Shown here piece by piece: positions 1 through 64,000 of a DNA stretch of 64,000 bases. This DNA comes from Pararhodobacter oceanensis (GTDB lineage: Bacteria > Pseudomonadota > Alphaproteobacteria > Rhodobacterales > Rhodobacteraceae). The notes beneath the pieces were generated by a model. That model did no database searches, was not told where the DNA came from, and was given only the letters and a program-made list of their open reading frames with translations. How positions within the stretch are numbered: the first letter of the stretch is position 1; the number at the start of each line of letters is the position of its first letter. The translations under genes were made by a program, and so were the position numbers. The stretch lies in the NCBI RefSeq assembly GCF_003076755.1, contig NZ_QDKM01000004.1, positions 1 through 64,000 of the forward strand, read 5' to 3'.

Positions 1-72
1 ATGACGCTGGAAACCGTCGCCGCCATTTGCGACACTACCTCCATGGACCCGGCGACAATCGCCGCCCTGTAA
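1..72 (+). other. short open frame at the window edge, unassigned
   Basis: The window opens with an ATG-initiated 23-codon frame ending in TAA at 70-72. It may be the last part of a gene that begins before the window. The hydrolase remnant that follows lies in the same reading frame, separated by this stop, so both could be fragments of one decayed gene. The short peptide matches no family I recognise. Nothing else is visible between 73 and 129. Confidence 0.2.
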
Positions 73-129
73 CTGCGGCCAAGCCAAGGCCGAAGAACAA
101 AGTTACACCAGTTCCTGGGACACGATCCG

Positions 130-636
130 GTGGCGCAGGCGATTGTCGGGCCGAAGTTACTGGCGGGCGATAGCGCGGGGGCCAATCTGGCGGCCTCGGT
201 CTCGGCCACGCGCGATGATATCATCGGGCAGATGCTGATTTATGGCAGCTTTGGCCGTGATCACACATTGCCCAGCTACGCGCGCCATGCTTTTGCGCCG
301 ATGCTGACATTGGCGGATATGGAGTTTTATGGCGCGATGCGGTTTGACGGCGGCATGCCCGCGCGCGATGTCACCGCGGTGCCGCTGGATGCCGAGGCGT
401 TCGGTGATCTGCCGCCGACGGTTCTGTTCTCGGCCGAGGCCGATCCGCTGGCGTCAGATTCGGTGGAATATGCCGCGCGGCTGGCCGAAGCAGGCGTGCC
501 GGTGGAGCTGACCGAAGAGCCGGGCATGGTGCATGGCTATCTGCGCGCGCGCCATATGTCCAAGGGCGCGCGCGCGTCTTTTGCGCGGATGATCAAGGCC
601 TTAGAGGGACTTGCCGCGCAGGACGGGGATCAGTAG
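130..636 (+). pseudogene. N-terminally truncated alpha/beta hydrolase (hormone-sensitive lipase type)
   Basis: This is the C-terminal half of an alpha/beta-hydrolase-3 (HSL/esterase) protein. The nucleophile elbow GDSAG lies at residues 13-17 (Ser15), the acid in SAEADPLASD is Asp105 and the catalytic His is His135 in MVHGYL, so the triad is complete. Family members run to about 300 residues and carry an HGGG oxyanion motif about 70 residues before the elbow. Here only 168 codons follow the GTG at 130, and the same frame is closed by TAA at 70-72, so the oxyanion-hole region is missing. I infer a 5'-truncated, probably inactive remnant. Its stop overlaps the convergent lipoprotein gene by 7 nt. 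Confidence 0.7.
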
Positions 637-1196
637 CGGACCACCGCTTCAAACACGTCCGGCACCGAGAAATCCTCGCTCAGCACGTCTACCAGCGGGA
701 AGGTGAAATAGGCGCTGCGGCCATCATCCGACAGGGTGCCATTGGTCGAGATGATCTCGGCACCGGCGACGCGCATGGTAAAGGAATGCCCCTCGAGCAT
801 CGGGCGCATCATCGCCGCGGCCTGCGGATCCTCGCGCATTTCGCCGGTCTCGGCGGTCATTTCGCCCAGCGGGAATTCAATCCGCACGGTGCCATCGCCA
901 AGGTCGGTCGCGGTCGGCACCGGCTCACCGGGCTCGCCCTCGAAGACTTCGGCAAAGCTGCCCTCGACCAGCATATTGCAGCGCGCGACCGTGTCGGTCA
1001 TTTCCAGCGTGCCACCTTCTTCGGCGTCACAGAAGGACTCGGCGCCGCCCATCATATTGAGGATTTCGGTCTCGACTTCCATAAAGCCGGTCAATGTGGC
1101 GCTATCGGCGCCGGTGATCGTGGTGGTCATATCGACATCGACACAACCGGCCAGCGTGACCGCGGTGGCGGCTGCTGCGAGACTGATCAAACGCAT
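630..1196 (-). CDS. predicted outer-membrane or periplasmic lipoprotein, unknown function
   Basis: The 188-residue product begins with a lipoprotein signal: hydrophobic residues 3-14 followed by the lipobox LAGC with Cys18. I chose ATG 1196 because it gives a clean signal peptide and is preceded by AAAGGAG. A longer frame upstream would bury the lipobox. The mature part is rich in Thr, Gly, Glu and Met, lacks membrane segments and contains several Cys. I do not recognise a catalytic motif. It lies downstream of, and in the same direction as, the capsule-export genes, with about 150 bp between, so a link to the envelope is possible but unproven. Confidence 0.75.
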   Translation of the reverse strand: MRLISLAAAATAVTLAGCVDVDMTTTITGADSATLTGFMEVETEILNMMGGAESFCDAEEGGTLEMTDTVARCNMLVEGSFAEVFEGEPGEPVPTATDLGDGTVRIEFPLGEMTAETGEMREDPQAAAMMRPMLEGHSFTMRVAGAEIISTNGTLSDDGRSAYFTFPLVDVLSEDFSVPDVFEAVVRY

Positions 1197-1350
1197 GTGA
1201 AAACTCCTTTGGGTTGAATGTATTGCCCACAGAGTAGCCAAGCCGTTTACGCGGGACCAGACCCATTTTGCCCAGATCAACAGGACGTGCGGTTGCCCGC
1301 CAATCGCTGGCATATGCGGCGGCGATCACGCGGCGATCACGTGGCGGCGC

Positions 1351-3363
1351 TCAGCCGGTTATCTGTTCGCGCAGGATCGCCGAGGTCATCGAGATCATCA
1401 GATAGAGCCCCGAAAAGATCAAAAACGCCAGCGCGGTGTTCTCGAAAGCGCGGGGATAGGTGGGTTCATCGGGGGCGATCGGGCTGACCCCCATCGACAG
1501 ATAGCGCACCTGCCGATTGGCCTCCATCCGCGCGGATTCCATGGTTTGCATCGCCTGCGCCATCAGCATCTGCCGCGTTGCAACATCGCTTTCGGCCATC
1601 ACCAATTCGCGCTGCACCCGTGCCAGCGAGGTGCCATCGTCGCCGCCTTGGGTGAGCGCGGCGCGCAGTTCCGCGACCTGACCCTCAAGCGTGGAAATCC
1701 GCCTCCGCGACTGCGCCAGACGCGCCTGATTGGGCCGCGCATTGGCCAGCAGGTCATCGAGCGTCAGCCGTTCCTGATTGAGCAGCGTTTCCAGCGAGGT
1801 GATCTGCTGGGTGAGCAGGGTCACTTCGACCTCGCTTGAGAGCACCTGATAGCGTTCTTGCAGTTCCAGCACCCGCAGTTGCGCGTCGCGCATATTGGTC
1901 TCGGCTATTTCGACGCTTTCCACCGCGTCGCGCATCTGGTTCTCGCGCAATCGCTGGGTCAGTTGATCGACCTGTTCCTCGGCGTATTGCACCAGCGCGC
2001 GGGCGAAAACCTCGCTGGTTTCGGGATCGGCGGCGATCACCTCCATGCGGATGACGCCCTCGGTCGGATCATAGCTGACTTGCACCACGTCCTGATAGAG
2101 CCGGAAGGCGGCCTCATCGGTGGCATCGGGAGCGAGGCGGCGCAGGGGGTCGAGATCGGGCTGCTGGAAATAGGCTTTGAACCCGTGTTCCTCATCGAGC
2201 CGCCGCATCGCCGAGCGAGATTGCAGATAGCTTTGCACCGTCACACTGTCATGCATGCCGCCCAGAGCGCCGCCGCCCATCATCCCGGCCAAACCACCCG
2301 CCGAGGCGGTGGATTGCACCTCGGCCTGTTGGATGACGAATTCGGAATTGGTGGCATAGAGCGGAGTCGCGATGACGTAGAAATACCATGCGGTGAGCAG
2401 CGTTGGCAGGCCGACAAAGACCATCAGGCGGGTGGCCAGCAGCAGCATCCGGCGGCGGCGGCGGCGGGCGATATCTTGTTGAATGCGCGAGATTTCCCCG
2501 CGCCGCGTGGCCTCGGCATCGCTGCCCGTGGGGGGCAGATGGGCGGGCGGTTTCGGCTGCCTATAGGCTTTGGGCAGGGCCGGTTGTTCGGTGGTGGTCA
2601 GGGCGCGGCTGGAGCTGGCCTGACTTTGGTCGCGCACGATATCCAGAAGGGCCGAAGGCTCGAAGGGGTCGATCCCGCGCAACCGCAAGAGCCGCACGGC
2701 CTCTAGCCCCGAGGTCGCTTTGATCCCGTGGCGTTGCGCCACCCGCATCGCCATTCGCATCTGGCGTCCGGTCAGTTCCTCGGCGCGGATCGCCTCGATT
2801 TCAGCCTCGACACGGGCAGAGCCGGAGACATCGGCGCTGTGATCGGTTGGGGTGCGATCGGCGGTGGTGCGTTCGGGCGTGGTGACACTGCTAGAACTGC
2901 GGGCACTGGCTTCGGGCGTCGCGGGCGCTTCGGGCCGCGCGGGTTTGGCGGCGGGCGCGCGCGGGGTGTCCCTGCGGCGCGAATGCGCTGGCGGGGCAGG
3001 GCGGTTCGGGGTTTGCTCGGGCGCGGTGTCGGCGGCACCCTCGTCAAACAATGCGTCTTGGGGCGCGGTCTCACCTGCGGCAGCGGGCGTCACCGGACGC
3101 GCGGCGGCGGCGCGACGGGCCTGCCGCTCGGCCTCGGTCGAGGCGGGCGCGGCACCTTCTGCGGAACCAGAGCCACCGGAGGATGCGCCAGCGGCGGCGG
3201 CACCGGCAGGCGCTTGCGGTCTGGCCTGTGCGCGGGTCTGTGCACGGGCCGGTGTCTGGTCGGCGTCCTGCGTGCGCTGCGGCGCGACATTGGTGCGCAA
3301 TGCATCGCTGCCTTCGTCGCCAAGGCGCAGGCGGAACCGTCTAGCTTTGGGTCTCGTAGTCAT
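1351..3363 (-). CDS. kpsE: capsule polysaccharide export inner-membrane protein (KpsE/CtrB/BexC-like PCP)
   Basis: A 670-residue polysaccharide co-polymerase that would couple an ABC exporter to the outer-membrane channel for capsule export. Residues 1-180 are low-complexity (Ala, Pro, Arg, Thr), 185-245 form a helical segment, and 300-306 are a run of arginines just before the first membrane helix (about 306-330). A periplasmic region with predicted coiled coil follows, and a second helix lies near the C-terminus, the standard PCP layout. ATG 3363 is preferred, with GGAAGAAG upstream; it overlaps the end of the ATPase gene by 23 nt, which implies translational coupling. A TTG start at 3393 is possible. 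The roughly 300-residue cytoplasmic extension is longer than in classical KpsE (about 380 residues in total). Confidence 0.78.
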   Translation of the reverse strand: MTTRPKARRFRLRLGDEGSDALRTNVAPQRTQDADQTPARAQTRAQARPQAPAGAAAAGASSGGSGSAEGAAPASTEAERQARRAAAARPVTPAAAGETAPQDALFDEGAADTAPEQTPNRPAPPAHSRRRDTPRAPAAKPARPEAPATPEASARSSSSVTTPERTTADRTPTDHSADVSGSARVEAEIEAIRAEELTGRQMRMAMRVAQRHGIKATSGLEAVRLLRLRGIDPFEPSALLDIVRDQSQASSSRALTTTEQPALPKAYRQPKPPAHLPPTGSDAEATRRGEISRIQQDIARRRRRRMLLLATRLMVFVGLPTLLTAWYFYVIATPLYATNSEFVIQQAEVQSTASAGGLAGMMGGGALGGMHDSVTVQSYLQSRSAMRRLDEEHGFKAYFQQPDLDPLRRLAPDATDEAAFRLYQDVVQVSYDPTEGVIRMEVIAADPETSEVFARALVQYAEEQVDQLTQRLRENQMRDAVESVEIAETNMRDAQLRVLELQERYQVLSSEVEVTLLTQQITSLETLLNQERLTLDDLLANARPNQARLAQSRRRISTLEGQVAELRAALTQGGDDGTSLARVQRELVMAESDVATRQMLMAQAMQTMESARMEANRQVRYLSMGVSPIAPDEPTYPRAFENTALAFLIFSGLYLMISMTSAILREQITG

Positions 3364-4000
3364 AGATTGCTTTTGCTTCTTCCAACGTGTCAAAGAAATT
3401 GAGCTGCCCGCCGCTGAGCACCGCTGCCGAATTGCAGTAGCGTTCCAATGTTTCGGCCTGATGCGACACGATCAACACCGTGGCGTCATCGAGCCGTTCT
3501 TTCAAGATCGCACCGGCGCGGCGGTTGAATTTTACGTCCGTCGTGGCGGGCATGCCCTCATCGACCAGATAGAGGTCGAATTCGATCCCCAGCATCAGCG
3601 CGAAGGCAAACCGTGAGCGCATGCCCTGCGAATAGGTGCCCACCGGCATGTCGAAATAATCGCCGATATCGCAAAGCCAGCGGCAGAAAGCCTCAACCTC
3701 GTCAGGGTCCAACTGATAAAGCCGCGCGATATAGCGGGCGTTCTCGGTGGCGGTGTGGCGGTGGTTGATGCCGCCCATAAAGCCCAGCGGAAAGGACACA
3801 CGGCAACTGCGTGTAATCACCCCGTCGTCGGGTTTTTCCAGCCCCGCCATCATATTGATGATCGTGGTTTTGCCCGAGCCATTGGGCGCCAGAATGCCCA
3901 TCGAATTGCCCAGCTCAATGCGGAATGACGCTTCATGCAGGATGACCTTGTTGGTCTTCCCGGTCCAGAAAGATTTGCTGACGTTGTAGAACTCCAGCAT
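3341..4000 (-). CDS. kpsT: capsule polysaccharide ABC exporter, ATP-binding protein (KpsT-like)
   Basis: A 219-residue ABC ATPase of the polysaccharide-export class. Walker A is GILAPNGSGKTT at about 35-46, the signature region YSQGMRSR at 123-130, Walker B DLYLVDE at 142-148, and the switch histidine lies in IVSHQAE near 180. The length and the YSQGMRSR variant of the signature are typical of KpsT, BexA and CtrD. It precedes and overlaps the co-polymerase gene, so the two are one transcription unit starting in the 4001-4302 gap. The partner permease KpsM is not adjacent on either side. Confidence 0.85.
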   Translation of the reverse strand: MLEFYNVSKSFWTGKTNKVILHEASFRIELGNSMGILAPNGSGKTTIINMMAGLEKPDDGVITRSCRVSFPLGFMGGINHRHTATENARYIARLYQLDPDEVEAFCRWLCDIGDYFDMPVGTYSQGMRSRFAFALMLGIEFDLYLVDEGMPATTDVKFNRRAGAILKERLDDATVLIVSHQAETLERYCNSAAVLSGGQLNFFDTLEEAKAIYDYETQS

Positions 4001-4302
4001 CGACGCGCCTCATATACCCTCCCGTTGCGTGGCATTATGGCACGGCGGGTTTAACGGGTCTTTTCTTGCGGCCGGAATAATCCTGACAATTGTCGCAGTC
4101 AGCAGTGCATACGGCCGGATCAGGGGTGCAGTATGCCCGACTTGCGGCCAATGGTGTAGTGAAAACTGCGTGTTCTCATGGGGCTGCGCTGCGTTATCGG
4201 CGGCTGGCAGGGCGCGCGGGGTTTACTTTGGCGGGCAAAACGCAGAAATCCTATGGGGCCTTATTGCGAGGCCGCAGAATTTGCCCTGAACTGGCTGTGG
4301 AT
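4001..4302. other. divergent intergenic region, no gene seen
   Basis: These 302 bp separate the kpsT start (minus) from the SseB-like gene start (plus) and should hold both promoters. Open frames here lack a ribosome-binding site and family resemblance. A perfect 10-bp palindrome GACAATTGTC lies at 4085-4094. No confident -35/-10 pair was identified. Confidence 0.5.
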
Positions 4303-5124
4303 ATGACCGAGACTTTGACCCCTGCTCTGGACGCCGCAATGCGCGCCATGTCCGCCAATCCCGAGGACACGCCGACGCGCCTGCGGTTCCATTCCGAACT
4401 CAGCCGCGCCGAGCTGTTTGTGCTGCTCGAAGAGGAGGTCGAGGGCGAGAATATGCGCCCGCAGGTGTTTGACCTGAGCGACGGGCGGGCGGTGCTGGCC
4501 TTTGGCTCGGAGATGCGGCTGGCCAATTTCGCCGGTGAGGCGGCGGCCTATGCGGCGCTGCCCGGGCGGGTGCTGGTGTCAATGCTGGCGCAATCGCCCG
4601 AAGGGTTGGCGCTGTTGATCGCGCCGGATACCGAGCATGCTGCGCTACTGGCCCCGCAAGCGCTGGCATGGCTGGATGAAACGCTGGCGGTCGCGGCGCC
4701 GGAACACGCCGAAGCGGTGCCGCAGCGGATTGCGAAACCCGAGTTGCCCGCCGCGGTGATGGCGCTGTTGCAGCCCGCGCTCGAGGCGCATCTGCCGGGA
4801 TTGCCCGGATTACAGGATGCGATACTGGCGCGCGCCGATTGGCAGGACGGCACCCGCGGGCATATTCTGGCGCTTTCGGGCTTGCCGGATACCGCCCATG
4901 CGCCGGTCGCCCGCGCGGTGGTCGAGGCGCTGTCTCTTTCGGGACTGGAGGCGGGCTCACTGGATGTGTTGTTTCCCGATGAGGCGGCCTTGGAGGCGAT
5001 CCGCGCCGTCGGTCTGGCGCTTGCGCCCGCGCCCTATGCGCCGCGCGACGAGCAGATCATCAGCGCCGAAACCGCAGGCGCAAATCCCGGTCTTGACCCC
5101 GACCGCCCGCCAAAGCTCAGATAG
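4303..5124 (+). CDS. SseB-like domain protein
   Basis: A 273-residue soluble acidic protein. The N-terminal half (about 20-130) resembles the SseB N-terminal domain: it begins TPLDAAM-like, followed by RAELFVLLEEE and a strand-rich stretch ending in LLIAPDT. SseB-type domains are found in enhanced-serine-sensitivity and secretion-associated proteins, but the biochemical role is not established. ATG 4303 is chosen because homologous-looking sequence starts there; the in-frame upstream extension to 4090 is arginine-rich and looks untranslated. No signal peptide or membrane segment is seen. The gene is followed after 69 bp by the cysteine hydrolase gene in the same direction. Confidence 0.65.
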   Translation: MTETLTPALDAAMRAMSANPEDTPTRLRFHSELSRAELFVLLEEEVEGENMRPQVFDLSDGRAVLAFGSEMRLANFAGEAAAYAALPGRVLVSMLAQSPEGLALLIAPDTEHAALLAPQALAWLDETLAVAAPEHAEAVPQRIAKPELPAAVMALLQPALEAHLPGLPGLQDAILARADWQDGTRGHILALSGLPDTAHAPVARAVVEALSLSGLEAGSLDVLFPDEAALEAIRAVGLALAPAPYAPRDEQIISAETAGANPGLDPDRPPKLR

Positions 5125-5193
5125 GCAGATGTAAGGCCCGCAGCGGCGCAGGCGTATGGCATATGCGCAGGTGGCAGCGGGTTGGAGGAGAGT

Positions 5194-6030
5194 ATGTTTG
5201 ACCGCATTGGCGAATTTCTCGGCCAATACCTTGAATTCGACCGGCCCGAGCGTCAGGCCTATGTCTCGCAGGATTTCGACGCGCTCTGCGAGATGCTGCG
5301 GGTCGGGGATGTGTTGCTGGTCGAGGGGCGGGCGAAAATCTCGTCGGGGATCAAATATCTGACCCAAAGCACATGGTCGCATGCGGCGCTTTGCGTCTCG
5401 GATCAAACCTCGGGCGCGCCCTGCGAGTTGATCGAGGTGACGCTGGAAGAGGGTTGCCATAAGATCCCGCTGACCAAATACAAAGGCTTCAATACCCGCG
5501 TATGCCGTGCGGTCAGCCTTGATGACGACGAGCGCAAGGCGGTGGCGCGCTATGCCGAAGAGCGTATCGGGCTGCGGTATGACAAGCGCAATATCTTTGA
5601 TCTGGCGCGCTATCTGCTGCCGTTTCCGCCGATCCCGATCCGCTGGCGGCGGCGGATGATGAGCTTTGGCGCCGGTGATCCGACGCGGGCGATTTGCTCG
5701 TCGCTGATCGCGCAGGCTTTCCAGTCGGTCAACTACCCGATCCTGCCCACCATCGAGATGAGCAGCGCCGCAGGTGCCAGCAAATGGCACCATCGCGAGG
5801 TCTGGCATATCCGGCATTACTCGATGTTCATGCCGCGCGATTTCGATCTCTCGCCCTATTTCGCGGTGGTGAAGCCGACGATCAAAAAAGGGTTCGACCA
5901 CCGCAAGATCACTTGGGCAGAGCCTGAAGAGCTGGCCAATACCGAAGCCGAGGCCGGGGCGTCCAGTATCCCGCTCGGTGAGGGTGACACCGAGAGTGGC
6001 GGCAACGGCCAGAGCCAGCAGGTCGGTTGA
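5194..6030 (+). CDS. YiiX/YebB-like NlpC/P60-superfamily cysteine hydrolase
   Basis: A 278-residue protein with the circularly permuted papain-like fold markers of the YiiX group: His63 in TWSHAAL, an acidic pair at 78-81 in CELIE, and Cys168 in AICSSLIAQAF. Members are predicted amidases or peptidases, possibly acting on lipids or peptidoglycan; the substrate here is unknown. No signal peptide is seen, so it would be cytoplasmic or associate peripherally with the membrane; residues 140-156 (LLPFPPIPIRWRRR) form a Pro- and Arg-rich segment. ATG 5194 follows a strong GGAGGAG (5184-5190). The last 40 residues are Glu- and Gly-rich and look disordered. Confidence 0.72.
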   Translation: MFDRIGEFLGQYLEFDRPERQAYVSQDFDALCEMLRVGDVLLVEGRAKISSGIKYLTQSTWSHAALCVSDQTSGAPCELIEVTLEEGCHKIPLTKYKGFNTRVCRAVSLDDDERKAVARYAEERIGLRYDKRNIFDLARYLLPFPPIPIRWRRRMMSFGAGDPTRAICSSLIAQAFQSVNYPILPTIEMSSAAGASKWHHREVWHIRHYSMFMPRDFDLSPYFAVVKPTIKKGFDHRKITWAEPEELANTEAEAGASSIPLGEGDTESGGNGQSQQVG

Positions 6031-6081
6031 CCCGTAGCGACAGGGTGCGGTTTTGCGGGTGAAAACAGCGTAGAAAAGTGG

Positions 6082-6095
6082 GGTATTATAATACC
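6082..6095. promoter_or_regulatory. perfect 14-bp AT-rich palindrome GGTATTATAATACC
   Basis: A self-complementary 14-mer in the gap upstream of rplM, about 50 bp before the proposed -35 element. It also contains TATAAT-like sequence, so it could be a -10 element or a protein-binding site. No regulator is assigned. Confidence 0.35.
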
Positions 6096-6143
6096 TAACT
6101 TATAAGGCGCTGATAACACTCATTTATTGCTGGGTGTTTGGTC

Positions 6144-6171
6144 TTGACCCTGCACGCTAATCCGCTAAAAC
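6144..6171 (+). promoter_or_regulatory. probable sigma-70 promoter of rplM-rpsI
   Basis: TTGACC at 6144-6149 and TAAAAC at 6166-6171 are separated by 16 bp and lie about 65 bp before the rplM start. A GC-rich hairpin (GCGCG, loop GGCTTCGG, CGCGC) follows at about 6183-6200 in the leader. Confidence 0.5.
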
Positions 6172-6234
6172 ACGCTCATTCGGCGCGGGCTTCGGCGCGC
6201 TACCCGTACCTCGTATCAATTTTCAGGGCATACC

Positions 6235-6702
6235 ATGAAAACCTACACCGCAAAACCGGCGGAGATCGAGAAGAAATGGATCCTGATCGACGCTGAAGGC
6301 GTTGTTCTGGGCCGTCTCGCCACGATCGTCGCCAGCCTGCTGCGCGGCAAGCACAAGCCGACCTTCACGCCGCATCTCGACATGGGTGACAATGTTATCA
6401 TCATCAACGCCGACAAGGTGCAGATGACCGGTAACAAGCGCACCGACAAGCGTTACTACTGGCACACCGGCCACCCGGGCGGGATTAAGTTCCGCACCGC
6501 CGAGCAGCTGCTCGAAGGCGCCCACCCCGAGCGCGTGGTGACCAAAGCCGTCGAGCGGATGATCACCCGCAACCGTCTGGGCCGCCAGCAGATGACCAAT
6601 CTGCGCGTCTATGCCGGTGCCGATCACCCGCATGAAGCTCAGCAGCCCGATGTCCTCGACGTCAAGGCGCTGAACAACAAGAACACCCGGAGCGCAAAAT
6701 AA
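6235..6702 (+). CDS. rplM: 50S ribosomal protein L13
   Basis: A 155-residue L13 of the large ribosomal subunit. The hallmarks are the N-terminal W-IDAEG-LGRLAT segment at 16-31, RGKHKPTF at 37-44, [11 protein letters not shown] at 49-59, and [11 protein letters not shown] near 74-85. The C-terminus is about a dozen residues longer than in E. coli, as is usual in alphaproteobacteria. Its TAA shares one base with the ATG of rpsI, the conserved L13-S9 pair. The start ATG is the only in-frame one near the conserved N-terminus. Confidence 0.98.
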
Positions 6703-7217
6703 TGGCTGACGAGATCAAATCCCTCGACGCGCTGAAAGATGCCGTCGCCGGTGCTGCAACCGCCACTGCCGCTGCTGACGCTTCGGTCGCCGCGGATGCC
6801 GGTCCTGCCCGTGAACCCCAGCGCGACGAACTCGGTCGCTCCTATGCCACCGGCAAGCGTAAAGACGCGATTGCCCGTGTCTGGATCAAGCCCGGCTCGG
6901 GCAAGGTCACGGTGAACGGCAAAGAGATCAACGTGTATTTCGCCCGTCCGGTGCTGCAGATGATCCTGCGCCAGCCGTTCCAGATTGCCGGTGTCGAGAA
7001 CCAGTTCGACGTGATGGCCACGGTTGTTGGTGGTGGTCTCTCGGGTCAGGCCGGTGCGGTCAAGCACGGTATCTCGAAAGCGCTGCAACTCTATGATCCC
7101 AGCCTGCGCGGTGCGCTCAAGGCTGCGGGCTTCCTGACCCGCGACTCGCGTGTCGTTGAGCGTAAGAAATACGGCCGCCGCAAAGCCCGCCGTAGCTTCC
7201 AGTTCTCGAAGCGCTAA
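6702..7217 (+). CDS. rpsI: 30S ribosomal protein S9
   Basis: A 171-residue S9 of the small ribosomal subunit. The core begins near residue 47 with [15 protein letters not shown] and ends with the basic tail RRSFQFSKR, whose terminal Lys-Arg reaches the P-site tRNA in known ribosomes. About 40 residues of Ala- and Asp-rich extension precede the core, a common alphaproteobacterial feature. It is translationally coupled to rplM by a 1-nt overlap, and a strong terminator follows 39 bp downstream. Confidence 0.98.
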
Positions 7218-7255
7218 GGCCTGTCGTCACGGCGACGCCTTATCTCACAAGTTTC

Positions 7256-7285
7256 AAAAGCGCGGCCTTCGGGTCGCGCTTTTTT
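7256..7285 (+). terminator. rho-independent terminator after rpsI
   Basis: A 12-bp stem (AAAAGCGCGGCC paired with GGTCGCGCTTTT, one G-T wobble) is closed by a TTCG tetraloop and followed by a T run. Confidence 0.9.
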
Positions 7286-7470
7286 GTTCTGCGCTTGGCC
7301 GTGCCGGTTTCTGCCGGTTTTTCAATGCCGAACCCGTCCGTGTGCGGGCCAATAACATGCGTCCGGGATGCCAGATTTTCGCAGCATTTGGATGCGCCCC
7401 CTTGCCCCGAACCCACCAAGCCCCTAAACGGAGCGCAATCAATGCAGCGCCAGATTTTGGGGAGCAGGAT

Positions 7471-8931
7471 ATGCAGCCTTGGCTCAGCGATCCGTTTGAT
7501 GATGACAAGCTGAAAGAGGAGTGCGGCGTCTTTGGCACCATCGGTGTGACCGATGCGGCGAATTTTGTCGCGCTCGGGCTGCACGCCCTGCAGCACCGCG
7601 GACAAGAGGCAGGCGGGATCATCACCTATGCGCCCGAGAGCGGTTTCAACTCGGCGCATCGTTTCGGCCTTGTGCGTGACAGTTTCACCTCGACGAAAGT
7701 GATGGAGACTCTGCCCGGCACCATCGGCATCGGCCATGTGCGCTATTCCACCGCCGGCACCAAAGGCTCGACCTCAATCCGCGATGTGCAGCCGTTCTTT
7801 GGCGAGTTTGCCATGGGCGGCGCGGCGATTGCGCATAACGGCAATATCACCAATGCCGGCACCGTGCGCCGTGAACTCATCGAGCGTGGGTCGATTTTCC
7901 AGTCCTCCAGCGACAGCGAATGCATCATTCATCTGATGGCGCGCTCCTATCAGACGACGATTGCCGAACGGCTGAAAGATGCGCTGCGCCGCGTCGAAGG
8001 GGCGTTCTCGATTGTCGCGATGACCCGCACCAAGCTGATCGGCGTGCGCGATCCTCTGGGCGTGCGGCCCTTGGTGCTGGGGCGGCTGGGCGAGGGCTGG
8101 GTGCTGGCCTCCGAGACCTGCGCGCTCGATATCATCGGTGCCGAATTCGTGCGCGAGATCGAACCCGGCGAGATGGTGGTGATCGGCGCGGAGGGGGTCA
8201 CTTCGACGCATCCCTTCCAGTCCCGAGGTTCGCGCTTCTGTATCTTCGAGCAGGTCTATTTCAGCCGCCCCGATTCCAGCCTCGGTGGCCGCTCGGTCTA
8301 TGAAACCCGCCGCCAGATCGGCGTGGAACTGGCCCGCGAGGCGCCGGTTGAGGCCGATCTTGTCTGCCCCGTGCCCGACAGCGGCACACCGGCGGCAATC
8401 GGCTATAGTCAGGAATCCGGCATTCCCTATGCGATGGGGATCGTGCGCAACCAATATATGGGCCGCACCTTCATCGAGCCCTCCGAGCAGATCCGCAACA
8501 TGGGTGTGCGCCTGAAACTCAACGTCAACCGCGCGCTGGTTGCTGGTAAACGCGTGGTGCTGGTCGATGACAGCGTGGTACGCGGCACCACCAGTCTGAA
8601 GATCAAGCAGATGATCCTTGAGGCCGGCGCCTCCGAGGTGCATTTCCGCATCGCCTCGCCGCCGACCATGTGGCCCTGTTTCTACGGGGTCGATACGCCG
8701 GAACGTTCAAAACTGCTGGCCGCGCGGATGACCGAGGAGGAGATGCGCGACTATATCGGCGTCGAGAGCCTGAAATTCGTCTCGCTGGACGGGCTTTACC
8801 GCGCCGCGGGCGAGGCCGAGGGGCGGTCGAATAGCTGCCCGCAGTTTTGTGATGCCTGTTTTTCGGGCGAATACCCGATTGTGCCCAGCGATATGGTCAA
8901 ACGCGGCTTCACCCTCAAGGCGGCCGAATAG
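7471..8931 (+). CDS. purF: amidophosphoribosyltransferase
   Basis: PurF catalyses the first committed step of purine synthesis: PRPP plus glutamine to phosphoribosylamine. The 486-residue product starts at ATG 7471 (GGGGAGCAGG upstream). A short propeptide precedes the nucleophile Cys18 of ECGVFG. The PRPP-binding loop is VVLVDDSVVRGTTS. The cysteines in FCIFEQVYF, WPCFYG and CDACFSG match the four 4Fe-4S ligands of the Bacillus-type enzyme, so this is the iron-sulfur form. The frame is open further upstream, but that part overlaps the rpsI terminator. The gene stands alone, between the rpsI terminator and the lldD group on the other strand. Confidence 0.97.
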   Translation: MQPWLSDPFDDDKLKEECGVFGTIGVTDAANFVALGLHALQHRGQEAGGIITYAPESGFNSAHRFGLVRDSFTSTKVMETLPGTIGIGHVRYSTAGTKGSTSIRDVQPFFGEFAMGGAAIAHNGNITNAGTVRRELIERGSIFQSSSDSECIIHLMARSYQTTIAERLKDALRRVEGAFSIVAMTRTKLIGVRDPLGVRPLVLGRLGEGWVLASETCALDIIGAEFVREIEPGEMVVIGAEGVTSTHPFQSRGSRFCIFEQVYFSRPDSSLGGRSVYETRRQIGVELAREAPVEADLVCPVPDSGTPAAIGYSQESGIPYAMGIVRNQYMGRTFIEPSEQIRNMGVRLKLNVNRALVAGKRVVLVDDSVVRGTTSLKIKQMILEAGASEVHFRIASPPTMWPCFYGVDTPERSKLLAARMTEEEMRDYIGVESLKFVSLDGLYRAAGEAEGRSNSCPQFCDACFSGEYPIVPSDMVKRGFTLKAAE

Positions 8932-8942
8932 CCCCGCGCCCT

Positions 8943-8961
8943 CATCTGTCCAAAAATATCC
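8943..8961 (+). repeat. dispersed intergenic motif CATCTGTCCAAAAATATCC
   Basis: This short motif follows purF and resembles the soeA-soeB spacer motif at 48695-48719 on the other strand. It shares AAATATCCT with the 59-bp repeats at 13407 and 60715. Confidence 0.45.
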
Positions 8962-8982
8962 TGGGGGTGAGCCTGCAAGGCG

Positions 8983-8999
8983 AGGGGGCAACGCCCCCT
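8983..8999. terminator. short GC-rich hairpin between convergent purF and lldD
   Basis: AGGGGGC and GCCCCCT are separated by AAC. The 7-bp stem lies between the 3' ends of two converging genes, so it could end transcription from both sides. No long T run is present. Confidence 0.5.
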
Positions 9000-9010
9000 A
9001 ATCCTTTGGC

Positions 9011-10180
9011 CTAGAGCAGCACCCTCGGGTCCTCAAACCCCTGCGGCACATAGAGATTGTCGCGGCTCAGGGCGTTGACGTCCTGCACTCCGCACAGGCC
9101 CATCGACAGATCCAGCTCCTTGTGGATCACCTCCAGCGCTTTGGTCACACCCTCTTGCCCCATCGCGCCCAGCCCGTAGACAAAGGCGCGCCCGATATAG
9201 GTGCCCTTGGCGCCCAATGCCAAAGCTTTCAGCACGTCCTGCCCGCTGCGAATGCCGCTGTCGAGATGCACTTCGATCTTGTCGCCGACCGCATCCATGA
9301 TCATCGGCAGCATGCGGATCGAGGACATCGCGCCATCAAGTTGCCGCCCGCCGTGGTTCGAGACAATGATCGCATCGGCGCCGACATTGAGCGCCTGTTT
9401 GGCATCCTCGGCGTCGAGAATACCCTTGATGATCAGCTTGCCATCCCACATCGCGCGAAACTGGCGGATGCGGTCCCAATCCAGCGACTGGTCGAAGGCC
9501 TCGGCAGTCCAGGTTGTCAGTGACGAGGGATCGGTGACGCCCTTCGCATGGCCGACGATATTGCCGAAGAACCGCCGCTTGGTGCCCAGCATGCCCAGGC
9601 CCCAATGCACTTTGGTGGCCATATTGGCGATGCTTTTCGGGGTCAGTTTCGGCGGCGCGCTCAGCCCGTTTTTCACATCCTTATGACGCTGGCCCATCAG
9701 TTGCAGGTCCACCGTGATCACCGCTGCCGAGCAATTCGCCGCCTTCGCGCGGTCAAACAGCCGGCGCATGAAGTCATCGTCTTTAAGCGTATAGACCTGC
9801 ATCCAGAACGGCCGCGTGGTGTGTTCCGCGACATCCTCGATCGAGCAGATCGACATCGTCGAGAGGGTAAAGGGTACGCCAAAGGCCTCGGCGGCTTTGG
9901 CGGCTTTGATCTCGCCATCGGCGCTTTGCATGCCGGTCAGTCCGACCGGCGCCAGCGCCACCGGCATCGCCACATCCTCGCCGATCATCGTTGAGCGCGT
10001 CGAGCGGTTGTTCATATCCACCGCCACCCGCTGGCGCAGGCGTAACTTGCTGAAATCGCTGACATTATCGCGAAAGGTCTGCTCGGTCCAGCTGCCCGAT
10101 TCGCAATAGTCATAGAACATGCGCGGGGTGCGGCGCTGGTAGATTTTGCGCAGGTCTTCGACGGTGGTGATGACGGGCAT
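9011..10180 (-). CDS. lldD: FMN-dependent L-lactate dehydrogenase (alpha-hydroxy-acid oxidase family)
   Basis: A 389-residue TIM-barrel flavoenzyme that oxidises L-lactate (or another L-2-hydroxy acid) to the keto acid and passes electrons to the respiratory chain. The family motif SNHGGRQLDG carries the catalytic His and the substrate-binding Arg; HLDSGIRSG and GRAFVYGLGA are the C-terminal FMN-phosphate segments. The N-terminus (VITTVEDLRKIYQRR) matches the family, so ATG 10180 (GGAGAG upstream) is the start. It lies 89 bp downstream of a cytochrome b561 gene in the same direction, a plausible redox partner. Glycolate or mandelate activity cannot be excluded. Confidence 0.85.
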   Translation of the reverse strand: MPVITTVEDLRKIYQRRTPRMFYDYCESGSWTEQTFRDNVSDFSKLRLRQRVAVDMNNRSTRSTMIGEDVAMPVALAPVGLTGMQSADGEIKAAKAAEAFGVPFTLSTMSICSIEDVAEHTTRPFWMQVYTLKDDDFMRRLFDRAKAANCSAAVITVDLQLMGQRHKDVKNGLSAPPKLTPKSIANMATKVHWGLGMLGTKRRFFGNIVGHAKGVTDPSSLTTWTAEAFDQSLDWDRIRQFRAMWDGKLIIKGILDAEDAKQALNVGADAIIVSNHGGRQLDGAMSSIRMLPMIMDAVGDKIEVHLDSGIRSGQDVLKALALGAKGTYIGRAFVYGLGAMGQEGVTKALEVIHKELDLSMGLCGVQDVNALSRDNLYVPQGFEDPRVLL

Positions 10181-10269
10181 TGCTCTCTCCGCAGCGGATT
10201 GGTCAGAAATCTTTACCGCCTGTGCCGCGGGCTGGCAAGCACCCTGCCAAAACCGCTCCGTCACAGCCC

Positions 10270-10800
10270 TCAGGCACCTCTGCCGAACCACATGCGCGCA
10301 AACAGCCCGTCCTTGCGGATCAGCTGATGATAAAGCCCCGCCGCGACATGCAGGGCGATCAACAGCCAGAGCAGTTTCGAGATCACCCCATGCGCGGCAC
10401 GGGCCTGAATACCGCGGAAATTCTCGGGCAGGGGGAGGTCTGCCCCGAAAAACACGATCTCGGGCAGACCGGCGATATTGGCGGTGACAATCCCCGAGAT
10501 ACCCATGGCAAACACCGCGAGATAGAGCGCGTAATGCATCGCCACGCCCAGCATATTGAGCAGCGTGTGGCCGATATCCGCGGGTGGCGGTTTGGCCGAG
10601 CGCAGCCGCACCAGCAGCCGGATCACCATTAAGGCGAGGATCGCGATGCCCGCGCTCATATGCTGCATCAGCGCAGTCACCTTTGCCGGATCGCTGTTCG
10701 GCGTGCCCTTGAGCACCGTGCCACCCATGACCAGCGCGACAAGGATCATCACCGCCAGCAGCCAATGCAGCGCAACGAGAAGCGGGTGATATCGGGGCAT
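10270..10800 (-). CDS. cytochrome b561-family membrane protein
   Basis: A 176-residue four-helix membrane protein. Conserved histidines lie in helix 1 (ALHWLLA), helix 2 (QHMSAG), helix 3 (MHYALYLAVF) and helix 4 (ALHVAAGLYHQ), the pattern of bis-haem CybB-type cytochromes that carry electrons between quinol and periplasmic acceptors. The start ATG 10800 has AAAGGA upstream; an in-frame extension to 10860 would add a polar leader and is less likely. It is flanked by trpA and lldD on the same strand and could be co-transcribed with them. Confidence 0.85.
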   Translation of the reverse strand: MPRYHPLLVALHWLLAVMILVALVMGGTVLKGTPNSDPAKVTALMQHMSAGIAILALMVIRLLVRLRSAKPPPADIGHTLLNMLGVAMHYALYLAVFAMGISGIVTANIAGLPEIVFFGADLPLPENFRGIQARAAHGVISKLLWLLIALHVAAGLYHQLIRKDGLFARMWFGRGA

Positions 10801-10904
10801 CGGGGGCGGTCCTTTCGCAAGGGATCCGCCCATCTTCTGCGCATATGCTTGCGAATGCAACTGTGGCCCGCGCGCGGGTAACCCCGTGCCGCTAGGTCAG
10901 GGCC

Positions 10905-11696
10905 TCAGCCGCGATGCGCGCCTTCCGCCAGATCCGCGACGAAGGCCAGCACGTCACCCACCGGTTTGCCCGCCGCAATCTGGCTGACAATCGCCGAGCC
11001 GACCACGCAGCCATCGGCAATCGCCGCGATGTCTTGCGCGGCCTCGGGCGTGGTGATGCCAAAGCCCACGATCACCGGCAGATCGGTCTGCGCCTTGATC
11101 CGCGCCACTTCCGGCGCCACATCGGCGGCTTGTGGGGCTGCCGCGCCGGTGATGCCGGTGATCGAGACGTAATAGACAAAGCCCGAGGTATTGGTGAGCA
11201 CTTTCGGCAGGCGTTTGTCGTCGGTGGTCGGCGTCGCCAGCCGGATGAAGTTGATCCCCGCCTTCTGCGCCGGAATGCAGAGTTCCGCGTCCTCTTCGGG
11301 CGGCAGGTCAACGACGATCAACCCGTCGATCCCCGCCTCGACCGCCTCGGCCAGAAACCGGTCGACGCCGCGCGAATAGATCGGGTTGTAATAGCCCATC
11401 ATCACGATCGGCGTGGTGCTGTTCTCGCGGCGGAATTCGCGCACCGCATCCAGCACTTTATCCATCGTCATACCGGCATCAAGCGCGCGTTGACCGGCCA
11501 GTTGGATGGTCGAGCCATCGGCCATCGGATCGGTGAAGGGCATGCCCAGCTCGATGATGTCGACACCGGCAGCGGGCAGGCCCTTGATCACCTCCAGAGA
11601 GGTCTCCAGATCGGGATCACCGCACATGATATAGGTCACGAAAGCCTTGCGCCCTTCGGCGCGCAGGCGGGCAAATGTAGCGTCAATTCTGGTCAT
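10905..11696 (-). CDS. trpA: tryptophan synthase alpha chain
   Basis: A 263-residue TIM barrel that cleaves indole-3-glycerol phosphate to indole and glyceraldehyde 3-phosphate. The catalytic Glu and Asp lie in [16 protein letters not shown] at about 46-61; the phosphate-binding loop [10 protein letters not shown] is near 215. Length and start are standard. trpB is not next to it in this window, so trpA is separate from trpB here, as in several Rhodobacteraceae. It is divergent from the HemJ/CopD-like gene across 130 bp. Confidence 0.96.
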
Positions 11697-11826
11697 GGCG
11701 GTCCCCGTCTTATGCCGGTTAGGGCTTGCACGTGTGGCAGCGGAAAATCAAGGGCTCTCGGGCGGGATCCGCCGTCGCTGGGCGTTTCCCCTTGCACCCT
11801 CGCGGTGCTTTGGGCAATCACGGGGC

Positions 11827-12240
11827 ATGGATTGGATCAAAATCATACATCTGCTCTGCGTGATGGGCTGGATGACCAGCATTTTCGCCGTGCCCCGCGC
11901 GCTGATCTACTGGAAGCGCGAATATGCACGGCTCGGCGAGTTCGGCCCGACCGGCGATCTGACGGTGCGGCTTTACCGGTTTTCGGCGGGGCTCGGGGTG
12001 ATCGCGCTGCTCACCGGTTTGCTGCTGGCGTGGCAGGTCTGGAGCTTCGCGCCCTGGACCCATCTGAAACTGGCGTTGGTGCTCTTACTGGCCGGACATT
12101 ACGTCTGGACCGGCGTCATGGTCGTGCGCGCCCGCCGCGGCGAATTTCGCGAGTCGGATATGTTCTTGCGTATTTTCAACGAGGCCAGCGTGATCGGCGT
12201 GATCGCCATTCTCTGGGTGGTCGTCGTCAAACCGTTCTGA
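11827..12240 (+). CDS. CopD/HemJ-family four-helix membrane protein
   Basis: A 137-residue protein with four predicted membrane helices. The N-terminus has His8 and the segment AVPRALIYWKREY (Arg24), which resembles HemJ (YhgE/UPF0093), the haem-b protoporphyrinogen oxidase whose His and Lys residues are essential. The CopD domain family is the nearest alternative. The start ATG 11827 coincides with the conserved start region, although no strong Shine-Dalgarno is visible. It is followed after 68 bp by ychF in the same direction. Confidence 0.6.
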   Translation: MDWIKIIHLLCVMGWMTSIFAVPRALIYWKREYARLGEFGPTGDLTVRLYRFSAGLGVIALLTGLLLAWQVWSFAPWTHLKLALVLLLAGHYVWTGVMVVRARRGEFRESDMFLRIFNEASVIGVIAILWVVVVKPF

Positions 12241-12308
12241 CGCCCATTCGCCTTGCCTCGCCCCGCTGCCTGCCCTAGAAGCAGCGCGATCAAGCGCCGG
12301 AGGGAATG

Positions 12309-13406
12309 ATGGGCTTTAAAATGGGCATCGTGGGTCTGCCGAATGTCGGCAAGTCGACCCTGTTCAATGCATTGACCAAAACCGCAGCGGCGCAGGCGGC
12401 GAATTTTCCGTTTTGCACCATTGAGCCGAATGTCGGCGATGTGGCGGTGCCCGATGCGCGGCTCGACACGCTGGCCTCGATTGCGGGCTCGAAACAGACG
12501 ATCCCGACGCGGCTGACCTTCGTTGATATCGCGGGCCTCGTGCGCGGTGCCTCGCGCGGTGAGGGGCTGGGCAACCAGTTTCTGGCCAATATCCGCGAAT
12601 GCGACGCGGTGGCCCATGTGCTGCGCTGCTTTGAAGACGATGATATCACCCATGTCGAGGGCAAGATTGATCCTGTCGCCGACGCCGAGACCATCGAGAC
12701 CGAGCTGATGCTCGCCGATCTGGAATCGATCGAGCGCCGCCGCGCCAATCTGGCGCGCAAACTCAAGGGCAGCGACAAAGAGGCCGCCGACCAGGACCGC
12801 CTGTTGGCCATGGCGCAAAAGGCGCTCGAAGAGGGGCGTCCGGCGCGTTCGATCACCGTCTCGGCCGAGGACGCCAAAGAATGGCGCATGTTGCAACTCT
12901 TGACCGCGAAACCGGTGCTCTTTGTCTGCAACGTCGAGGAAGCTTCGGCGGCAGATGGCAACAGCCAGACCGCGCGGGTGGCGGAAATGGCCGCTGAGCA
13001 GGGCGCGGGCATGGTGGTGATCTCGGCCCGGATCGAGGAAGAGATCAGCCAGCTCGACGCCGAGGAATCCGAGATGTTCCTCGCTGAAATGGGCCTTGAA
13101 GAGGCCGGTCTCGACCGTCTGATCCGCGCCGGTTACGATCTTCTGGGCCTGCAAACCTATTTCACCGTCGGCCCCAAAGAGGCCCGCGCCTGGACGATCA
13201 CCCAGGGCACGCTGGCGCCGGGTGCGGCAGGCGTGATCCATGGTGACTTTGAAAAAGGCTTCATCCGCGCCGAAACCATTGCCTTTGACGATTACGTGGC
13301 CGGCAACGGCGAGGCCGGCGCCAAAGAGGCGGGCAAATTCCGCGTCGAGGGCAAGACCTATGAGGTCAAAGACGGCGACGTGCTACACTTCCTGTTCAAC
13401 GCCTAA
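12309..13406 (+). CDS. ychF: redox-regulated ribosome-associated ATPase YchF (Obg-like)
   Basis: A 365-residue Obg-family P-loop protein that in known members hydrolyses ATP and associates with ribosomes. G1 is GLPNVGKST at about 8-16, the G2 region NFPFCTIEPN near 35, and G3 DIAGLVRGASRGEGLGN near 70-85. A coiled-coil insert and a C-terminal TGS-like domain (YFTVGPKEARAWTI) follow. Of the two tandem ATG codons, 12309 is preferred because GGAGG (12299-12303) then sits 5 nt away and the protein begins MGFKMGIVG as in homologues. The stop is followed directly by the 59-bp repeat. Confidence 0.96.
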   Translation: MGFKMGIVGLPNVGKSTLFNALTKTAAAQAANFPFCTIEPNVGDVAVPDARLDTLASIAGSKQTIPTRLTFVDIAGLVRGASRGEGLGNQFLANIRECDAVAHVLRCFEDDDITHVEGKIDPVADAETIETELMLADLESIERRRANLARKLKGSDKEAADQDRLLAMAQKALEEGRPARSITVSAEDAKEWRMLQLLTAKPVLFVCNVEEASAADGNSQTARVAEMAAEQGAGMVVISARIEEEISQLDAEESEMFLAEMGLEEAGLDRLIRAGYDLLGLQTYFTVGPKEARAWTITQGTLAPGAAGVIHGDFEKGFIRAETIAFDDYVAGNGEAGAKEAGKFRVEGKTYEVKDGDVLHFLFNA

Positions 13407-13465
13407 GCCCACTTTATGCCCTAAATATCCTCGGGGGTTCCCAAGGGGGTGGAAAACCCCCTTGG
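13407..13465 (+). repeat. 59-bp structured intergenic repeat, copy 1
   Basis: It starts on the base after the ychF stop. GCCCACTTTATG and TAAATATCCTCGGG form the linear part. The 3' part is a 10-bp hairpin with arms CCAAGGGGGT and ACCCCCTTGG around a GGAAA loop. A gap-free inverted second copy is at 60715-60773, with stem differences that keep the pairing. Confidence 0.85.
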
Positions 13466-13484
13466 CCGGTGCGGGCGGGCCCGC

Positions 13485-13519
13485 GCGTTTTATCGGGGTT
13501 CGATGCCCCGATAAAACGC
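13485..13519. terminator. perfect 14-bp inverted repeat between convergent genes
   Basis: The arms are GCGTTTTATCGGGG (13485-13498) and CCCCGATAAAACGC (13506-13519) around a 7-nt loop. It lies between ychF and the FAD-linked dehydrogenase, 22 bp from the latter's stop. It probably terminates transcription from both sides, together with the preceding repeat hairpin. Confidence 0.75.
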
Positions 13520-13540
13520 CTCTAACAGCACCAAACGCGC

Positions 13541-14941
13541 CTAATTCCCCGCCAGCAGCTTGCCCGGGTTCATCACCCCCTCGGGATCAAGTGCGGCTTT
13601 GATCGCGCCCATCACCGCCCAGCCCTCGCCGTGCTCGCGGGCCATATATTTCATCTTGCCCATGCCGATCCCGTGCTCGCCGCTGACCGTGCCGCCAAGG
13701 CGCAGCGCGCGTTCGGCCATATTCGCCGCGAGCGCCTGTGCCCGCTCCCATTCCTGCGCGTCGCCCTCCAAGGGCAATAACAGCGCATGGAAATTCCCGT
13801 CGCCGACATGGCCGACGATCGGGCCGGGGATGCCCGAGGCGGCGATTTCCTCGGCGGTTTCCTCGACCGCTTCGGCCAGTTTCGAGATCGGCACGCAGAT
13901 ATCGGTGGTGATCGGACGGCGCCCCGGATAGGCGGTGAGCGCTGCGCGGTAGGCATTATGGCGCATCGCCCAGAGCGCGTTGCGGTCTTCGGTCTTTTCC
14001 GCCCAGCGAAACCCCTGCGCGCCGAAATCCTCGGCAATCTCGCCAAAGCGTGCGGCCTGTTCGGCGACACCGCTTTCGCTACCGTGGAATTCCAGCATCA
14101 GATGCGGCGCATCGGGCCAGTCGCCGCCGCTTGATTTGTTGAAATAGGCCGCACTGGCGCTGTCGACAAACTCAATTCGCGCCATCGGGATGCCCGATTG
14201 AATGGTCGCGATCACCGCATTCACCGCCCCCTCCATATTATCGAAGGCGCAGACCGCCGCGCGCATCGCCTCGGGCTGGCCATGGAGTTTGACGGTCAAC
14301 TCGGTGATCAGCCCCAAAGTGCCCTCGGAGCCGATAAACAGGCTGGTCAAATCATAGCCGGTTGAGGATTTCGGCGCCCTTGTGCCGGTGCGGATCACCC
14401 GCCCGTCGGCGAGCACCACCTCAAGCCCCAACACATTGGTTTTCATCGTCCCGTAGCGCACCGCCGTGGTCCCCGAGGCCCGTGTCGCCGCCATCCCGCC
14501 AAGGCTGGCATTCGCACCCGGGTCGACCGGAAAGAACAGCCCCGTGGCGCGCAATTCGGTGTTCAACGCCTCGCGGGTCACGCCCGGTTGCACGCTGGCG
14601 ACCATATCCTCGGGCGCCACATCCAGCACCTTATCCATCTGGCTGAAATCCACCGTCACGCCGCCGCGCGGCGCCAGTGCATGACCCTCGAGCGAAGTGC
14701 CGGTACCCCAGCCGATCAGCGGGATGCCGGCGCCTGAGCAGATTTTGGCGATGGCAGAGACCTCCTCGGTCGAGCGCGGATAGGCGACGGCATCGGGCGG
14801 CATCGGGGCGAAATGGCTTTCCGAGCGCCCGTGGATGTCGCGGTCGGATTGGGATTGGGTAAAGCGGCTGCCGAGCAACGCGGAAATTGCGTCAAAGGCG
14901 GTGGTTTTGGCGGTCATTGTGGCGGTCGGATTGGCGGTCAT
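13541..14941 (-). CDS. FAD-binding D-2-hydroxyacid dehydrogenase (GlcD/Dld type)
   Basis: A 466-residue vanillyl-alcohol-oxidase-fold flavoprotein. The FAD-binding part shows PLIGWGTGTSLEGHALA (about 75-91), VDPGANASLGGMAATRASG, and FIGSEGTLGLITELTVKLHG. The C-terminal cap has VGHVGDGNFHALLL and ends SGEHGIG-MGKMKYM, the substrate and metal residues of D-lactate dehydrogenase (cytochrome) and glycolate oxidase GlcD. Single-gene context without glcE/glcF favours D-lactate dehydrogenase. The start ATG 14941 has GGAG 8 nt upstream. The window thus holds both an L- and a D-specific enzyme about 3.4 kb apart. Confidence 0.85.
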   Translation of the reverse strand: MTANPTATMTAKTTAFDAISALLGSRFTQSQSDRDIHGRSESHFAPMPPDAVAYPRSTEEVSAIAKICSGAGIPLIGWGTGTSLEGHALAPRGGVTVDFSQMDKVLDVAPEDMVASVQPGVTREALNTELRATGLFFPVDPGANASLGGMAATRASGTTAVRYGTMKTNVLGLEVVLADGRVIRTGTRAPKSSTGYDLTSLFIGSEGTLGLITELTVKLHGQPEAMRAAVCAFDNMEGAVNAVIATIQSGIPMARIEFVDSASAAYFNKSSGGDWPDAPHLMLEFHGSESGVAEQAARFGEIAEDFGAQGFRWAEKTEDRNALWAMRHNAYRAALTAYPGRRPITTDICVPISKLAEAVEETAEEIAASGIPGPIVGHVGDGNFHALLLPLEGDAQEWERAQALAANMAERALRLGGTVSGEHGIGMGKMKYMAREHGEGWAVMGAIKAALDPEGVMNPGKLLAGN

Positions 14942-15088
14942 ATCAGGGCTCCATGGGGCGATTTTTGGACCCTAACGCGCGCTCGCGCCCCGCGCCAGTG
15001 CAACCTAAAGCTTGCAACGGCGCCGGTTCTGCGCTTTGCACGGGGTCCGGGACCACGAGGGCAGGGAGGCCAGAGAGGGCGTGCGGGG

Positions 15089-16762
15089 TTGATTGCAGCG
15101 GTAAAAACCAGATTGGACCGGCTGAGACGGCGCGGTCGCATTGCCTGGCGGCAATTGCGCTCACGCGGGCCGGGGCAGGCGCTGTTCTGGGTGCTGGCGT
15201 TCTTTCTCGGCGTCGGCGCGGGCGTCGCGGCGCTGGGATTTCGCACAGGGATTCTGATGCTCGAGCGCTGGCTTTACGGCGCACCGGATTCCAATGTCTT
15301 CAGCGCCGCGCTCGATCTGCCGTGGTATGCTTTGGTGGCCTTGCCCGCGGCGGGTGGGCTGGTGGTCGGGGTGATCTTGCATCTCTTTACCCCCGACGGA
15401 CGGGTGCGCGCGGTGGCCGATGTGATCGAGGGCGCGGCGCTGCACAAGGGCCGCGTGGAATTACGCGAGGGCTTGGCCTCGGCGCTCTCGTCGATGATCA
15501 CGCTGGGCTCGGGCGGCTCGGGCGGGCGCGAGGGGCCGGTGGTGCATCTGGCGGCGACAATCTCGACATGGATGGCGATACGGATCAACGCCAGCGGGGT
15601 CACCGGCCGCGATCTTTTGGGCTGTGCGGTGGCGGGGGCGGTCTCGGCCTCGTTCAATGCGCCGATTGCCGGGGCGATTTTCGCCATGGAAGTGGTGCTG
15701 CGCCATTACGCCCTACGCGCTTTCGCCCCGATCGCCATCGCCTCGGTGATGGGCAGCGTGGTCAACCGGCTGGTGTTTGGCGATGTTGCCGAATTCATCC
15801 TGCCGGTGCGCAATATGGTGGCGTTTTACTGGGAGATACCGGCGTTCCTGATCCTCGGGCTGGTTTGCGGGCTGGTCGCGGTGGTGCTGATGCGCGCGAT
15901 TTTCTGGACCGAGGATATGGGCGATGTGTTTTTGTCGCGCACAGGGCTGCCGCGCTGGCTGTTGCCCGCGATTGCGGGGGCGCTGGTCGGCACCATCGCG
16001 ATCTTTGCGCCGCAGGTCATCGGCATCGGCTATGAGGTGACCACGCTCGCGCTGACCGGCCAGATGTTGCTGCGCGAGGCGATCATCATCGCGGTGCTGA
16101 AAGTAGTGGCGGTGGCGATCACCTTGGGCGGGCGGATGGGCGGCGGCGTGTTCTCACCCGCGCTGGTGGTCGGCTCTTTGACCGGACTGGCCTTCGGGCT
16201 GATCGCCACCGCGATGATCCCCGCCTATTCCGGCAGCGCCACCACCTATGCGCTGGCCGGTATGGGCGCGGTCTCGGCCTCGGTGCTGGGCGCGCCGGTC
16301 TCGACCACTTTGATCGTGTTTGAATTGACCGGCGACTGGCAGACTGCGATTGCCGTGCTGGCCGCGATTTCCACCGCCACCGCTGTCGCCAGCCGCTTTG
16401 TTAAACGCTCGTTCTTTCTGGAGCAATTGGCGCGGCGCGGGGTGAAAGTGGCGCAGGGGCCGCAGGAATATCTCTTGCAATTGGTCGGCATCGCCCATGT
16501 CACCCGCCGTCCGGGCAGCCCGAAAGCCCTGCCGCAGGTGGTGCTGGAGGATCTGGCCAAGGACGGGATGGCGATTGACCATAAGGGGCTGCTGCGCGAG
16601 GCCCTGCGCCGGTTTGACAAGACCGGCGCCTCGCATTTGGCGGTGGTGAATTCGGTGGGCGCGGGCGAGGGCGCGCGGGTGGTCGGTTGCCTGAGCCATG
16701 TCGATGCCTTGCGCGCCTTCAATCAGGCGCTGGCCGCGATTGCCGCCGAAGAGCATTCCTGA
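15089..16762 (+). CDS. ClC-family chloride channel/transporter with C-terminal CBS region
   Basis: A 557-residue integral membrane protein. The ClC selectivity and gating motif is GSGGSGGREGPVVHL (external gating Glu in GREGP), and GGRMGGGVFSPALVVGS is the later filter helix. About 12 membrane segments span roughly 30-430, and residues after 450 form a CBS-like domain ending ALRAFNQALA. The start is uncertain: TTG 15089, preceded by GAGAGGG about 10 nt upstream, gives a basic N-terminus as expected for ClC. The frame stays open further upstream into the opposite-strand dehydrogenase gene. Channel versus proton-coupled antiporter cannot be told from the motifs alone. Confidence 0.85.
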   Translation: MIAAVKTRLDRLRRRGRIAWRQLRSRGPGQALFWVLAFFLGVGAGVAALGFRTGILMLERWLYGAPDSNVFSAALDLPWYALVALPAAGGLVVGVILHLFTPDGRVRAVADVIEGAALHKGRVELREGLASALSSMITLGSGGSGGREGPVVHLAATISTWMAIRINASGVTGRDLLGCAVAGAVSASFNAPIAGAIFAMEVVLRHYALRAFAPIAIASVMGSVVNRLVFGDVAEFILPVRNMVAFYWEIPAFLILGLVCGLVAVVLMRAIFWTEDMGDVFLSRTGLPRWLLPAIAGALVGTIAIFAPQVIGIGYEVTTLALTGQMLLREAIIIAVLKVVAVAITLGGRMGGGVFSPALVVGSLTGLAFGLIATAMIPAYSGSATTYALAGMGAVSASVLGAPVSTTLIVFELTGDWQTAIAVLAAISTATAVASRFVKRSFFLEQLARRGVKVAQGPQEYLLQLVGIAHVTRRPGSPKALPQVVLEDLAKDGMAIDHKGLLREALRRFDKTGASHLAVVNSVGAGEGARVVGCLSHVDALRAFNQALAAIAAEEHS

Positions 16763-16799
16763 GCGGCGAAAGCGCCCATGCCTAAGCATGCGACCTGAT

Positions 16800-17753
16800 T
16801 CAGTCGCGGGCCAGCGGGTGATGCTCCATCACCAAGGCGCGCAGGCGTTCATCAAGCACATGGGTGTAGATCTCGGTTGAGGAGAGATCGGCATGGCCGA
16901 GCAGCGTCTGGATCACCCGCAGATCGGCGCCACCGGCCAAAAGATGGGTAGCGAACGCATGGCGCAGCACATGCGGGCTGACGCGGGTCGGGTCGAGACC
17001 AGCGCTCGCGGCGACCTCTTTGACCAGCAAAAAGAACCGCTCGCGGGTCATATGGCCTTTGACGCCGCGGGCGGGAAACAGGAACTTTGAGACGGGCTTG
17101 CCCTTGGCGCGGGCCTGATCCTCGGCTTTGTCGCGGTGGACCAGCCAGATCGCAACCGCTGCCCGGGCCGGATCGGAGAGGGGCACAAGCCGGTCCTTGC
17201 CGCCCTTACCGCGCACCATCATCATTTGCGGCGCGCCGCGCAGGGCGCTGTCGGGCAGGCTGACCAGTTCGGTGGCCCGCAGGCCGGTGGCGTAGAGAAG
17301 TTCAAACAGGCAGGCGTTGCGCGATTTGGTTGCGGCATCGGCGCCGTGATTGCGCGCCACATCGAGCATCCGCGCCACCTCGTCCTGGGTCAGCGTGCCG
17401 GGCAAGCGCGCGGATCGTCCCGGCCCGTCAATGCGCAGGGTGGGGTTATCCGCGCGCCAGCCCTCGTCATAGGCGAAGTGGTAGAATTGCTTGAGCGAGG
17501 AGAGCCGCCGCGCGCGGGTGGCGCGGGAGAGGCCCTCGGCATCCAGCGCGACCAGATAGGTTTCAATTGCCGCCGCATCCGCCGTGCCCAGCGTCGCCTG
17601 CTGGTCGGCCAGCCACTCGGCGGCGTGGCGCAGATCGCGCCCGTAGGCCAGCAGCGTGTTGCGCGCGGCGCTGTTCTCGGCGGCGATGGCCTCAAGGAAG
17701 GTCGAGATACTGCGCGCGTCATCGGCGATGGGTGTGGGCGCGGATTTGGGCAT
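16800..17753 (-). CDS. xerD: site-specific tyrosine recombinase XerD
   Basis: A 317-residue tyrosine recombinase that with XerC would resolve chromosome dimers at dif. The N-terminal SAM-like domain covers about 15-105. The catalytic set is complete: Arg in ATGLRATEL, Lys in GKGGKDRLV, His and Arg in SPHVLRHAFATHLL, His in LLGHADLSS, and the nucleophile Tyr in STEIYTHV. Length and the absence of mobile-element genes nearby favour a housekeeping Xer over a phage integrase. XerC versus XerD is assigned by overall look (SPHVLRHAFATHLL, LLGHADLSSTEIYTHV). The start is 4 bp after the stop of the upstream secreted-protein gene, so the two are co-transcribed. Confidence 0.88.
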   Translation of the reverse strand: MPKSAPTPIADDARSISTFLEAIAAENSAARNTLLAYGRDLRHAAEWLADQQATLGTADAAAIETYLVALDAEGLSRATRARRLSSLKQFYHFAYDEGWRADNPTLRIDGPGRSARLPGTLTQDEVARMLDVARNHGADAATKSRNACLFELLYATGLRATELVSLPDSALRGAPQMMMVRGKGGKDRLVPLSDPARAAVAIWLVHRDKAEDQARAKGKPVSKFLFPARGVKGHMTRERFFLLVKEVAASAGLDPTRVSPHVLRHAFATHLLAGGADLRVIQTLLGHADLSSTEIYTHVLDERLRALVMEHHPLARD

Positions 17754-17756
17754 CGC

Positions 17757-19457
17757 CTAGCCCCGCCGATTCAGCAGCAGGCTTTCCAGCGCTGTGCGCC
17801 GCGCGATATCCTCAAGCCCGAGATAGCGCAGCACGCTGAGCCCCTCGGCCAGCATCCGCGGATCGGCGGGCCCACCCAACTGGATCAACACCCGCAGCAC
17901 CTCCTCGCCCAGACGCCCCTCGGCCAGCCTGTCCAGCGTCTCGGCCGCGGGCAGGGCCTCACGGGCGAAGGCTTCGCCCACCGCCTGCGCGACCTCGCCG
18001 GTCATCGCACCATTATGAAGCGCGGGATCAAGGCCGCGCGCCACCGCAGCGAGAAACCGCTCTTCGGAGGTGGCGCGCTCCATATCACGGCCAAGGGCGA
18101 CGGTTTCATAGCTGTCCGACAGCAGCCCGACGCGAAACGCCAGCGCGCCGGCGGCGCCGCTCAGCGCCATCTGCCCGAGGCTTTGCGCGTATAATTCGGC
18201 CATCGGCACTTCCAGCTCGCCCGCCTGAATTTGCGGCCAAACCTCGATCAGGGCCGCGGCGGTGGCCTCGGTGTCGCCGGAATGCAGCGCGGTATCAAAG
18301 CGTTGCACTAGCCGCACGCGCTCCCATATGCCGCCCGAGGCGGCGGCGCGGCGTTCGGTATAGAGCCCGAGCAAGCGGTTCGGCGAGAGCGCTCCGGCGC
18401 GCACCAGCCGTTCGGCGGCCTCAAGCTGGGCGCGCCAACCGATGGTGCCGCGCAGATCGGCATGGGCATAAGAGACCGGCAGACCCAGCGTCGGCACCTG
18501 ATCGCCGGTGGCTTCCAACAGGCGCCAGACCAGCGGGCTGGGCGTGCCCGAGGGCGGCGGAAGCAGCGTCGCGGCACCGGGCAGTCGCTCGTTCCCGTCC
18601 AGAAAATGCTCAAGAAGATCAACCAAATAGGGCGATAGTCGTTGCGCGTCCTCGGCCTCATGCAAAAGGTTCAGCGCCTTGTCCCATTCACTCTCGCGGG
18701 CCAGACAGAAGATCATTGCCGCATCATCGCCAATCGGCGGCTCATCCAGCAGGACCGAGGCGCAGGCGCGGTGCTCATCGCCGAGCAACAGCCCGATATC
18801 GAACCGGCGCAGGCGCAGATGCGGATCGCTGGGGTCCAAAGCGTCGAGGATCGCGGCGGCTTGGTCGAGCGCGCCGAATTCGATCAGCTTGTCGATCCGC
18901 GCCATCAGGAAATCGGGCCGCTCTCGGGTGGGGGCACCGGTTGGGGCGTGGTCATCTGCCTGAGCCATGGCCGGAGCAATAGTTGGCGCAATCGCCTCGG
19001 GCAGGGGCGCGTCGAATTCGGCCAGCAAAAGCCGCAGGCTGAGATCGCGCAGAGCGGGCAGCATATCGGTGGGCAGCGCCGTGATCAGCTGCGCCAGCGT
19101 ATCGGCGGGGGTCGCGCCCCAGAGGTTCGACGGCAAACCAACCCGCGCCGCCGGAAACAACCCGATGGCCTCGGGGCGCAGCGCATCCAGCGGCCGCACC
19201 GAGATCGCCGAATCAGCCACACGTGCGCCCGGCGGAGTCAGCGGATAGGCACCGGGGGCCTCGGCCCGCTCACCGGGGCGCAGCCAGTCGATCACCGACA
19301 TCGGCCCGATCTGCTGGGCCGAAGCGGGCAGGGGCGCCAGCATCAGCGCCGTGACGGCAACTCCGGCCAACAGCCGCCCCGTCGCGATACCCCCGCCCTC
19401 CGACGCATTCAGGCGGCGGGACCAATGGGGCATGCTTCGACGGGGCGCTGCGCTCAT
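17757..19457 (-). CDS. large secreted protein of unknown function
   Basis: A 566-residue protein with an N-terminal export signal: basic residues to about 26, a hydrophobic stretch 27-45 and a likely cleavage after ALPASA-type sequence near 47. The mature part is almost all alpha-helical, rich in Ala, Leu, Glu and Asp, with TPR-like spacing of Leu/Ala pairs, and has no catalytic motif that I recognise. ATG 19457 overlaps the stop of the 58-residue gene by 4 nt (ATGA), which fixes the start. It is followed by xerD after 3 bp. Three genes are thus tightly coupled, and the arrangement suggests an envelope or division-linked role, but no function can be stated. Confidence 0.8.
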   Translation of the reverse strand: MSAAPRRSMPHWSRRLNASEGGGIATGRLLAGVAVTALMLAPLPASAQQIGPMSVIDWLRPGERAEAPGAYPLTPPGARVADSAISVRPLDALRPEAIGLFPAARVGLPSNLWGATPADTLAQLITALPTDMLPALRDLSLRLLLAEFDAPLPEAIAPTIAPAMAQADDHAPTGAPTRERPDFLMARIDKLIEFGALDQAAAILDALDPSDPHLRLRRFDIGLLLGDEHRACASVLLDEPPIGDDAAMIFCLARESEWDKALNLLHEAEDAQRLSPYLVDLLEHFLDGNERLPGAATLLPPPSGTPSPLVWRLLEATGDQVPTLGLPVSYAHADLRGTIGWRAQLEAAERLVRAGALSPNRLLGLYTERRAAASGGIWERVRLVQRFDTALHSGDTEATAAALIEVWPQIQAGELEVPMAELYAQSLGQMALSGAAGALAFRVGLLSDSYETVALGRDMERATSEERFLAAVARGLDPALHNGAMTGEVAQAVGEAFAREALPAAETLDRLAEGRLGEEVLRVLIQLGGPADPRMLAEGLSVLRYLGLEDIARRTALESLLLNRRG

Positions 19458-19630
19458 TCTGTGGTCAACTCCACCGGCACGCTGCGCGGTTCGGGGGCGC
19501 GGCTGAGATCGCCGAGATAGGCAAAGCCTAAGAACCCGAGTCCGCCAAAGAGGATCAGGATCACCAGCAGTCGAAACAGGTAGCCGAAAAAACCCGGGCG
19601 TTCATCATAACGGCGGTCGAAACGGGACAT
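19454..19630 (-). CDS. 58-residue single-span membrane protein, unknown function
   Basis: A small gene read directly from the minus strand: ATG 19630 to TGA 19454. The product begins MSRFDRRYDERPGFFG, has one hydrophobic segment at about 17-40 and a short polar tail ending ELTTE. The basic N-terminus predicts a cytoplasmic N-terminus. AGAGGA lies 10 nt before the start. The 4-nt overlap with the downstream gene argues that it is translated. It heads the operon with the large secreted protein and xerD, divergent from aroK across about 150 bp. No known family is recognised. Confidence 0.75.
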   Translation of the reverse strand: MSRFDRRYDERPGFFGYLFRLLVILILFGGLGFLGFAYLGDLSRAPEPRSVPVELTTE

Positions 19631-19779
19631 GGGGGCTCAATCCTCTTATTGGTATCCCGGAGCTTGCGGCCTGCACCGCGCTCCTTGGGTGTTTTATAGC
19701 TGGAACTTATCGCAAGATCACGCCATTCAAGGACAATAAGTTGAAAATCGCCCTCTTGTGATAGGGCGCGGGCAAGGTG

Positions 19780-20319
19780 ATGACGGCGAGATTGAAAAAG
19801 ACGGTGGTGATGGTCGGCATGATGGGGGCTGGAAAGTCTGCTGTTGGCCGCGAGTTGGCGCGTATTCTAGGGGTGGATTTCGTAGATTCGGACGCCGAGA
19901 TCGAAACTGCCGCCAATGCCACGATCAGCGAAATCTTCGCCCGCGACGGCGAGGCGTTCTTTCGCGACAAGGAGGCACGGGTGATCGCGCGGCTGTTGGG
20001 CAGCACCCCGAGCGTGTTGTCGGTGGGGGGCGGGGCGTTTTTGCGCGCCGACACCCGCGCATTGATCAGTGAGTTGGGGGTCTCGGTCTGGCTCAAGGCC
20101 GATCTCGAGACCCTGTGGCAACGGGTGCGGCGCAAGGACTCGCGGCCCTTGCTGCGCACTGCTAATCCGCGGGCGACGCTGGCCGGTCTGATGGCCGAGC
20201 GCGAGCCCTCTTATGCGCAGGCCGATCTGATGGTCGATGCGCGGCCCGAGTATACCATTGAAGACACAGCACAAAAAACCGTTGAGGCGATCCTGACCCG
20301 CCCTGATGTGCTGCATTGA
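19780..20319 (+). CDS. aroK: shikimate kinase
   Basis: A 179-residue P-loop kinase that phosphorylates shikimate in aromatic amino-acid synthesis. Walker A is GMMGAGKSAVG at about 13-23, the substrate-binding segment DSDAEIE at about 35-41, and GGGAFLRADTR and SRPLLRT follow in family order. ATG 19780 is preferred; a GTG at 19777 is also in frame, directly after AAGG. It is followed by aroB after 39 bp, the common aroKB pair. Confidence 0.95.
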   Translation: MTARLKKTVVMVGMMGAGKSAVGRELARILGVDFVDSDAEIETAANATISEIFARDGEAFFRDKEARVIARLLGSTPSVLSVGGGAFLRADTRALISELGVSVWLKADLETLWQRVRRKDSRPLLRTANPRATLAGLMAEREPSYAQADLMVDARPEYTIEDTAQKTVEAILTRPDVLH

Positions 20320-20358
20320 TCGCCGAGGCCCGCAGCGCGGGATCGGCAAGGAGTTGAG

Positions 20359-21501
20359 ATGACAGAGCAGATTTTCCCAATGGCGGATGCGATTGACGAT
20401 GTGGCGGTTGATCTGGGCGCGCGCTCCTATGTGGTGCGTGTCGGGCGCGGGTTGATGGCGCGGGCGGGTGCCGAGATCGCGCCCTTGCTCAACCGCCCGC
20501 GCGTTGCCGTGGTGACCGAGCGCACGGTGGCTGATCTGCACCTTGAAGCGCTGCGCGCGGGGTTGGCGGCTGCGGGCATCGAGATGGAGGCGCTGATCCT
20601 GCCACCGGGCGAATCAACCAAGAGCTGGCCGCATCTCGAGCGCACAGTGGAGTGGCTGCTCGAGCAGAAGGTCGAGCGCGGCGATATTGTCATCGCTTTG
20701 GGCGGCGGGGTGATTGGCGATCTGGTCGGCTTTGCCGCAGCAATCCTGCGCCGCGGGGTGCGGTTCGTGCAAATCCCGACCTCTTTGCTGGCGCAGGTCG
20801 ACAGTTCGGTGGGCGGCAAGACCGGCATCAACTCGGCGCAGGGCAAGAACCTGATCGGTGCCTTTCACCAGCCGTCCTTGGTGCTGGCGGATATTGATGT
20901 CCTCGACACGTTGCCGCCGCGCGATTTTCTCGCGGGCTACGGCGAGGTGGTCAAATACGGGCTGTTGGGCGACGCGGAGTATTTCGAATGGCTTGAGGTC
21001 AACGGCCCCGCTTTGGCACGCGGTGACAAAGGCACGCGGCAGGCGGCGGTGCGCCATGCGGTGCAGATGAAGGCCGATATTGTGGCGCGGGACGAGACCG
21101 AACAGGGCGACCGCGCGCTGCTAAACCTCGGCCATACCTTCGGCCATGCGCTTGAGGCCGCGACCGGTTATTCCGACCGCTTGCTGCACGGCGAGGGGGT
21201 GGCGATTGGCTGCCTGCTGGCCTTTGATCTCTCGGCGCGCATGGGGCTGGTCTCGCAAGAGGCGCCGGCGCGGGTGGCCGCCCATCTCGCTGATATGGGG
21301 ATGAAGCGCAGCCTCGCGGATATCGCCGGTGAGCTGCCGGATCGCGACGGTCTGATCGCCCTAATGGCGCAGGACAAAAAGGTCGTCATGGGGCAGATGC
21401 GGTTCATTCTGGCGCGTGATATCGGCGACAGTTTCGTCAGCTCCGAGGTGTCATCTGAGGCGCTGGCGGCGGTGCTTGATGAGGCATTGCGGCAGCGCTA
21501 G
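20359..21501 (+). CDS. aroB: 3-dehydroquinate synthase
   Basis: A 380-residue enzyme converting DAHP to 3-dehydroquinate. The NAD-binding glycine motif GGGVIGDLVGFAAA (about 115-128), the Lys-rich PTSLLAQVDSSVGGKTGIN and the zinc ligands in LNLGHTFGHALEA and LLHGEGVAIG are all present. The ATG is preceded by AAGGAG at the right distance. It is co-directional with aroK, and the pair completes two steps of the shikimate pathway. A separate type II dehydroquinase gene (aroQ) is at 36507-36944. Confidence 0.97.
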   Translation: MTEQIFPMADAIDDVAVDLGARSYVVRVGRGLMARAGAEIAPLLNRPRVAVVTERTVADLHLEALRAGLAAAGIEMEALILPPGESTKSWPHLERTVEWLLEQKVERGDIVIALGGGVIGDLVGFAAAILRRGVRFVQIPTSLLAQVDSSVGGKTGINSAQGKNLIGAFHQPSLVLADIDVLDTLPPRDFLAGYGEVVKYGLLGDAEYFEWLEVNGPALARGDKGTRQAAVRHAVQMKADIVARDETEQGDRALLNLGHTFGHALEAATGYSDRLLHGEGVAIGCLLAFDLSARMGLVSQEAPARVAAHLADMGMKRSLADIAGELPDRDGLIALMAQDKKVVMGQMRFILARDIGDSFVSSEVSSEALAAVLDEALRQR

Positions 21502-21570
21502 GACGCGGTTTCGCAATAACCGATCAAGGAAACGGCGCGTAACTGGGGGTTCGAGCCCCCTAACCCCAAG

Positions 21571-21595
21571 GCCCTGCGACTTGGGCGCGCAGGGC
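21571..21595 (+). terminator. possible terminator after aroB
   Basis: GCCCTGCG (21571-21578) pairs with CGCAGGGC (21588-21595) around a 9-nt loop, with only a short T run (CCCTTTTC) 10 bp further on. A second hairpin, GGGGG-TTCGAG-CCCCC, lies just upstream at 21545-21560. Confidence 0.4.
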
Positions 21596-21663
21596 ATTGG
21601 CCCTTTTCGCGCCGTCCTATATCCCCTAGACTGGTGGTTAATATATCGGCGAATGGCACTGAC

Positions 21664-22089
21664 ATGACAAAAACGGAAACCTCACAAGGGCTTGTGGCGC
21701 GTTGCGAGGCCAAGGGTCTGCGGCTGACTGGCCAGCGCCGGATCATCGCGGGGATTTTGGAAACCGCCGAGGATCATCCCGATGTCGAGGAATTGCACCG
21801 GCGCGCGGTGGATCTGGACCCGCGGATCTCGATTGCGACGGTTTACCGCACGGTCAAAGCCTTCGAGGATGTCGGCCTTCTGGAGCGCCGCGAATTCGGC
21901 GACGGGCGCGCGCGTTGGGAAGACGCCGACCGTGAGCATCATGACCATCTGATCGATCTCGCCAATGGCGATGTGATCGAATTCTGTGACCCCGAGATCG
22001 AGGCGCTGAAAGAAGCCATTGCGCGCAAGCTGGGCTACCGGCTCGAAGGCCACCGGCTTGAATTATATGGCGTAAAACTCGAGAGTTGA
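21664..22089 (+). CDS. fur: Fur-family metalloregulator, Mur-like (manganese/iron)
   Basis: A 141-residue Fur-family repressor. The winged helix covers about 15-85 (ISIATVYRTVKAFEDVGLL is the recognition region) and the dimerisation domain follows. The regulatory metal site shows HHDHLIDLANGDVIEF (92-107). There are no CxxC pairs, so the structural zinc site of E. coli Fur is missing. This profile and the C-terminus HRLELYGVKLE match the alphaproteobacterial Fur/Mur group, where many members sense manganese. The start ATG 21664 is the first with family-like sequence. Targets in the window were not identified. Confidence 0.88.
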   Translation: MTKTETSQGLVARCEAKGLRLTGQRRIIAGILETAEDHPDVEELHRRAVDLDPRISIATVYRTVKAFEDVGLLERREFGDGRARWEDADREHHDHLIDLANGDVIEFCDPEIEALKEAIARKLGYRLEGHRLELYGVKLES

Positions 22090-22149
22090 TCTTGCCCGCC
22101 ACATGGTGTTTGTCGGGGGTGAGCGTTTTATGATGGACCGGAGCCCTGT

Positions 22150-23028
22150 ATGAATACCCTGCGTGGCCCGATGTTCATGGTGCTCTCGATGGCGGGGTTT
22201 GCCGCCGAGGATGCGCTGATCAAAGGTCTGGCGCTGCGCGTGCCGATCGGGCAGATCGGGTTGTTTCTGGGCTTTGGCGGCGCGCTGGTCTTTGGCATCA
22301 TGGCCTATGTGCAGGGCTATAGTCTGTTTGACCGCAAAGCCTTGCGCGGCGCGGTGTTCCTGCGGACCTTTGCCGAGTTGTTTGCGGTGATTTTCATGCT
22401 GTTGAGCATCTCCATGGCGCCGCTCAGCGTGGTGACCGCGGTGTTGCAGGCGATGCCGCTGACCGTGACGCTGGCCGCTGCCGTGTTCTTGCGCGAACCG
22501 GTTGGCTGGCGGCGCTGGAGCGCGATTGTCATCGGCTTTGCCGGTGTGATGATGATTGTGCGCCCCGGAGCCTCGGGGTTTGATCCTTATGTGCTGTTGC
22601 CCTTGGGCGCGGTGGTGGCGCTGACCGTGCGCGATTTGGCGACCCGCAATGTGCCCGCGACGGTGGCCTCAAGCCAGGTCTCGGGCTGGGGGTTTGCCGC
22701 GGCGATCCCCGGCGGGGTGATCCTGCTGCTGCTGCGCGGCGATCCCCTGATCGTGCCCACCGCGCTGGATTGGGGGCTGCAGGCGCTGACCCTGCTGGCG
22801 GGTATTCTGGGCTATATCACCCTCGTTCTGGCGACACGCGTTGGCGATATCGGGTTGACCATGCCGTTTCGCTATTCGCGGCTGGTGTTTGGCATGTTGA
22901 TCGGGGTGATTGTCTTTGGCGAGCGGCCCGACCTTCTGACCCTGATCGGCGCGTTTTTGATCGTTGCGGCGGGGCTTTACACCTTGATGCGCGAAATGCG
23001 GTTGCGCCGTAGCGTCACCCGCGCCTGA
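22150..23028 (+). CDS. EamA/DMT-family transporter
   Basis: A 292-residue integral membrane protein with ten predicted helices in two EamA repeats (about 5-135 and 150-280). The first repeat ends with AAAVFLREPVGWRRWSAIVIGFAGVMMIV and the second with VFGERPDLLTLIGAFLIVAAGLYTL, the usual duplicated signature. Drug/metabolite exporters of this group move amino acids or other small metabolites, but no substrate can be inferred here. The gene is 60 bp downstream of fur in the same direction. Confidence 0.85.
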   Translation: MNTLRGPMFMVLSMAGFAAEDALIKGLALRVPIGQIGLFLGFGGALVFGIMAYVQGYSLFDRKALRGAVFLRTFAELFAVIFMLLSISMAPLSVVTAVLQAMPLTVTLAAAVFLREPVGWRRWSAIVIGFAGVMMIVRPGASGFDPYVLLPLGAVVALTVRDLATRNVPATVASSQVSGWGFAAAIPGGVILLLLRGDPLIVPTALDWGLQALTLLAGILGYITLVLATRVGDIGLTMPFRYSRLVFGMLIGVIVFGERPDLLTLIGAFLIVAAGLYTLMREMRLRRSVTRA

Positions 23029-23160
23029 ACCTTAGCCCGACTGGCCGCCCATCTGACTGGCCGACTGACCGCCTAAGCGACCGCCAGAGCTGGCAAATTC
23101 GTCACTGGTTGCGGTAACCTGCGCGCGCGCCCTTCCACCGCGGCGGGTGGCGCAGTATAG

Positions 23161-24471
<1,311 letters not shown>

Positions 24472-24559
24472 AGCTGGCTCGGGTTGCGGGCGGTGATGTC
24501 GCCGCCTCTCGCGGCTGGTCGTCGTGGGTTAAGCGATGAGCATTTAGACAGATGAGACA

Positions 24560-24587
24560 GGGCATCCGGCGACGGGTGCCCTTTTTT
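24560..24587 (+). terminator. rho-independent terminator after eno
   Basis: An 8-bp stem (GGGCATCC paired with GGGTGCCC, one T-G wobble), a 6-nt loop GGCGAC, then TTTTTT. Confidence 0.85.
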
Positions 24588-24666
24588 ACAGACAATTTGA
24601 AAGGTTAAGCCGCTATTAAGCCTGAGCTGCCAGACTGGGCCCGAAGTGATAGCCAAGGAGGCTGCT

Positions 24667-25179
24667 ATGATTGCTGGCATTGCTCCGGTCTCCATTCCGG
24701 GCACGGCGTTCGATGTGCGCGCCTATGGCGTGGTCGGGCAGGGGGTGGCCGCGGCCAATCGCGCCCCCGCCACGGAAACCGCGCAGGCCCTGCGCCCGGT
24801 GGAGCCTTCGGTCTCGCCGCGCGATGTCCGCGGTGAAACCGCGCGCGACAGACCGGTCGGCCCGCCACCAACCTTTGAAATCAATGTGTTGGAGGATATG
24901 CGCGACCGTGCCGCCAAAGTCCCTTATGAGCCGCCACCGGAGACCATTCAGGAGCAGGCGAATACCGTCCCCGAGGTGGACTTCGCGGTGCCCGAGGTGG
25001 CTGCGGAGGCAGATAGCGACGCCGTTGCCGAGGCGCGGGACGAGCAAGTGGCGGAGGGGACCGGTGGGGATGAGGCGGAGCGCCCCGCTGTGACCGAGCG
25101 TTCATCTGCGACTGAGCGCGCGCCGCTCTATCTTGGCACTTCGGAAAGCGCCGATCCGACGGTGAACCTCAAGATCTGA
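24667..25179 (+). CDS. acidic Pro/Glu/Ala-rich protein, unknown function
   Basis: A 170-residue product starting at ATG 24667, with AAGGAGG 7 nt upstream. It has no signal peptide or membrane segment. The middle and C-terminal parts (about 70-160) are rich in Glu, Ala, Pro and Asp and look disordered, ending in PTVNLKI. Nothing catalytic is recognised. It stands alone between the eno terminator and the preA terminator. The good ribosome-binding site and codon-position bias support it as a real gene. Confidence 0.65.
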   Translation: MIAGIAPVSIPGTAFDVRAYGVVGQGVAAANRAPATETAQALRPVEPSVSPRDVRGETARDRPVGPPPTFEINVLEDMRDRAAKVPYEPPPETIQEQANTVPEVDFAVPEVAAEADSDAVAEARDEQVAEGTGGDEAERPAVTERSSATERAPLYLGTSESADPTVNLKI

Positions 25180-25293
25180 CGCGGGTTTGCGCGACATTCC
25201 AACCCGCGCAGCCCACGCATCCCCCACGACCAGCGCGCACCTACATGCCACCGTATCCCTGCCTCACATTGGCCCTCGGGCACGAATAAATAA

Positions 25294-25329
25294 CAAAGCC
25301 GGCGCAGTCACAGTGACGCGCCGGCTTTG
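25294..25329. terminator. long bidirectional hairpin between convergent genes
   Basis: CAAAGCCGGCGC and GCGCCGGCTTTG form a perfect 12-bp stem. The loop also contains GTCAC-A-GTGAC, extending the stem to 17 bp with one unpaired A. It lies 22 bp from the preA stop. Confidence 0.8.
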
Positions 25330-25351
25330 GGTTTGCCATATGGCGATGGGA

Positions 25352-26656
25352 TTATTCGGCCGCCGCAACCATCGGGTTATTCGGATGCTGCGTCCAGTCG
25401 CCGTGCTTATCCGAGACCACCTCACCGGTGCGCGGATCGACCATACCGGGCTGCATTTGCTCCATGGTGATGCAATCCTCCACCGGACAGACGTTGACGC
25501 AAAGGTTGCAGGCCACGCATTCCTCGTCCTTGACCGTAAACACACGGTCTGGCGACATGGCAATCGCCTGATGCGAGGTATCCTCGCAGGCCGCATAACA
25601 ACGTCCGCAGCTGATGCAGAGATCCTGATTGATCACCGCTTTGGTGACGTAATTCAGGTTCAGATCCTTCCAATCGGTGACATTCGGCACCGCGCGGCGG
25701 ACCACATCGTCGATCGAATTCAGCCCCTTTTGATCCATCCACAGGCTGAGACCGGCGTTCAACTCTTTAATGATATCAAACCCGTAGGTCATTGCCGCCG
25801 TGCAGACCTGCACCGATCCGGCACCGAGCGCCAGAAATTCAGCCGCATCGCGCCAGGTGGTCACACCGCCAATGCCCGAAATCGGCAGATGCGCGGTCTC
25901 GGCGCTGCGGGCGATCTCGGCGACCATATTCAGCGCAATCGGCTTGACCGCCGGTCCGCAATAGCCGCCATGGGCGCCCTTGCCGTCAATCGTCGGCTCA
26001 GGCGCGAAACTGTCAAGGTTCACGCTGGTGATCGAATTGATCGTGTTGATCAGGCTGACCGCATCGGCGCCACCGCGCATCGCCGCTTCGGCGGGCTGGC
26101 GAATGTCGGTGATATTCGGCGTCAGCTTGACGATACAGGGCATCCGCGAGTGTTTCTTGACCCAGCGGGTGACCATTTCGATGTATTCGGGCACCTGACC
26201 CACGGCGCTGCCCATGCCACGCTCGGCCATCCCATGCGGGCAGCCAAAGTTCAGCTCGACCCCATCGGCACCGGTATCCTCGACATGGGCCAGAATATCG
26301 ATCCAGCTTTGCTCGTCACAGGGCACCATCAGGCTGACGATCAGCGCGCGGTCCTTCCACTCACGTTTGACCTTTTTGATCTCTTGCAGGTTGATTTCCA
26401 GCGGCCGGTCGGTGATCAATTCGATGTTGTTGAGCCCCAGCAAACGCCGGTCGGCACCATAGATCGCGCCGTAGCGCGGGCCGTTAACGTTGACCACCGG
26501 CGGCCCCTCGGAGCCCAGCGTTTTCCACACCACGCCGCCCCAGCCCGCCTTGAAGGCGCGCACCACATTGTATTCCTTATCCGTGGGCGGCGCCGAGGCC
26601 AGCCAGAACGGGTTCGGGGATTTGATCCCGGCGAAATTGGTTGTCAGATCTGCCAT
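25352..26656 (-). CDS. preA: NAD-dependent dihydropyrimidine dehydrogenase, PreA subunit
   Basis: A 434-residue FMN/iron-sulfur subunit that reduces uracil and thymine to the dihydro forms, or runs in reverse. The FMN barrel spans about 1-310 (start LTTNFAGIKSPNPFWLASAP; NFGCPHGMAERGMG; GIGGVTTWRDAAEF). Two C-terminal 4Fe-4S motifs follow: CISCGRCYAAC and CVACNLCVNVC-PV. ATG 26656 has GGAGGA upstream. It is 53 bp downstream of preT in the same operon, matching the E. coli preTA pair. Dihydropyrimidinase is not found in the window. Confidence 0.95.
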   Translation of the reverse strand: MADLTTNFAGIKSPNPFWLASAPPTDKEYNVVRAFKAGWGGVVWKTLGSEGPPVVNVNGPRYGAIYGADRRLLGLNNIELITDRPLEINLQEIKKVKREWKDRALIVSLMVPCDEQSWIDILAHVEDTGADGVELNFGCPHGMAERGMGSAVGQVPEYIEMVTRWVKKHSRMPCIVKLTPNITDIRQPAEAAMRGGADAVSLINTINSITSVNLDSFAPEPTIDGKGAHGGYCGPAVKPIALNMVAEIARSAETAHLPISGIGGVTTWRDAAEFLALGAGSVQVCTAAMTYGFDIIKELNAGLSLWMDQKGLNSIDDVVRRAVPNVTDWKDLNLNYVTKAVINQDLCISCGRCYAACEDTSHQAIAMSPDRVFTVKDEECVACNLCVNVCPVEDCITMEQMQPGMVDPRTGEVVSDKHGDWTQHPNNPMVAAAE

Positions 26657-26709
26657 TTTTACGTCCTCCACAGGGTGCGGCCTTGCCAGCGACCCCGATA
26701 AACCGGTGT

Positions 26710-28044
26710 TTACTGCGACAGCGCCGCGTGAATATCCTCGGCGGCATCGCGCCCCTGCGCCACGGCGGTGACCGTCAGATCCTCGCCGCCCGTCGCGCAG
26801 TCGCCGCCCGCCCAAACGCCGGCGAGGCTGGTTTTGCCCACGGCATCAATCACGATCTTGCCGCGCTCGATGCTCAGTGTTTCCGGCGCGCCCTCCAGCG
26901 TCTGGCCAATCGCCTTGAACACATTGTCGGCGCGCAGGCGAAAGGTTTCGCCGGTCATCTCGAGGCCATTGGGGCCGCTGCGGGTATAGCCGAACTCGAT
27001 CTCACGCGCGGCGCCATTGCCATGCACCGCCACAGGGGCGGCGTCGGTGATCAATTTCACACCCTCGGTGGCCGCGTGGTCAAGCTCATAATCCGAGGCC
27101 GCCATCGCCTCGCGCCCGCGGCGGTAGACCATCGTCACATGTTCGGCGCCCAGTAGACGCGATTGCACGGCGGCATCCACCGCGGTCATCCCGCCGCCGA
27201 TCACCACCACATGACGCCCGATGGGCAGGGTGGTGAGGTCGTCGGTCTGGCGCAGATCGGCGATGAAATCCACCGCATCGCGCACGCCGTCTTTCTCGGC
27301 GCCGTCGATGCCGAGCGCATTCACACCCGCCAGCCCCATGCCAAGGAACACCGCGTCATACTCGCCCTTCAGACTGTCAAGCGAGAGATCCTTGCCCAGG
27401 GCTTTGCCGGTGACAATTTCGATGCCGCCGATGCCCATCAGCCAGTCAACCTCGATCTGGGCGATGTTATTGGCGGCTTTATAGGCGGCGATCCCGTATT
27501 CGTTCAGACCGCCGGGTTTCGCATGGGCGTCGTAAATGGTGACGTTATGGCCTTTCATCGCCAGCCGATGCGCGCAGCCCAGACCGGCGGGGCCGGCGCC
27601 GACGACGGCAATGCGTTTGCCGGTCTCGGCGGCGCGGGTGAACGGGTGGTCATTCACCAGCAAAAGCTGGTCAGTGGCATAGCGCTGCAAGCGGCCGATC
27701 TCGACCGGGTTGCCCTCGGCGGCTTCGCGCACACAGGCGCCTTCGCAGAGGGTTTCGGTCGGGCAGACCCGCGCGCACATCGAGCCGAGGATGTTTTGCG
27801 ACAGGATCGTATGCGCCGCCGCATCCGGCATGCCGGCCTGAATTTGGCGGATGAACAGCGGAATGTCGATCGCCGTCGGGCAAGCGGTGATACAGGGCGC
27901 GTCATAGCAAAAATAGCAGCGGTCTGCGGCGACACGCGCCTCATGGGCATCGAAATCGGGGTAAAGATCGTCAAAATTCGCGGCCACCGTCGCGCGGTCA
28001 AGGCGCGCGGCTGTGATGCCGTCAGTCTGCGGGGAATTGGTCAC
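26710..28044 (-). CDS. preT: NAD-dependent dihydropyrimidine dehydrogenase, PreT subunit
   Basis: A 444-residue FAD/NAD(P)H flavoprotein with N-terminal iron-sulfur motifs (CYFCYDAPCITACP at about 42-55; CARVCPTETLCEGAC near 90-104), homologous to the GltD-type small subunit. Rossmann motifs are AVVGAGPAGLGCAH (FAD) and VVIGGGMTAVDAAV (NAD). It passes electrons from NADH to PreA. The start is GTG 28044: GGAGG lies 6 nt upstream and no ATG fits. Homology to glutamate synthase small subunits is general, but the neighbour preA settles the assignment. Confidence 0.93.
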   Translation of the reverse strand: MTNSPQTDGITAARLDRATVAANFDDLYPDFDAHEARVAADRCYFCYDAPCITACPTAIDIPLFIRQIQAGMPDAAAHTILSQNILGSMCARVCPTETLCEGACVREAAEGNPVEIGRLQRYATDQLLLVNDHPFTRAAETGKRIAVVGAGPAGLGCAHRLAMKGHNVTIYDAHAKPGGLNEYGIAAYKAANNIAQIEVDWLMGIGGIEIVTGKALGKDLSLDSLKGEYDAVFLGMGLAGVNALGIDGAEKDGVRDAVDFIADLRQTDDLTTLPIGRHVVVIGGGMTAVDAAVQSRLLGAEHVTMVYRRGREAMAASDYELDHAATEGVKLITDAAPVAVHGNGAAREIEFGYTRSGPNGLEMTGETFRLRADNVFKAIGQTLEGAPETLSIERGKIVIDAVGKTSLAGVWAGGDCATGGEDLTVTAVAQGRDAAEDIHAALSQ

Positions 28045-28100
28045 GGGCTACCTCCGGGTTGGGATTTGCTGGTTTTTCTTTTCAGAGTGCCACAGATTGA

Positions 28101-28122
28101 AATTTTATCAACTGGTAAAATT
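28101..28122. promoter_or_regulatory. 22-bp interrupted palindrome upstream of preT
   Basis: The outer arms AATTTTA and TAAAATT frame a core CAACTG-type centre; 14 of the central 18 positions (28103-28120) are symmetric. It lies 57-78 bp upstream of the preT start, in AT-rich sequence, where an operator for the operon would be expected. No regulator gene is adjacent, so the protein is unknown. Confidence 0.45.
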
Positions 28123-28171
28123 CCTGCGTTGAAAATTATTTGAAACCGGAAATAGGGCCTCTGCAAAGGCC

Positions 28172-28204
28172 AAAGGGCTGACCCCTTATGAGGATCAGCC
28201 CTTT
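28172..28204. terminator. hairpin downstream of the nucleoside hydrolase gene
   Basis: The perfect 10-bp arms AAAGGGCTGA and TCAGCCCTTT frame a loop that itself contains CCCT...AGG. It lies 45 bp past the nucleoside hydrolase stop and may also insulate the preT promoter. Confidence 0.65.
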
Positions 28205-28248
28205 GAAATTTCGTGATAAATTAAGGGGTTGCCCGCGCGTGTCGCGGT

Positions 28249-29184
28249 TCAGAGCAGCGCGATACGCTCGGTTAGCAGCGCGAAATACCTATCGGCATCG
28301 ACCTCACCGATGAAATAGGCGTTGGGTGGACGGTCGGTGACATGCCACCAATCGGCGACCGTCATACCCATGGTTAACTCGCTGCCGGTCTCGATTTCGA
28401 CGTTGATATGGCGGCCGTTGAACAGGTCAGGATTGAGCAAATAGGCAATCGCGCAGGGGTCATGCAGCGGCGCCCCCTCCGAGCCGTATTTCTCCATATC
28501 ATAGCGCTCGAAGAAATCCGCCCAACTGGCCACCACCGGTCCGACCTTGCCGGGCAGGGCGCGAAACGCCTCGATCCGCGCGCGGTTGGTCAGCGCCTTA
28601 TGCGTCACATCCAGCGGCATCACGGTTAGCGCAATGCCTGAGCGAAAGACGATATCGGCGGCCTGTGGATCGACGAAAATGTTGAACTCCGCCGAGGGCG
28701 TGACATTGCCAACCTCGAAATAGGCGCCGGCCATCATCACGATCTCGGCGATCCGCTCGGCAATATCGGGGGCGCGTTCCAGCGCCGTGGCGATATTGGT
28801 TAACGGCCCGATCGGCACTAAAGTGACGCTGCCCGCAGGCTCGCTGCGCAGGGTCTCAATCAGGAAATCCACCGCATGCTGCGACTGCAGCGGCATCGTC
28901 GGATCGGGCAGGGTGATCCCGTCAAGGCCGGTCTTGCCATGCACATTCTCGGCAGTCACCAAGAGCCGCGACATCGGCCGGTCGCAGCCCGCATAGATTT
29001 TGACCTCGCGCCGCCCGGCCAATTCGCAGACCAGTTGCGCGTTGCGCACGGTCAGCGGCAGCGGCACATTGCCCGCCACACAGGTGATTCCCAGCACCTG
29101 CAACTCGGGCGAGGCCAGCGCCAAAAGGATAGCAACGGCGTCGTCCTGGCCGGGGTCAGTGTCGATGATGATCTTGCGTGTCAT
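28249..29184 (-). CDS. inosine-uridine-preferring nucleoside hydrolase family protein
   Basis: A 311-residue ribohydrolase that splits nucleosides into base and ribose. The Ca-binding aspartate motif DTDPGQDDA is at 8-16, the fold motif GITCVAGNVPL near 33-43, and C-terminal ligands follow in APLHDPCAIAYLL. Family members are RihA/B/C or purine-specific IunH, and the substrate cannot be told from sequence. Location next to preTA favours pyrimidine nucleosides. It ends before a hairpin and has its own upstream gap, shared with the divergent flavin reductase gene. Confidence 0.88.
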   Translation of the reverse strand: MTRKIIIDTDPGQDDAVAILLALASPELQVLGITCVAGNVPLPLTVRNAQLVCELAGRREVKIYAGCDRPMSRLLVTAENVHGKTGLDGITLPDPTMPLQSQHAVDFLIETLRSEPAGSVTLVPIGPLTNIATALERAPDIAERIAEIVMMAGAYFEVGNVTPSAEFNIFVDPQAADIVFRSGIALTVMPLDVTHKALTNRARIEAFRALPGKVGPVVASWADFFERYDMEKYGSEGAPLHDPCAIAYLLNPDLFNGRHINVEIETGSELTMGMTVADWWHVTDRPPNAYFIGEVDADRYFALLTERIALL

Positions 29185-29377
29185 GGGAATTGCCTTCGTC
29201 GGGATTTCTCGAAATTGGACGCTAGTTATCGGGAATCACTTTGTCGAGAGGTGACTTGCCGGACCCGCGGGGCGGCGAAATGCCGCAAAATGGCCGTGTT
29301 TCTCTGGCATTCCCAAGTAAACAAGGGTTATGGACACATCTATGAGTTTTATTCGAGCAGCCCGAGAAAGCGACCCG

Positions 29378-29890
29378 ATGGATCTTGATGTTTTCCTGCC
29401 CGGCCCCGCGACCGAGCGGCAGTTCCGCGATGCGCTCGGAGCCTTTTCAACCGGTGTGACGGTGATCACCACCGATAGTGCCATCGGCCCGCTGGCAATC
29501 ACCGCGAATAGTTTCGCCTCGCTGTCGCTGGACCCGCCCTTGGTGCTTTGGTCACCGGCGAAAGCCTCGCGCCGCTTTGAGGCCTTTGCCGAAGCGCCGC
29601 ATTTCGCCATCCATGTGCTGGCCGCCGATCAGGCCGCGCTTGGTGCGCATTTCGCGCGGCAGGGGCATGATTTCAACTTGCCGGACGGGCAGGTGGCCAG
29701 CGTGAACGCGCAGGGCGTGCCGATCTTGCCGGGCTGTCTGGCGGTGTTTGAATGCGCGTTCGAGGCGCGCCATGACGGTGGCGATCACGCGATTATCATC
29801 GGACGGGTCGTGGCGGCGCGCCACCGGAATGCGGCGCCATTGGTGTTTCATGCCGGTCGTTTCGGGCAATTTATTGCCAAGGATGGTTAA
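29378..29890 (+). CDS. flavin reductase-like FMN-binding protein
   Basis: A 170-residue protein of the flavin-reductase-like domain family, which supplies reduced flavin to two-component monooxygenases. The N-terminus PGPATERQFRDALGAFSTGVTVIT and the later PLAITANSFASLSLDPPLVLW and HFARQGHDF are family-typical. The start is uncertain: ATG 29378 gives the usual length, while ATG 29330 (AAGGG upstream) adds 16 residues. No oxygenase partner lies nearby. Confidence 0.75.
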   Translation: MDLDVFLPGPATERQFRDALGAFSTGVTVITTDSAIGPLAITANSFASLSLDPPLVLWSPAKASRRFEAFAEAPHFAIHVLAADQAALGAHFARQGHDFNLPDGQVASVNAQGVPILPGCLAVFECAFEARHDGGDHAIIIGRVVAARHRNAAPLVFHAGRFGQFIAKDG

Positions 29891-29958
29891 CGCATGGGCG
29901 TCACCCCTCTGGCTCCGCCCTCCGCCCGCATGCTGCACCTCAACCAGAGGCCGTTGTT

Positions 29959-31092
29959 ATGAGTATCTCGCCCGTTGATGTTTTTGCCAACCGTCTGCGT
30001 ATCTATGCCCGCCGTCGCCGCGCCGAAAAGCTGCGCGCGCGGGCGATGGCGCAGCCGTTTTCAGGTCATAGCGCGGCGCGGCTGTTGCTGGTCAGCCAGC
30101 CTGAACGCATCCCGCAGAGCCAGATTTTTCCCTTCCATCACTATGCCAAGGATCTCAAGCGCCTTTACGGCGCCGAGGTCCGTGAGAGTGACACATGGCA
30201 GGTGCTCGCCGGTGCGGAACAGCGCGCCAAGGGCGCCAGCGTGGTGGCGTTTCAGACCCCCTTTGACATTCCCGACGCCGAGTTGACCCAATTGGTGGAC
30301 CGGCTGCGCACGGATAATCCCGACGCGCGCTTGGTCTATCTGGATTGGTTCGCCCCCACCGATCTGCGCAACGCGGAACGGATGGATCCGCTGGTCGATC
30401 TCTATGTCAAAAAGCACCTGCTCAAAGACCGCAGCGCTTACGGTCAGGTGACGCGCGGCGATACCAACCTGACCGATTACTTCAACCGCCGCTTTAATAT
30501 TGATGAGCCGGAACAATGCTTTGCCATCCCTGACGGGTTTATGGACAAGCTGATCCTCGGCCCGTCCTTCGCCACCGCGCCGGGGATACTGCCGGCGCTC
30601 ACGGGACGGCGTCCGACCAGTGCGGGGCGCAATATTGACCTGCATGCGCGATTTGCCGTGGGCGGCACGCCCTGGTATCAGGCGATGCGCGGCGAGGCCG
30701 AGGCGGCGTTGGCGGGGCTTTCTGATCTGACCATCGCGCAGGGCGAGGGCGTGCCCTTGCCGCGGTTTATGGTCGAGATGCGCGCCTCGAAAATCGGTTT
30801 CAGCCCCTTCGGCTATGGCGAGGTCTGCTGGCGCGATTACGAGGCGGTGATGGCCGGCGCGGTGCTATTAAAGCCCGACATGAGCCATATCGAGACCGCG
30901 CCCGACATCTTTGTGCCTTGGGAAACCTATGTGCCGATTGCCTGGGATCTGTCGGATTTCCACGACACTGTGCACCGCGTAGCTGCCGATGCCCCGCTGC
31001 GCGAAAAGATCGCCGCGCAGGCCTTTGACACGCTGCACGACTGGCTCAATTCGGAGCAATTCGCCCGCAGCATGGCGCCGCTGTTCAGCTGA
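29959..31092 (+). CDS. predicted glycosyltransferase (GT-B, CgeB-like), cytoplasmic
   Basis: A 377-residue soluble protein. The C-terminal part (about 255-377) resembles the Glyco_trans_1_2/CgeB region: ASKIGFSPFGYGEVCWRDYEAVMAGAVLLKPDM and VPWETYVPIAWDLSDF match the acceptor/donor-binding motif order of GT-B enzymes. The N-terminal 50 residues are basic and no signal is seen. No sugar-biosynthesis or export genes lie next to it, and it converges on a SulP gene with an 8-nt overlap. The substrate is unknown, and it could modify envelope polysaccharide. Confidence 0.62.
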   Translation: MSISPVDVFANRLRIYARRRRAEKLRARAMAQPFSGHSAARLLLVSQPERIPQSQIFPFHHYAKDLKRLYGAEVRESDTWQVLAGAEQRAKGASVVAFQTPFDIPDAELTQLVDRLRTDNPDARLVYLDWFAPTDLRNAERMDPLVDLYVKKHLLKDRSAYGQVTRGDTNLTDYFNRRFNIDEPEQCFAIPDGFMDKLILGPSFATAPGILPALTGRRPTSAGRNIDLHARFAVGGTPWYQAMRGEAEAALAGLSDLTIAQGEGVPLPRFMVEMRASKIGFSPFGYGEVCWRDYEAVMAGAVLLKPDMSHIETAPDIFVPWETYVPIAWDLSDFHDTVHRVAADAPLREKIAAQAFDTLHDWLNSEQFARSMAPLFS

Positions 31093-32836
31093 TCCGCTCC
31101 ACTCGGTCCACCTCTGCGCCCCGATTTAGGGTTAACGCGCGCCAGGCATCAAACTGTGCCTGAAAAATCTGGCCGTTGAGATCACGCAGGAAGTGCGAGC
31201 CCTTCAGCCTGTCCATCACCGGCCCTTTGACCTCGGACATATGCAAGCCGATCCCCATCTCGGTGAGCTGCAAATTGATCGCCTCAAGGCTCTCGAGCGC
31301 CGAATAATCTATCTCGTTGATCGCCGAACACATCAGAATGACATGTTTCACCGGCGACCCGTCACCGGTGCGATCGAGGATCAGATCCTCAAGAAACCGC
31401 GCGTTGACGAAATAGAGGCTTTCATCGACGCGCAGGGTTAAGACGCTGTCATCGGTCTCTACATCATGCCGCAGAATATTGCGAAAATGCTGCGTGCCGG
31501 GCACCAGACCGACCTCGGCGACATGCGGGCGCGAGGTTTTGTAAAGATGCAGCGCAATCGACAGGATGACCCCAGCCGAGACGCCGGTCTCGACGCCGAA
31601 ACCCAGCGTCAGGACAATCGTCGCCGCCACCGCAAAGAAATCGGCGCGCGAATAACCCCATGTTTTCCGCAGGATAGAGAAGTCGACGAGGGAAAGCACC
31701 GCGACGATGATGGTTGCCGCGAGGGTTGCTTTGGGCAGGTAATAGACCAGCGGCGTCAAGGCCACGGCGGCAATCGCCAACCCGACGGCGGTGAAGGCGC
31801 CCGCGGCGGGGGTCTCGGCACCGGCGTCGAAATTCACCACCGAGCGCGAAAACCCGCCGGTTACCGGATAACCGCCGGTCAGAGAGGCCCCGATATTGGC
31901 CGCGCCGAGGCCGATCAACTCTTGGTCCGGGTTGATCCGCTGGCGCTTTTTTGCGGCCAAGGTCTGCGCCACCGAGATCGATTCAACAAAACCGATGATC
32001 GAGATCAGCAGCGCCGGAATGAACAATTGCCGGAGCAGATCGGGCGAGAAGGACGGCATGGTCAGGGGCGGCAGGCTTTGCGGCACCATGCCGACAACCG
32101 CGACGCCCTGCGCCTCCAAACCAAAGCCCCAGACCGCCAAAGTGGTTACTACGACCGCCGCCACAGGTCCGGCTTTGGTGCCCACATCGGCCAGTTTCGG
32201 CGATAGTCCCAAAGCGCGAAGACGCGGCTTTAAGCCCTTGCGAACCCAGAACAAAAATCCGGTTGCCGAGGCGCCAAGCGCGAGTGTAATCACATTCACA
32301 CTGCCCAGATTCTGCGCCAAGGAGGAGATGACCTGAAACAGCGTATGCCCATGCGCGGGGATGCCTAGCAAATGCTTAAGCTGGCTGGCGGCAATCAGGA
32401 TGCCCGAGGCGGTGATGAAACCCGCAATCACCGGATGGCTCAGAAAATTGGCCAGAAATCCAAGCCGAAAGACGCCCATGACCAGCAGGATCGCCCCCGA
32501 CAAAAACGCTAGCGTCAGCGCCGCGATGGCATAGCCCATGGTGCCGCTTTCGGCGATCTGCCCGATGGCGGCGGCGGTCATCAGCGAGACCACGGCCACC
32601 GGCCCGACCGCCAAGGCGCGCGAACTGCCGAAAATTGCATAGAGGATGATCGGCGCGATCGAGGCGTAAATCCCAGCTTCCGGCGGCAATCCCGCCAGCA
32701 AGGCATAGGCCAGAGACTGCGGAATCAACATGATGGTGACGATCACGGCGGCAACAAGGTCGTTTGACAATGTCTCGCGGGTATAGCTGCTGCCCCAGTC
32801 GAGCGCCGGAATGTAATTTGTCAGACGAAAGGACAT
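31085..32836 (-). CDS. SulP-family sulfate/anion permease with STAS domain
   Basis: A 583-residue integral membrane transporter. The N-terminal membrane domain (about 1-430) starts with the family segment LIPQSLAYALLAGLPPEAGIYA and contains NIGASLTGGYPVTGGFSRSVVN. The C-terminal STAS domain lies at about 440-570 (HVILMCSAINEIDYSALESLE). SulP proteins carry sulfate, bicarbonate or other anions. With soeABC in the window, sulfate is a reasonable guess, but the two are 15 kb apart. ATG 32836 fits the family start. It converges on the glycosyltransferase gene with an 8-nt overlap. Confidence 0.85.
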   Translation of the reverse strand: MSFRLTNYIPALDWGSSYTRETLSNDLVAAVIVTIMLIPQSLAYALLAGLPPEAGIYASIAPIILYAIFGSSRALAVGPVAVVSLMTAAAIGQIAESGTMGYAIAALTLAFLSGAILLVMGVFRLGFLANFLSHPVIAGFITASGILIAASQLKHLLGIPAHGHTLFQVISSLAQNLGSVNVITLALGASATGFLFWVRKGLKPRLRALGLSPKLADVGTKAGPVAAVVVTTLAVWGFGLEAQGVAVVGMVPQSLPPLTMPSFSPDLLRQLFIPALLISIIGFVESISVAQTLAAKKRQRINPDQELIGLGAANIGASLTGGYPVTGGFSRSVVNFDAGAETPAAGAFTAVGLAIAAVALTPLVYYLPKATLAATIIVAVLSLVDFSILRKTWGYSRADFFAVAATIVLTLGFGVETGVSAGVILSIALHLYKTSRPHVAEVGLVPGTQHFRNILRHDVETDDSVLTLRVDESLYFVNARFLEDLILDRTGDGSPVKHVILMCSAINEIDYSALESLEAINLQLTEMGIGLHMSEVKGPVMDRLKGSHFLRDLNGQIFQAQFDAWRALTLNRGAEVDRVERIS

Positions 32837-32936
32837 AGTCTATTCTTTCAACATGTTGCGTGGCGAAGCTCAGATCATGCATTAACTGCATAACCCGTTT
32901 TTCGGCACCCGTGATCGCGGGTCCTCGCTATATACG

Positions 32937-32954
32937 CATTCACATTGATGAATG
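32937..32954. promoter_or_regulatory. possible operator near the SulP promoter
   Basis: CATTCA and TGAATG flank a 6-bp spacer, and a second repeat ATGCA-TTAAC-TGCAT is at 32877-32891. Both lie in the 160-bp gap upstream of the SulP gene start. The evidence is symmetry only. Confidence 0.25.
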
Positions 32955-32996
32955 TAAGGGGTGTTTTTGCTACCCGCTCACCCTGTCGCCAGAATT

Positions 32997-34055
32997 TTAG
33001 GGAAACACGCGCCCGTCAAACAGTTTTCGCGCCGTGCGCAGGGTGCCTGCACCAGTCACGGCGCCCTGCGCATCCTGCTCCAACAAGACCTCGGCCGCGC
33101 CGCTGGGGTGCTCGATGGCAAACCGCGCGCCCTCGGGGATCACGGCAAATTCTGCGGCGGGAGAGCCGCGCAGGGTGCAGGCGGTGGCCACGCTCACCGC
33201 CGCAAACACGCCGATCGAGGCATGACAGCGATGCGGAATAAAGCTGCGCGTGTTGATCACGCCGCCATGTCGGGGAGGCGATACCAGCGTCATTTTGGGC
33301 ACCGATTTCTCGGTGACATCGCCGAGATTCATCAAAGGTCCGGCCTGCAAACGGATATGCTCGAGCCGCTCTTTCAGCGCGGAATTCTCCTCCAGTTCCG
33401 CGCGGGTCTCAGTGCCCGAGATCCCCATGTCGCTGGCGGCGAGAATGACGCAGGGCATGCCATTGTCGATCAGCGTGCAGGTGATGCCGTCGATCACATC
33501 CACCGTGCTCCCGCTGGGCAAAAGCGCTCCGCACATAGAGCCGGCAATGCCTTGAAACATCAAGGGAATTGGCGCGTGCCCACCCGGAACCCCGTCGATC
33601 TGCGCATCGCCGCCATAGCGCACCCGCTGGCCCGGCGTTTGCACCTCGGCGCGGGCAATCTCGCCGGTGTTGCGCATGTGGATACGCACCTCGGTCACGC
33701 CCTCCTGCGCCGCGACCAGCCCGCGTTCAATCGCCGCGGGCCCGACACCGGCAAGGATATTTCCGCAGCCCTGGGCGTCGCTCACTAACGGTTTTTCAAC
33801 GAATACCTGCAAGAATAGGTAATCGACATCGGCATCCGCGCGCGACGGGGGGCCGAGAATGGCAACTTTGGACGTCAGCGGGTCCGCCCCGCCGATCCCG
33901 TCAATCTGGCGCGGATCGGGGCTGCCCATGATCGACATAAGCAGATGATCGCGGGCCTCGGTGTCCGCTGGCAGATCGGAGGCGAGAAAATATGCAGCTT
34001 TAGAGGTGCCGCCACGCATCCAGAGGCAGGGGATACCGTCGTCTGAGGGGCTCAT
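32997..34055 (-). CDS. galD: 4-oxalomesaconate tautomerase (PrpF family)
   Basis: A 352-residue PrpF-type isomerase. Family motifs are the N-terminal RGGTSKAAYF, GGADPLTSKVAI and the mid-protein FVEKPLVSDAQGCGNI. In gallate and protocatechuate 4,5-cleavage pathways GalD interconverts 4-oxalomesaconate keto and enol forms before hydration. The two genes upstream are galB- and ligK-like, which makes GalD far more likely than the methylcitrate-pathway PrpF. ATG 34055 has AAAGG upstream and sits 28 bp after the ligK stop. Confidence 0.82.
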   Translation of the reverse strand: MSPSDDGIPCLWMRGGTSKAAYFLASDLPADTEARDHLLMSIMGSPDPRQIDGIGGADPLTSKVAILGPPSRADADVDYLFLQVFVEKPLVSDAQGCGNILAGVGPAAIERGLVAAQEGVTEVRIHMRNTGEIARAEVQTPGQRVRYGGDAQIDGVPGGHAPIPLMFQGIAGSMCGALLPSGSTVDVIDGITCTLIDNGMPCVILAASDMGISGTETRAELEENSALKERLEHIRLQAGPLMNLGDVTEKSVPKMTLVSPPRHGGVINTRSFIPHRCHASIGVFAAVSVATACTLRGSPAAEFAVIPEGARFAIEHPSGAAEVLLEQDAQGAVTGAGTLRTARKLFDGRVFP

Positions 34056-34083
34056 CTGGTGCCTTTCATCTGGGGGGCTGCGC

Positions 34084-34755
34084 TTACAGGTATTTCAGAC
34101 CCTTTTGCGCAAGCCTTGGACGCATCTCATAAATGTCGAGACCAAGCTCGCCAGCAGCGAGGCGCGCGCGTTTGGCCTCTTCGGCATCGAGCCGCTTTTG
34201 TGTTTCTGCCATCACCGCCTCAGCCCGATCGTGCGGGACCACGCAAACGCCATCGTCATCGGCAACAATGATATCGCCAGGGTTAACCAAGGCACCGGCG
34301 CAGACGATGGGCACATTCACCGAGCCGAGCGTCTCTTTGACCGTGCCCTGTGCCGAGATCGCCGTCGACCAGACGCCAAAGCCCATTTGCCGCAGGTCTT
34401 TGGTGTCGCGCACACCGGCGTCGATGATCAGCGCGTGACAGCCGCGCGCCTGTGCGCTGGTCGCCAGAAGATCGCCGAAATACCCCATATCGCAAGGCGC
34501 GGTCGGGGCGAGCACCAGAATATCGCCCGCTCGCAACTGCTCGATGGCGACATGGATCATCCAGTTGTCACCGGGCGCGGCGCTGATTGTCACCGCGCTG
34601 CCGGCGATGCCAAGATCCTGCTGGATTGGACGCATCTTTGCGCTCATCAACCCGCTGCGGCCCTGCGCCTCATGCACGGTTGCGACGCCCGCGGCGCCGA
34701 GGCGCGCGATCAAATCGGGGTCAGCGCGCGGGATGTCCTGCATAACAACGTTCAT
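34084..34755 (-). CDS. ligK: 4-carboxy-4-hydroxy-2-oxoadipate aldolase (RraA-like LigK/GalC)
   Basis: A 223-residue class II aldolase of the RraA/HMG aldolase family that splits 4-carboxy-4-hydroxy-2-oxoadipate into pyruvate and oxaloacetate. The divalent-metal and pyruvate-binding segment [28 protein letters not shown] includes the GDxLA and VRD motifs; [18 protein letters not shown] follows. ATG 34755 has AAAGG upstream, and an internal ATG at 34743 is possible. It lies between galB and galD, exactly the lower part of the meta-cleavage pathway. Confidence 0.85.
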
Positions 34756-34806
34756 AGCTTGGCCTTTAACCGATTGGAGTCACACCGAAATTTCATTGTG
34801 AAGGCA

Positions 34807-35538
34807 TCACAACTCATCCACTGTGCGCGGAAAAATCGACTGGAAGCCTTCGGCATAGCGGCAATCGCGCCCGCCGGATTGGCCACCTGAGTTGCGCTTG
34901 AAATGGTTCGCACGATTTTGTGCCACACGGGTGTAGAACTCCCAAAGATGCTCTTGCCCCTGCATGCATTCAATCGCCGCGCGCTTCTTGTCCCAGACCG
35001 GCGTGATGTCGAGGAACGTGTCGGGCTTCCACTCCATCTGCTCGGATTGATGCGGCTCAAAGAGATAGACCTGCGGCGCGCCGAGCACTTTCTCGCCCGG
35101 ATTATGGCCCCAAGCCTGCGCCGTCGAGCGGCACTCCAGCACCAATTGCGTAGTCTGCATATGGTCGGAATTGTAGGGGTCCCATTTCGAGTGGCTCATG
35201 ATGAAACTCGGCTGGACCTTGCGCATGATTTCGACCAACGCAAACCGGTCGTCGCGGGTGATGTCCATCGGGTAATCGCCCAGATCCATGCAGATCAGCT
35301 CGTGAACGCCCAGGGCTGCAGCGGCGTTTTCCGCCTCCTCGCGGCGGTTGGCCTTAACCACATCCAGCGTCATCCCCGGCTGTTTCCACAGTTTTGCGCT
35401 TTCGCCGCGCTCACCAAAGGACAGGCAAACCACGGTCACATCATAGCCCAGTTCGGCGTGCAGCGCGATCGCACCGCCGCAGCGCCAGACGAAATCCGCG
35501 GCATGAGCGCTGACAATCAAAGCGGTTTTATTGGACAT
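34807..35538 (-). CDS. galB: 4-oxalomesaconate hydratase (PIG-L/LmbE family, GalB-like)
   Basis: A 243-residue protein of the zinc-dependent PIG-L superfamily. The metal motif is SAHAADFVWRCGGAIALH (HxxD), followed by CLSFGERGESAKLW and HSKWDPYNSDH. The order and spacing of these, plus GEKVLGAPQVYLFEPHQ and WEFYTRVA near the end, agree closely with my recollection of Pseudomonas putida GalB, which hydrates 4-oxalomesaconate. The sugar-deacetylase role of other family members is thereby less likely. ATG 35538 is preceded by GGAGAGG. It heads the galB-ligK-galD unit. Confidence 0.85.
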   Translation of the reverse strand: MSNKTALIVSAHAADFVWRCGGAIALHAELGYDVTVVCLSFGERGESAKLWKQPGMTLDVVKANRREEAENAAAALGVHELICMDLGDYPMDITRDDRFALVEIMRKVQPSFIMSHSKWDPYNSDHMQTTQLVLECRSTAQAWGHNPGEKVLGAPQVYLFEPHQSEQMEWKPDTFLDITPVWDKKRAAIECMQGQEHLWEFYTRVAQNRANHFKRNSGGQSGGRDCRYAEGFQSIFPRTVDEL

Positions 35539-35735
35539 TTGCCTCTCCATCTCAGTGGTCTGCAGGATGCGCCGCCGCCGGTCTTTGGGCAAATCCGAAG
35601 TATGTGAGGCGGTATAAGCCAAGGCTATCGGGGTGGCTGATTGGCGCAGGAATGCTGCGCGTGCGAAACCCACGTTGACGCTGGAATTGGTGCTGCGGAA
35701 AGGCTATCACATGACGCCCACGCCGATCTGAGGGA

Positions 35736-36503
35736 TCAACTTTTGAAGTCGCGCATCCAGCCCAAGCTGGCCTCGGTGGTGCCCTCGGGCCGGTATTCCG
35801 CACCGATTGGGTGTTGCCAGCCAAGGCGCGAGAACTCGGGCAGCAGCGTTGAATAGGCAATGTCCCCGTGATCCGGTGCGCCGCGATCCGGCACGGCGGC
35901 GATCTGGATATGGCCGATCAGGGGTTGCAGGGTAGTGAACCGCTCCAGAACCGCGCCCTCGGTGCGTGCGACGTGATAGCAGTCAAACATTAACTTTAAA
36001 TTGGGCCGGTTGAGTGTTTCGATCGCGGCCTTGGCTTGGTCGGTTGTCGACAGGAGGTAATCGGGCACGTCATAGGGGTTGAGCGGCTCGATCAATATAT
36101 CCAACCCCAAGGGCGCGGATAATTCGCATGCGAATTCAAGGGCTTCGATGAACACATTTTGGTCACCGCCTTTCCCTGCCATCACATGCACAGCTCTGGC
36201 GCCGACCTCTGCGGCATAGGTGATTGCCTCGCAGATCGCCGCTTTCGCCTCCTCCTCGCGGCCCTTGAGCGCGCAGATCCCGAAGTCGCCCGACGCCAGA
36301 TCTCCGGGCGAGGTGTTGAGCGCCAACATCGGCAAATTGGCCTCGGTTAAGGTGCGCTTAACCATGCTGGCAGGGGTGTCAAAGGGCCAATGGCATTCCA
36401 CCGCCGCAAAGCCCGCCGCTTTTGCCGCATGGATCCGCGCGACCAACGGACGGTCGGTCCATAAAAGCCCGAGGTTCGCCGAAAATTGCAGCCCCGGCGC
36501 CAC
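35736..36503 (-). CDS. hydroxypyruvate isomerase-family TIM-barrel protein
   Basis: A 255-residue xylose-isomerase-like barrel of the Hyi group. Family features are the start FSANLGLLWTD, the mid-segment LNTSPGD followed by GREEEAKAAICEAI, AVHVMAGK, the Glu of ILIEPLNPYDVPDY, MFDCYHVARTEG and the C-terminal GAEYRPEG Glu. Hyi converts hydroxypyruvate to tartronate semialdehyde. In this context another isomerase or a 3-dehydroshikimate dehydratase (also a barrel of this superfamily) is a possible alternative. It begins with GTG 36503, 3 bp after the aroQ stop. Confidence 0.68.
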   Translation of the reverse strand: MAPGLQFSANLGLLWTDRPLVARIHAAKAAGFAAVECHWPFDTPASMVKRTLTEANLPMLALNTSPGDLASGDFGICALKGREEEAKAAICEAITYAAEVGARAVHVMAGKGGDQNVFIEALEFACELSAPLGLDILIEPLNPYDVPDYLLSTTDQAKAAIETLNRPNLKLMFDCYHVARTEGAVLERFTTLQPLIGHIQIAAVPDRGAPDHGDIAYSTLLPEFSRLGWQHPIGAEYRPEGTTEASLGWMRDFKS

Positions 36504-36506
36504 CGG

Positions 36507-36944
36507 TTAGGCCAGCAAATGCTGCATATGGCGCAGCGCCAGAAGGTAGCCATGGGTGCCAAAACCGGCCATCACCGCATCGGCGCGCTGGCTGACATAG
36601 GAGTGATGGCGGAAGGCCTCGCGCTTGTGCACCTGCGAGATATGCACCTCGATCACCGGCCCGTCAAAGCTATTGAGCGCGTCCAAAATCGCCACCGAGG
36701 TATGCGTCAGCGCCGCCGGATTGATGATAATCCCCGCCGCCGCATCGCGGGCTTCGTGGATCCAGTCGATCAGCTGCCCCTCCCAATTCGACTGGAGGAA
36801 GCGGCAGGTCAAACCCGCGGTCTTCGCCGTGTCCGCGCAGGCGACGGCGACGTCATCGAGCGTCTCGGCGCCGTATATCTCGGGCTCGCGCTGACCCAGA
36901 AGGTTCAGGTTGGGGCCGTTCAGGATGTAGACGGTTTTGGTCAT
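36507..36944 (-). CDS. aroQ: type II 3-dehydroquinate dehydratase
   Basis: A 145-residue dehydroquinase. Family motifs are [21 protein letters not shown] (with the catalytic Tyr), [32 protein letters not shown] and [20 protein letters not shown]. It dehydrates 3-dehydroquinate to 3-dehydroshikimate in the shikimate pathway or in quinate catabolism. Its place at the head of the hydroxypyruvate isomerase-like gene and near the galB cluster hints at catabolism, since quinate leads via dehydroshikimate to protocatechuate. ATG 36944 has AAGGCA upstream. The aroKB genes lie elsewhere (19.8-21.5 kb). Confidence 0.93.
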
Positions 36945-37128
36945 CGTAGTGCCTTGCGTAGCGCGGAAAATCGGGGTGCTTGCGCTCACCATAGCGGTGG
37001 CGGTGGCGCGTTGCCAGAACACATCTGGGTCAGGGCGCGCGATTGTCCCTATCGGCATGGGGGGCGGCGCGCTAACCTTGACCGGCGGTTCATCGGGATC
37101 GGGGGATCGGGGGGATCGGAGGCGCGGG

Positions 37129-38493
37129 ATGAGAGAGATCGCGAGTTTCATTGCGCTCAATCGCTTTGGCCTTGGCGCGGCGCCCGGTGACGAGGCGCAT
37201 GTCGCCGGCGATCCGCGCGGCTGGCTGCAGGCGCAGATCACCCCGGACCCGCGATATCCACTTGTTTATGCGCGCCGCCGATCCTCGGCGGATATCCTGC
37301 ATGCGATATTCTCGGCCCGCCAAGAGGGGGCAGAGGCACGCGCGGCGGCGATCCGGCGGGCGTTCCGGCGCGAATATAACCCCGCGATGGTGGCGCGTTT
37401 GCGGCTGATGATTGCCTCGGATACCCCGTTTGTCGACCGGATGACGCTGTTCTGGTCCAATCATTTTACCCTGTCGACGACCCGCCGCGTCAGCGCTCCG
37501 GCGATCCCCGCCTATGAACGCGAGGCAATCCGTCCGCATATTTTCGGGCGGTTCTCGGATATGCTGAGGGCGGTGATCAGCCATCCTTGTATGTTGATTT
37601 ATCTTGATAATGTGGCGTCCGCTGGCCCCAATTCGCCGGTTGGCCGGCGCCAGATCCGGCGGCGCGGCACCGCGCAGACGCTGAATGAAAACCTCGCGCG
37701 GGAGGTGTTGGAGTTGCACACGCTCGGGGTGACTGGTGGTTATACGCAGGCGGATATCATCGCGCTGGCCAAGGCGCTCAGCGGTTGGGGGCATGGCGGG
37801 ATGGATGCGGACGAGGGCGAGACCGAGGGGCACGGCGGGTTTGCCTTTCTGCCGCGCTATCACGAGCCGGGGGCGAAAACTGTGCTGGGCCGCCGCTATG
37901 AGGAGGCGGGGGTCGCGGAGGGCATGGCGATCCTTGACGATCTGGCGCGTCATCCGGCCACCGCGCAGCATATCGCGACGAAGCTGGTGCGTCATTTTGT
38001 GGCTGACGATCCACCCGCGGCGGCGGTGGCCCAGATCGCCACGGTGTTTCGTGACAGTGACGGAGATTTGGGCGCGGTGTCGCGGGCGCTGATTAACCTT
38101 GATGCGGCTTGGGTTGATCCGCTGGCCAAGGTGAAATCACCGATCGACTATGTGCTCTCGGTGCACCGCGCCAGCGAGCGTATCCGGGCGACGCGTGCCG
38201 ATCTGTTTGTGCCGTTGCAAGCGCTGGGGCAGTTGCCGTTTTCCGCCCCCTCGCCGCAGGGCTGGGGCGATACGGCGGCGGATTGGATCGCACCCGAAAG
38301 CCTGATGCGGCGGATTGAATGGGCGCGCGGATTTGCTGCCACGCTGCCCGCGACGCGCCATCCCGAGCCGTTTCTCGAGGCGGTGATCGGGCCGGTGGCC
38401 AGCGCCGAGACCCGCACTTGGGTCAGGCGCGCGCCCTCGCATGATGCGGCCCTTGCGCTGATCTTCGCCAGCCCCGAATTTCAAAGGAGATAG
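37129..38493 (+). CDS. DUF1800-family protein
   Basis: A 454-residue protein with the DUF1800 pattern: [15 protein letters not shown] near the start, [39 protein letters not shown] and [11 protein letters not shown]. The family is widespread but without a proven activity, and is nearly always paired with DUF1501. No signal peptide is seen, unlike its partner. ATG 37129 precedes the conserved region. The stop lies 2 bp before the partner's start. It is divergent from aroQ across about 185 bp that includes several GATCGG-type tandem repeats. Confidence 0.82.
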
Positions 38494-38495
38494 GG

Positions 38496-39665
38496 ATGCT
38501 GAACCGGCGCATCTTCCTGCAACTCTCGGGCGCTGGCGTGATCGCCGCCCTGCACCGCAGCGGCGCGGTATTCGCCCAGACCCAAGGTGAAAAACGCTTT
38601 GTCTTCATCTTCTTGCGCGGCGGGTTAGACGGATTGCACGCGCTGGCGCCCTATGCCGATGCGGAGTATCGGCGGCTGCGTCCGACGCTGGCACTGGCGG
38701 GGGATCAGGTTGTCGGGCTCGACGGCTATTTTGGCCTCAACGCGGCGCTCTCGGGGCTGATGCCGTTGTATCAAGCGGGCGAATTGGCACTGATCCCTGC
38801 GGCCGCCACGCGCTACCGCGAGCGGTCGCATTTCGACGGGCAGAACATGTTGGAGAATGGCAGCGGGCGGCCCTTTGGCGCGCGCGACGGATGGCTCAAT
38901 CGGGCGATCCTTGGGTTGAACGGCGGTGACCGGCGGCTCGGCTTGGCGCTGGGGCCCTCGGTGCCGCTGCTGATGCAGGGGGTGGCGGGTATTCGCACCT
39001 TTGCGGTCTCGCCATTGCCGGAAGTCGACGATGATTTCCTGTTCCGCATGGGGCAGCTTTATCAAAACGATCCGCTGTTCGCGCAGGCCTTCAGCGCGGC
39101 ACAAGCGGCGGTGCAGCCCGCAACCGCGTTAACCATGATGGAACGCCCCCTGGCGCAGCGTGATTTCGCCATTTCCGCGCAGGTTGCGGCGGAATTGCTG
39201 GCCGCCCCCGAGGGGCCGCGGATTGCCGCGATGGAGATGCAGGGTTGGGATACGCATCACATGCAGCAGGGGCGGTTGAATGCGCTGCTGGCCGAACTGG
39301 CGCAGGGGATTGTCGATCTGCGCCATGGATTGGGTGCGGCATGGGGCGACACCGTGGTGATGGTGGCCTCGGAGTTCGGGCGCACCGCGGCGGAGAATGG
39401 CAGCCGCGGCACCGATCACGGCACTGGCGGCTTGGTGATGCTGGCGGGCGGCGCAGTGGCGGGCGGGCAAATCCTCGGCGAGTGGCCCGGCCTGAGCGCG
39501 CGGGCGCTCTATGAGGCGCGCGATGTGGCGCCTTTGAACACCTGCGAGAGCCTGTTCAAAGCGATACTGACGCAGCACCTCGGCTTGGCTGAGGGCTTTG
39601 TCGAAGACAGCGTGTTTTCGGATAGCCGCGGAACCGCCCCCATCGAGGGGGCGATCCGCAGCTGA
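38496..39665 (+). CDS. DUF1501-family protein with Tat signal
   Basis: A 389-residue protein that begins MLNRRIFLQLSGAG, a twin-arginine export signal followed by a hydrophobic stretch. The DUF1501 domain, related to sulfatase/alkaline-phosphatase folds, shows FLRGGLDGLHALAP, ASEFGRTAAENGS and GTDHGTGGLVM. AAAGGAGA lies 8 nt before ATG 38496. Paired with the DUF1800 gene 2 bp upstream, so one operon. The catalytic role is unknown. It converges on the USP gene with 8 bp between stops. Confidence 0.83.
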   Translation: MLNRRIFLQLSGAGVIAALHRSGAVFAQTQGEKRFVFIFLRGGLDGLHALAPYADAEYRRLRPTLALAGDQVVGLDGYFGLNAALSGLMPLYQAGELALIPAAATRYRERSHFDGQNMLENGSGRPFGARDGWLNRAILGLNGGDRRLGLALGPSVPLLMQGVAGIRTFAVSPLPEVDDDFLFRMGQLYQNDPLFAQAFSAAQAAVQPATALTMMERPLAQRDFAISAQVAAELLAAPEGPRIAAMEMQGWDTHHMQQGRLNALLAELAQGIVDLRHGLGAAWGDTVVMVASEFGRTAAENGSRGTDHGTGGLVMLAGGAVAGGQILGEWPGLSARALYEARDVAPLNTCESLFKAILTQHLGLAEGFVEDSVFSDSRGTAPIEGAIRS

Positions 39666-39673
39666 ACCGCGCT

Positions 39674-40528
39674 TTAGCGCACCAGTAGAACCGGCACTTT
39701 GCACGAGCGAACCATCTCGGTGGTGGTCGAGCCGATGATCAGGCTGCGGATGCGGCTGTGGCCGTAGGCGCCCATCACCAGCATGTCGAAACCGGCCTCA
39801 TCGACCAGATCGCCGAGCGCTTTATCCGGCGTGCCGCTGACCACTTTGGTGTCGGCCTCGATGCCTGCCGCGACCAGCATGGCGCGGGCGTCCTCCAACC
39901 CTTTGGTCACCGCCGCCGAGGGGCTGCCGACGGTGACAACCTGCACCGTCAGACCGGCATAGAGCGGCGAACCGGCGAGATAAGAGACCGCGCGGATCGA
40001 CGACGGCCCGCCGTCAAAGGCCAGAAGCACACGGGTGATCGGGCGGAAGGCGCGCGAGGCCACGAACACCGGCTTGCGGCTGGAGCGGACGATGCGCTCT
40101 AGGTTCGAGCCGAGATGGCCCTTGGCGAAATCCGCCGCCTCGCCGCGCTTGCCGATCAGCACCATCTCGGCGCCGGCCTCTTGTTCATGCACCGTGTCGA
40201 CAATGTCGCCGTGGCGCAGGCGGGTGGTGATCTCATCAACCCCCGCCGCGTCCAGAATTGCCCGCGCGTCCTCAAGGATCGCGCGGCCACGGTGGGTGAC
40301 CAGTTTGGCGCGCTGCGCGTCCAGCTCGGCCAGTTCGCTCAGCAGTGCCGAGCGCGCGCCAAGGGCAATCGAGCCCGAGAGATCGCTTTTCTCCGAGCCG
40401 TCACCGCGGCCCAAGACATGCATCAACTCCACAGACCAACCGCTGCGCGCGGCGACCCAAGCGGCATGTTCGCAAACGCTTTTCGAATAGATGGAGCCAT
40501 CCACCAAGGCGATGATTTTGCTGCTCAT
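39674..40528 (-). CDS. universal stress protein with two UspA domains
   Basis: A 284-residue tandem UspA protein. Domain 1 (about 4-140) starts KIIALVDGSIYSKSVCEHA and domain 2 (about 150-284) starts VLLAFDGGPSSIRAVSYLA and ends with MGAYGHSRIRSLIIGSTTTEMV, the ATP-binding GxxGHSR-type motif. ATG 40528 is preceded by GAGGAGG. It is 10 bp downstream of the SulP gene and co-transcribed with it. Tandem USPs next to SulP transporters are a recurring pairing, and a regulatory role on the transporter is an inference. Confidence 0.88.
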   Translation of the reverse strand: MSSKIIALVDGSIYSKSVCEHAAWVAARSGWSVELMHVLGRGDGSEKSDLSGSIALGARSALLSELAELDAQRAKLVTHRGRAILEDARAILDAAGVDEITTRLRHGDIVDTVHEQEAGAEMVLIGKRGEAADFAKGHLGSNLERIVRSSRKPVFVASRAFRPITRVLLAFDGGPSSIRAVSYLAGSPLYAGLTVQVVTVGSPSAAVTKGLEDARAMLVAAGIEADTKVVSGTPDKALGDLVDEAGFDMLVMGAYGHSRIRSLIIGSTTTEMVRSCKVPVLLVR

Positions 40529-40538
40529 TTCGGCCTCC

Positions 40539-42029
40539 TCAATGCGCCAACAATTTGTCCATTGCGCCGGGTTTGTCATGTGTTGCCAGCCGGTCAACCA
40601 GCGTTTCAGAGGCCTCGTTCATGCCGACAATCTCCACCTCTGCGCCGTCACGGCGGAATTTCAGCACCGCCATATCCAGCGCCTGAATCGAGGAAATATC
40701 CCAGATATGCGCGCGGCTCACATCGATGATAACCCGCTCGGGCGCCTCTTTGAAGTCAAAGGCTTTCATGAAATCCTCGACCGAGCCATAGAACATCTGG
40801 CCCTCAACGCGGTAGGTGCGCACGCGACCATCGGCGCTGATGTCACTGGTGATGCGGAACAATTGCGCGATCTTGGCGGCAAAGAAAATCCCCGACAAAA
40901 GCACGCCCACCAGCACCCCAATCGCGAGGTTATGGGTGTAGACCACGGTCGCCACGGTCGCCAACATCACCACGGAACTTGAGCGCGGGTGGCTGCGCAG
41001 ATCGCGCAGGCTCGACCAGCTGAAGGTGCCGATCGAGACCATGATCATGATCGCCACCAGCGCGGGCATCGGGATGATGCTGACCAGATCGCCGAGACCG
41101 ACGACGAGGATCAACAGGAACACGCCCGCCACAAAGGACGAGAGCCGCCCGCGACCGCCGGATTTCACGTTGATCATTGACTGGCCGATCATCGCACAGC
41201 CCGCCATACCGCCGATAAAGCCGGTGGCGGTGTTCGCCAGACCTTGGCCAATGCACTCCTGATCGCGGTTCGAGGTGGTGTCGGTCAGATCGTCGATCAA
41301 CGTCTGGGTCATCAGGCTTTCCAACAACCCAACCACCGCCACCGCCACCGAATAGGGCAGGATGATCATCAAGGTCTCAAGGTTGAACGGAATATCAGGG
41401 ATCAGGAACACCGGCAGCGTGTCGGGCAGGGCGCCCATATCGCCGACGTTGCGCACATCCAGCCCCATCGCCCAAGTCAGCGTCGTCAGCACGATAATGG
41501 TGACCAAGGGTGAGGGGATCGCCTTGGTAATGCGTGGAAACAGATAGATAATCGCCAAGCCACCGGCGACCATCACATAGGTCAGCCAAGTGACGCTGCG
41601 CGGGTCGAGTTCGGGCAATTGCGCCATGAAAATCAGGATCGCCAGCGCGTTGACAAAGCCGGTCATCACCGATTTCGACACGTAGCGCATCACAAAACCC
41701 AGCCGCAGTAGCCCGGCGCCGATCTGCAACAATCCGGCCAGCACGGTCGCCGCCAGCAGGTATTCCAGCCCGTGATCGCGCACCAAGGTGACCATCAGCA
41801 CGGCAGTTGCCGCCGTCGCCGCCGAGATCATCCCCGGCCGCCCGCCGGTGATCGCGGTGATCACCGCAATCGAGAAACTGGCGTAGAGGCCGACCTTGGG
41901 GTCAACCCCGGCGATCAGCGAGAAGGCAATCGCCTCGGGGATCAGGGCGAGCGCCACAACCAGTCCCGAGAGAAGATCGGGGCGAATGTTGCCGGTCCAT
42001 TGCCGGATATATGCGTCGATAGAAATCAT
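40539..42029 (-). CDS. SulP-family anion transporter, BicA-like, with STAS domain
   Basis: A 496-residue integral membrane protein. Motifs include [43 protein letters not shown] and [16 protein letters not shown]; the STAS domain is at about 400-495 ([22 protein letters not shown]). The gap between the membrane part and STAS is short. SulP genes next to carbonic anhydrase commonly encode bicarbonate uptake, and the gene order here (carbonic anhydrase, DUF2478, SulP, USP) supports that; sulfate remains possible. ATG 42029 is chosen; an upstream ATG at 42083 lacks a Shine-Dalgarno. Confidence 0.82.
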
Positions 42030-42184
42030 GAGGCGTTCCGTCTGCCGCCCGGCGCGTCGCCGGTCTGCTGTTTGCGTGGTCATTTGGATATGCGCGGCGC
42101 TCCACTGGCGTATGGGGCTGGCCCCGATACGCGCGCAAACGCCAAGAAATGCAGGGCGCTTGTAGCGATCCTGCGGGCAATTGC

Positions 42185-42217
42185 CAAGACCCGCCTCGGC
42201 AGGGCGGGCAGGTCTTG
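42185..42217. terminator. possible hairpin downstream of the DUF2478 gene
   Basis: CAAGACC and GGTCTTG arms flank CGCC...GGCG. It lies in a 255-bp gap between the DUF2478 gene and the SulP gene. No T run, so it could be a processing site or a chance structure. Confidence 0.3.
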
Positions 42218-42284
42218 CGGTGGTGTGGCGGCGAGGTCGCGCGCTCGGCTTATCGCGAGGCCGCGCGCGCGAAGTATCAGCGGG

Positions 42285-42806
42285 TCAGGCGGCGTCCTTG
42301 TTGGCCTTGATCATCGCAGTCAACCAGGCCTCGATACTGTCAAACTCGGGCGCGATTTCTTGTGCATAGCCATCGGTAAACTCTTGGAAGGCATCAACAT
42401 TCAACCCGTTGGTGCCGACCAGAACCGGAATCTCCAAGGCCAGCGCCTCGGCGATCACATCGCGAAACCCGCGGCCCTCGGCCTCATGTTTGCCGAATTT
42501 ATTGATGATGACGAAATCCGCGCCCTCATTTAGCGTTGCCGCGACCAGACCAACAGCAGTTTCCAGCGCGTCGGCATCCAACCGACAGCCGCGTGCATGT
42601 GGCCCGAGATCTTGCGAAATGCGCAGCACGGTGCCTTGCGGCAGCACTTTGACATCCATATCGCAGGGGTCATTGACCTCGCGCTCGGTGTTGATCTGCA
42701 CGGTGCCACAAGCGCGGTAGCCTTTCGCCACCAGCGCTTCGGCAACGCGAAACAGCAGCCTGTCGGTATCGCCGCGCCCCGGCGCCATGGTATATGCAAT
42801 TTTCAT
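42285..42806 (-). CDS. DUF2478-family predicted nucleotide-binding protein
   Basis: A 173-residue protein that begins MKIAYTMAPGRGDTDRLLFRVAEAL, a glycine-rich loop that replaces a classical Walker A. DUF2478 members are NTPase-like and are often encoded with molybdate or metal transport genes; a specific reaction is not known. ADFVIINKFGKHEAEGRGFR is the most conserved-looking stretch. AAGGAC lies 9 nt before ATG 42806. It lies between the carbonic anhydrase gene and the SulP gene, 51 bp from the former, so probably belongs to the same operon. Confidence 0.68.
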   Translation of the reverse strand: MKIAYTMAPGRGDTDRLLFRVAEALVAKGYRACGTVQINTEREVNDPCDMDVKVLPQGTVLRISQDLGPHARGCRLDADALETAVGLVAATLNEGADFVIINKFGKHEAEGRGFRDVIAEALALEIPVLVGTNGLNVDAFQEFTDGYAQEIAPEFDSIEAWLTAMIKANKDAA

Positions 42807-42857
42807 CGTCTGTTGTCCTTAACCATGATTTCGGCAGGCACCTGTGCGCCTGAGGCT

Positions 42858-43475
42858 TTAGGCGTCTGCCGTCTCTGAGATATGCGACGGGCCAATGGTG
42901 CAACCCAGATCGCGCAGCAGCCCGTCCTTGAGACCGTAGATCAGCCCGTGGATTTTAACCCTATTTCCGTCTTGCCACGCGCGCTGCAGGATCGGCGTTT
43001 CGGCCACGCGGCGCACGCCCTCGATGACATTGAGTTCCGCCAGTCGGTCGCGCCGCGCCTCAGGGTCTGCCGCCTGCGCCAGTTCCGCGGCATTGATGCG
43101 GGCGAGGCGGCGAATCGGCTCGAGCCAGTGATCGGCCAGCGTTTGCGACATTTCCTCGGTCGCCGCCTTGACCCCGCCGCAGCCACAATGCCCGCAGACG
43201 ATGATCTCGCGCACATCCAGCGCATGCACGGCAAATTCCAGCGCCGAGAGCATATTCATATCCGCCGAATGGATCAGATTGGCGACATTGCGGTGAACAA
43301 AGACCTCACCGGGATCAAGCCCCGCAACGACATTCGCCGGCACCCGACTGTCCGAACAACCGATCCAGAAAAACTCAGGGTCTTGCAGCGCCGACAAACG
43401 GCTGAAGTAATCCGGCTCATCCGATTTTCGCTTGGCGGACCACGCTTGGTTGCGTTGGAGCAGGTCGCTGAGCAT
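42858..43475 (-). CDS. beta-class carbonic anhydrase
   Basis: A 205-residue enzyme that interconverts CO2 and bicarbonate. Zinc ligands are Cys40, His96 and Cys99 (CSDSR at 40-44 and CGHCGCGG at 94-101), and Asp42-Arg44 form the catalytic dyad. ATG 43475 has AGGAG 10 nt upstream, and the N-terminus matches the family (LLQRNQAWSAKRK). It is the first gene of the carbonic anhydrase-DUF2478-SulP-USP cluster and divergent from ccmF across 245 bp. Confidence 0.95.
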   Translation of the reverse strand: MLSDLLQRNQAWSAKRKSDEPDYFSRLSALQDPEFFWIGCSDSRVPANVVAGLDPGEVFVHRNVANLIHSADMNMLSALEFAVHALDVREIIVCGHCGCGGVKAATEEMSQTLADHWLEPIRRLARINAAELAQAADPEARRDRLAELNVIEGVRRVAETPILQRAWQDGNRVKIHGLIYGLKDGLLRDLGCTIGPSHISETADA

Positions 43476-43720
43476 GCGGGCGGTCTCCTGTGATCGGTTC
43501 GGTCGTGGTTTTCGGGCGTTAATGAGGCGGATTTTGCCCTGCGCGGGGGGAAATGGCAATTCACCGCGACACCATGGCGTCAACCCGTCGCAGGGGGTGC
43601 TGCGCCCGCGTCACGCCCCCAGCCAGTCACGCCAAAACCACCGGCCCCCGCGCCCTCTGGTCGCAGGCTGGTGGTGCAGATGTGCTTTGCGCGGCGCCGT
43701 GTTCGCGGTATATCGGCTCT

Positions 43721-45694
43721 ATGATTATAGAACTCGGACATTACGCCCTTATCCTCGCCTTTGCGGTGTCGATCGTGCAAACTATTGTGCCGCTGGTCGG
43801 TGCGCAAAAGGGCTGGGCCGACTGGATGGCCGCCGCCAACCCATTGGCAAGCCTGCAATTTGTGCTGATCGCGCTGTCCTTTGGCGCGCTGACCTATGCC
43901 TTTGTGACCTCGGATTTCTCGGTCGCACTGGTGGTCAATAATTCGCATACGCTCAAGCCGATGCTCTATAAAATCTCGGGCGTTTGGGGCAACCATGAGG
44001 GCTCGCTGCTGCTTTGGGTGCTGATTGTGGCGCTGTTCGGTGCTTGTGCCGCGTGGTTCGGTGGCAATCTGCCGGTCAGCCTGCAAGCCCGCGTGTTGGC
44101 GGTGCAGGGCTCGATTGGCGCCGCTTTCCTGTCCTTCATGCTGCTGACCTCGAACCCGTTTTTGCGCAGCGCCTTCCCGCCCTTTGACGGCACCGATCTA
44201 AACCCGTTGCTGCAAGACCCCGGCCTCGCGTTCCATCCGCCGTTTCTCTATCTCGGCTATGTTGGTCTCAGCATGGCGTTCAGCTTTGCCGTCGCCGCCT
44301 TGATCGAAGGCAAAGTTGACGCCGCATGGGGCCGCTGGGTGCGCCCATGGACGCTGGCGGCTTGGGTGTTCCTGACCATCGGCATCGCTTTGGGCTCATG
44401 GTGGGCGTATTACGAGCTCGGCTGGGGCGGCTTCTGGTTCTGGGATCCGGTCGAGAACGCCAGTTTCATGCCGTGGCTCTTTGCCACCGCGCTCTTGCAT
44501 TCCGCGATTGTGGTGGAAAAGCGCGAGTCGCTCAAAGCCTGGACCATTCTGCTGGCGATCCTCGGCTTCGGCTTCTCGCTGATGGGCACCTTCATCGTGC
44601 GCTCAGGCGTGATCACATCGGTGCATGCCTTCGCCAGCGATCCCGAGCGCGGGGTTTATATTCTGGCGATCTTTGCCTTCTTCACCGGTGGCGCATTAAC
44701 CCTCTTCGCCCTGCGCGGCGCGGCGCTTGAGGCCAAGGGCGTCTTTGGCCTGATCAGCCGCGAATCCGCGCTGGTGCTCAACAATGTGCTGCTGGCAGTG
44801 TCGTCTTTTGTGGTCTTTGTCGGCACCATGTGGCCCTTGGTTTCGGAACTGGCCTTCGGGCGGGTGCTCTCGGTCGGGCCGCCGTTCTTTAACGCCGCCT
44901 TTACCCCGTTCATGGTTGCTTTGGCGGTGATCCTGCCGGTGGGCGCAATCCTGCCGTGGAAACGCGGCAACCTGCGCCGCGCGCTGCGCAGCATGTGGGG
45001 CGTGGCGCTGTTGGCGATCAGCCTCGGCGCACTGACATGGGTGCTGCAAACCGGCGGCTCGATGCTGGCGCCGATTGGCTTGGCGCTGGGTGTCTGGCTG
45101 GTTGCGGGCACGCTCAAGGATCTGTGGATGCGTGGCGGGCGCAATGGTGTGACCGCGCGTCTGCGCCGGATTGCACGGCTGCCGCGCGCCGATTGGGGCA
45201 AGGCGCTGGCCCATGGCGGACTGGGCATCACCATTTTTGCGGTCGCGGCCATGATGGGCTGGGCGACCGAGGATATCCGCGTCGCCACCATCGGCCAGAG
45301 CTTCGAGCATGGCGGCTATACGATCACCCTGACCGATGTGCGCCGTGAGCAGGGGCCGAATTACGTCACCTCGATGGCTTACGTCGATATACACCGCGAC
45401 GGCGCTTTGGTCGCGCAGTTGAACCCCGAAAAGCGCGTCTATCCGGCGGCGGGCATGCCGACCACCGAGGCGGCGATTGACTACGGGTTCACCCGCGACC
45501 TTTATCTCGCCTTGGGCGATCCGCAGGACGGCGGCGGCTGGGCGCTGCGCACCTATATCAAACCCTTTGCCAATTGGCTCTGGGGCGGGGCGATCATCAT
45601 GGCTCTGGGCGGGTTGATCTCGCTCACCGACCGGCGCTACCGCGTTGCCGCCGGTGCCCGCAAAGCGCCTGCCAATGCGACACCGGCGGAGTGA
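43721..45694 (+). CDS. ccmF: cytochrome c maturation haem lyase subunit CcmF
   Basis: A 657-residue membrane protein of the Ccm system that, with CcmH, attaches haem to apocytochrome c in the periplasm. The WWD domain is in ELGWGGFWFWDPVENASFMPWL, and haem-ligand histidines lie nearby in LHSAIV and SVHAFA. There are many membrane helices along the length, with a periplasmic region before the last helix. ATG 43721 starts a canonical N-terminus (IIELGHYALILAFAVS). It is followed by ccmH with 4 bp between; ccmE and ccmI are not in the window. Confidence 0.96.
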   Translation: MIIELGHYALILAFAVSIVQTIVPLVGAQKGWADWMAAANPLASLQFVLIALSFGALTYAFVTSDFSVALVVNNSHTLKPMLYKISGVWGNHEGSLLLWVLIVALFGACAAWFGGNLPVSLQARVLAVQGSIGAAFLSFMLLTSNPFLRSAFPPFDGTDLNPLLQDPGLAFHPPFLYLGYVGLSMAFSFAVAALIEGKVDAAWGRWVRPWTLAAWVFLTIGIALGSWWAYYELGWGGFWFWDPVENASFMPWLFATALLHSAIVVEKRESLKAWTILLAILGFGFSLMGTFIVRSGVITSVHAFASDPERGVYILAIFAFFTGGALTLFALRGAALEAKGVFGLISRESALVLNNVLLAVSSFVVFVGTMWPLVSELAFGRVLSVGPPFFNAAFTPFMVALAVILPVGAILPWKRGNLRRALRSMWGVALLAISLGALTWVLQTGGSMLAPIGLALGVWLVAGTLKDLWMRGGRNGVTARLRRIARLPRADWGKALAHGGLGITIFAVAAMMGWATEDIRVATIGQSFEHGGYTITLTDVRREQGPNYVTSMAYVDIHRDGALVAQLNPEKRVYPAAGMPTTEAAIDYGFTRDLYLALGDPQDGGGWALRTYIKPFANWLWGGAIIMALGGLISLTDRRYRVAAGARKAPANATPAE

Positions 45695-45698
45695 GATG

Positions 45699-46139
45699 AT
45701 GCGCGCGCTCCTCGTTATCCTCCTGCTCATCGCGACGCCGGTTTTCGCCGTGCAACCCGATGAAATCCTTGACGATCCGGCGCTTGAGGCGCGGGCGCGG
45801 GTGATCACCGCCGATCTGCGCTGCGTGGTCTGCCGCAACGAAAGCGTCGACGATTCCAACGCCGAGATTGCCCGCGATATCCGCCTGATGGTGCGCGAAC
45901 GGCTGGTCGCGGGCGACAGCAACGCCGAGGCGATCCAGTATATGGTCGATCGCTACGGCGAGTTCATCCTGCTCAATCCGCGCATCACTGGCACCAATCT
46001 ACTGCTCTGGCTGGCCGGTCCGGCGCTCCTGCTGACCGGTCTTTTGGTCGCCGTGATCAGCCTGCGGCGGCGGCGGGTGACCGAGGAGCCGCTGAGCGAA
46101 GCCGAAGAGGCGCGACTGGCGCAATTGCTCGACGAGTGA
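45699..46139 (+). CDS. ccmH: cytochrome c maturation protein CcmH
   Basis: A 146-residue periplasmic thiol oxidoreductase of the Ccm system. Signal peptide at about 1-17, the redox motif LRCVVCRN with Cys42 and Cys45, and a C-terminal membrane helix (about 103-122). It keeps the haem-binding CxxCH cysteines of apocytochromes reduced. ATG 45699 is chosen over the in-frame 45696 because spacing from GGAG is better. CcmI is not fused to it. An enoyl-CoA hydratase gene follows after 106 bp. Confidence 0.94.
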   Translation: MRALLVILLLIATPVFAVQPDEILDDPALEARARVITADLRCVVCRNESVDDSNAEIARDIRLMVRERLVAGDSNAEAIQYMVDRYGEFILLNPRITGTNLLLWLAGPALLLTGLLVAVISLRRRRVTEEPLSEAEEARLAQLLDE

Positions 46140-46245
46140 CCTTTTCACGTGAGAATTCCCATGTGACGCGAGGTTGTCCCTAGGCGGAGCGGGTGACCGG
46201 CAGGTAAGCTGCGCGCAACACCCATGCGGCGCGAAGGAATTAACG

Positions 46246-47022
46246 ATGATTTACACCACCCTCACGGTGACCGAAGACAACGGCATTGGCCTGATCGTGA
46301 TGAACAGGCCAACCCTGATGAACGCGCTCAACACGCAGATGCGCGCCGAGATCACCGCCGCGGTGCGTGATCTGGGCCAGCGGATGCGGGTGCTGGTGCT
46401 CACTGGCGAGGGGCGGGCGTTTTGCTCGGGCCAGGATCTGGGCGATGGCGCTTCGGTTAATGACCTCGATCTGGGGCGGATATTGCGCGAGGAATACGAG
46501 CCGATGCTGCGCGCGATCTATGACTGTCCGGTGCCGGTGATCGCGGCGGTGAACGGCGCCGCGGCAGGCGCGGGGGCCAATCTGGCGCTGGCGGCAGATG
46601 TGGTGATTGCCACGCAATCGGCGGTGTTCCTGCAGGCCTTCTCGCGCATCGGGCTGATCCCCGACGCCGGCGGCACCTATTGGCTGCCGCGTCTGGTCGG
46701 TTTTGCCCGCGCCATGGGGCAGGCGCTGTTTGCCGATAAGGTGACCGCCGATGAGGCGGTCGAGCAAGGTCTGATCTGGGCCTCGATCCCCGACGACAAA
46801 TTTGACGCGGAATGGCGCGCGCGGGCCGAGCAACTGGCCAGTGGCCCGACACTGGCTTACGGCGCGATCAAAAAGGCGCTGCGCGGCAGTCTGGTGAACG
46901 ATCTGGAAACCCAACTGGATGTCGAGGCGCAGCTGCAAGGTGAGGTCGGCAAGAGCCGCGATTTCCTTGAGGGCGTGATGGCATTTCTTGAAAAGCGCCC
47001 CGCGAAATTCGAGGGGCGCTGA
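46246..47022 (+). CDS. enoyl-CoA hydratase/isomerase (PaaG-like)
   Basis: A 258-residue crotonase-fold enzyme. The oxyanion-hole segments are VLTGEGRAFCSGQDL (about 62-76) and NGAAAGAGANLALAADVVIA, followed by FSRIGLIPDAGGTYWLPRLVG. The last is the PaaG/2,3-dehydroadipyl-CoA type arrangement. A specific role in phenylacetate or beta-oxidation cannot be concluded because no paa genes are nearby; position after ccmH is typical of related genomes. ATG 46246 with GAAGGA upstream. It converges on soeC with 4 bp between stops. Confidence 0.85.
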   Translation: MIYTTLTVTEDNGIGLIVMNRPTLMNALNTQMRAEITAAVRDLGQRMRVLVLTGEGRAFCSGQDLGDGASVNDLDLGRILREEYEPMLRAIYDCPVPVIAAVNGAAAGAGANLALAADVVIATQSAVFLQAFSRIGLIPDAGGTYWLPRLVGFARAMGQALFADKVTADEAVEQGLIWASIPDDKFDAEWRARAEQLASGPTLAYGAIKKALRGSLVNDLETQLDVEAQLQGEVGKSRDFLEGVMAFLEKRPAKFEGR

Positions 47023-47026
47023 ACGC

Positions 47027-47911
47027 TCAGGCAGATTGATGCGCGCCGTAGTACAGGCCGACGACATGTTCGGCCTGTGCGAAAAACAGCCAGCGTGCGG
47101 TGAACATGCCCAGCGTATGGATCACCGTCGCGGCGACCAGCGCGGTGATCGACATCGGTGCGATCCACAGCATGAGCGACGGCACGAGGCAGGCCAGCAC
47201 CAAGGTTAACACCCGCAGCACCAGCGCGTGTTTGCGCCCGACCACATAGACCATCTCGCGCAGCAGATAATTCTGCCCCGTATGCGGTGGCTCGAACTGC
47301 CGCACCGCACCGCGCGCACCCAGTCCGGTGGCGCTGCCGAGCGTCGTGCCGCTTTTGACAAACTGCCGGTCGCCCAGCAGCCAGTTCGCCACCAGTGTCA
47401 GCGCCAGCCACGCCAGCAGCAATTGCGCGGCCATCACCATGCCGGTGAGCAGCGCGCCACCGGTCAGCGCCGCAAGGATAAAGACCGCCGGACCCGACCA
47501 ATGATTCCAACGGGGTATGCTGCGCAGTTGCGCGTAGATCATCGCCGTCGCCAGCACGGTCTGCAGGCAAAGCACGCCGCCGATCACGCCAAATCCGACC
47601 AAAGGCTGGCCGAAGAACACCAGCCCCGCGGCATGCGGCGCGATGAACAAAAGTGCCGCCACTGCCAGCACCGCCTCCCGCGAGAGCCAACTGGTGCGCC
47701 ATTGGCTGAAGGCTTTGAGCGCGCGTTCGGGACGGCCAAGGTGAAAGGCCGAAGCCGCCAACCCGATCAGGATTAACGCATAGCCCAACCCGAACCAGAA
47801 AAACGCCGCCCAGCCGGTCGGCATCGCCACGCCCAGCCCGAGAAAGGCCAAGAGGCCAAGCCCGAGACCCGAGAGCACCGAAAACGCGATGATAGAGGGG
47901 GCGGGATGCAT
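47027..47911 (-). CDS. soeC: sulfite dehydrogenase membrane anchor, SoeC (DmsC/NrfD family)
   Basis: A 294-residue membrane anchor with about eight helices that binds quinone and holds the SoeAB heterodimer on the cytoplasmic face. The DmsC-type start IIAFSVLSGLGLGLLAFLGLG and the later HLGRPERALKAFSQWRTSWLSREA are characteristic. Its ATG shares one base with the TGA of soeB. The other candidate, a DMSO reductase anchor, is less likely because of the SoeA features. Third gene of the operon. Confidence 0.82.
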   Translation of the reverse strand: MHPAPSIIAFSVLSGLGLGLLAFLGLGVAMPTGWAAFFWFGLGYALILIGLAASAFHLGRPERALKAFSQWRTSWLSREAVLAVAALLFIAPHAAGLVFFGQPLVGFGVIGGVLCLQTVLATAMIYAQLRSIPRWNHWSGPAVFILAALTGGALLTGMVMAAQLLLAWLALTLVANWLLGDRQFVKSGTTLGSATGLGARGAVRQFEPPHTGQNYLLREMVYVVGRKHALVLRVLTLVLACLVPSLMLWIAPMSITALVAATVIHTLGMFTARWLFFAQAEHVVGLYYGAHQSA

Positions 47912-48657
47912 CAGAACCTCGACAATGTGCGGTCGATCCAGCCCAGAAAGCCGTCCAGACCGTCGGTGGATGGGTCCGCCGCCATCGCGGGCGCGCCCTT
48001 CGCCGCCAGCGCGTCGCGGTTGCGCGGCGGCAGGTATTTGTTGACCGGTCTGGTGCCTTGCTCGGGCATCAGGTCAAATCCGCCGCGTTCGGCGACCAAT
48101 TGCGAGACCGCGCTGCTCTCATCGCCGAGGTCGCCGAAATGCCGCGCGCCGGCGGGGCATGTGCGCACGCAACTGGGCACGCGGTCTTCCTCGGGCAGGT
48201 TCTCGTTGTAAATCCGGTCCACACAGAGCGTGCATTTCTTCATCACACCCGCCAGCGCATCCATCTCGCGCGCGCCATAAGGACAGGCCCAGGCGCAGAG
48301 CCCGCAGCCGATGCAATCCTGCTCGTTGACCAAGACGATCCCGTCCTCGACGCGCTTGAAACTGGCGCCGGTGGGGCAGACGGTGACACAGGGCGCATCC
48401 TCGCAATGCAGGCAGGATTTGGGGAAATGCACCACCATCGGGGCTGCATCCGCCGGCACCACTTCGTAGCTGTGAATACGGTTAAGAAATGTGCCCTCGG
48501 GGTCGGCGCCGTAAGCATCCGTATCGGAGAGCGGCGCGCCGTAATTCTCGGTGTTCCAGCCTTTGCAGGAGACCACACAGGCGTGGCAGCCGACGCAGGT
48601 ATCAAGGTCGATGACAAGGCCGAGCTTGCGCTCGGTCGATTGTGGCAGGGCGGTCAT
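47911..48657 (-). CDS. soeB: sulfite dehydrogenase iron-sulfur subunit, SoeB
   Basis: A 248-residue ferredoxin-like subunit with four 4Fe-4S motifs: CVGCHACVVSC, CLHCEDAPCVTVC, CIGCGLCAWAC and CTLC...CVRTC. It would pass electrons from SoeA to the membrane anchor. No Tat or Sec signal, consistent with a cytoplasmic complex. ATG 48657 begins the conserved part (STERKLGLVIDLDTCVGC); the longer frame upstream runs through the spacer. Spacer of 71 bp to soeA with a dispersed repeat motif. Confidence 0.85.
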   Translation of the reverse strand: MTALPQSTERKLGLVIDLDTCVGCHACVVSCKGWNTENYGAPLSDTDAYGADPEGTFLNRIHSYEVVPADAAPMVVHFPKSCLHCEDAPCVTVCPTGASFKRVEDGIVLVNEQDCIGCGLCAWACPYGAREMDALAGVMKKCTLCVDRIYNENLPEEDRVPSCVRTCPAGARHFGDLGDESSAVSQLVAERGGFDLMPEQGTRPVNKYLPPRNRDALAAKGAPAMAADPSTDGLDGFLGWIDRTLSRF

Positions 48658-48694
48658 AGGAGGGCCTCGGCGCGGCGAGGATAGCGGGCGAAGA

Positions 48695-48719
48695 GTTGAG
48701 TATTTTTGGCAAGATGAAG
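48695..48719 (-). repeat. dispersed intergenic motif (CATCTTGCCAAAAATAC type)
   Basis: Read on the minus strand, the soeA-soeB spacer contains CATCTTGCCAAAAATAC, similar to 8943-8961 after purF. It lies inside a co-transcribed operon here, so it is not simply a terminator. Confidence 0.45.
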
Positions 48720-48728
48720 CCGCATGAT

Positions 48729-51542
48729 CTATGCCCCCGATCTGTGGGAAGTTTGCAAAGCGACGGTTTCGGGACCGCTGCCCACCGGTGAGGCTTGCGG
48801 CGGATGCGCGGGTTCCGAGGGGCCATGGGCGGGGGCTTTCTCGATGCGCACGCGCAGGTCGAACCACGCCGCCTGACCGGTGACGGGATCGGAGTTGCTC
48901 CAGCGTAACCCATCGCCTTTCTCGGGATGAAGTTCGCTGATCAAATGGTTGAGCAGGAAGCCTTTTTCAGCCTCGGGCGCGTCGTTCTCCAGCGCCCAAG
49001 CGCCGCGTCTTTTGCCGATCGCGTTCCATGTCCAGACGGTGTGATCATTGAGCGCTTCCATCCGCGCGACGGGGAGTTTGATGCGCCCGTTGGGTGAGGT
49101 GAGATAGGCCCAGTCGCCATCGGCAAACCCGTGATCGCGCCAGATCTTGCCCGAGACATAGAGCGGGTTGAGGCCGTGGATTTGTCGCAACCACGCGTTC
49201 TGGCTGCCCCAGGAATGATACATCGCCGCGGGGCGCTGGGTCAGCGCGTGCAGGGGGTATTCTGCCTCATCCTGCTCGTCGGTCAGCGGCGGATACCAGA
49301 TCGGCAGCGGGTCGAGCGTGTCCTTGATCCGCCTGCGTAGATGCTCGGGCGGTTGGCGCTCACCGTAACCTTCGGCGGCGCGCTGGAATTTGCGCAGCGG
49401 CTCGAGATAAAGGTTAAAGATATAGGGCGCGGGCGCGTCATAAATCCCGCGCTCGACCGCCCACTCCTGATAGGCGGCGTTCCACGGTTTGAAGAATTGC
49501 GCCTCTTCGGGGATATGCGCCGAGAAAAACCCGCCGTTGTCGATATAGCGCTGCAATTGCGCAGGATTCGGTGCCCCGCGTCCCGCGCCCGTGCCATCGC
49601 CGCGCCAGCCGGCCAGCGGTCCGACCCCGGGGCGGCGTTGGTGGTTGGTGATATAGTCGGCGTAATCGGCGAATTTTGCGCTGCCGTCCTCATTGACCAT
49701 GCCGGGCAGGCCGAGGCGCGCGCCGAGGTCCAAGAGCACCGACTGAAACCCGCGCACATCCCGGTCGGGCGTGACCACCGGCCAGCGGATCGCGTCATTC
49801 ATACTGTCCGGCTCGCCAATCGGGCGATCTAGCAGGCTGATGCAATCATGGCGCTCAAGATAGGTGGTGTCGGGCAGGATCAGATCGGCGTAGGCCACCA
49901 TTTCCGAGGAATAGGCATCGGAATAGAGGATATTCGGGATCACATAGTCGCCGTTTTCATCCGTGTCGGTGAGCATGCGCATCACCTCGGAGGTGTTCAT
50001 CGTCGAGTTCCACGCCATATTCGCCATATAGAGAAACAGCGTGTCGATCTTATAGGGATCACCGGCATGGGCATTGGAGATCACCATATGCATCATGCCA
50101 TGCGCGGAGAGCGGGTTCTCCCAAGTGAAGGCCTTGTCGATGCGTTTGGCGCTGCCATCATCGTTGATCAGCAGGTCTTCGGGCCCCATCGGATAGCCCA
50201 GATGCGGGCCATCAAGCGGTTTGCCGGGGGTTACGCCGGCGTGGGGTTTGGGATGCGCCTCGGGCGGTTTGGGGTAGGGCGGTTTGAAACGGTAACCGCC
50301 GGGCACCTCGACCGAGCCGAGCAGGATTTGCAGCATATGCAGGGCGCGCGCGGTCTGGAAGCCGTTAGAATGGGCGCTGATCCCGCGCATCGCATGGAAG
50401 CTGACCGGGCGGCCGGTCATGGTCTCATGACGCTGCCCGCGAAAGTCTGTCCATGGCTGGTTTAGGGTGATTTCCTCTTCAAAGGCCACGCGGGCGATCT
50501 CGGCGGCCACCGCGCGGATGGTATCGGCGGGAATGCCGCAGCGCTCGGCGACGGCGTCGGGGGCATAAGAGGGGTCAAGATAGCGCTCGGCCATCAGGCG
50601 CAGCACGGTCTTATGGCCCGCGTGCTCGGCGGCGGGGGCCGGATCGACCCCCTCGGCATCCCACGCCACGGGGGCGCCGCTGCGCCGGTCCAGAACCATT
50701 GGCGTGCCGGTGTCATCGCGCAGGAATAATCCCTTTTCCGGTCCCTCATCGCCGCGCACCAGATAGGCGGCATTGGTGTAGCGGGTCAGATAATCGAGGT
50801 CGATTTTACCAGCGCGAAACAACTCATGCACGATCGCCAGTATCAACAACCCGTCGGTGCCCGGGGTGACGCCGAGCCAATCGTCGGCCACCGCATTATA
50901 GCCGGTGCGCACCGGATTGACCGCGATCACCCGCGCGCCGCGGGCTTTCAGGCGACCGATGCCCATTTTGATCGGGTTGCTGTCATGATCCTCGGCGACG
51001 CCAAACAGCATGAACAGCTTGGTGCGCTCCCAATCAGGCTGGCCGAACTCCCAAAACGCGCCGCCCATGGTATAGATACCGCCCGCCGCCATATTGACGC
51101 TGCAAAACCCGCCGTGGGCGGCGTAATTGGGCGTGCCGTAAGCCTGCGCCCACCAGCCGGTGAGGCTTTGGGATTGATCGCGGCCGGTGAAAAACGCCAG
51201 CTTTTCAGGTGCTTCCTCGCGCAGGGGTTTGAGCCATGAGACCGCTTGCTCCAGCGCCTCTTCCCATGAAATTTCTTCAAATTCCCCCGACCCACGCGGC
51301 CCCACGCGGCGCAACGGCGCCCGCAATCGCGCCGGGCTCAGGTGCTGCATGATCCCCGCCGAGCCCTTGGCGCACAGCACGCCTTTGTTGACCGGATGGT
51401 CGCGGTTGCCCTCGATATAGGCGACCTCGTCGCCCTTCATATGCACGTTGATGCCGCAGCGGCAGGCGCACATATAGCAGGTGGTCTGGCGGATCTCATC
51501 CGAGACCGCAGGCGACAGGTCGGTGGCGGGTTGGCTGGTCAT
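48729..51542 (-). CDS. soeA: sulfite dehydrogenase molybdopterin subunit, SoeA
   Basis: A 937-residue Mo-bisMGD oxidoreductase that oxidises sulfite to sulfate. The 4Fe-4S site at the N-terminus is C22-x2-C25-x3-C29 and C57 (CYMCACRCG...GVLCAKGSAG), followed by IMQHLSPARLRAPL. The absence of a Tat signal is a defining feature of cytoplasmic SoeA, in contrast to periplasmic DmsA or PsrA. Molybdopterin segments GVAEDHDSNPIKMG and VAYADLILPDTTYLERHD are present. With soeB and soeC downstream the complex is complete. ATG 51542 has GGGAGAG upstream. Divergent from clpP across 234 bp. Confidence 0.86.
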   Translation of the reverse strand: MTSQPATDLSPAVSDEIRQTTCYMCACRCGINVHMKGDEVAYIEGNRDHPVNKGVLCAKGSAGIMQHLSPARLRAPLRRVGPRGSGEFEEISWEEALEQAVSWLKPLREEAPEKLAFFTGRDQSQSLTGWWAQAYGTPNYAAHGGFCSVNMAAGGIYTMGGAFWEFGQPDWERTKLFMLFGVAEDHDSNPIKMGIGRLKARGARVIAVNPVRTGYNAVADDWLGVTPGTDGLLILAIVHELFRAGKIDLDYLTRYTNAAYLVRGDEGPEKGLFLRDDTGTPMVLDRRSGAPVAWDAEGVDPAPAAEHAGHKTVLRLMAERYLDPSYAPDAVAERCGIPADTIRAVAAEIARVAFEEEITLNQPWTDFRGQRHETMTGRPVSFHAMRGISAHSNGFQTARALHMLQILLGSVEVPGGYRFKPPYPKPPEAHPKPHAGVTPGKPLDGPHLGYPMGPEDLLINDDGSAKRIDKAFTWENPLSAHGMMHMVISNAHAGDPYKIDTLFLYMANMAWNSTMNTSEVMRMLTDTDENGDYVIPNILYSDAYSSEMVAYADLILPDTTYLERHDCISLLDRPIGEPDSMNDAIRWPVVTPDRDVRGFQSVLLDLGARLGLPGMVNEDGSAKFADYADYITNHQRRPGVGPLAGWRGDGTGAGRGAPNPAQLQRYIDNGGFFSAHIPEEAQFFKPWNAAYQEWAVERGIYDAPAPYIFNLYLEPLRKFQRAAEGYGERQPPEHLRRRIKDTLDPLPIWYPPLTDEQDEAEYPLHALTQRPAAMYHSWGSQNAWLRQIHGLNPLYVSGKIWRDHGFADGDWAYLTSPNGRIKLPVARMEALNDHTVWTWNAIGKRRGAWALENDAPEAEKGFLLNHLISELHPEKGDGLRWSNSDPVTGQAAWFDLRVRIEKAPAHGPSEPAHPPQASPVGSGPETVALQTSHRSGA

Positions 51543-51776
51543 GGCTATCTCTCCCGCTCCCTTTGCAGGGAGGCTCCTCGGGACCAGTCAAATCGTTCTA
51601 AAGGCGAAAGTCCAGCCGGTTGCAGAGGCAAAAATATGGCCGGAATGGCCGCGATGACCCCGCGTCGGAAAAAACCTGCGCGCCGCGCCCTTGCAGGGGT
51701 CTGACCGGCGGGCTAAGTCTGGGGCAAGGATTTACACCTAGCGTGGGACCACCCGCGAGAACATAAGGCCCGAGCG

Positions 51777-52406
51777 ATGCAAGATCCCATTGAAACCTAC
51801 ATGAACCTTGTCCCGATGGTTGTCGAACAAACCAGCCGGGGTGAGCGTGCCTATGACATCTTTTCCCGCTTGCTCAAAGAGCGGATCATTTTTGTCACCG
51901 GCCCGGTCCACGACGGCATGGCAAGCCTGATTGTCGCGCAGCTTCTGCATCTTGAGGCGGAGAACCCGTCGAAAGAAATCTCCATGTATATCAACTCGCC
52001 CGGTGGCGTGGTGACGGCGGGGATGTCGATCTACGACACCATGCAGTATATCAAACCGAAGATTTCGACGCTGGTCGTCGGGCAGGCGGCCTCGATGGGC
52101 TCGCTGTTGCTGGCGGCAGGCGAAAAGGGCATGCGGTTCTCGCTGCCCAACAGCCGGATCATGGTCCACCAGCCCTCGGGCGGGTTCCAGGGGCAGGCGA
52201 CGGATATTTCGATCCACGCCCGCGAGATCCTCGAATTGCGCGACCGGCTGAACAATATCTACGTCAAACACACCGGCCAGACCCTCAAGAAAGTCGAGGC
52301 AGCGCTCGAGCGGGATAACTTCATGACCGCCGAAGCCGCCAAAGACTGGGGTTTGATCGACGAGATCGTCGAAAGCCGTGGCAAGGACGAAACCGCTGAG
52401 AGCTGA
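51777..52406 (+). CDS. clpP: ATP-dependent Clp protease proteolytic subunit
   Basis: A 209-residue serine protease that forms the tetradecameric barrel. The catalytic triad is Ser106 in GQAASMGSL, His131 in IMVHQPSGG and Asp180 in ERD. The N-terminus ([29 protein letters not shown]) shows the conserved mature start after a short propeptide. AAGG precedes the ATG. clpX follows after 116 bp in the same direction, the usual pair. Confidence 0.98.
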
Positions 52407-52522
52407 GGTGGCACATGAGCGGGGCGCGGCGATTTGGCATTGTCCTCGCTTTCATGCTAGCCTAACCTTTGCACCAAAGGCCCGTGAGAAGGCCCGAACC
52501 GAACGCGAGCACGAGGTGTCTA

Positions 52523-53791
52523 ATGGCCAACACAACTGGCAATGACAGCAAAAACACGTTGTATTGTTCCTTCTGCGGCAAAAGCCAGCATGAGGTTCGA
52601 AAGCTGATCGCGGGTCCAACCGTTTTCATTTGTGATGAATGCGTTGAACTTTGCATGGACATCATCCGCGAGGAAACCAAAGGCTCCGGTTTCAAGGCGA
52701 CGGATGGGGTGCCGACACCGGCAGATATCTGCAAGGTGCTGGACGATTATGTGATCGGGCAAGAGCGCGCCAAACGGGTGCTCTCGGTGGCGGTGCACAA
52801 CCACTATAAACGGCTGAATTTCTCGGCGGCGGATGGCAAATCCGGCGAGGTGGAACTGTCAAAATCCAACATCCTGTTGATCGGCCCCACCGGCTGCGGC
52901 AAGACATTGCTGGCGCAGACGCTGGCGCGGATTTTGGACGTGCCCTTCACCATGGCCGATGCCACAACCCTGACCGAAGCGGGCTATGTCGGCGAGGATG
53001 TCGAGAATATCATCCTCAAGCTGCTGCAAGCCTCGGAATATAACGTCGAGCGGGCGCAGCGCGGCATCGTCTATATTGACGAAGTCGACAAGATCACCCG
53101 CAAGTCCGACAACCCGTCGATCACCCGCGATGTCTCGGGCGAGGGGGTGCAGCAAGCACTCCTCAAGCTGATGGAAGGCACGGTTGCCTCGGTGCCGCCT
53201 CAGGGCGGGCGCAAGCATCCGCAGCAGGAATTCCTGCAGGTGGACACCACCAACATCCTGTTCATCTGCGGCGGCGCTTTTGCCGGTCTCGAAAAGATCA
53301 TCGCGATGCGCAACAAGGGTTCGGCGATCGGGTTCGGCGCGGACGTCAAGGACGACACCCAGCGCACGATCGGGGAATCGCTGACCGAGTTGGAGCCCGA
53401 GGATCTGCTGAAGTTCGGCCTGATCCCCGAGTTTGTTGGCCGTCTGCCGGTGATCGCGACGCTCACCGATCTTGATGAGGACGCTCTGGTCACGATCCTG
53501 AGCGAACCGAAGAACGCGCTGGTCAAACAGTACCAGCGTCTGTTCGAGATCGAGGGCGCCGAGCTCAGCTTCACCGAGGATGCGCTGCGCGCAATCTCGC
53601 GCCGTGCCATTCTGCGCAAGACCGGTGCACGCGGGCTGCGCTCGATCATGGAGGACATCCTGCTCGACACGATGTTCGACCTGCCGGGGCTCGAGAATAT
53701 CGAAGAGGTTGTGGTCAATGAAGAGGCGGTGACCTCGGGTGCACGGCCGCTGTTGATCTATACCGATAGCAAGGCGCAGAACGCCTCGTAA
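52523..53791 (+). CDS. clpX: ATP-dependent Clp protease ATP-binding subunit ClpX
   Basis: A 422-residue AAA+ unfoldase. The zinc-binding domain has Cys15, Cys18, Cys37 and Cys40 (YCSFCGK...FICDEC). Walker A is [12 protein letters not shown], Walker [11 protein letters not shown], and the ClpP-binding IGF loop is in [13 protein letters not shown] 52523 with GAGG upstream; an in-frame upstream extension has no family resemblance. It ends before a strong terminator. Confidence 0.98.
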
Positions 53792-53814
53792 GCGATCTGT
53801 GGATATCTGACAAT

Positions 53815-53848
53815 AAAACACCCCGAAGCGCATGCTTCGGGGTGTTTT
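53815..53848. terminator. bidirectional terminator between clpX and the ThDP decarboxylase gene
   Basis: A perfect 15-bp stem (AAAACACCCCGAAGC paired with GCTTCGGGGTGTTTT) with a GCAT loop and T-rich flanks on both strands. Confidence 0.9.
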
Positions 53849-53938
53849 ATTCTGTGGGTCTGATAAGTGGCGCTACAAGATCGGGGATTTCGCCAAACGA
53901 CAGACGTTTTAATGTCTGACATTTTGGCGCCCGTCACG

Positions 53939-55498
53939 CTACCCGAAATCCACCACCCTCGGACGTTCTACCTCAATCAACCGCGGACCTTTGCCGCTGG
54001 CGATCAGCTCCGGCAGTTCCGAATCCGAGCAGATATCGAACCGCAGCCCCGAGGCCTTGGCCAGCGCCTCCATATCCGGCGGTGTCGGCGTGCAGCCCAG
54101 CACCTCGGCGCCCGCATCCAGCATCGATTGCGCGATCTCGCCGTAGCCGTGGTTGTTGAAGACGACGAAAGTGATATCGAGATCCTCGTCGCGCGCGGTG
54201 CGCAATTCGCCGGGATGGAACATCAGCCCGCCATCTCCGGTCAAGCAGATCACCCGCCGGTCGGGCGCGGCAAATGCGGCACCAATGGCGGCACCGGTGG
54301 CGAACCCCAGCGCGCCGTAACCGGTGGCGGCGTTGAACCAACCACCCGGTGCGTCATGGCTGTAATAGAGGTTTCCGGCATAGATAATCTGCGTCGAATC
54401 GCCGACCATGATCGCATTCGGCACCCGATCCCGCAGCGCTTCCAACAGGCGGATATCGGATTGATAGGGCGCGTCCAATTCGGCAAAAGCGGCAGTGCGG
54501 GTCTTTGCCGCACGCGCGGCGCCATCGGCCACAGGTCGCGGCGGCGCCAGTTTCGGCAGGATCGCTGCGACATCCGCCTGTAGGGTCAGCGCCGCGCTAT
54601 GGCGGGCGAGTTGCGCGCCGTCGATATCAATGCGGATCAGGCTTTGATGCGGGATTTCAAAGCTGCCGGTGCCGTAGACATCATAATCCGTCGGGCCCAA
54701 TTCCGACCCCGCCACCAGCACCAGATCGGCGCCGTCAATCAGCGCGCGCACCGGCGGCAGGCTGGCGCTGGCCGGCACCGCCAGCGGGTGGTTATGCATG
54801 AGGCCACGTGCATTGGCGGTCAACACCACCGGCGCGCCCATCGCCTCGGCCAGCGCCTGCAATTCGGCACCGGCTTTGCGGCAGCCGCCACCGGCAAGGA
54901 TCACCGGCGCTTTCGCCATGCGGATACGGCCAAGCGCTTTGGCCGGGTCCGGCAGTGAGGGCGCAGGTGCGGCCAAGGGCACGGTCGCGGGGGCGGGTTT
55001 GTCCATCAGGTCCAAGGGGATTTGCACATGCACCGGCCCGCCGCGCCCCGTGGTCAGGGCACGGCCAGCATGCGAGAGAATACCGGGCAGGGCCTTCGGG
55101 TCCTCGAGATGCAGCGCCGGACCCAGCACCCGCGTCAGCGCGCGCTGGTCGGGCAGCTCATGCAGATGCCCCATGCCGCGGCCCAAAGTCTGCCGCTGGT
55201 TCACGCCCGAGATCACCAGCATCGGGCTGCTGTCGGCGCGGGCCTGTGCCATCGGCGTCAGCATATTGGTCACGCCGGGACCGGTGATCACCAAGGCCAC
55301 GCCAAACCGCCCCGAAGCGCGCGCATAGCCATCGGCCATAAACCCCGCGCCCCCCTCATGGCGTGGTGTCACGTGGTGAATGCCGGAGCCGGGCAGCGCG
55401 CGATAAAGCTCAATCGTATGCACGCCGGGGATCCCGAACACGACCTCCACGCCCATGGATTTCAGCCATTCTACAAGGGTTTGCGCGACGCTCTTCAT
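53939..55498 (-). CDS. aruI: ThDP-dependent decarboxylase, 5-guanidino-2-oxopentanoate type (AruI-like)
   Basis: A 519-residue ThDP enzyme resembling acetolactate synthase large subunits. The cofactor-activating Glu48 lies in PRHEGGAGFMADGYAR and the ThDP/Mg motif is GDGGLMF...NNHGYGE. In the arginine transaminase pathway AruI decarboxylates 5-guanidino-2-oxopentanoate to 4-guanidinobutanal. The aminotransferase gene upstream overlaps it by 4 nt (ATGA), which favours this over an anabolic acetolactate synthase; no small subunit ilvH is nearby. ATG 55498 starts a family-typical N-terminus. The last gene of the four-gene operon. Confidence 0.75.
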   Translation of the reverse strand: MKSVAQTLVEWLKSMGVEVVFGIPGVHTIELYRALPGSGIHHVTPRHEGGAGFMADGYARASGRFGVALVITGPGVTNMLTPMAQARADSSPMLVISGVNQRQTLGRGMGHLHELPDQRALTRVLGPALHLEDPKALPGILSHAGRALTTGRGGPVHVQIPLDLMDKPAPATVPLAAPAPSLPDPAKALGRIRMAKAPVILAGGGCRKAGAELQALAEAMGAPVVLTANARGLMHNHPLAVPASASLPPVRALIDGADLVLVAGSELGPTDYDVYGTGSFEIPHQSLIRIDIDGAQLARHSAALTLQADVAAILPKLAPPRPVADGAARAAKTRTAAFAELDAPYQSDIRLLEALRDRVPNAIMVGDSTQIIYAGNLYYSHDAPGGWFNAATGYGALGFATGAAIGAAFAAPDRRVICLTGDGGLMFHPGELRTARDEDLDITFVVFNNHGYGEIAQSMLDAGAEVLGCTPTPPDMEALAKASGLRFDICSDSELPELIASGKGPRLIEVERPRVVDFG

Positions 55499-56673
55499 GT
55501 GCTCTGTTCTTCGGCAAAGGCGCGGATGCGCGTGCAGGCTTCGATGGTGTCCGCGTCCGAGGCATTGAGCGCCAAGCGCAGCCAGCCCTCAAGCGCTTCA
55601 CCAAAGGATGCTCCGGGCATAACCGCAACATTGGCGGTTTCCAAGAGTTTTAGCGCAAAATCAAGGGAGTCCATGGAAATCGCCCGAATGTCGATCAGCG
55701 CGAACATCCCGGCCTCGGGGAGGGAAACATGCAAATTCGCTTGATTATCAAGCGTGTCGCGGACGATCCTCGCGCGGTTTGCCATCCGTGCCGCCATCTC
55801 GCGGGCCAGTATAGGCGGCTCGGCCACCGCCTGCGCGGTCATATCGGCGATGAAGGGTTGCGAGCCGAAAAGCATGGTTTCCGAGAGTGGCAGGGCGCGT
55901 TCGATGAAATGCGCGGGGCCGGTGATCCAGCCCGAGCGAAACCCCGGCGCGGCGTGGCTTTTCGAGATCGAAGCGGCGGCAATCGTGCGCTCTTCATAGG
56001 CGGGATCGGCCAGCGCCGAGGTAAAGGCGCGGTGGTCATGGGTGAGGTCGCCGTAGACCTCGTCGGAGAGGATCCAGAGGTCGTGTTTCTTCGCCACTTC
56101 GCCGATTGCACTCAGGTCGTCCTGCTGCAGGATCGCGCCGGTCGGATTATGCGGGGTGTTGAGAAAAATCACACGAGTCCGGGGGGTTATCGAGGATTCA
56201 ATATCGCTGGCCTGAATTTTGAACCCGTTCTCGGGGCGCAAGGTCACCGGCACCGGCGTCGCGCCTGAGGAGCGGATCAACCCCTCATAGGTCGCATACA
56301 TCGGATCGCCGATAATCACCTCGGTCCCCGTCTCGCATAGCGTATGCAGCACCAGATAGAGCGCGGTCTGGGTGCCGGGCAAGCACATGAAGCGCTCGGG
56401 GCCAATCGGACGGCCGAGCCGCTCGGTATAGCGTTCCGAGAGCGCCGCCAGCAGCCGCGCTTCGCCCTGTCCGTTGGAATAGCCGGTGCGACCAGCGCGC
56501 ATCGCCTCGCAGGCGGCCTCGATCAGTGCGTCAGGGGTGGCGACATCAGGCTCGCCAATCGTCAGATTGATCACCTTTTCCCCCGCCGCGATGCGTTTTT
56601 GCGCTGCGTTATGGAGCGTCCATTTGTCCGATCCCAGACCCGCCAATTGCTGGGTGACTGCCGCGAATTTCAT
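55495..56673 (-). CDS. aruH: class I/II aminotransferase, arginine:pyruvate transaminase-like (AruH)
   Basis: A 392-residue fold-type I PLP enzyme. The substrate loop is NLTIGEPDVATPDAL, Asn176 is in NTPHNPTG, Asp204 in SDEVYGDL and the PLP lysine is Lys238 in SISKSHAAPGFRSGW. AruH transfers the amino group from arginine to pyruvate. Pairing with the AruI-like gene supports this, but aspartate aminotransferase-type substrates are possible. ATG 56673 has GAGG upstream and follows the regulator's stop by 1 nt. Confidence 0.75.
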   Translation of the reverse strand: MKFAAVTQQLAGLGSDKWTLHNAAQKRIAAGEKVINLTIGEPDVATPDALIEAACEAMRAGRTGYSNGQGEARLLAALSERYTERLGRPIGPERFMCLPGTQTALYLVLHTLCETGTEVIIGDPMYATYEGLIRSSGATPVPVTLRPENGFKIQASDIESSITPRTRVIFLNTPHNPTGAILQQDDLSAIGEVAKKHDLWILSDEVYGDLTHDHRAFTSALADPAYEERTIAAASISKSHAAPGFRSGWITGPAHFIERALPLSETMLFGSQPFIADMTAQAVAEPPILAREMAARMANRARIVRDTLDNQANLHVSLPEAGMFALIDIRAISMDSLDFALKLLETANVAVMPGASFGEALEGWLRLALNASDADTIEACTRIRAFAEEQST

Positions 56674-56674
56674 G

Positions 56675-57301
56675 TTAGACCTCAGGGAGTTCGAGTTTAA
56701 GAAGGCGTGAGAAGGCATTGATAGCGATAGACTTTAACTGATCTGGTGTGAAGGCGTCGGGCAGCGCGCCGGCTTCGATCCATAGCCCGTCCAAAAGCGC
56801 GTTACCGGCAATCGCGAGGGTCTGCGCCTGCTCGACCGGCTGGCCGCTATGCGCCAATGCCTCGGTGATCATCCGCTGCAAGAGGTCGCGAAACTCCAGA
56901 TAGGTTTCGCGGTGCACCGCGCGCATTTTCGCATCCCGCGGCACCAGTTGCATCGAGGCCGCCCAGAGCGCAACCGTGCGCGGATCGGTGACCGGCGGCG
57001 AGACCGCATTGGCCAGAAACACACTCAGCCGCGCCAAGGGATCGTCGGGTAGGTCCTCAAGCCGTTCGGCGCTGGCCTCGGTTAGCCCGCTCATCAGGTG
57101 TTGATGCGCGGCCGCGATCAGGTCCTCTTTGGTGGCGAAGTAATGGCGGATCAGCCCCGGTGTGACCCCCGCCCGCGTCGCAATCGCGCGGACGGTGGCA
57201 GCCTGCGGGCCGCCCTCGGCGATCAGGTCCAGCGTTGCCGCGATCAGATCTGCGCGCCGCGTCTGCGCGCCCGCATGCACAAAGCGGCGCCGCGTGGTCA
57301 T
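56675..57301 (-). CDS. TetR-family transcriptional regulator (BetI-like)
   Basis: A 208-residue TetR regulator. The helix-turn-helix covers about 15-60 (ATVRAIATRAGVTPGLIRHYFATKEDLIAAA). ATG 57301 overlaps the stop of the DDAH-like gene by 4 nt; the gene is thus inside the operon, between the hydrolase and the aminotransferase, and is translationally coupled. Local regulation is likely, and the palindrome at 58204-58227 is the natural candidate operator. The ligand could be arginine or a methylated arginine, by inference from the neighbours. Confidence 0.88.
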   Translation of the reverse strand: MTTRRRFVHAGAQTRRADLIAATLDLIAEGGPQAATVRAIATRAGVTPGLIRHYFATKEDLIAAAHQHLMSGLTEASAERLEDLPDDPLARLSVFLANAVSPPVTDPRTVALWAASMQLVPRDAKMRAVHRETYLEFRDLLQRMITEALAHSGQPVEQAQTLAIAGNALLDGLWIEAGALPDAFTPDQLKSIAINAFSRLLKLELPEV

Positions 57302-58167
57302 GCGCGCAAGACGGGGCGCGTCAGGCAGGTCGGCCCGCCTTCGCACGCGATGCAGAGCGCGTCGCCCTCAAAGACCTGCACGCGGCAGCCATGCGCCTCC
57401 ATCAGCGCGCGGGTGCGCGGGAAGCCATCGACCATCACCACATCCTTGGGCGTGAGCATCAGCACATTCAGGCTCAGCCCGTTCGAGGCGGTGAATTCAT
57501 CCTCGGGCGCGTGCAGCAGGGTCCAGCCGCGCTTGGTTAACTCCTGCCACATAGCATAGGGCAGGAGTGGCGCGTGGATCAGCGCCATCTTCGGGGCCAA
57601 GGGCGAGATCAGCGACATCAGATGCAGGCAGGCCGAAGGGCCGGTCCAATAGGGCAGGTCATAGGCGACCACTTGGATGCCATGCGGGGTCAGGATATCG
57701 CGCAGCGCCTCGATCCCCTGTTGGTTGCTGCGCGCGCCGCGCCCGACCGCTAGCGTCACCGGATCGATCCACACCAGATCACCGGATTCGATCTGCTGAT
57801 CGCCGGTCAACTGCCCGATCACCGGCACGCCGAGCGCCGCGTAGGCGTCGAGATGCAGCGCAGGTTCGGCTTTGCGCAGGGCTTTACCCATGTTCAACAC
57901 CACTGCACCGGCGCGGGTGACGAAAGAGGTGTCCTGCACGAACATCGCATCCGCCAGCCCGTCATCGTCGGAGGGCAGCCAATGGATCTCGGCGCCGGAA
58001 TTGGTAACGATTTCCGCCAGTTCGGCGTGTTGGCGTTGCGCGCGTTCGGGGTTGAACTGCGGCCCATAGTGCCATTCGGTGGGGTCGGCCTTGGCCAGTG
58101 CCGGACCGGGGACGCGCATGATCACGCGCTTGAGGGGATGGGTTCGGTCTTCTGCACCAAAGGTCAT
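57298..58167 (-). CDS. dimethylarginine dimethylaminohydrolase-like amidinohydrolase
   Basis: A 289-residue guanidino-group modifying enzyme. Predicted catalytic residues: His182 in CLHLMSLIS, Cys281 in GGPTCLTRP and Asp79 in FVQDTSF. DDAH converts N-dimethylarginine to citrulline plus dimethylamine; related arginine deiminases act on arginine. Length and the absence of a cap domain favour DDAH over arginine deiminase (about 410 residues). ATG 58167 is preferred; an in-frame ATG further upstream would run through the palindrome. First gene of the operon. Confidence 0.78.
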   Translation of the reverse strand: MTFGAEDRTHPLKRVIMRVPGPALAKADPTEWHYGPQFNPERAQRQHAELAEIVTNSGAEIHWLPSDDDGLADAMFVQDTSFVTRAGAVVLNMGKALRKAEPALHLDAYAALGVPVIGQLTGDQQIESGDLVWIDPVTLAVGRGARSNQQGIEALRDILTPHGIQVVAYDLPYWTGPSACLHLMSLISPLAPKMALIHAPLLPYAMWQELTKRGWTLLHAPEDEFTASNGLSLNVLMLTPKDVVMVDGFPRTRALMEAHGCRVQVFEGDALCIACEGGPTCLTRPVLRA

Positions 58168-58203
58168 ATCGCGCGGTTCCGATCTGGAAAAGTTGCTGTC
58201 CGG

Positions 58204-58227
58204 GTAATTATACATTTGCATAATTAC
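58204..58227. promoter_or_regulatory. 24-bp palindrome, candidate TetR operator
   Basis: GTAATTAT and ATAATTAC are perfect 8-bp arms around ACATTTGC. It lies 37 bp upstream of the hydrolase start and 109 bp before the substrate-binding protein start, in the shared divergent region. A TetR repressor is encoded in the operon. Confidence 0.6.
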
Positions 58228-58336
58228 GCAGATCATGGCCTTCTACAAGCACCAAAAACAGGTGCAATGCTGGCGGTCACTGCTTAGGCTGGTGTCCAAT
58301 CGGCGAGATAATGCGCCGTAACAACAGGAGAGACTG

Positions 58337-59104
58337 ATGAAGAAATTCTTGATGCTGGGCTGCGCGGCGATGGCCTTGACGGTGGGGTCGGCGCAGGCCG
58401 ATGTGGTGCGCGTGGGCATCGCCGCCGAGCCCTATCCGCCCTTCACTGCGCCGGATTCGGCGGGCAATTGGGTTGGCTGGGAGGTCGAGATCATCGACGC
58501 GGTCTGCGCCGCCGCCGAGTTGGAATGCGAGTTGACCCCGACCGCATGGGACGGGATCATTCCGGCGCTGCTATCGGGGCGGATCGATACGATCATGGCT
58601 TCGATGTCGATCACCGAAGACCGGCTGCAAACCATTGATTTCTCGGACCCTTATTACAACACCCCGACGGTGATTGTGGGCCAGCGCGACATGGAAATGG
58701 ACGCTACGCCCGAGGGTCTGTCCGGTATGGTGATCGGGGTGCAGGTCTCGACGATCCACCAGACCTATGCGCAGACCTATTTCGAAGAGGGCAGCGAGTT
58801 GCGCACCTATCAGACGCAGGATGAGGCCAATCAGGATCTGGCCTCGGGGCGGATCGACGCGACGCAGGCCGATAGTCTGGCGCTTGATGATTTCCTCGGC
58901 ACCGAAGCGGGCGCCTGCTGCGAGATCAAGGGCACCGTGGCGATGGACGAATCGATCCTTGGCTCGGGTGTCGGCGCCGGTGTGCGCAAGGGTGACGACG
59001 AGTTGCGCGAGGCGCTGAACGCCGGGATCGCCGCGATCCTGGCCGATGGCACCTATGACGAGATCACCGCGCGCTATTTCGCGACCTCGATCTACGGCCA
59101 GTAG
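58337..59104 (+). CDS. polar amino-acid ABC transporter substrate-binding protein
   Basis: A 255-residue periplasmic binding protein of the lysine/arginine/ornithine/histidine cluster. Signal peptide at 1-21, cleaved before DVVRVG. Family hallmarks are the start VRVGIAAEPYPPFTAPD, GWEVEIIDAVC, PTAWDGIIPALLSGRIDTIMASMSIT and FSDPYYNTPTVIVG. The ATG has AGGAGAGA upstream. With two permeases downstream it forms an uptake system. Divergence from the DDAH/AruHI operon suggests arginine or methylated arginine as cargo; this is inference. Confidence 0.9.
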   Translation: MKKFLMLGCAAMALTVGSAQADVVRVGIAAEPYPPFTAPDSAGNWVGWEVEIIDAVCAAAELECELTPTAWDGIIPALLSGRIDTIMASMSITEDRLQTIDFSDPYYNTPTVIVGQRDMEMDATPEGLSGMVIGVQVSTIHQTYAQTYFEEGSELRTYQTQDEANQDLASGRIDATQADSLALDDFLGTEAGACCEIKGTVAMDESILGSGVGAGVRKGDDELREALNAGIAAILADGTYDEITARYFATSIYGQ

Positions 59105-59106
59105 GT

Positions 59107-59856
59107 TTGCTCGACTGGCTATTCCAGACCTGGCCGGGGCTCGAAGCCTCGGCCGCATTATTGTCGCTCGAGCCTCCGGGGTGGGGCGGCAATCTTTTGC
59201 GCGGGGCGCTGAATTCGGTGATTATCGCACTGGGGGCATTCACCCTTGGCTGTGTGATCGGGATATTCGGCGCTCTGGGCAAGCTCAGCGGCGGGCCGGT
59301 GACGCGCGATCTGCTGTCGATCTATACCACCGTGGTGCGGGCGGTGCCGGAACTGGTGCTGATCCTGCTATTGTATTACGCGGGCACCGATCTGTTGAAC
59401 CAGTTTCTGCGCCTGCTGGGTTACCGGCCGATCGAGATTTCGGGGCTGGCGGCGGGGATCGGCGTGTTGGGCATCGTGCAAGGCGCCTATGCCACCGAAG
59501 TGCTGCGCGGGGCGATCCAATCGGTGCAGCGCGGCCAGACCGAGGCGGCGCGGGCTTTTGGGATGACCCCGTTCCAGACCTTCCGCCGGATCACCTTTCC
59601 CGCAATGCTGCCTTTGGCGCTGCCGGGCCTGTCGAACCTCTGGCTGATTGCCACCAAGGACACCGCTTTATTGGCAATTGTCGGGTTCTCAGAACTGACC
59701 CTAGAGACACGGCAGGCGGCTGGCTCGACACGGGCCTATTTCACATTTTTCCTCGCTGCTGGCGCGCTTTACCTGATCATGACATTGGTCTCGGGGCGGA
59801 TATTTGGCTGGATTGAAGCGCGCTACCGGCGCGGGCAGGCGGGGGCGCGCGCATGA
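59107..59856 (+). CDS. amino-acid ABC transporter permease (HisQ/ArtQ-like)
   Basis: A 249-residue inner-membrane permease with about five helices. The EAA loop is EVLRGAIQSVQRGQTEAARAFGMTPFQTF, the ATPase-contact motif of polar amino-acid importers. The start appears to be TTG at 59107, 2 nt after the binding-protein stop; TAGG lies close by and no ATG fits before the first helix. Overlaps the next permease gene by 4 nt, so the two are coupled. Confidence 0.88.
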   Translation: MLDWLFQTWPGLEASAALLSLEPPGWGGNLLRGALNSVIIALGAFTLGCVIGIFGALGKLSGGPVTRDLLSIYTTVVRAVPELVLILLLYYAGTDLLNQFLRLLGYRPIEISGLAAGIGVLGIVQGAYATEVLRGAIQSVQRGQTEAARAFGMTPFQTFRRITFPAMLPLALPGLSNLWLIATKDTALLAIVGFSELTLETRQAAGSTRAYFTFFLAAGALYLIMTLVSGRIFGWIEARYRRGQAGARA

Positions 59857-60626
59857 TCCGCGATTGGGTCTCGCCACACCGCATCGGGCTGCTGCTGGTG
59901 GCACTGGGCGTGGTGATCTGGGCCGCGGTCAGCATGCGTTGGGACTGGATCCCGCGTTACGCCGGTCTCGGGCTTGAGGGCATCTGGCGCACGCTTTGGC
60001 TGCTGGCGCTGTCCCTGTTGATCGGCGGCGCGCTGGCGGTGCCTTTGGGGCTGGCGCAGGCGGCGGGGCCGGCGTTTCTGGCGCTGCCCGCGCGCTGGTT
60101 TTGCACGGTGATCCGTGGCACGCCGCTACTCTTGCAACTCTGGCTGATCTATTTCGGCCTCGGCAGCCTGTTCCCGCAATTCCCCTCCATCCGGCAATCC
60201 GAGCTTTGGCCCTATCTGCGCCAGGCCTGGCCCTATGCGCTGCTGGCGTTGAGCCTGAGCTATGCGGGCTATGAGGGCGAGGTGATGCGCGGCGCGTTCA
60301 AATCGGTGCCGCAGGGGCAGTTGGAGGCGGGGCGAGCATTCGGGCTCAGCCGTTTCGCCGTGCTGCGCCGGATCTGGCTGCCGCAGGCGCTGGCGCGGGC
60401 GCTGCCGACGCTGGGCGGTGAGGCGATTTTGCAGCTGAAAGCGACACCGCTGGTCGCCACGATCACGGTTATCGAGATCTACGCGGTGGCCAGTCGGGTG
60501 CGGCAGGATACGTTTATCATTTACGAGCCGCTGTTACTTTTGGCGCTGATTTATATGGCGATTGCGGGGGTGATCGCGCTGGGGTTTCGCTGGCTGGAGC
60601 GGCGGTTTACCCGCGGGTTGGGGTAG
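59853..60626 (+). CDS. amino-acid ABC transporter permease (HisM/ArtM-like)
   Basis: A 257-residue second permease with about five helices. The EAA loop is EVMRGAFKSVPQGQLEAGRAFGLSRFAVL, and RGTPLLLQLWLIYFGLG is the typical upstream segment. ATG 59853 overlaps the stop of the first permease (ATGA). No ATP-binding subunit follows: downstream come a hairpin, the second 59-bp repeat and edd on the other strand. The transporter would have to borrow an ATPase encoded elsewhere. Confidence 0.88.
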   Translation: MIRDWVSPHRIGLLLVALGVVIWAAVSMRWDWIPRYAGLGLEGIWRTLWLLALSLLIGGALAVPLGLAQAAGPAFLALPARWFCTVIRGTPLLLQLWLIYFGLGSLFPQFPSIRQSELWPYLRQAWPYALLALSLSYAGYEGEVMRGAFKSVPQGQLEAGRAFGLSRFAVLRRIWLPQALARALPTLGGEAILQLKATPLVATITVIEIYAVASRVRQDTFIIYEPLLLLALIYMAIAGVIALGFRWLERRFTRGLG

Positions 60627-60665
60627 GGTGGATTGGTAGGGCGCTCTCTGGGGGCGGCGCTCTTC

Positions 60666-60681
60666 GGGGGCGGATGCCCCC
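60666..60681. terminator. short GC hairpin after the permease genes
   Basis: GGGGGC and GCCCCC arms flank a GGAT loop, 39 bp past the permease stop. No T run; a weak terminator at best. Confidence 0.4.
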
Positions 60682-60714
60682 TCATCGCGCCGGAGGTTTT
60701 CGGACCGCAGCCGA

Positions 60715-60773
60715 CCGGGCGGGTTTTCCACCCGCCCGGACCCACCCGAGGATATTTACCGCATAAAGTGGGC
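60715..60773 (-). repeat. 59-bp structured intergenic repeat, copy 2 (inverted)
   Basis: On the minus strand this copy aligns without gaps to 13407-13465. It begins GCCCACTTTATG, shares TAAATATCCTCGGG and ends with a hairpin (arms CCGGGCGGGT and ACCCGCCCGG, loop GGAAA). The three stem pairs that differ from copy 1 all retain pairing. It lies 14 bp past the edd stop. Confidence 0.85.
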
Positions 60774-60787
60774 GGGATGCGGCGCGC

Positions 60788-62593
60788 CTAGAACAGGATC
60801 GAGGCGCCCTCGGTGGCATCCGTGGCATGGCCGCGCAGTTGCGCGAAAAGCTCGCGCCCACAGCCCCAGTTGTTGCTCTCCAAGTCGATGGTTTCCGCCG
60901 CGCGCGCGGTGAAATCCTCGGCCAGCACCTCGAGCGTGCCATTGGTGGCATCAAGCCGCATGAGATCGCCATCGCGCAACTTGGCAATCGGACCCCCGGC
61001 GGCGGCCTCGGGCGCGAGATGGATCGCGGCGGGCACTTTGCCCGAGGCGCCGGACATCCGCCCGTCGGTGACCAGCGCGACCTTGAGGCCGCGGTCTTGC
61101 AGCACCGCGAGCACCGGCGTCAGGCTGTGCAACTCGGGCATGCCATTGGCGCGCGGGCCCTGAAAGCGCACCACAACAACAGTGTCTTCGGTGAATTCGC
61201 CGTTGCGAAACGCGGTTTTCACCGCCTCTTGATCGCTGAACACCCGCGCCTTGGCCTCGATGATATGGCGGGAGGGATCGACAGCGGAGGTTTTGATCAC
61301 CCCGCGCCCCAGATTGCCCGAAAGCTGCGTCAGCCCGCCGTGGGGCTGGAACGGATCGTGGCTGGGGCGCAGGATCTTGGCGTTGAGCGTCTCGCGCGGC
61401 CCGTCCTCCCATGTCAGCGCACCACCTTTGAGTTTCGGCTCTTGCGCGTAATGGGCGAGGCCCGTGCCAACGATGGTTTCGGTGTCGGGGTGCAACAGTC
61501 CCGCGTCGAGCAGATCGCCGATCAGATAGGCGAGGCCACCGGCGGCGTGGAAATGGTTCACATCCGCCAGCCCGTTGGGATAGACTTTCGCCATCAGGGG
61601 CACCGCCTTGGCGATATCCTCGAAATCCTCGAGATCCAGATGGATCCCCGCCGCCCGCGCCATCGCTGGCAGATGCAGCACCAGATTGGTCGAACCGCCG
61701 GTCGCCATTAGCCCGACGATGCCGTTCACAAAGGCGCGCTCGTCGAGGATATGGCCAATCGGGCGCCAGTCGTCGCCAAGATGGGTGATAGAGGCCGCCC
61801 GCGCCACCGCCGCGCTGGTCAGCGCATCGCGCAGAGGCGTGCCCGGGTTGACGAAAGCGGCGCCGGGCAGGTGTAGCCCCATGAACTCCATCAGCATCTG
61901 GTTGGTATTGGCGGTGCCGTAGAAGGTGCAGGTGCCGGGGCCGTGATAGGAGGCCATCTCGGCCTCCATCAGCTCGGCGCGGGTGGCTTGCCCGGCGGCA
62001 AAGGCTTGGCGCACCTTGGCTTTCTGGTCATTGGGCAGGCCCGAGACCATCGGCCCGGCGGGCACAAACACCGCCGGCACATGGCCGAAACTGGCGGCGG
62101 CGATGATCAGACCGGGGACGATCTTGTCGCAGACGCCCAGCCAGAGCCCCGCGTCAAAACAGTCATGCGACATCGCCACGCCCGCGGCCAAGGCAATCGC
62201 ATCGCGCGACATCAGCGACAGTTCCATCCCCGCGCGGCCCTGCGTGACCCCGTCGCACATCGCCGGAACCCCGCCCGCGACTTGTGCCGTGGCGCCCGCC
62301 GCGCGCGCCGCCTCGCGGATCAACTGCGGGTAGGTCTCGAACGGCTGATGCGCCGAGAGCATATCGTTATAGGCGGTGACAATGCCGAGATTGGGCGCGC
62401 GGTCCGCGGCCAGCGCAGATTTATCGGCGCCGGTGGCCGCATAGGCATGCGCCGCATTCGAGCACGACAGATGCGCCCGCGCCGGACCCTGATCGGCGGC
62501 GCGCTGGATACGCGCGAGATAGGCGGCGCGGCTGGTCGCTGAGCGCGTGATAATCCGTTGGGTGACAGATTGGATGCGGGGATCAAGGGACAT
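60788..62593 (-). CDS. edd: 6-phosphogluconate dehydratase (Entner-Doudoroff)
   Basis: A 601-residue iron-sulfur dehydratase converting 6-phosphogluconate to KDPG. Cluster and active-site segments: [77 protein letters not shown] and [21 protein letters not shown]. Length (about 600) and [10 protein letters not shown] separate it from IlvD. ATG 62593 is the start. eda (KDPG aldolase), often the next gene, is not in the window on either side. Confidence 0.95.
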
Positions 62594-62658
62594 GGCGGGC
62601 CTTTGCAGGTTCGAGTGGCAACACGGGGTCGTCTTGGGGCGGTTGCCGCCGCTATAGC

Positions 62659-62668
62659 GCGTTAACGC
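62659..62668. promoter_or_regulatory. palindrome GCGTTAACGC upstream of edd
   Basis: A perfect 10-bp palindrome 66-75 bp upstream of the edd start. Central-CG, TTAA-type palindromes are common LacI-family operators in alphaproteobacterial sugar operons, so this could be one. No LacI gene is in the window. Confidence 0.35.
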
Positions 62669-62739
62669 TAACACTTCAAGCTTGCGGCGAGCAATGCGTC
62701 TGGTGCAACTCGGCTCTGTCCTGGCTGGGGCTTTAAACC

Positions 62740-62754
62740 TGCTGCAACGCAGCA
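62740..62754. promoter_or_regulatory. TGCTGC-AAC-GCAGCA palindrome upstream of the small gene
   Basis: 6-bp perfect arms around AAC contain CTGC-N3-GCAG. From memory, PhaR of Paracoccus binds TGC-rich sites of the type CTGC-N3/4-GCAG near polyhydroxybutyrate genes. It lies 64-78 bp before the small ORF start. Confidence 0.35.
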
Positions 62755-62817
62755 TAGGTATGTTGCGAACGCGGCACAGAGGGTTTTCTGCGCCATTCAA
62801 GTGAAAGGACGAGAGAC

Positions 62818-63006
62818 ATGATCTATAGACATCAAACCGTTGCCGGTATGGACATGATGGAAATCGAGCGTCAGGCACGTGCCCTGCAAGCTCAAGCAAT
62901 GCGCGATATGTTCCGCGCTTTGGGTCGTTCCATCAGCGCCCTGTTCGGTCGCAGCGCCCCTGCCAAAAGCAATTCGGTTGGCACTGCTGCACCAACTTCG
63001 GCCTAA
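62818..63006 (+). CDS. small basic helical protein (RSP_7527-like)
   Basis: A 62-residue protein beginning MIYRHQTVAGMDMMEIERQ. Its middle (MEIERQARALQAQAMRDMFRALGRSISALFGR, given here as motif positions 13-45) is an amphipathic helix resembling the RSP_7527 family of small Rhodobacteraceae proteins, whose function is unknown. GAAAGGACGAGAG lies before the ATG, and a hairpin plus T run follows. It stands alone between edd (opposite strand) and the methyltransferase gene. Confidence 0.6.
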   Translation: MIYRHQTVAGMDMMEIERQARALQAQAMRDMFRALGRSISALFGRSAPAKSNSVGTAAPTSA

Positions 63007-63064
63007 GGTCAAGGCCTTGGCCGAAGGTGGCGGCTGACGCCGACTGCGGGTAAACCCGCGAATG

Positions 63065-63097
63065 CCCCGCCCCGGTTGATCCGGCGCGGGGTTTTTT
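63065..63097 (+). terminator. rho-independent terminator after the small gene
   Basis: CCCCGC pairs with GCGGGG and CCGG with CCGG across one mismatch, loop TTGAT, then TTTTTT. A second hairpin GCGGGT-AA-ACCCGC lies just upstream at 63046-63059. Confidence 0.8.
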
Positions 63098-63167
63098 AAC
63101 GCTTTGGACTATCGCAACTGGCTGCAGAGCGGTATCTGGAGGGCCACACGCAAAGAGAGTTATCGTC

Positions 63168-64000
63168 ATGACCCCCGCCGAGACACCCGAGACCGCCGCC
63201 GAAACCACCGATACCCGAGCCCGCCCGACCGTGCGCCTGCGCCCCAAGGCCGAGGCGCGCGCGATCCGCCATGGTTTCCCTTGGGTCTATGCCGATGAAC
63301 TGGTGCTGGACCGGCGCACACAGGCGCTGGCGCCGGGGACGCTGGCGGTGCTCGAGGATGCCGACCGCAAGCCGATGGGCTTGGTGACGGTGAACCCGCT
63401 GTCGAAGATTGTCGCGCGGATGCTGGACCGTAACCCGGAGGCGCAGATTGACGTGGCGTGGCTGACCGCGCGGCTCTCCCATGCGTTGACGATGCGCGAG
63501 ACGCTCTATGACGCGCCGTTTTACCGGCTGGTGCATGCCGAGGCGGACGGGCTGCCGGGGGTGATCATCGACCGTTTCGGCGACACCGCCGTCATCCAGC
63601 CCAATGCGGCTTGGGCCGAGGCGCATCTCGACGCGCTGCAAGAGGCGCTGGTGGCGGTGACCGGCGTGCAGGTGATCGTCAAGAACGGCGCGGGACGGGC
63701 GCGACAGTTGGAAGGTCTGGTCGAGGAAACCACGGTTCTGAGCGGCGCGCCCCAAGGGCCGGTGCCGGTGCAGATGAACGGCGCCACCTATATGGCGGAT
63801 GTGCTGGGCGGGCAGAAAACCGGTCTGTTCTTTGACCAGCGCGACAACCACGCCTTTGCCGCGCGTCTGGGCCGCGGCGGGCGGGTGCTGGACATGTTCA
63901 GCCATGTCGGCGGTTTCGGACTGGCGGCGCTGGCGGCGGGGGCGAGTTCGGCGCTGGCCGTCGATGGCTCGGAGCCTGCGTTGAAATTGGCGCAGCAGGG
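63168..64000 (+). CDS. class I SAM-dependent rRNA methyltransferase (RlmI-like), partial at window end
   Basis: The frame starts at ATG 63168 (AGAGAG upstream) and runs off the window end, so only 277 codons are seen. Residues about 22-95 form an N-terminal PUA-like RNA-binding domain (LRPKAEARAIRHGFPWVYADELVL), then HAEADGLPGVIIDRFGDTAVIQ, and MADVLGGQKTGLFFDQRDNHAF leads into SAM motif I (VLDMFSHVGGFGLAALAAGA). This is the RlmI/RlmK-like 5-methylcytosine-type layout. The catalytic C-terminal half lies outside the window. Confidence 0.85.
   Translation, partial: MTPAETPETAAETTDTRARPTVRLRPKAEARAIRHGFPWVYADELVLDRRTQALAPGTLAVLEDADRKPMGLVTVNPLSKIVARMLDRNPEAQIDVAWLTARLSHALTMRETLYDAPFYRLVHAEADGLPGVIIDRFGDTAVIQPNAAWAEAHLDALQEALVAVTGVQVIVKNGAGRARQLEGLVEETTVLSGAPQGPVPVQMNGATYMADVLGGQKTGLFFDQRDNHAFAARLGRGGRVLDMFSHVGGFGLAALAAGASSALAVDGSEPALKLAQQ

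Follow-up and report, generated by a model that had tools for sequence, protein, structure and literature searches.

What is taken up and broken down where a DDAH-like hydrolase, an aminotransferase and a ThDP-dependent decarboxylase are encoded in one operon that faces the genes of an importer? The question is raised by the block at positions 53939-60626 of the stretch of Pararhodobacter oceanensis DNA analyzed here (64,000 nucleotides, hereafter the window), in which all seven open reading frames described in the first-pass annotation are present at their claimed positions in two divergent arms. The minus-strand arm begins with the gene for the DDAH-like hydrolase, which belongs to a divergent clade (57298..58167), and continues with those for a TetR/BetI-type regulator (56675..57301; PF00440, PF13977), a class I/II PLP aminotransferase with presumed arginine-class substrates (55495..56673; PF00155), conserved before the ThDP gene, and an AruI-type ThDP-dependent decarboxylase of the 5-guanidino-2-oxopentanoate decarboxylase subfamily (53939..55498; NF005712, Pfam TPP_enzyme N, M and C). 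On the plus strand lie the genes for a periplasmic binding protein resembling LAO, HisJ and ArtJ (58337..59104), a HisQ/ArtQ-like ABC permease (59107..59856) and a HisM/ArtM-like ABC permease (59853..60626). A palindrome, TAATTATACATTTGCATAATTA, recognized by pattern and matrix at 58205..58226, is the presumed TetR operator common to both arms. Gene starts were refined from homologues and junctions, and the ATG codons were checked. The reported 4-, 1- and 4-nt junctions correspond to a 4-nt overlap of the hydrolase and TetR genes, within which the TetR start codon at 57301 is located, a 1-nt gap between the TetR and aminotransferase genes, and a 4-nt overlap of the latter with the ThDP gene. 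The ATG at 58167 is the probable hydrolase start; the alternative start at 58236, which gives a longer reading frame, would carry the coding sequence across the palindrome and is therefore probably incorrect.

The identity of the hydrolase is central to the question. It is not a canonical DDAH, as it scores far below the cut-offs of all three NCBIfam DDAH models (NF045660, 83.5 vs. 340; NF045658, 54.0 vs. 450; NF045659, 21.9 vs. 300); these cut-offs are narrow, since the canonical DDAH of Rhodobacteraceae falls below as well (216.1 vs. 450). The likeness to DDAH stands: the nearest solved relatives are DDAHs, according to profile and to a fold predicted with low confidence (AlphaFold, 7-sequence input, mean pLDDT 57.7, pTM 0.63), for which 1h70 is the top PDB match, and such matches confirm the superfamily only. 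The best solved relative, Pseudomonas aeruginosa DDAH (1h70, 3rhy), is 20-22% identical in the structural match and, unlike it, the window hydrolase is coupled to transaminase and decarboxylase genes. All eight catalytic and contact residues compared, D60, F63, D66, R85, E114, R132, H162 and C249 of the P. aeruginosa enzyme, are retained, including what we take to be the catalytic Cys/His/Glu and the Asp/Arg contacts, and aligned positions differ at E65 (Q), K164 (M), S248 (T) and H22 (W). Arginine deiminase was considered and dismissed, with family scores of 46.6 (cut-off 414) and 39.0 (cut-off 489.1). In a hydrolase tree that carries a long-branch warning, the window protein clusters with Rhizobiaceae homologues heading an equivalent operon (98/89), and P. 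aeruginosa DDAH falls within the canonical set (100/99), outside the window clade. A sister clade, found in six genomes of the family, adjoins a gene for an isochorismatase-fold hydrolase with weak likeness, always below cut-off, to biuret and pyrimidine-utilization (RutB) hydrolases. All six genomes also hold a canonical-type DDAH match (E up to 1e-20, 41-68% identity), so the sister branch probably has a different substrate, and the same might apply to the window hydrolase.

A search of 18 genus genomes yielded orthologues with 60% identity or more in 12. A neighborhood check had been proposed, and eleven of the twelve loci, that of the window among them, indeed show the same seven genes in the same order (the ThDP gene of G408 is truncated by the contig end and the TetR protein of G409 aligns as two pieces), while in the twelfth genome, G402, the parts are split between two places. 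None of the 18 contains a canonical DDAH, an absence that weighs less in the six that fall short of 90% completeness or exceed 5% contamination. The combination of functions is not exclusive to this locus: TetR, aminotransferase, "5-guanidino-2-oxopentanoate decarboxylase" and ABC importer are likewise encoded in divergent arrangement in one cluster in Ruegeria pomeroyi, Phaeobacter inhibens and other Rhodobacteraceae, where it recurs with canonical DDAH. The clusters of R. pomeroyi DSS-3 (SPO_RS20095-20130) and P. inhibens DSM 17395 (PGA1_RS19255-19290) share importer, TetR, transaminase, decarboxylase and palindrome with the window, but their DDAH is the canonical one of the other clade and comes last in the operon, whereas the window hydrolase comes first, and they include an ATPase that the window block lacks. 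The canonical DDAHs of such clusters are 25-29% identical to the window hydrolase, and the binding proteins of the full clusters are 64-71% identical to that of the window. Shinella sp. PSBB067 (NZ_CP069303) and Rhizobium sp. AB2/73 (NZ_CP067074) have a hydrolase of the window-type clade at the operon head and the same divergent importer; unlike the window, both loci have an ATPase, and that of Rhizobium is devoid of the ThDP gene. Thus, the same partners flank two different DDAH clades, which suggests, as far as sequence comparison goes, that a distant DDAH relative holds the place of DDAH in the Pararhodobacter cluster.

How regularly the two halves are associated was assessed in 394 genomes. 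Of 129 genomes in which the ThDP family passes cut-off, 63 contain canonical DDAH, as do 22 of the remaining 265 (phylogeny ignored, genome lists compiled by hand), and an AruI-like ThDP gene directly adjoins canonical DDAH in 11 of the 85 genomes that have it, plus one fragment (G115); counts and adjacency cover proteins over cut-off only, and adjacency was judged by eye from coordinates. The window's own ThDP score, 617 bits, served as a second, post hoc co-occurrence threshold and is kept outside the claims. Among 20 further DDAH loci, hand-picked from 74 not beside a ThDP gene, the importer adjoins DDAH in five. Genes were called by a GC3/length heuristic that misses some, for example by marking no DDAH in L123 and L126.

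The palindrome ties the window-type and the canonical-DDAH versions of the cluster together. When the window was searched with TAATTATRCNNNNGYATAATTA, allowing up to 3 mismatches, the palindrome was the sole match (0 mismatches found; 0.02 expected by chance). A palindrome core with 0-1 mismatches is present in 18 of 21 genomes, hand-picked for holding such clusters, once each and at the cluster (positions mapped by hand); the reversed pattern, used as a control, matched between 0 and 5 times per genome when up to 2 mismatches were allowed, with 4 matches in P. oceanensis. A matrix trained on canonical-DDAH clusters only scores the window palindrome at 41.1 and 24 control loci at no more than 19.2, with partly dependent training sites (near-identical loci L093/L174 and L096/L173), one contig represented twice in the test (L054 and L154), single-base shuffles and mostly GC-rich control loci. 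The sites of Shinella and Rhizobium score lower (28.6 and 28.7), L106 scores no better than the controls, and the matrix scan found no palindrome at the related loci L098, L099, L113 and L131. At the AT-rich locus L108 the matrix can mislead, as a site within a permease gene there reaches 25.4. In G402, the palindrome precedes both separated modules, and in G282 and G402 it stands ahead of importer and DDAH alone, apart from the regulator. We infer that it is the binding site of the TetR protein. This protein misses the cut-offs of both models of the choline repressor BetI (91.3 vs. 118 and 89.8 vs. 201.3).

The AruI-type label given to the ThDP enzyme is backed by its score of 616.7 bits against NF005712 (cut-off 500), and a branched-chain or acetolactate synthase role was discarded because such models score far below cut-off. 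The AruH label for the aminotransferase, on the other hand, could not be confirmed: its best NCBIfam family is GntC, a family of γ-hydroxyarginine PLP enzymes, at 257.5 bits and under the cut-off of 415, and none of the 25 top-ranking NCBIfam hits listed, out of 92, carries the name AruH. An adjacent PLP transaminase and ThDP decarboxylase, as here, are also known as AruH/AruI of P. aeruginosa and as AspC/IlvB1 of Sinorhizobium meliloti; according to PMC7268258, AspC is an arginine transaminase and the AruI-like IlvB1 a decarboxylase with a sevenfold preference for 5-amino-2-oxopentanoate. The parallel is drawn from the published descriptions and, unlike those pairs, the window pair adjoins genes for an importer, a TetR protein and a DDAH-like protein.

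The importer components are nearest to LAO/His/Arg systems, though under the respective cut-offs: the binding protein (PF00497; solved relatives HisJ and LAO) reaches 217.8 bits against TIGR01096 (cut-off 256.35), the first permease 181.3 bits against PRK15135 (cut-off 319) and the second 152.6 bits against PRK15069 (cut-off 306), with the TIGR01726 domain above cut-off in both permeases. The seven-gene block contains no gene for an ATP-binding protein, an absence that had been missed in the earlier reading. At 11 of the 12 genus loci, including the window, no importer ATPase of at least 50% identity was found; such an ATPase is encoded at the loci of G402, Shinella and Rhizobium and, with the exception of L099, at all other importer-bearing loci compared. 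The P. oceanensis genome encodes HisP-like ATPases, all under cut-off.

The arginine-class theme proposed in the first-pass annotation is thus upheld by the NF005712 assignment, the LAO/His/Arg-like transporter, the nearest structures of the hydrolase and the genus-wide gene order. We consider it reasonably likely that the locus is a TetR-controlled unit for uptake and breakdown of arginine and N-methylated arginine, in which a distant relative replaces canonical DDAH and a transamination route runs in parallel. The importer would take up a cationic amino acid, presumably energized by an ATPase encoded elsewhere in the genome. The hydrolase may cleave an alkylated guanidino group, converting ADMA or monomethylarginine to citrulline and di- or methylamine. 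Aminotransferase and ThDP enzyme would use substrates that the hydrolase rejects (arginine, perhaps symmetric dimethylarginine), giving 2-oxo acids and then 4-guanidinobutanal-type aldehydes, with completion by enzymes encoded elsewhere. The locus would then be the Pararhodobacter form of a widespread Rhodobacteraceae regulon, lacking canonical DDAH and carrying the distant relative at the operon head behind the common palindrome. P. oceanensis also has arginase and ornithine cyclodeaminase over cut-off and agmatinases, one over and one under cut-off. PF11927, which we take to be a marker of dimethylamine oxidation, was tried as support for methylarginine use and dropped: it matches in 13 of the 18 genus genomes and has no match in that of P. 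oceanensis, so dimethylamine released by the hydrolase there may go unused.

Since either half is also found alone, two exits for one substrate class, as originally suggested, fit better than an obligatory line, and a linear route retains some likelihood. In such a route, the hydrolase would form citrulline, which aminotransferase and ThDP enzyme would convert via 2-oxo-5-ureidopentanoate and 4-ureidobutanal to GABA, one substrate following one path. Both halves are coupled in one operon, with DDAH first or last, the S. meliloti decarboxylase favors a substrate without a guanidino group (PMC7268258), and the isochorismatase-fold partner of the sister hydrolase clade would suit ureido products. 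However, canonical DDAH is missing from 66 of the 129 genomes in which the ThDP family passes cut-off, 22 of the 85 DDAH genomes are without a ThDP protein over cut-off, and P. oceanensis possesses the arginase and ornithine cyclodeaminase already mentioned, all of which makes an obligatory line unlikely. There is a similarly small chance of a methylarginine regulon in which two distant enzymes perform the DDAH step under one operator and feed an uncharacterized linear route via citrulline and 4-ureidobutanal; if true, such a regulon would connect the methylarginine of proteins with the release of methylamine by marine bacteria.

The great distance of the hydrolase from the DDAH cut-offs and the relation of the aminotransferase to GntC would also agree with a different guanidino amino acid, such as canavanine, homoarginine, hydroxyarginine or an algal arginine derivative, and with a hydrolase that is a specialized deiminase. 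We regard this as improbable, given that in other genomes this regulon, marked by the same palindrome, includes a DDAH that reaches 186 bits against the solved P. aeruginosa enzyme and that the binding proteins are so similar in the full canonical-DDAH clusters. That the locus is a plain arginine transaminase operon, and the DDAH-like gene a passenger whose role is small or unconnected, is very unlikely: transaminase/decarboxylase operons without DDAH do exist (L104, L106), but the gene is translationally coupled and constant in order at the 11 genus loci, other genomes have a second DDAH type in this operon, and in G282 and G402 the palindrome fronts importer and DDAH alone.

Methylarginines arise through turnover of methylated proteins, and little was found in the open-access literature on their use by marine and soil bacteria. 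The earlier remark that no system with this combination had been described agrees with the literature as far as it goes: no description of DDAH together with an AruHI-type pair is found among the open-access matches listed, a coverage that leaves most subscription journals outside, nor in the accessible passages of PMC5653290, PMC5421792, PMC2848018 and PMC3596328. Yet the combination itself exists, with canonical DDAH, in other Rhodobacteraceae. The P. inhibens passages found concern a pipecolate oxidase gene, and the R. pomeroyi gene in the accessible part of PMC4334477 is likewise different from this cluster. The interest lies in the presumed displacement of DDAH together with the common operator and not in a new kind of enzyme. 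Two DDAH-superfamily clades in one regulon place offer a clear case for studying specificity change in guanidino enzymes and warn against a bare "arginine deiminase family" annotation, and the common palindrome and importer mark loci, in mutable model strains, for testing methylarginine use.

As to the origin of the cluster, the displacement may have run in either direction, the window-type hydrolase being either a newcomer to the operon or its older form. Acquisition of the entire cluster from Rhizobiaceae is disfavored, as the binding-protein and transaminase trees separate Pararhodobacter from that family. In the former, Pararhodobacter joins 16 of 17 other Rhodobacteraceae rows (98/97), with the two Rhizobiaceae apart and L128 outside; in the latter, the two Rhizobiaceae cluster with L104 and L108 (100/99) and not with Pararhodobacter. 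The hydrolase tree, by contrast, places Pararhodobacter with the Rhizobiaceae.

The divergent block at 53939-60626 was found as first described: seven open reading frames in two arms, of which the minus-strand arm encodes, in order, a relative of dimethylarginine dimethylaminohydrolase (DDAH), a TetR regulator, a class I/II aminotransferase and a ThDP enzyme, joined by a 4-nt overlap, a 1-nt gap and a 4-nt overlap, and the plus-strand arm a binding protein and two permeases. It is flanked by clpP/clpX on one side and an Edd-like gene on the other (three labels assigned by eye); the clpX side is conserved in relatives for which enough sequence was viewed, and the opposite side is variable. Beside clpP, the window encodes a large molybdopterin oxidoreductase whose neighbours look ferredoxin-like and membrane-like (48729-51542 and 47027-48867, labels by eye), a set also located near the cluster in several relatives. 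The hydrolase likely starts at ATG 58167 and not at the start of the longest reading frame (58236). The latter lies upstream of a palindrome shared with related loci, so automatic start calls may err in relatives as well.

Judged by sequence, the hydrolase is a member of the DDAH/arginine deiminase superfamily. Its best profile match among solved structures is Pseudomonas aeruginosa DDAH (E 3.8e-21, versus 9.3e-12 for the best arginine deiminase), which is also the top fold match obtained from a low-confidence model. Positions aligned with D60, F63, D66, R85, E114, R132, H162 and C249 of the P. aeruginosa enzyme are retained, and those aligned with E65, K164, S248 and H22 differ. The ThDP enzyme exceeds the cut-off of NCBIfam NF005712, 5-guanidino-2-oxopentanoate decarboxylase (616.7 bits vs 500), while the aminotransferase exceeds the cut-off of none of the NCBIfam families listed (top GntC, 257.5 vs 415). 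The transporter parts are nearest to lysine/arginine/ornithine and histidine systems, with scores under those families' cut-offs.

An orthologue of the hydrolase (at least 60% identity) occurs in 12 of 18 genomes of the genus (12 of the 18 having completeness of 90% or more and contamination of 5% or less), and 11 of the 12 with an orthologue, including the window and G408, whose ThDP gene is cut by a contig end, share the window's gene order without an ATPase gene. In the twelfth, G402, the TetR-aminotransferase pair stands alone between edd-like and clpX-like genes, and the hydrolase with its importer, ATPase included, is found on that contig some 226 kb from the pair. Shinella sp. PSBB067 has the window order plus the ATPase, and Rhizobium sp. 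AB2/73 has this order plus the ATPase minus the ThDP gene. In the hydrolase tree, these two strains share one clade with Pararhodobacter (98/89), distinct from the group of P. aeruginosa DDAH and the canonical enzymes (100/99, long branches flagged). Across the class, a draw of 385 genomes yielded relatives (E up to 1e-40) in 12, the window's own genome among them; none of the other 11 has the window layout, one adjoining an isochorismatase-fold gene and one an arginase and a LAO-type importer. A 41% identical gene is present in a non-proteobacterial MAG, Candidatus Aminicenantes UBA6228 (L058:9989-10870), perhaps through transfer or a binning error. Canonical DDAH was found in none of the 18 genus genomes, where matches of 27-32% identity are DDAH-like proteins or a third family, and we therefore favour a predicted DDAH-type activity for the window's clade.

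The first-pass annotation knew of no described system with this exact combination. The locus is real and conserved, its distribution is wider than supposed, and the same partners recur with canonical DDAH in other Rhodobacteraceae. Among 394 Rhodobacteraceae genomes from 393 genera, 129 encode a protein above the NF005712 cut-off and 85 a canonical DDAH, searched with the L089 protein at E up to 1e-20; this query itself scores 186 bits against the solved P. aeruginosa enzyme. Both occur in 63 genomes, NF005712 alone in 66, canonical DDAH alone in 22 and neither in 243 (odds ratio 10.5, Fisher p 4.6e-19, a statistic that ignores phylogeny). By coordinates, 11 of the 85 genomes have canonical DDAH directly adjoining the ThDP gene, and in these loci it is 25-29% identical to the window hydrolase. 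Eight of the 11 have the full layout, TetR-aminotransferase-ThDP-DDAH opposite ATPase-binding protein-two permeases; L095 lacks the importer, L099 has ThDP-DDAH and importer without TetR, aminotransferase and ATPase, and L098 has ThDP-DDAH alone beside a different transporter. A further genome has what looks like a decayed copy of the cluster, a ThDP gene ahead of a short DDAH piece (G115:C18:35717-37567, match over 76 residues). Ruegeria pomeroyi DSS-3, Phaeobacter inhibens DSM 17395 and Sulfitobacter sp. W027 have the full cluster with canonical DDAH; the Sulfitobacter gene is annotated as dimethylarginine dimethylaminohydrolase.

Reading the divergent intergenic regions gave a single palindrome common to both cluster kinds, TAATTATGCAAGYGTATAATTA. 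The window copy (58205-58226) is the sole match at up to three mismatches, with 0.02 expected for a pattern that was itself derived from these sites. A matrix trained exclusively on 11 sites beside canonical DDAH clusters scored the window site at 41.1, other Pararhodobacter clusters at 37.0-40.9, the importer-DDAH locus of G282, whose TetR gene lies on a different contig, at 36.4, the two separated G402 modules at 32.1 and 34.0 and the Rhizobiaceae loci (Shinella, Rhizobium) at 28.6 and 28.7, versus at most 19.2 in 24 control loci (315 kb) and 14.8 in ten single-base shuffles of the window. The matrix finds no site in L113, L131, L098 and L099 (best 1.6-5.6), and the top score of L106, 19.7, is near the control maximum. 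AT-rich L108 reaches 25.4 within a permease gene and has six more hits above 12, so that scores carry less weight in AT-rich loci. In 21 genomes picked because they hold such loci, the 16-base core at 0-1 mismatch has one copy in 18, every time at the cluster; the cluster sites of G402 and G295 appear at two mismatches, and the only site of G244 lies away from its cluster. A reversed control pattern, with up to two mismatches allowed, matched 0-5 times per genome (four times in the window's own). A TATAAT-like half suggests that the palindrome overlaps a promoter, and we infer that it is the operator bound by the TetR protein. The locus combines known enzyme families in one probable regulon, in which a distant relative, preceded by the shared palindrome, takes the DDAH place. 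No description of this regulon was found in the open-access literature searched.

Importer and TetR, usually with aminotransferase and decarboxylase, are common to either DDAH, which makes arginine and its N-methylated forms the most likely substrate class. Of 20 further DDAH loci, four (L113, L114, L128, L131) pair the importer with DDAH only, and a fifth (L115) pairs it with TetR-aminotransferase-DDAH; its presence in five loci without the ThDP gene ties it to the substrate of DDAH. The first-pass annotation had suggested two exits for one substrate class or a route through dimethylguanidino keto acids. Each half occurs without the other in the family survey, which argues for two exits and fits an obligatory line less well. 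To complete either branch, the genome could draw on its own arginase and ornithine cyclodeaminase, both of which exceed their cut-offs, and on a pair of agmatinase-like proteins, one above and one below cut-off; HisP-like ATPases, 59-60% identical to the one absent from the cluster, are also encoded. For Sinorhizobium meliloti, PMC7268258 describes AspC as a transaminase that uses pyruvate as partner for arginine, agmatine, ornithine and putrescine, and the product of the adjacent gene, AruI-like IlvB1, as decarboxylating 5-amino-2-oxopentanoate seven times better. Neighbouring tags SMc02257-02260 are given as amino-acid transporter genes in PMC2848018 and PMC3596328, hinting that the S. meliloti locus may have the same layout.

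In six family genomes (L038-L043, the partner being cut in L039) and one class genome (L188), the sister clade of the window hydrolase adjoins an isochorismatase-fold protein. Its gene lies directly downstream of that for a 206-aa isochorismatase-fold hydrolase (e.g., L042:9199-10691, L188:8308-9814), with an arginase and an Lrp-like gene also ahead of it in L043, and the DDAH-like and isochorismatase-fold proteins possibly form a guanidino-to-ureido-to-amine pair. Since each of the six family genomes encodes a canonical-type DDAH match as well (41-68% identity, with G090 and G033 at the bottom of the range), the sister clade likely does something other than DDAH. The window's clade has the reverse distribution in its genus, with no canonical DDAH found. 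A third superfamily branch (L045, L046, L047, L164:6306-7256, L165:5856-6899) has AYGGxGW near the N-terminus, with D60 replaced by N in the three aligned; it lies near an agmatinase-like gene in L164 and near binding-protein genes in L046 and L047. A second, unrelated transporter, consisting of a binding protein and a fused permease of about 563 aa, adjoins canonical DDAH (L129:6136-10867), ThDP-DDAH (L098:4082-10390), the sister DDAH-like gene (L041:9386-14498) or ThDP-aminotransferase (L108:7468-12929). In L129, L098 and L041 it is accompanied by an FAD oxidase-like gene that could replace the transaminase; the L129 protein has a weak likeness to L-pipecolate oxidase, far under the cut-off.
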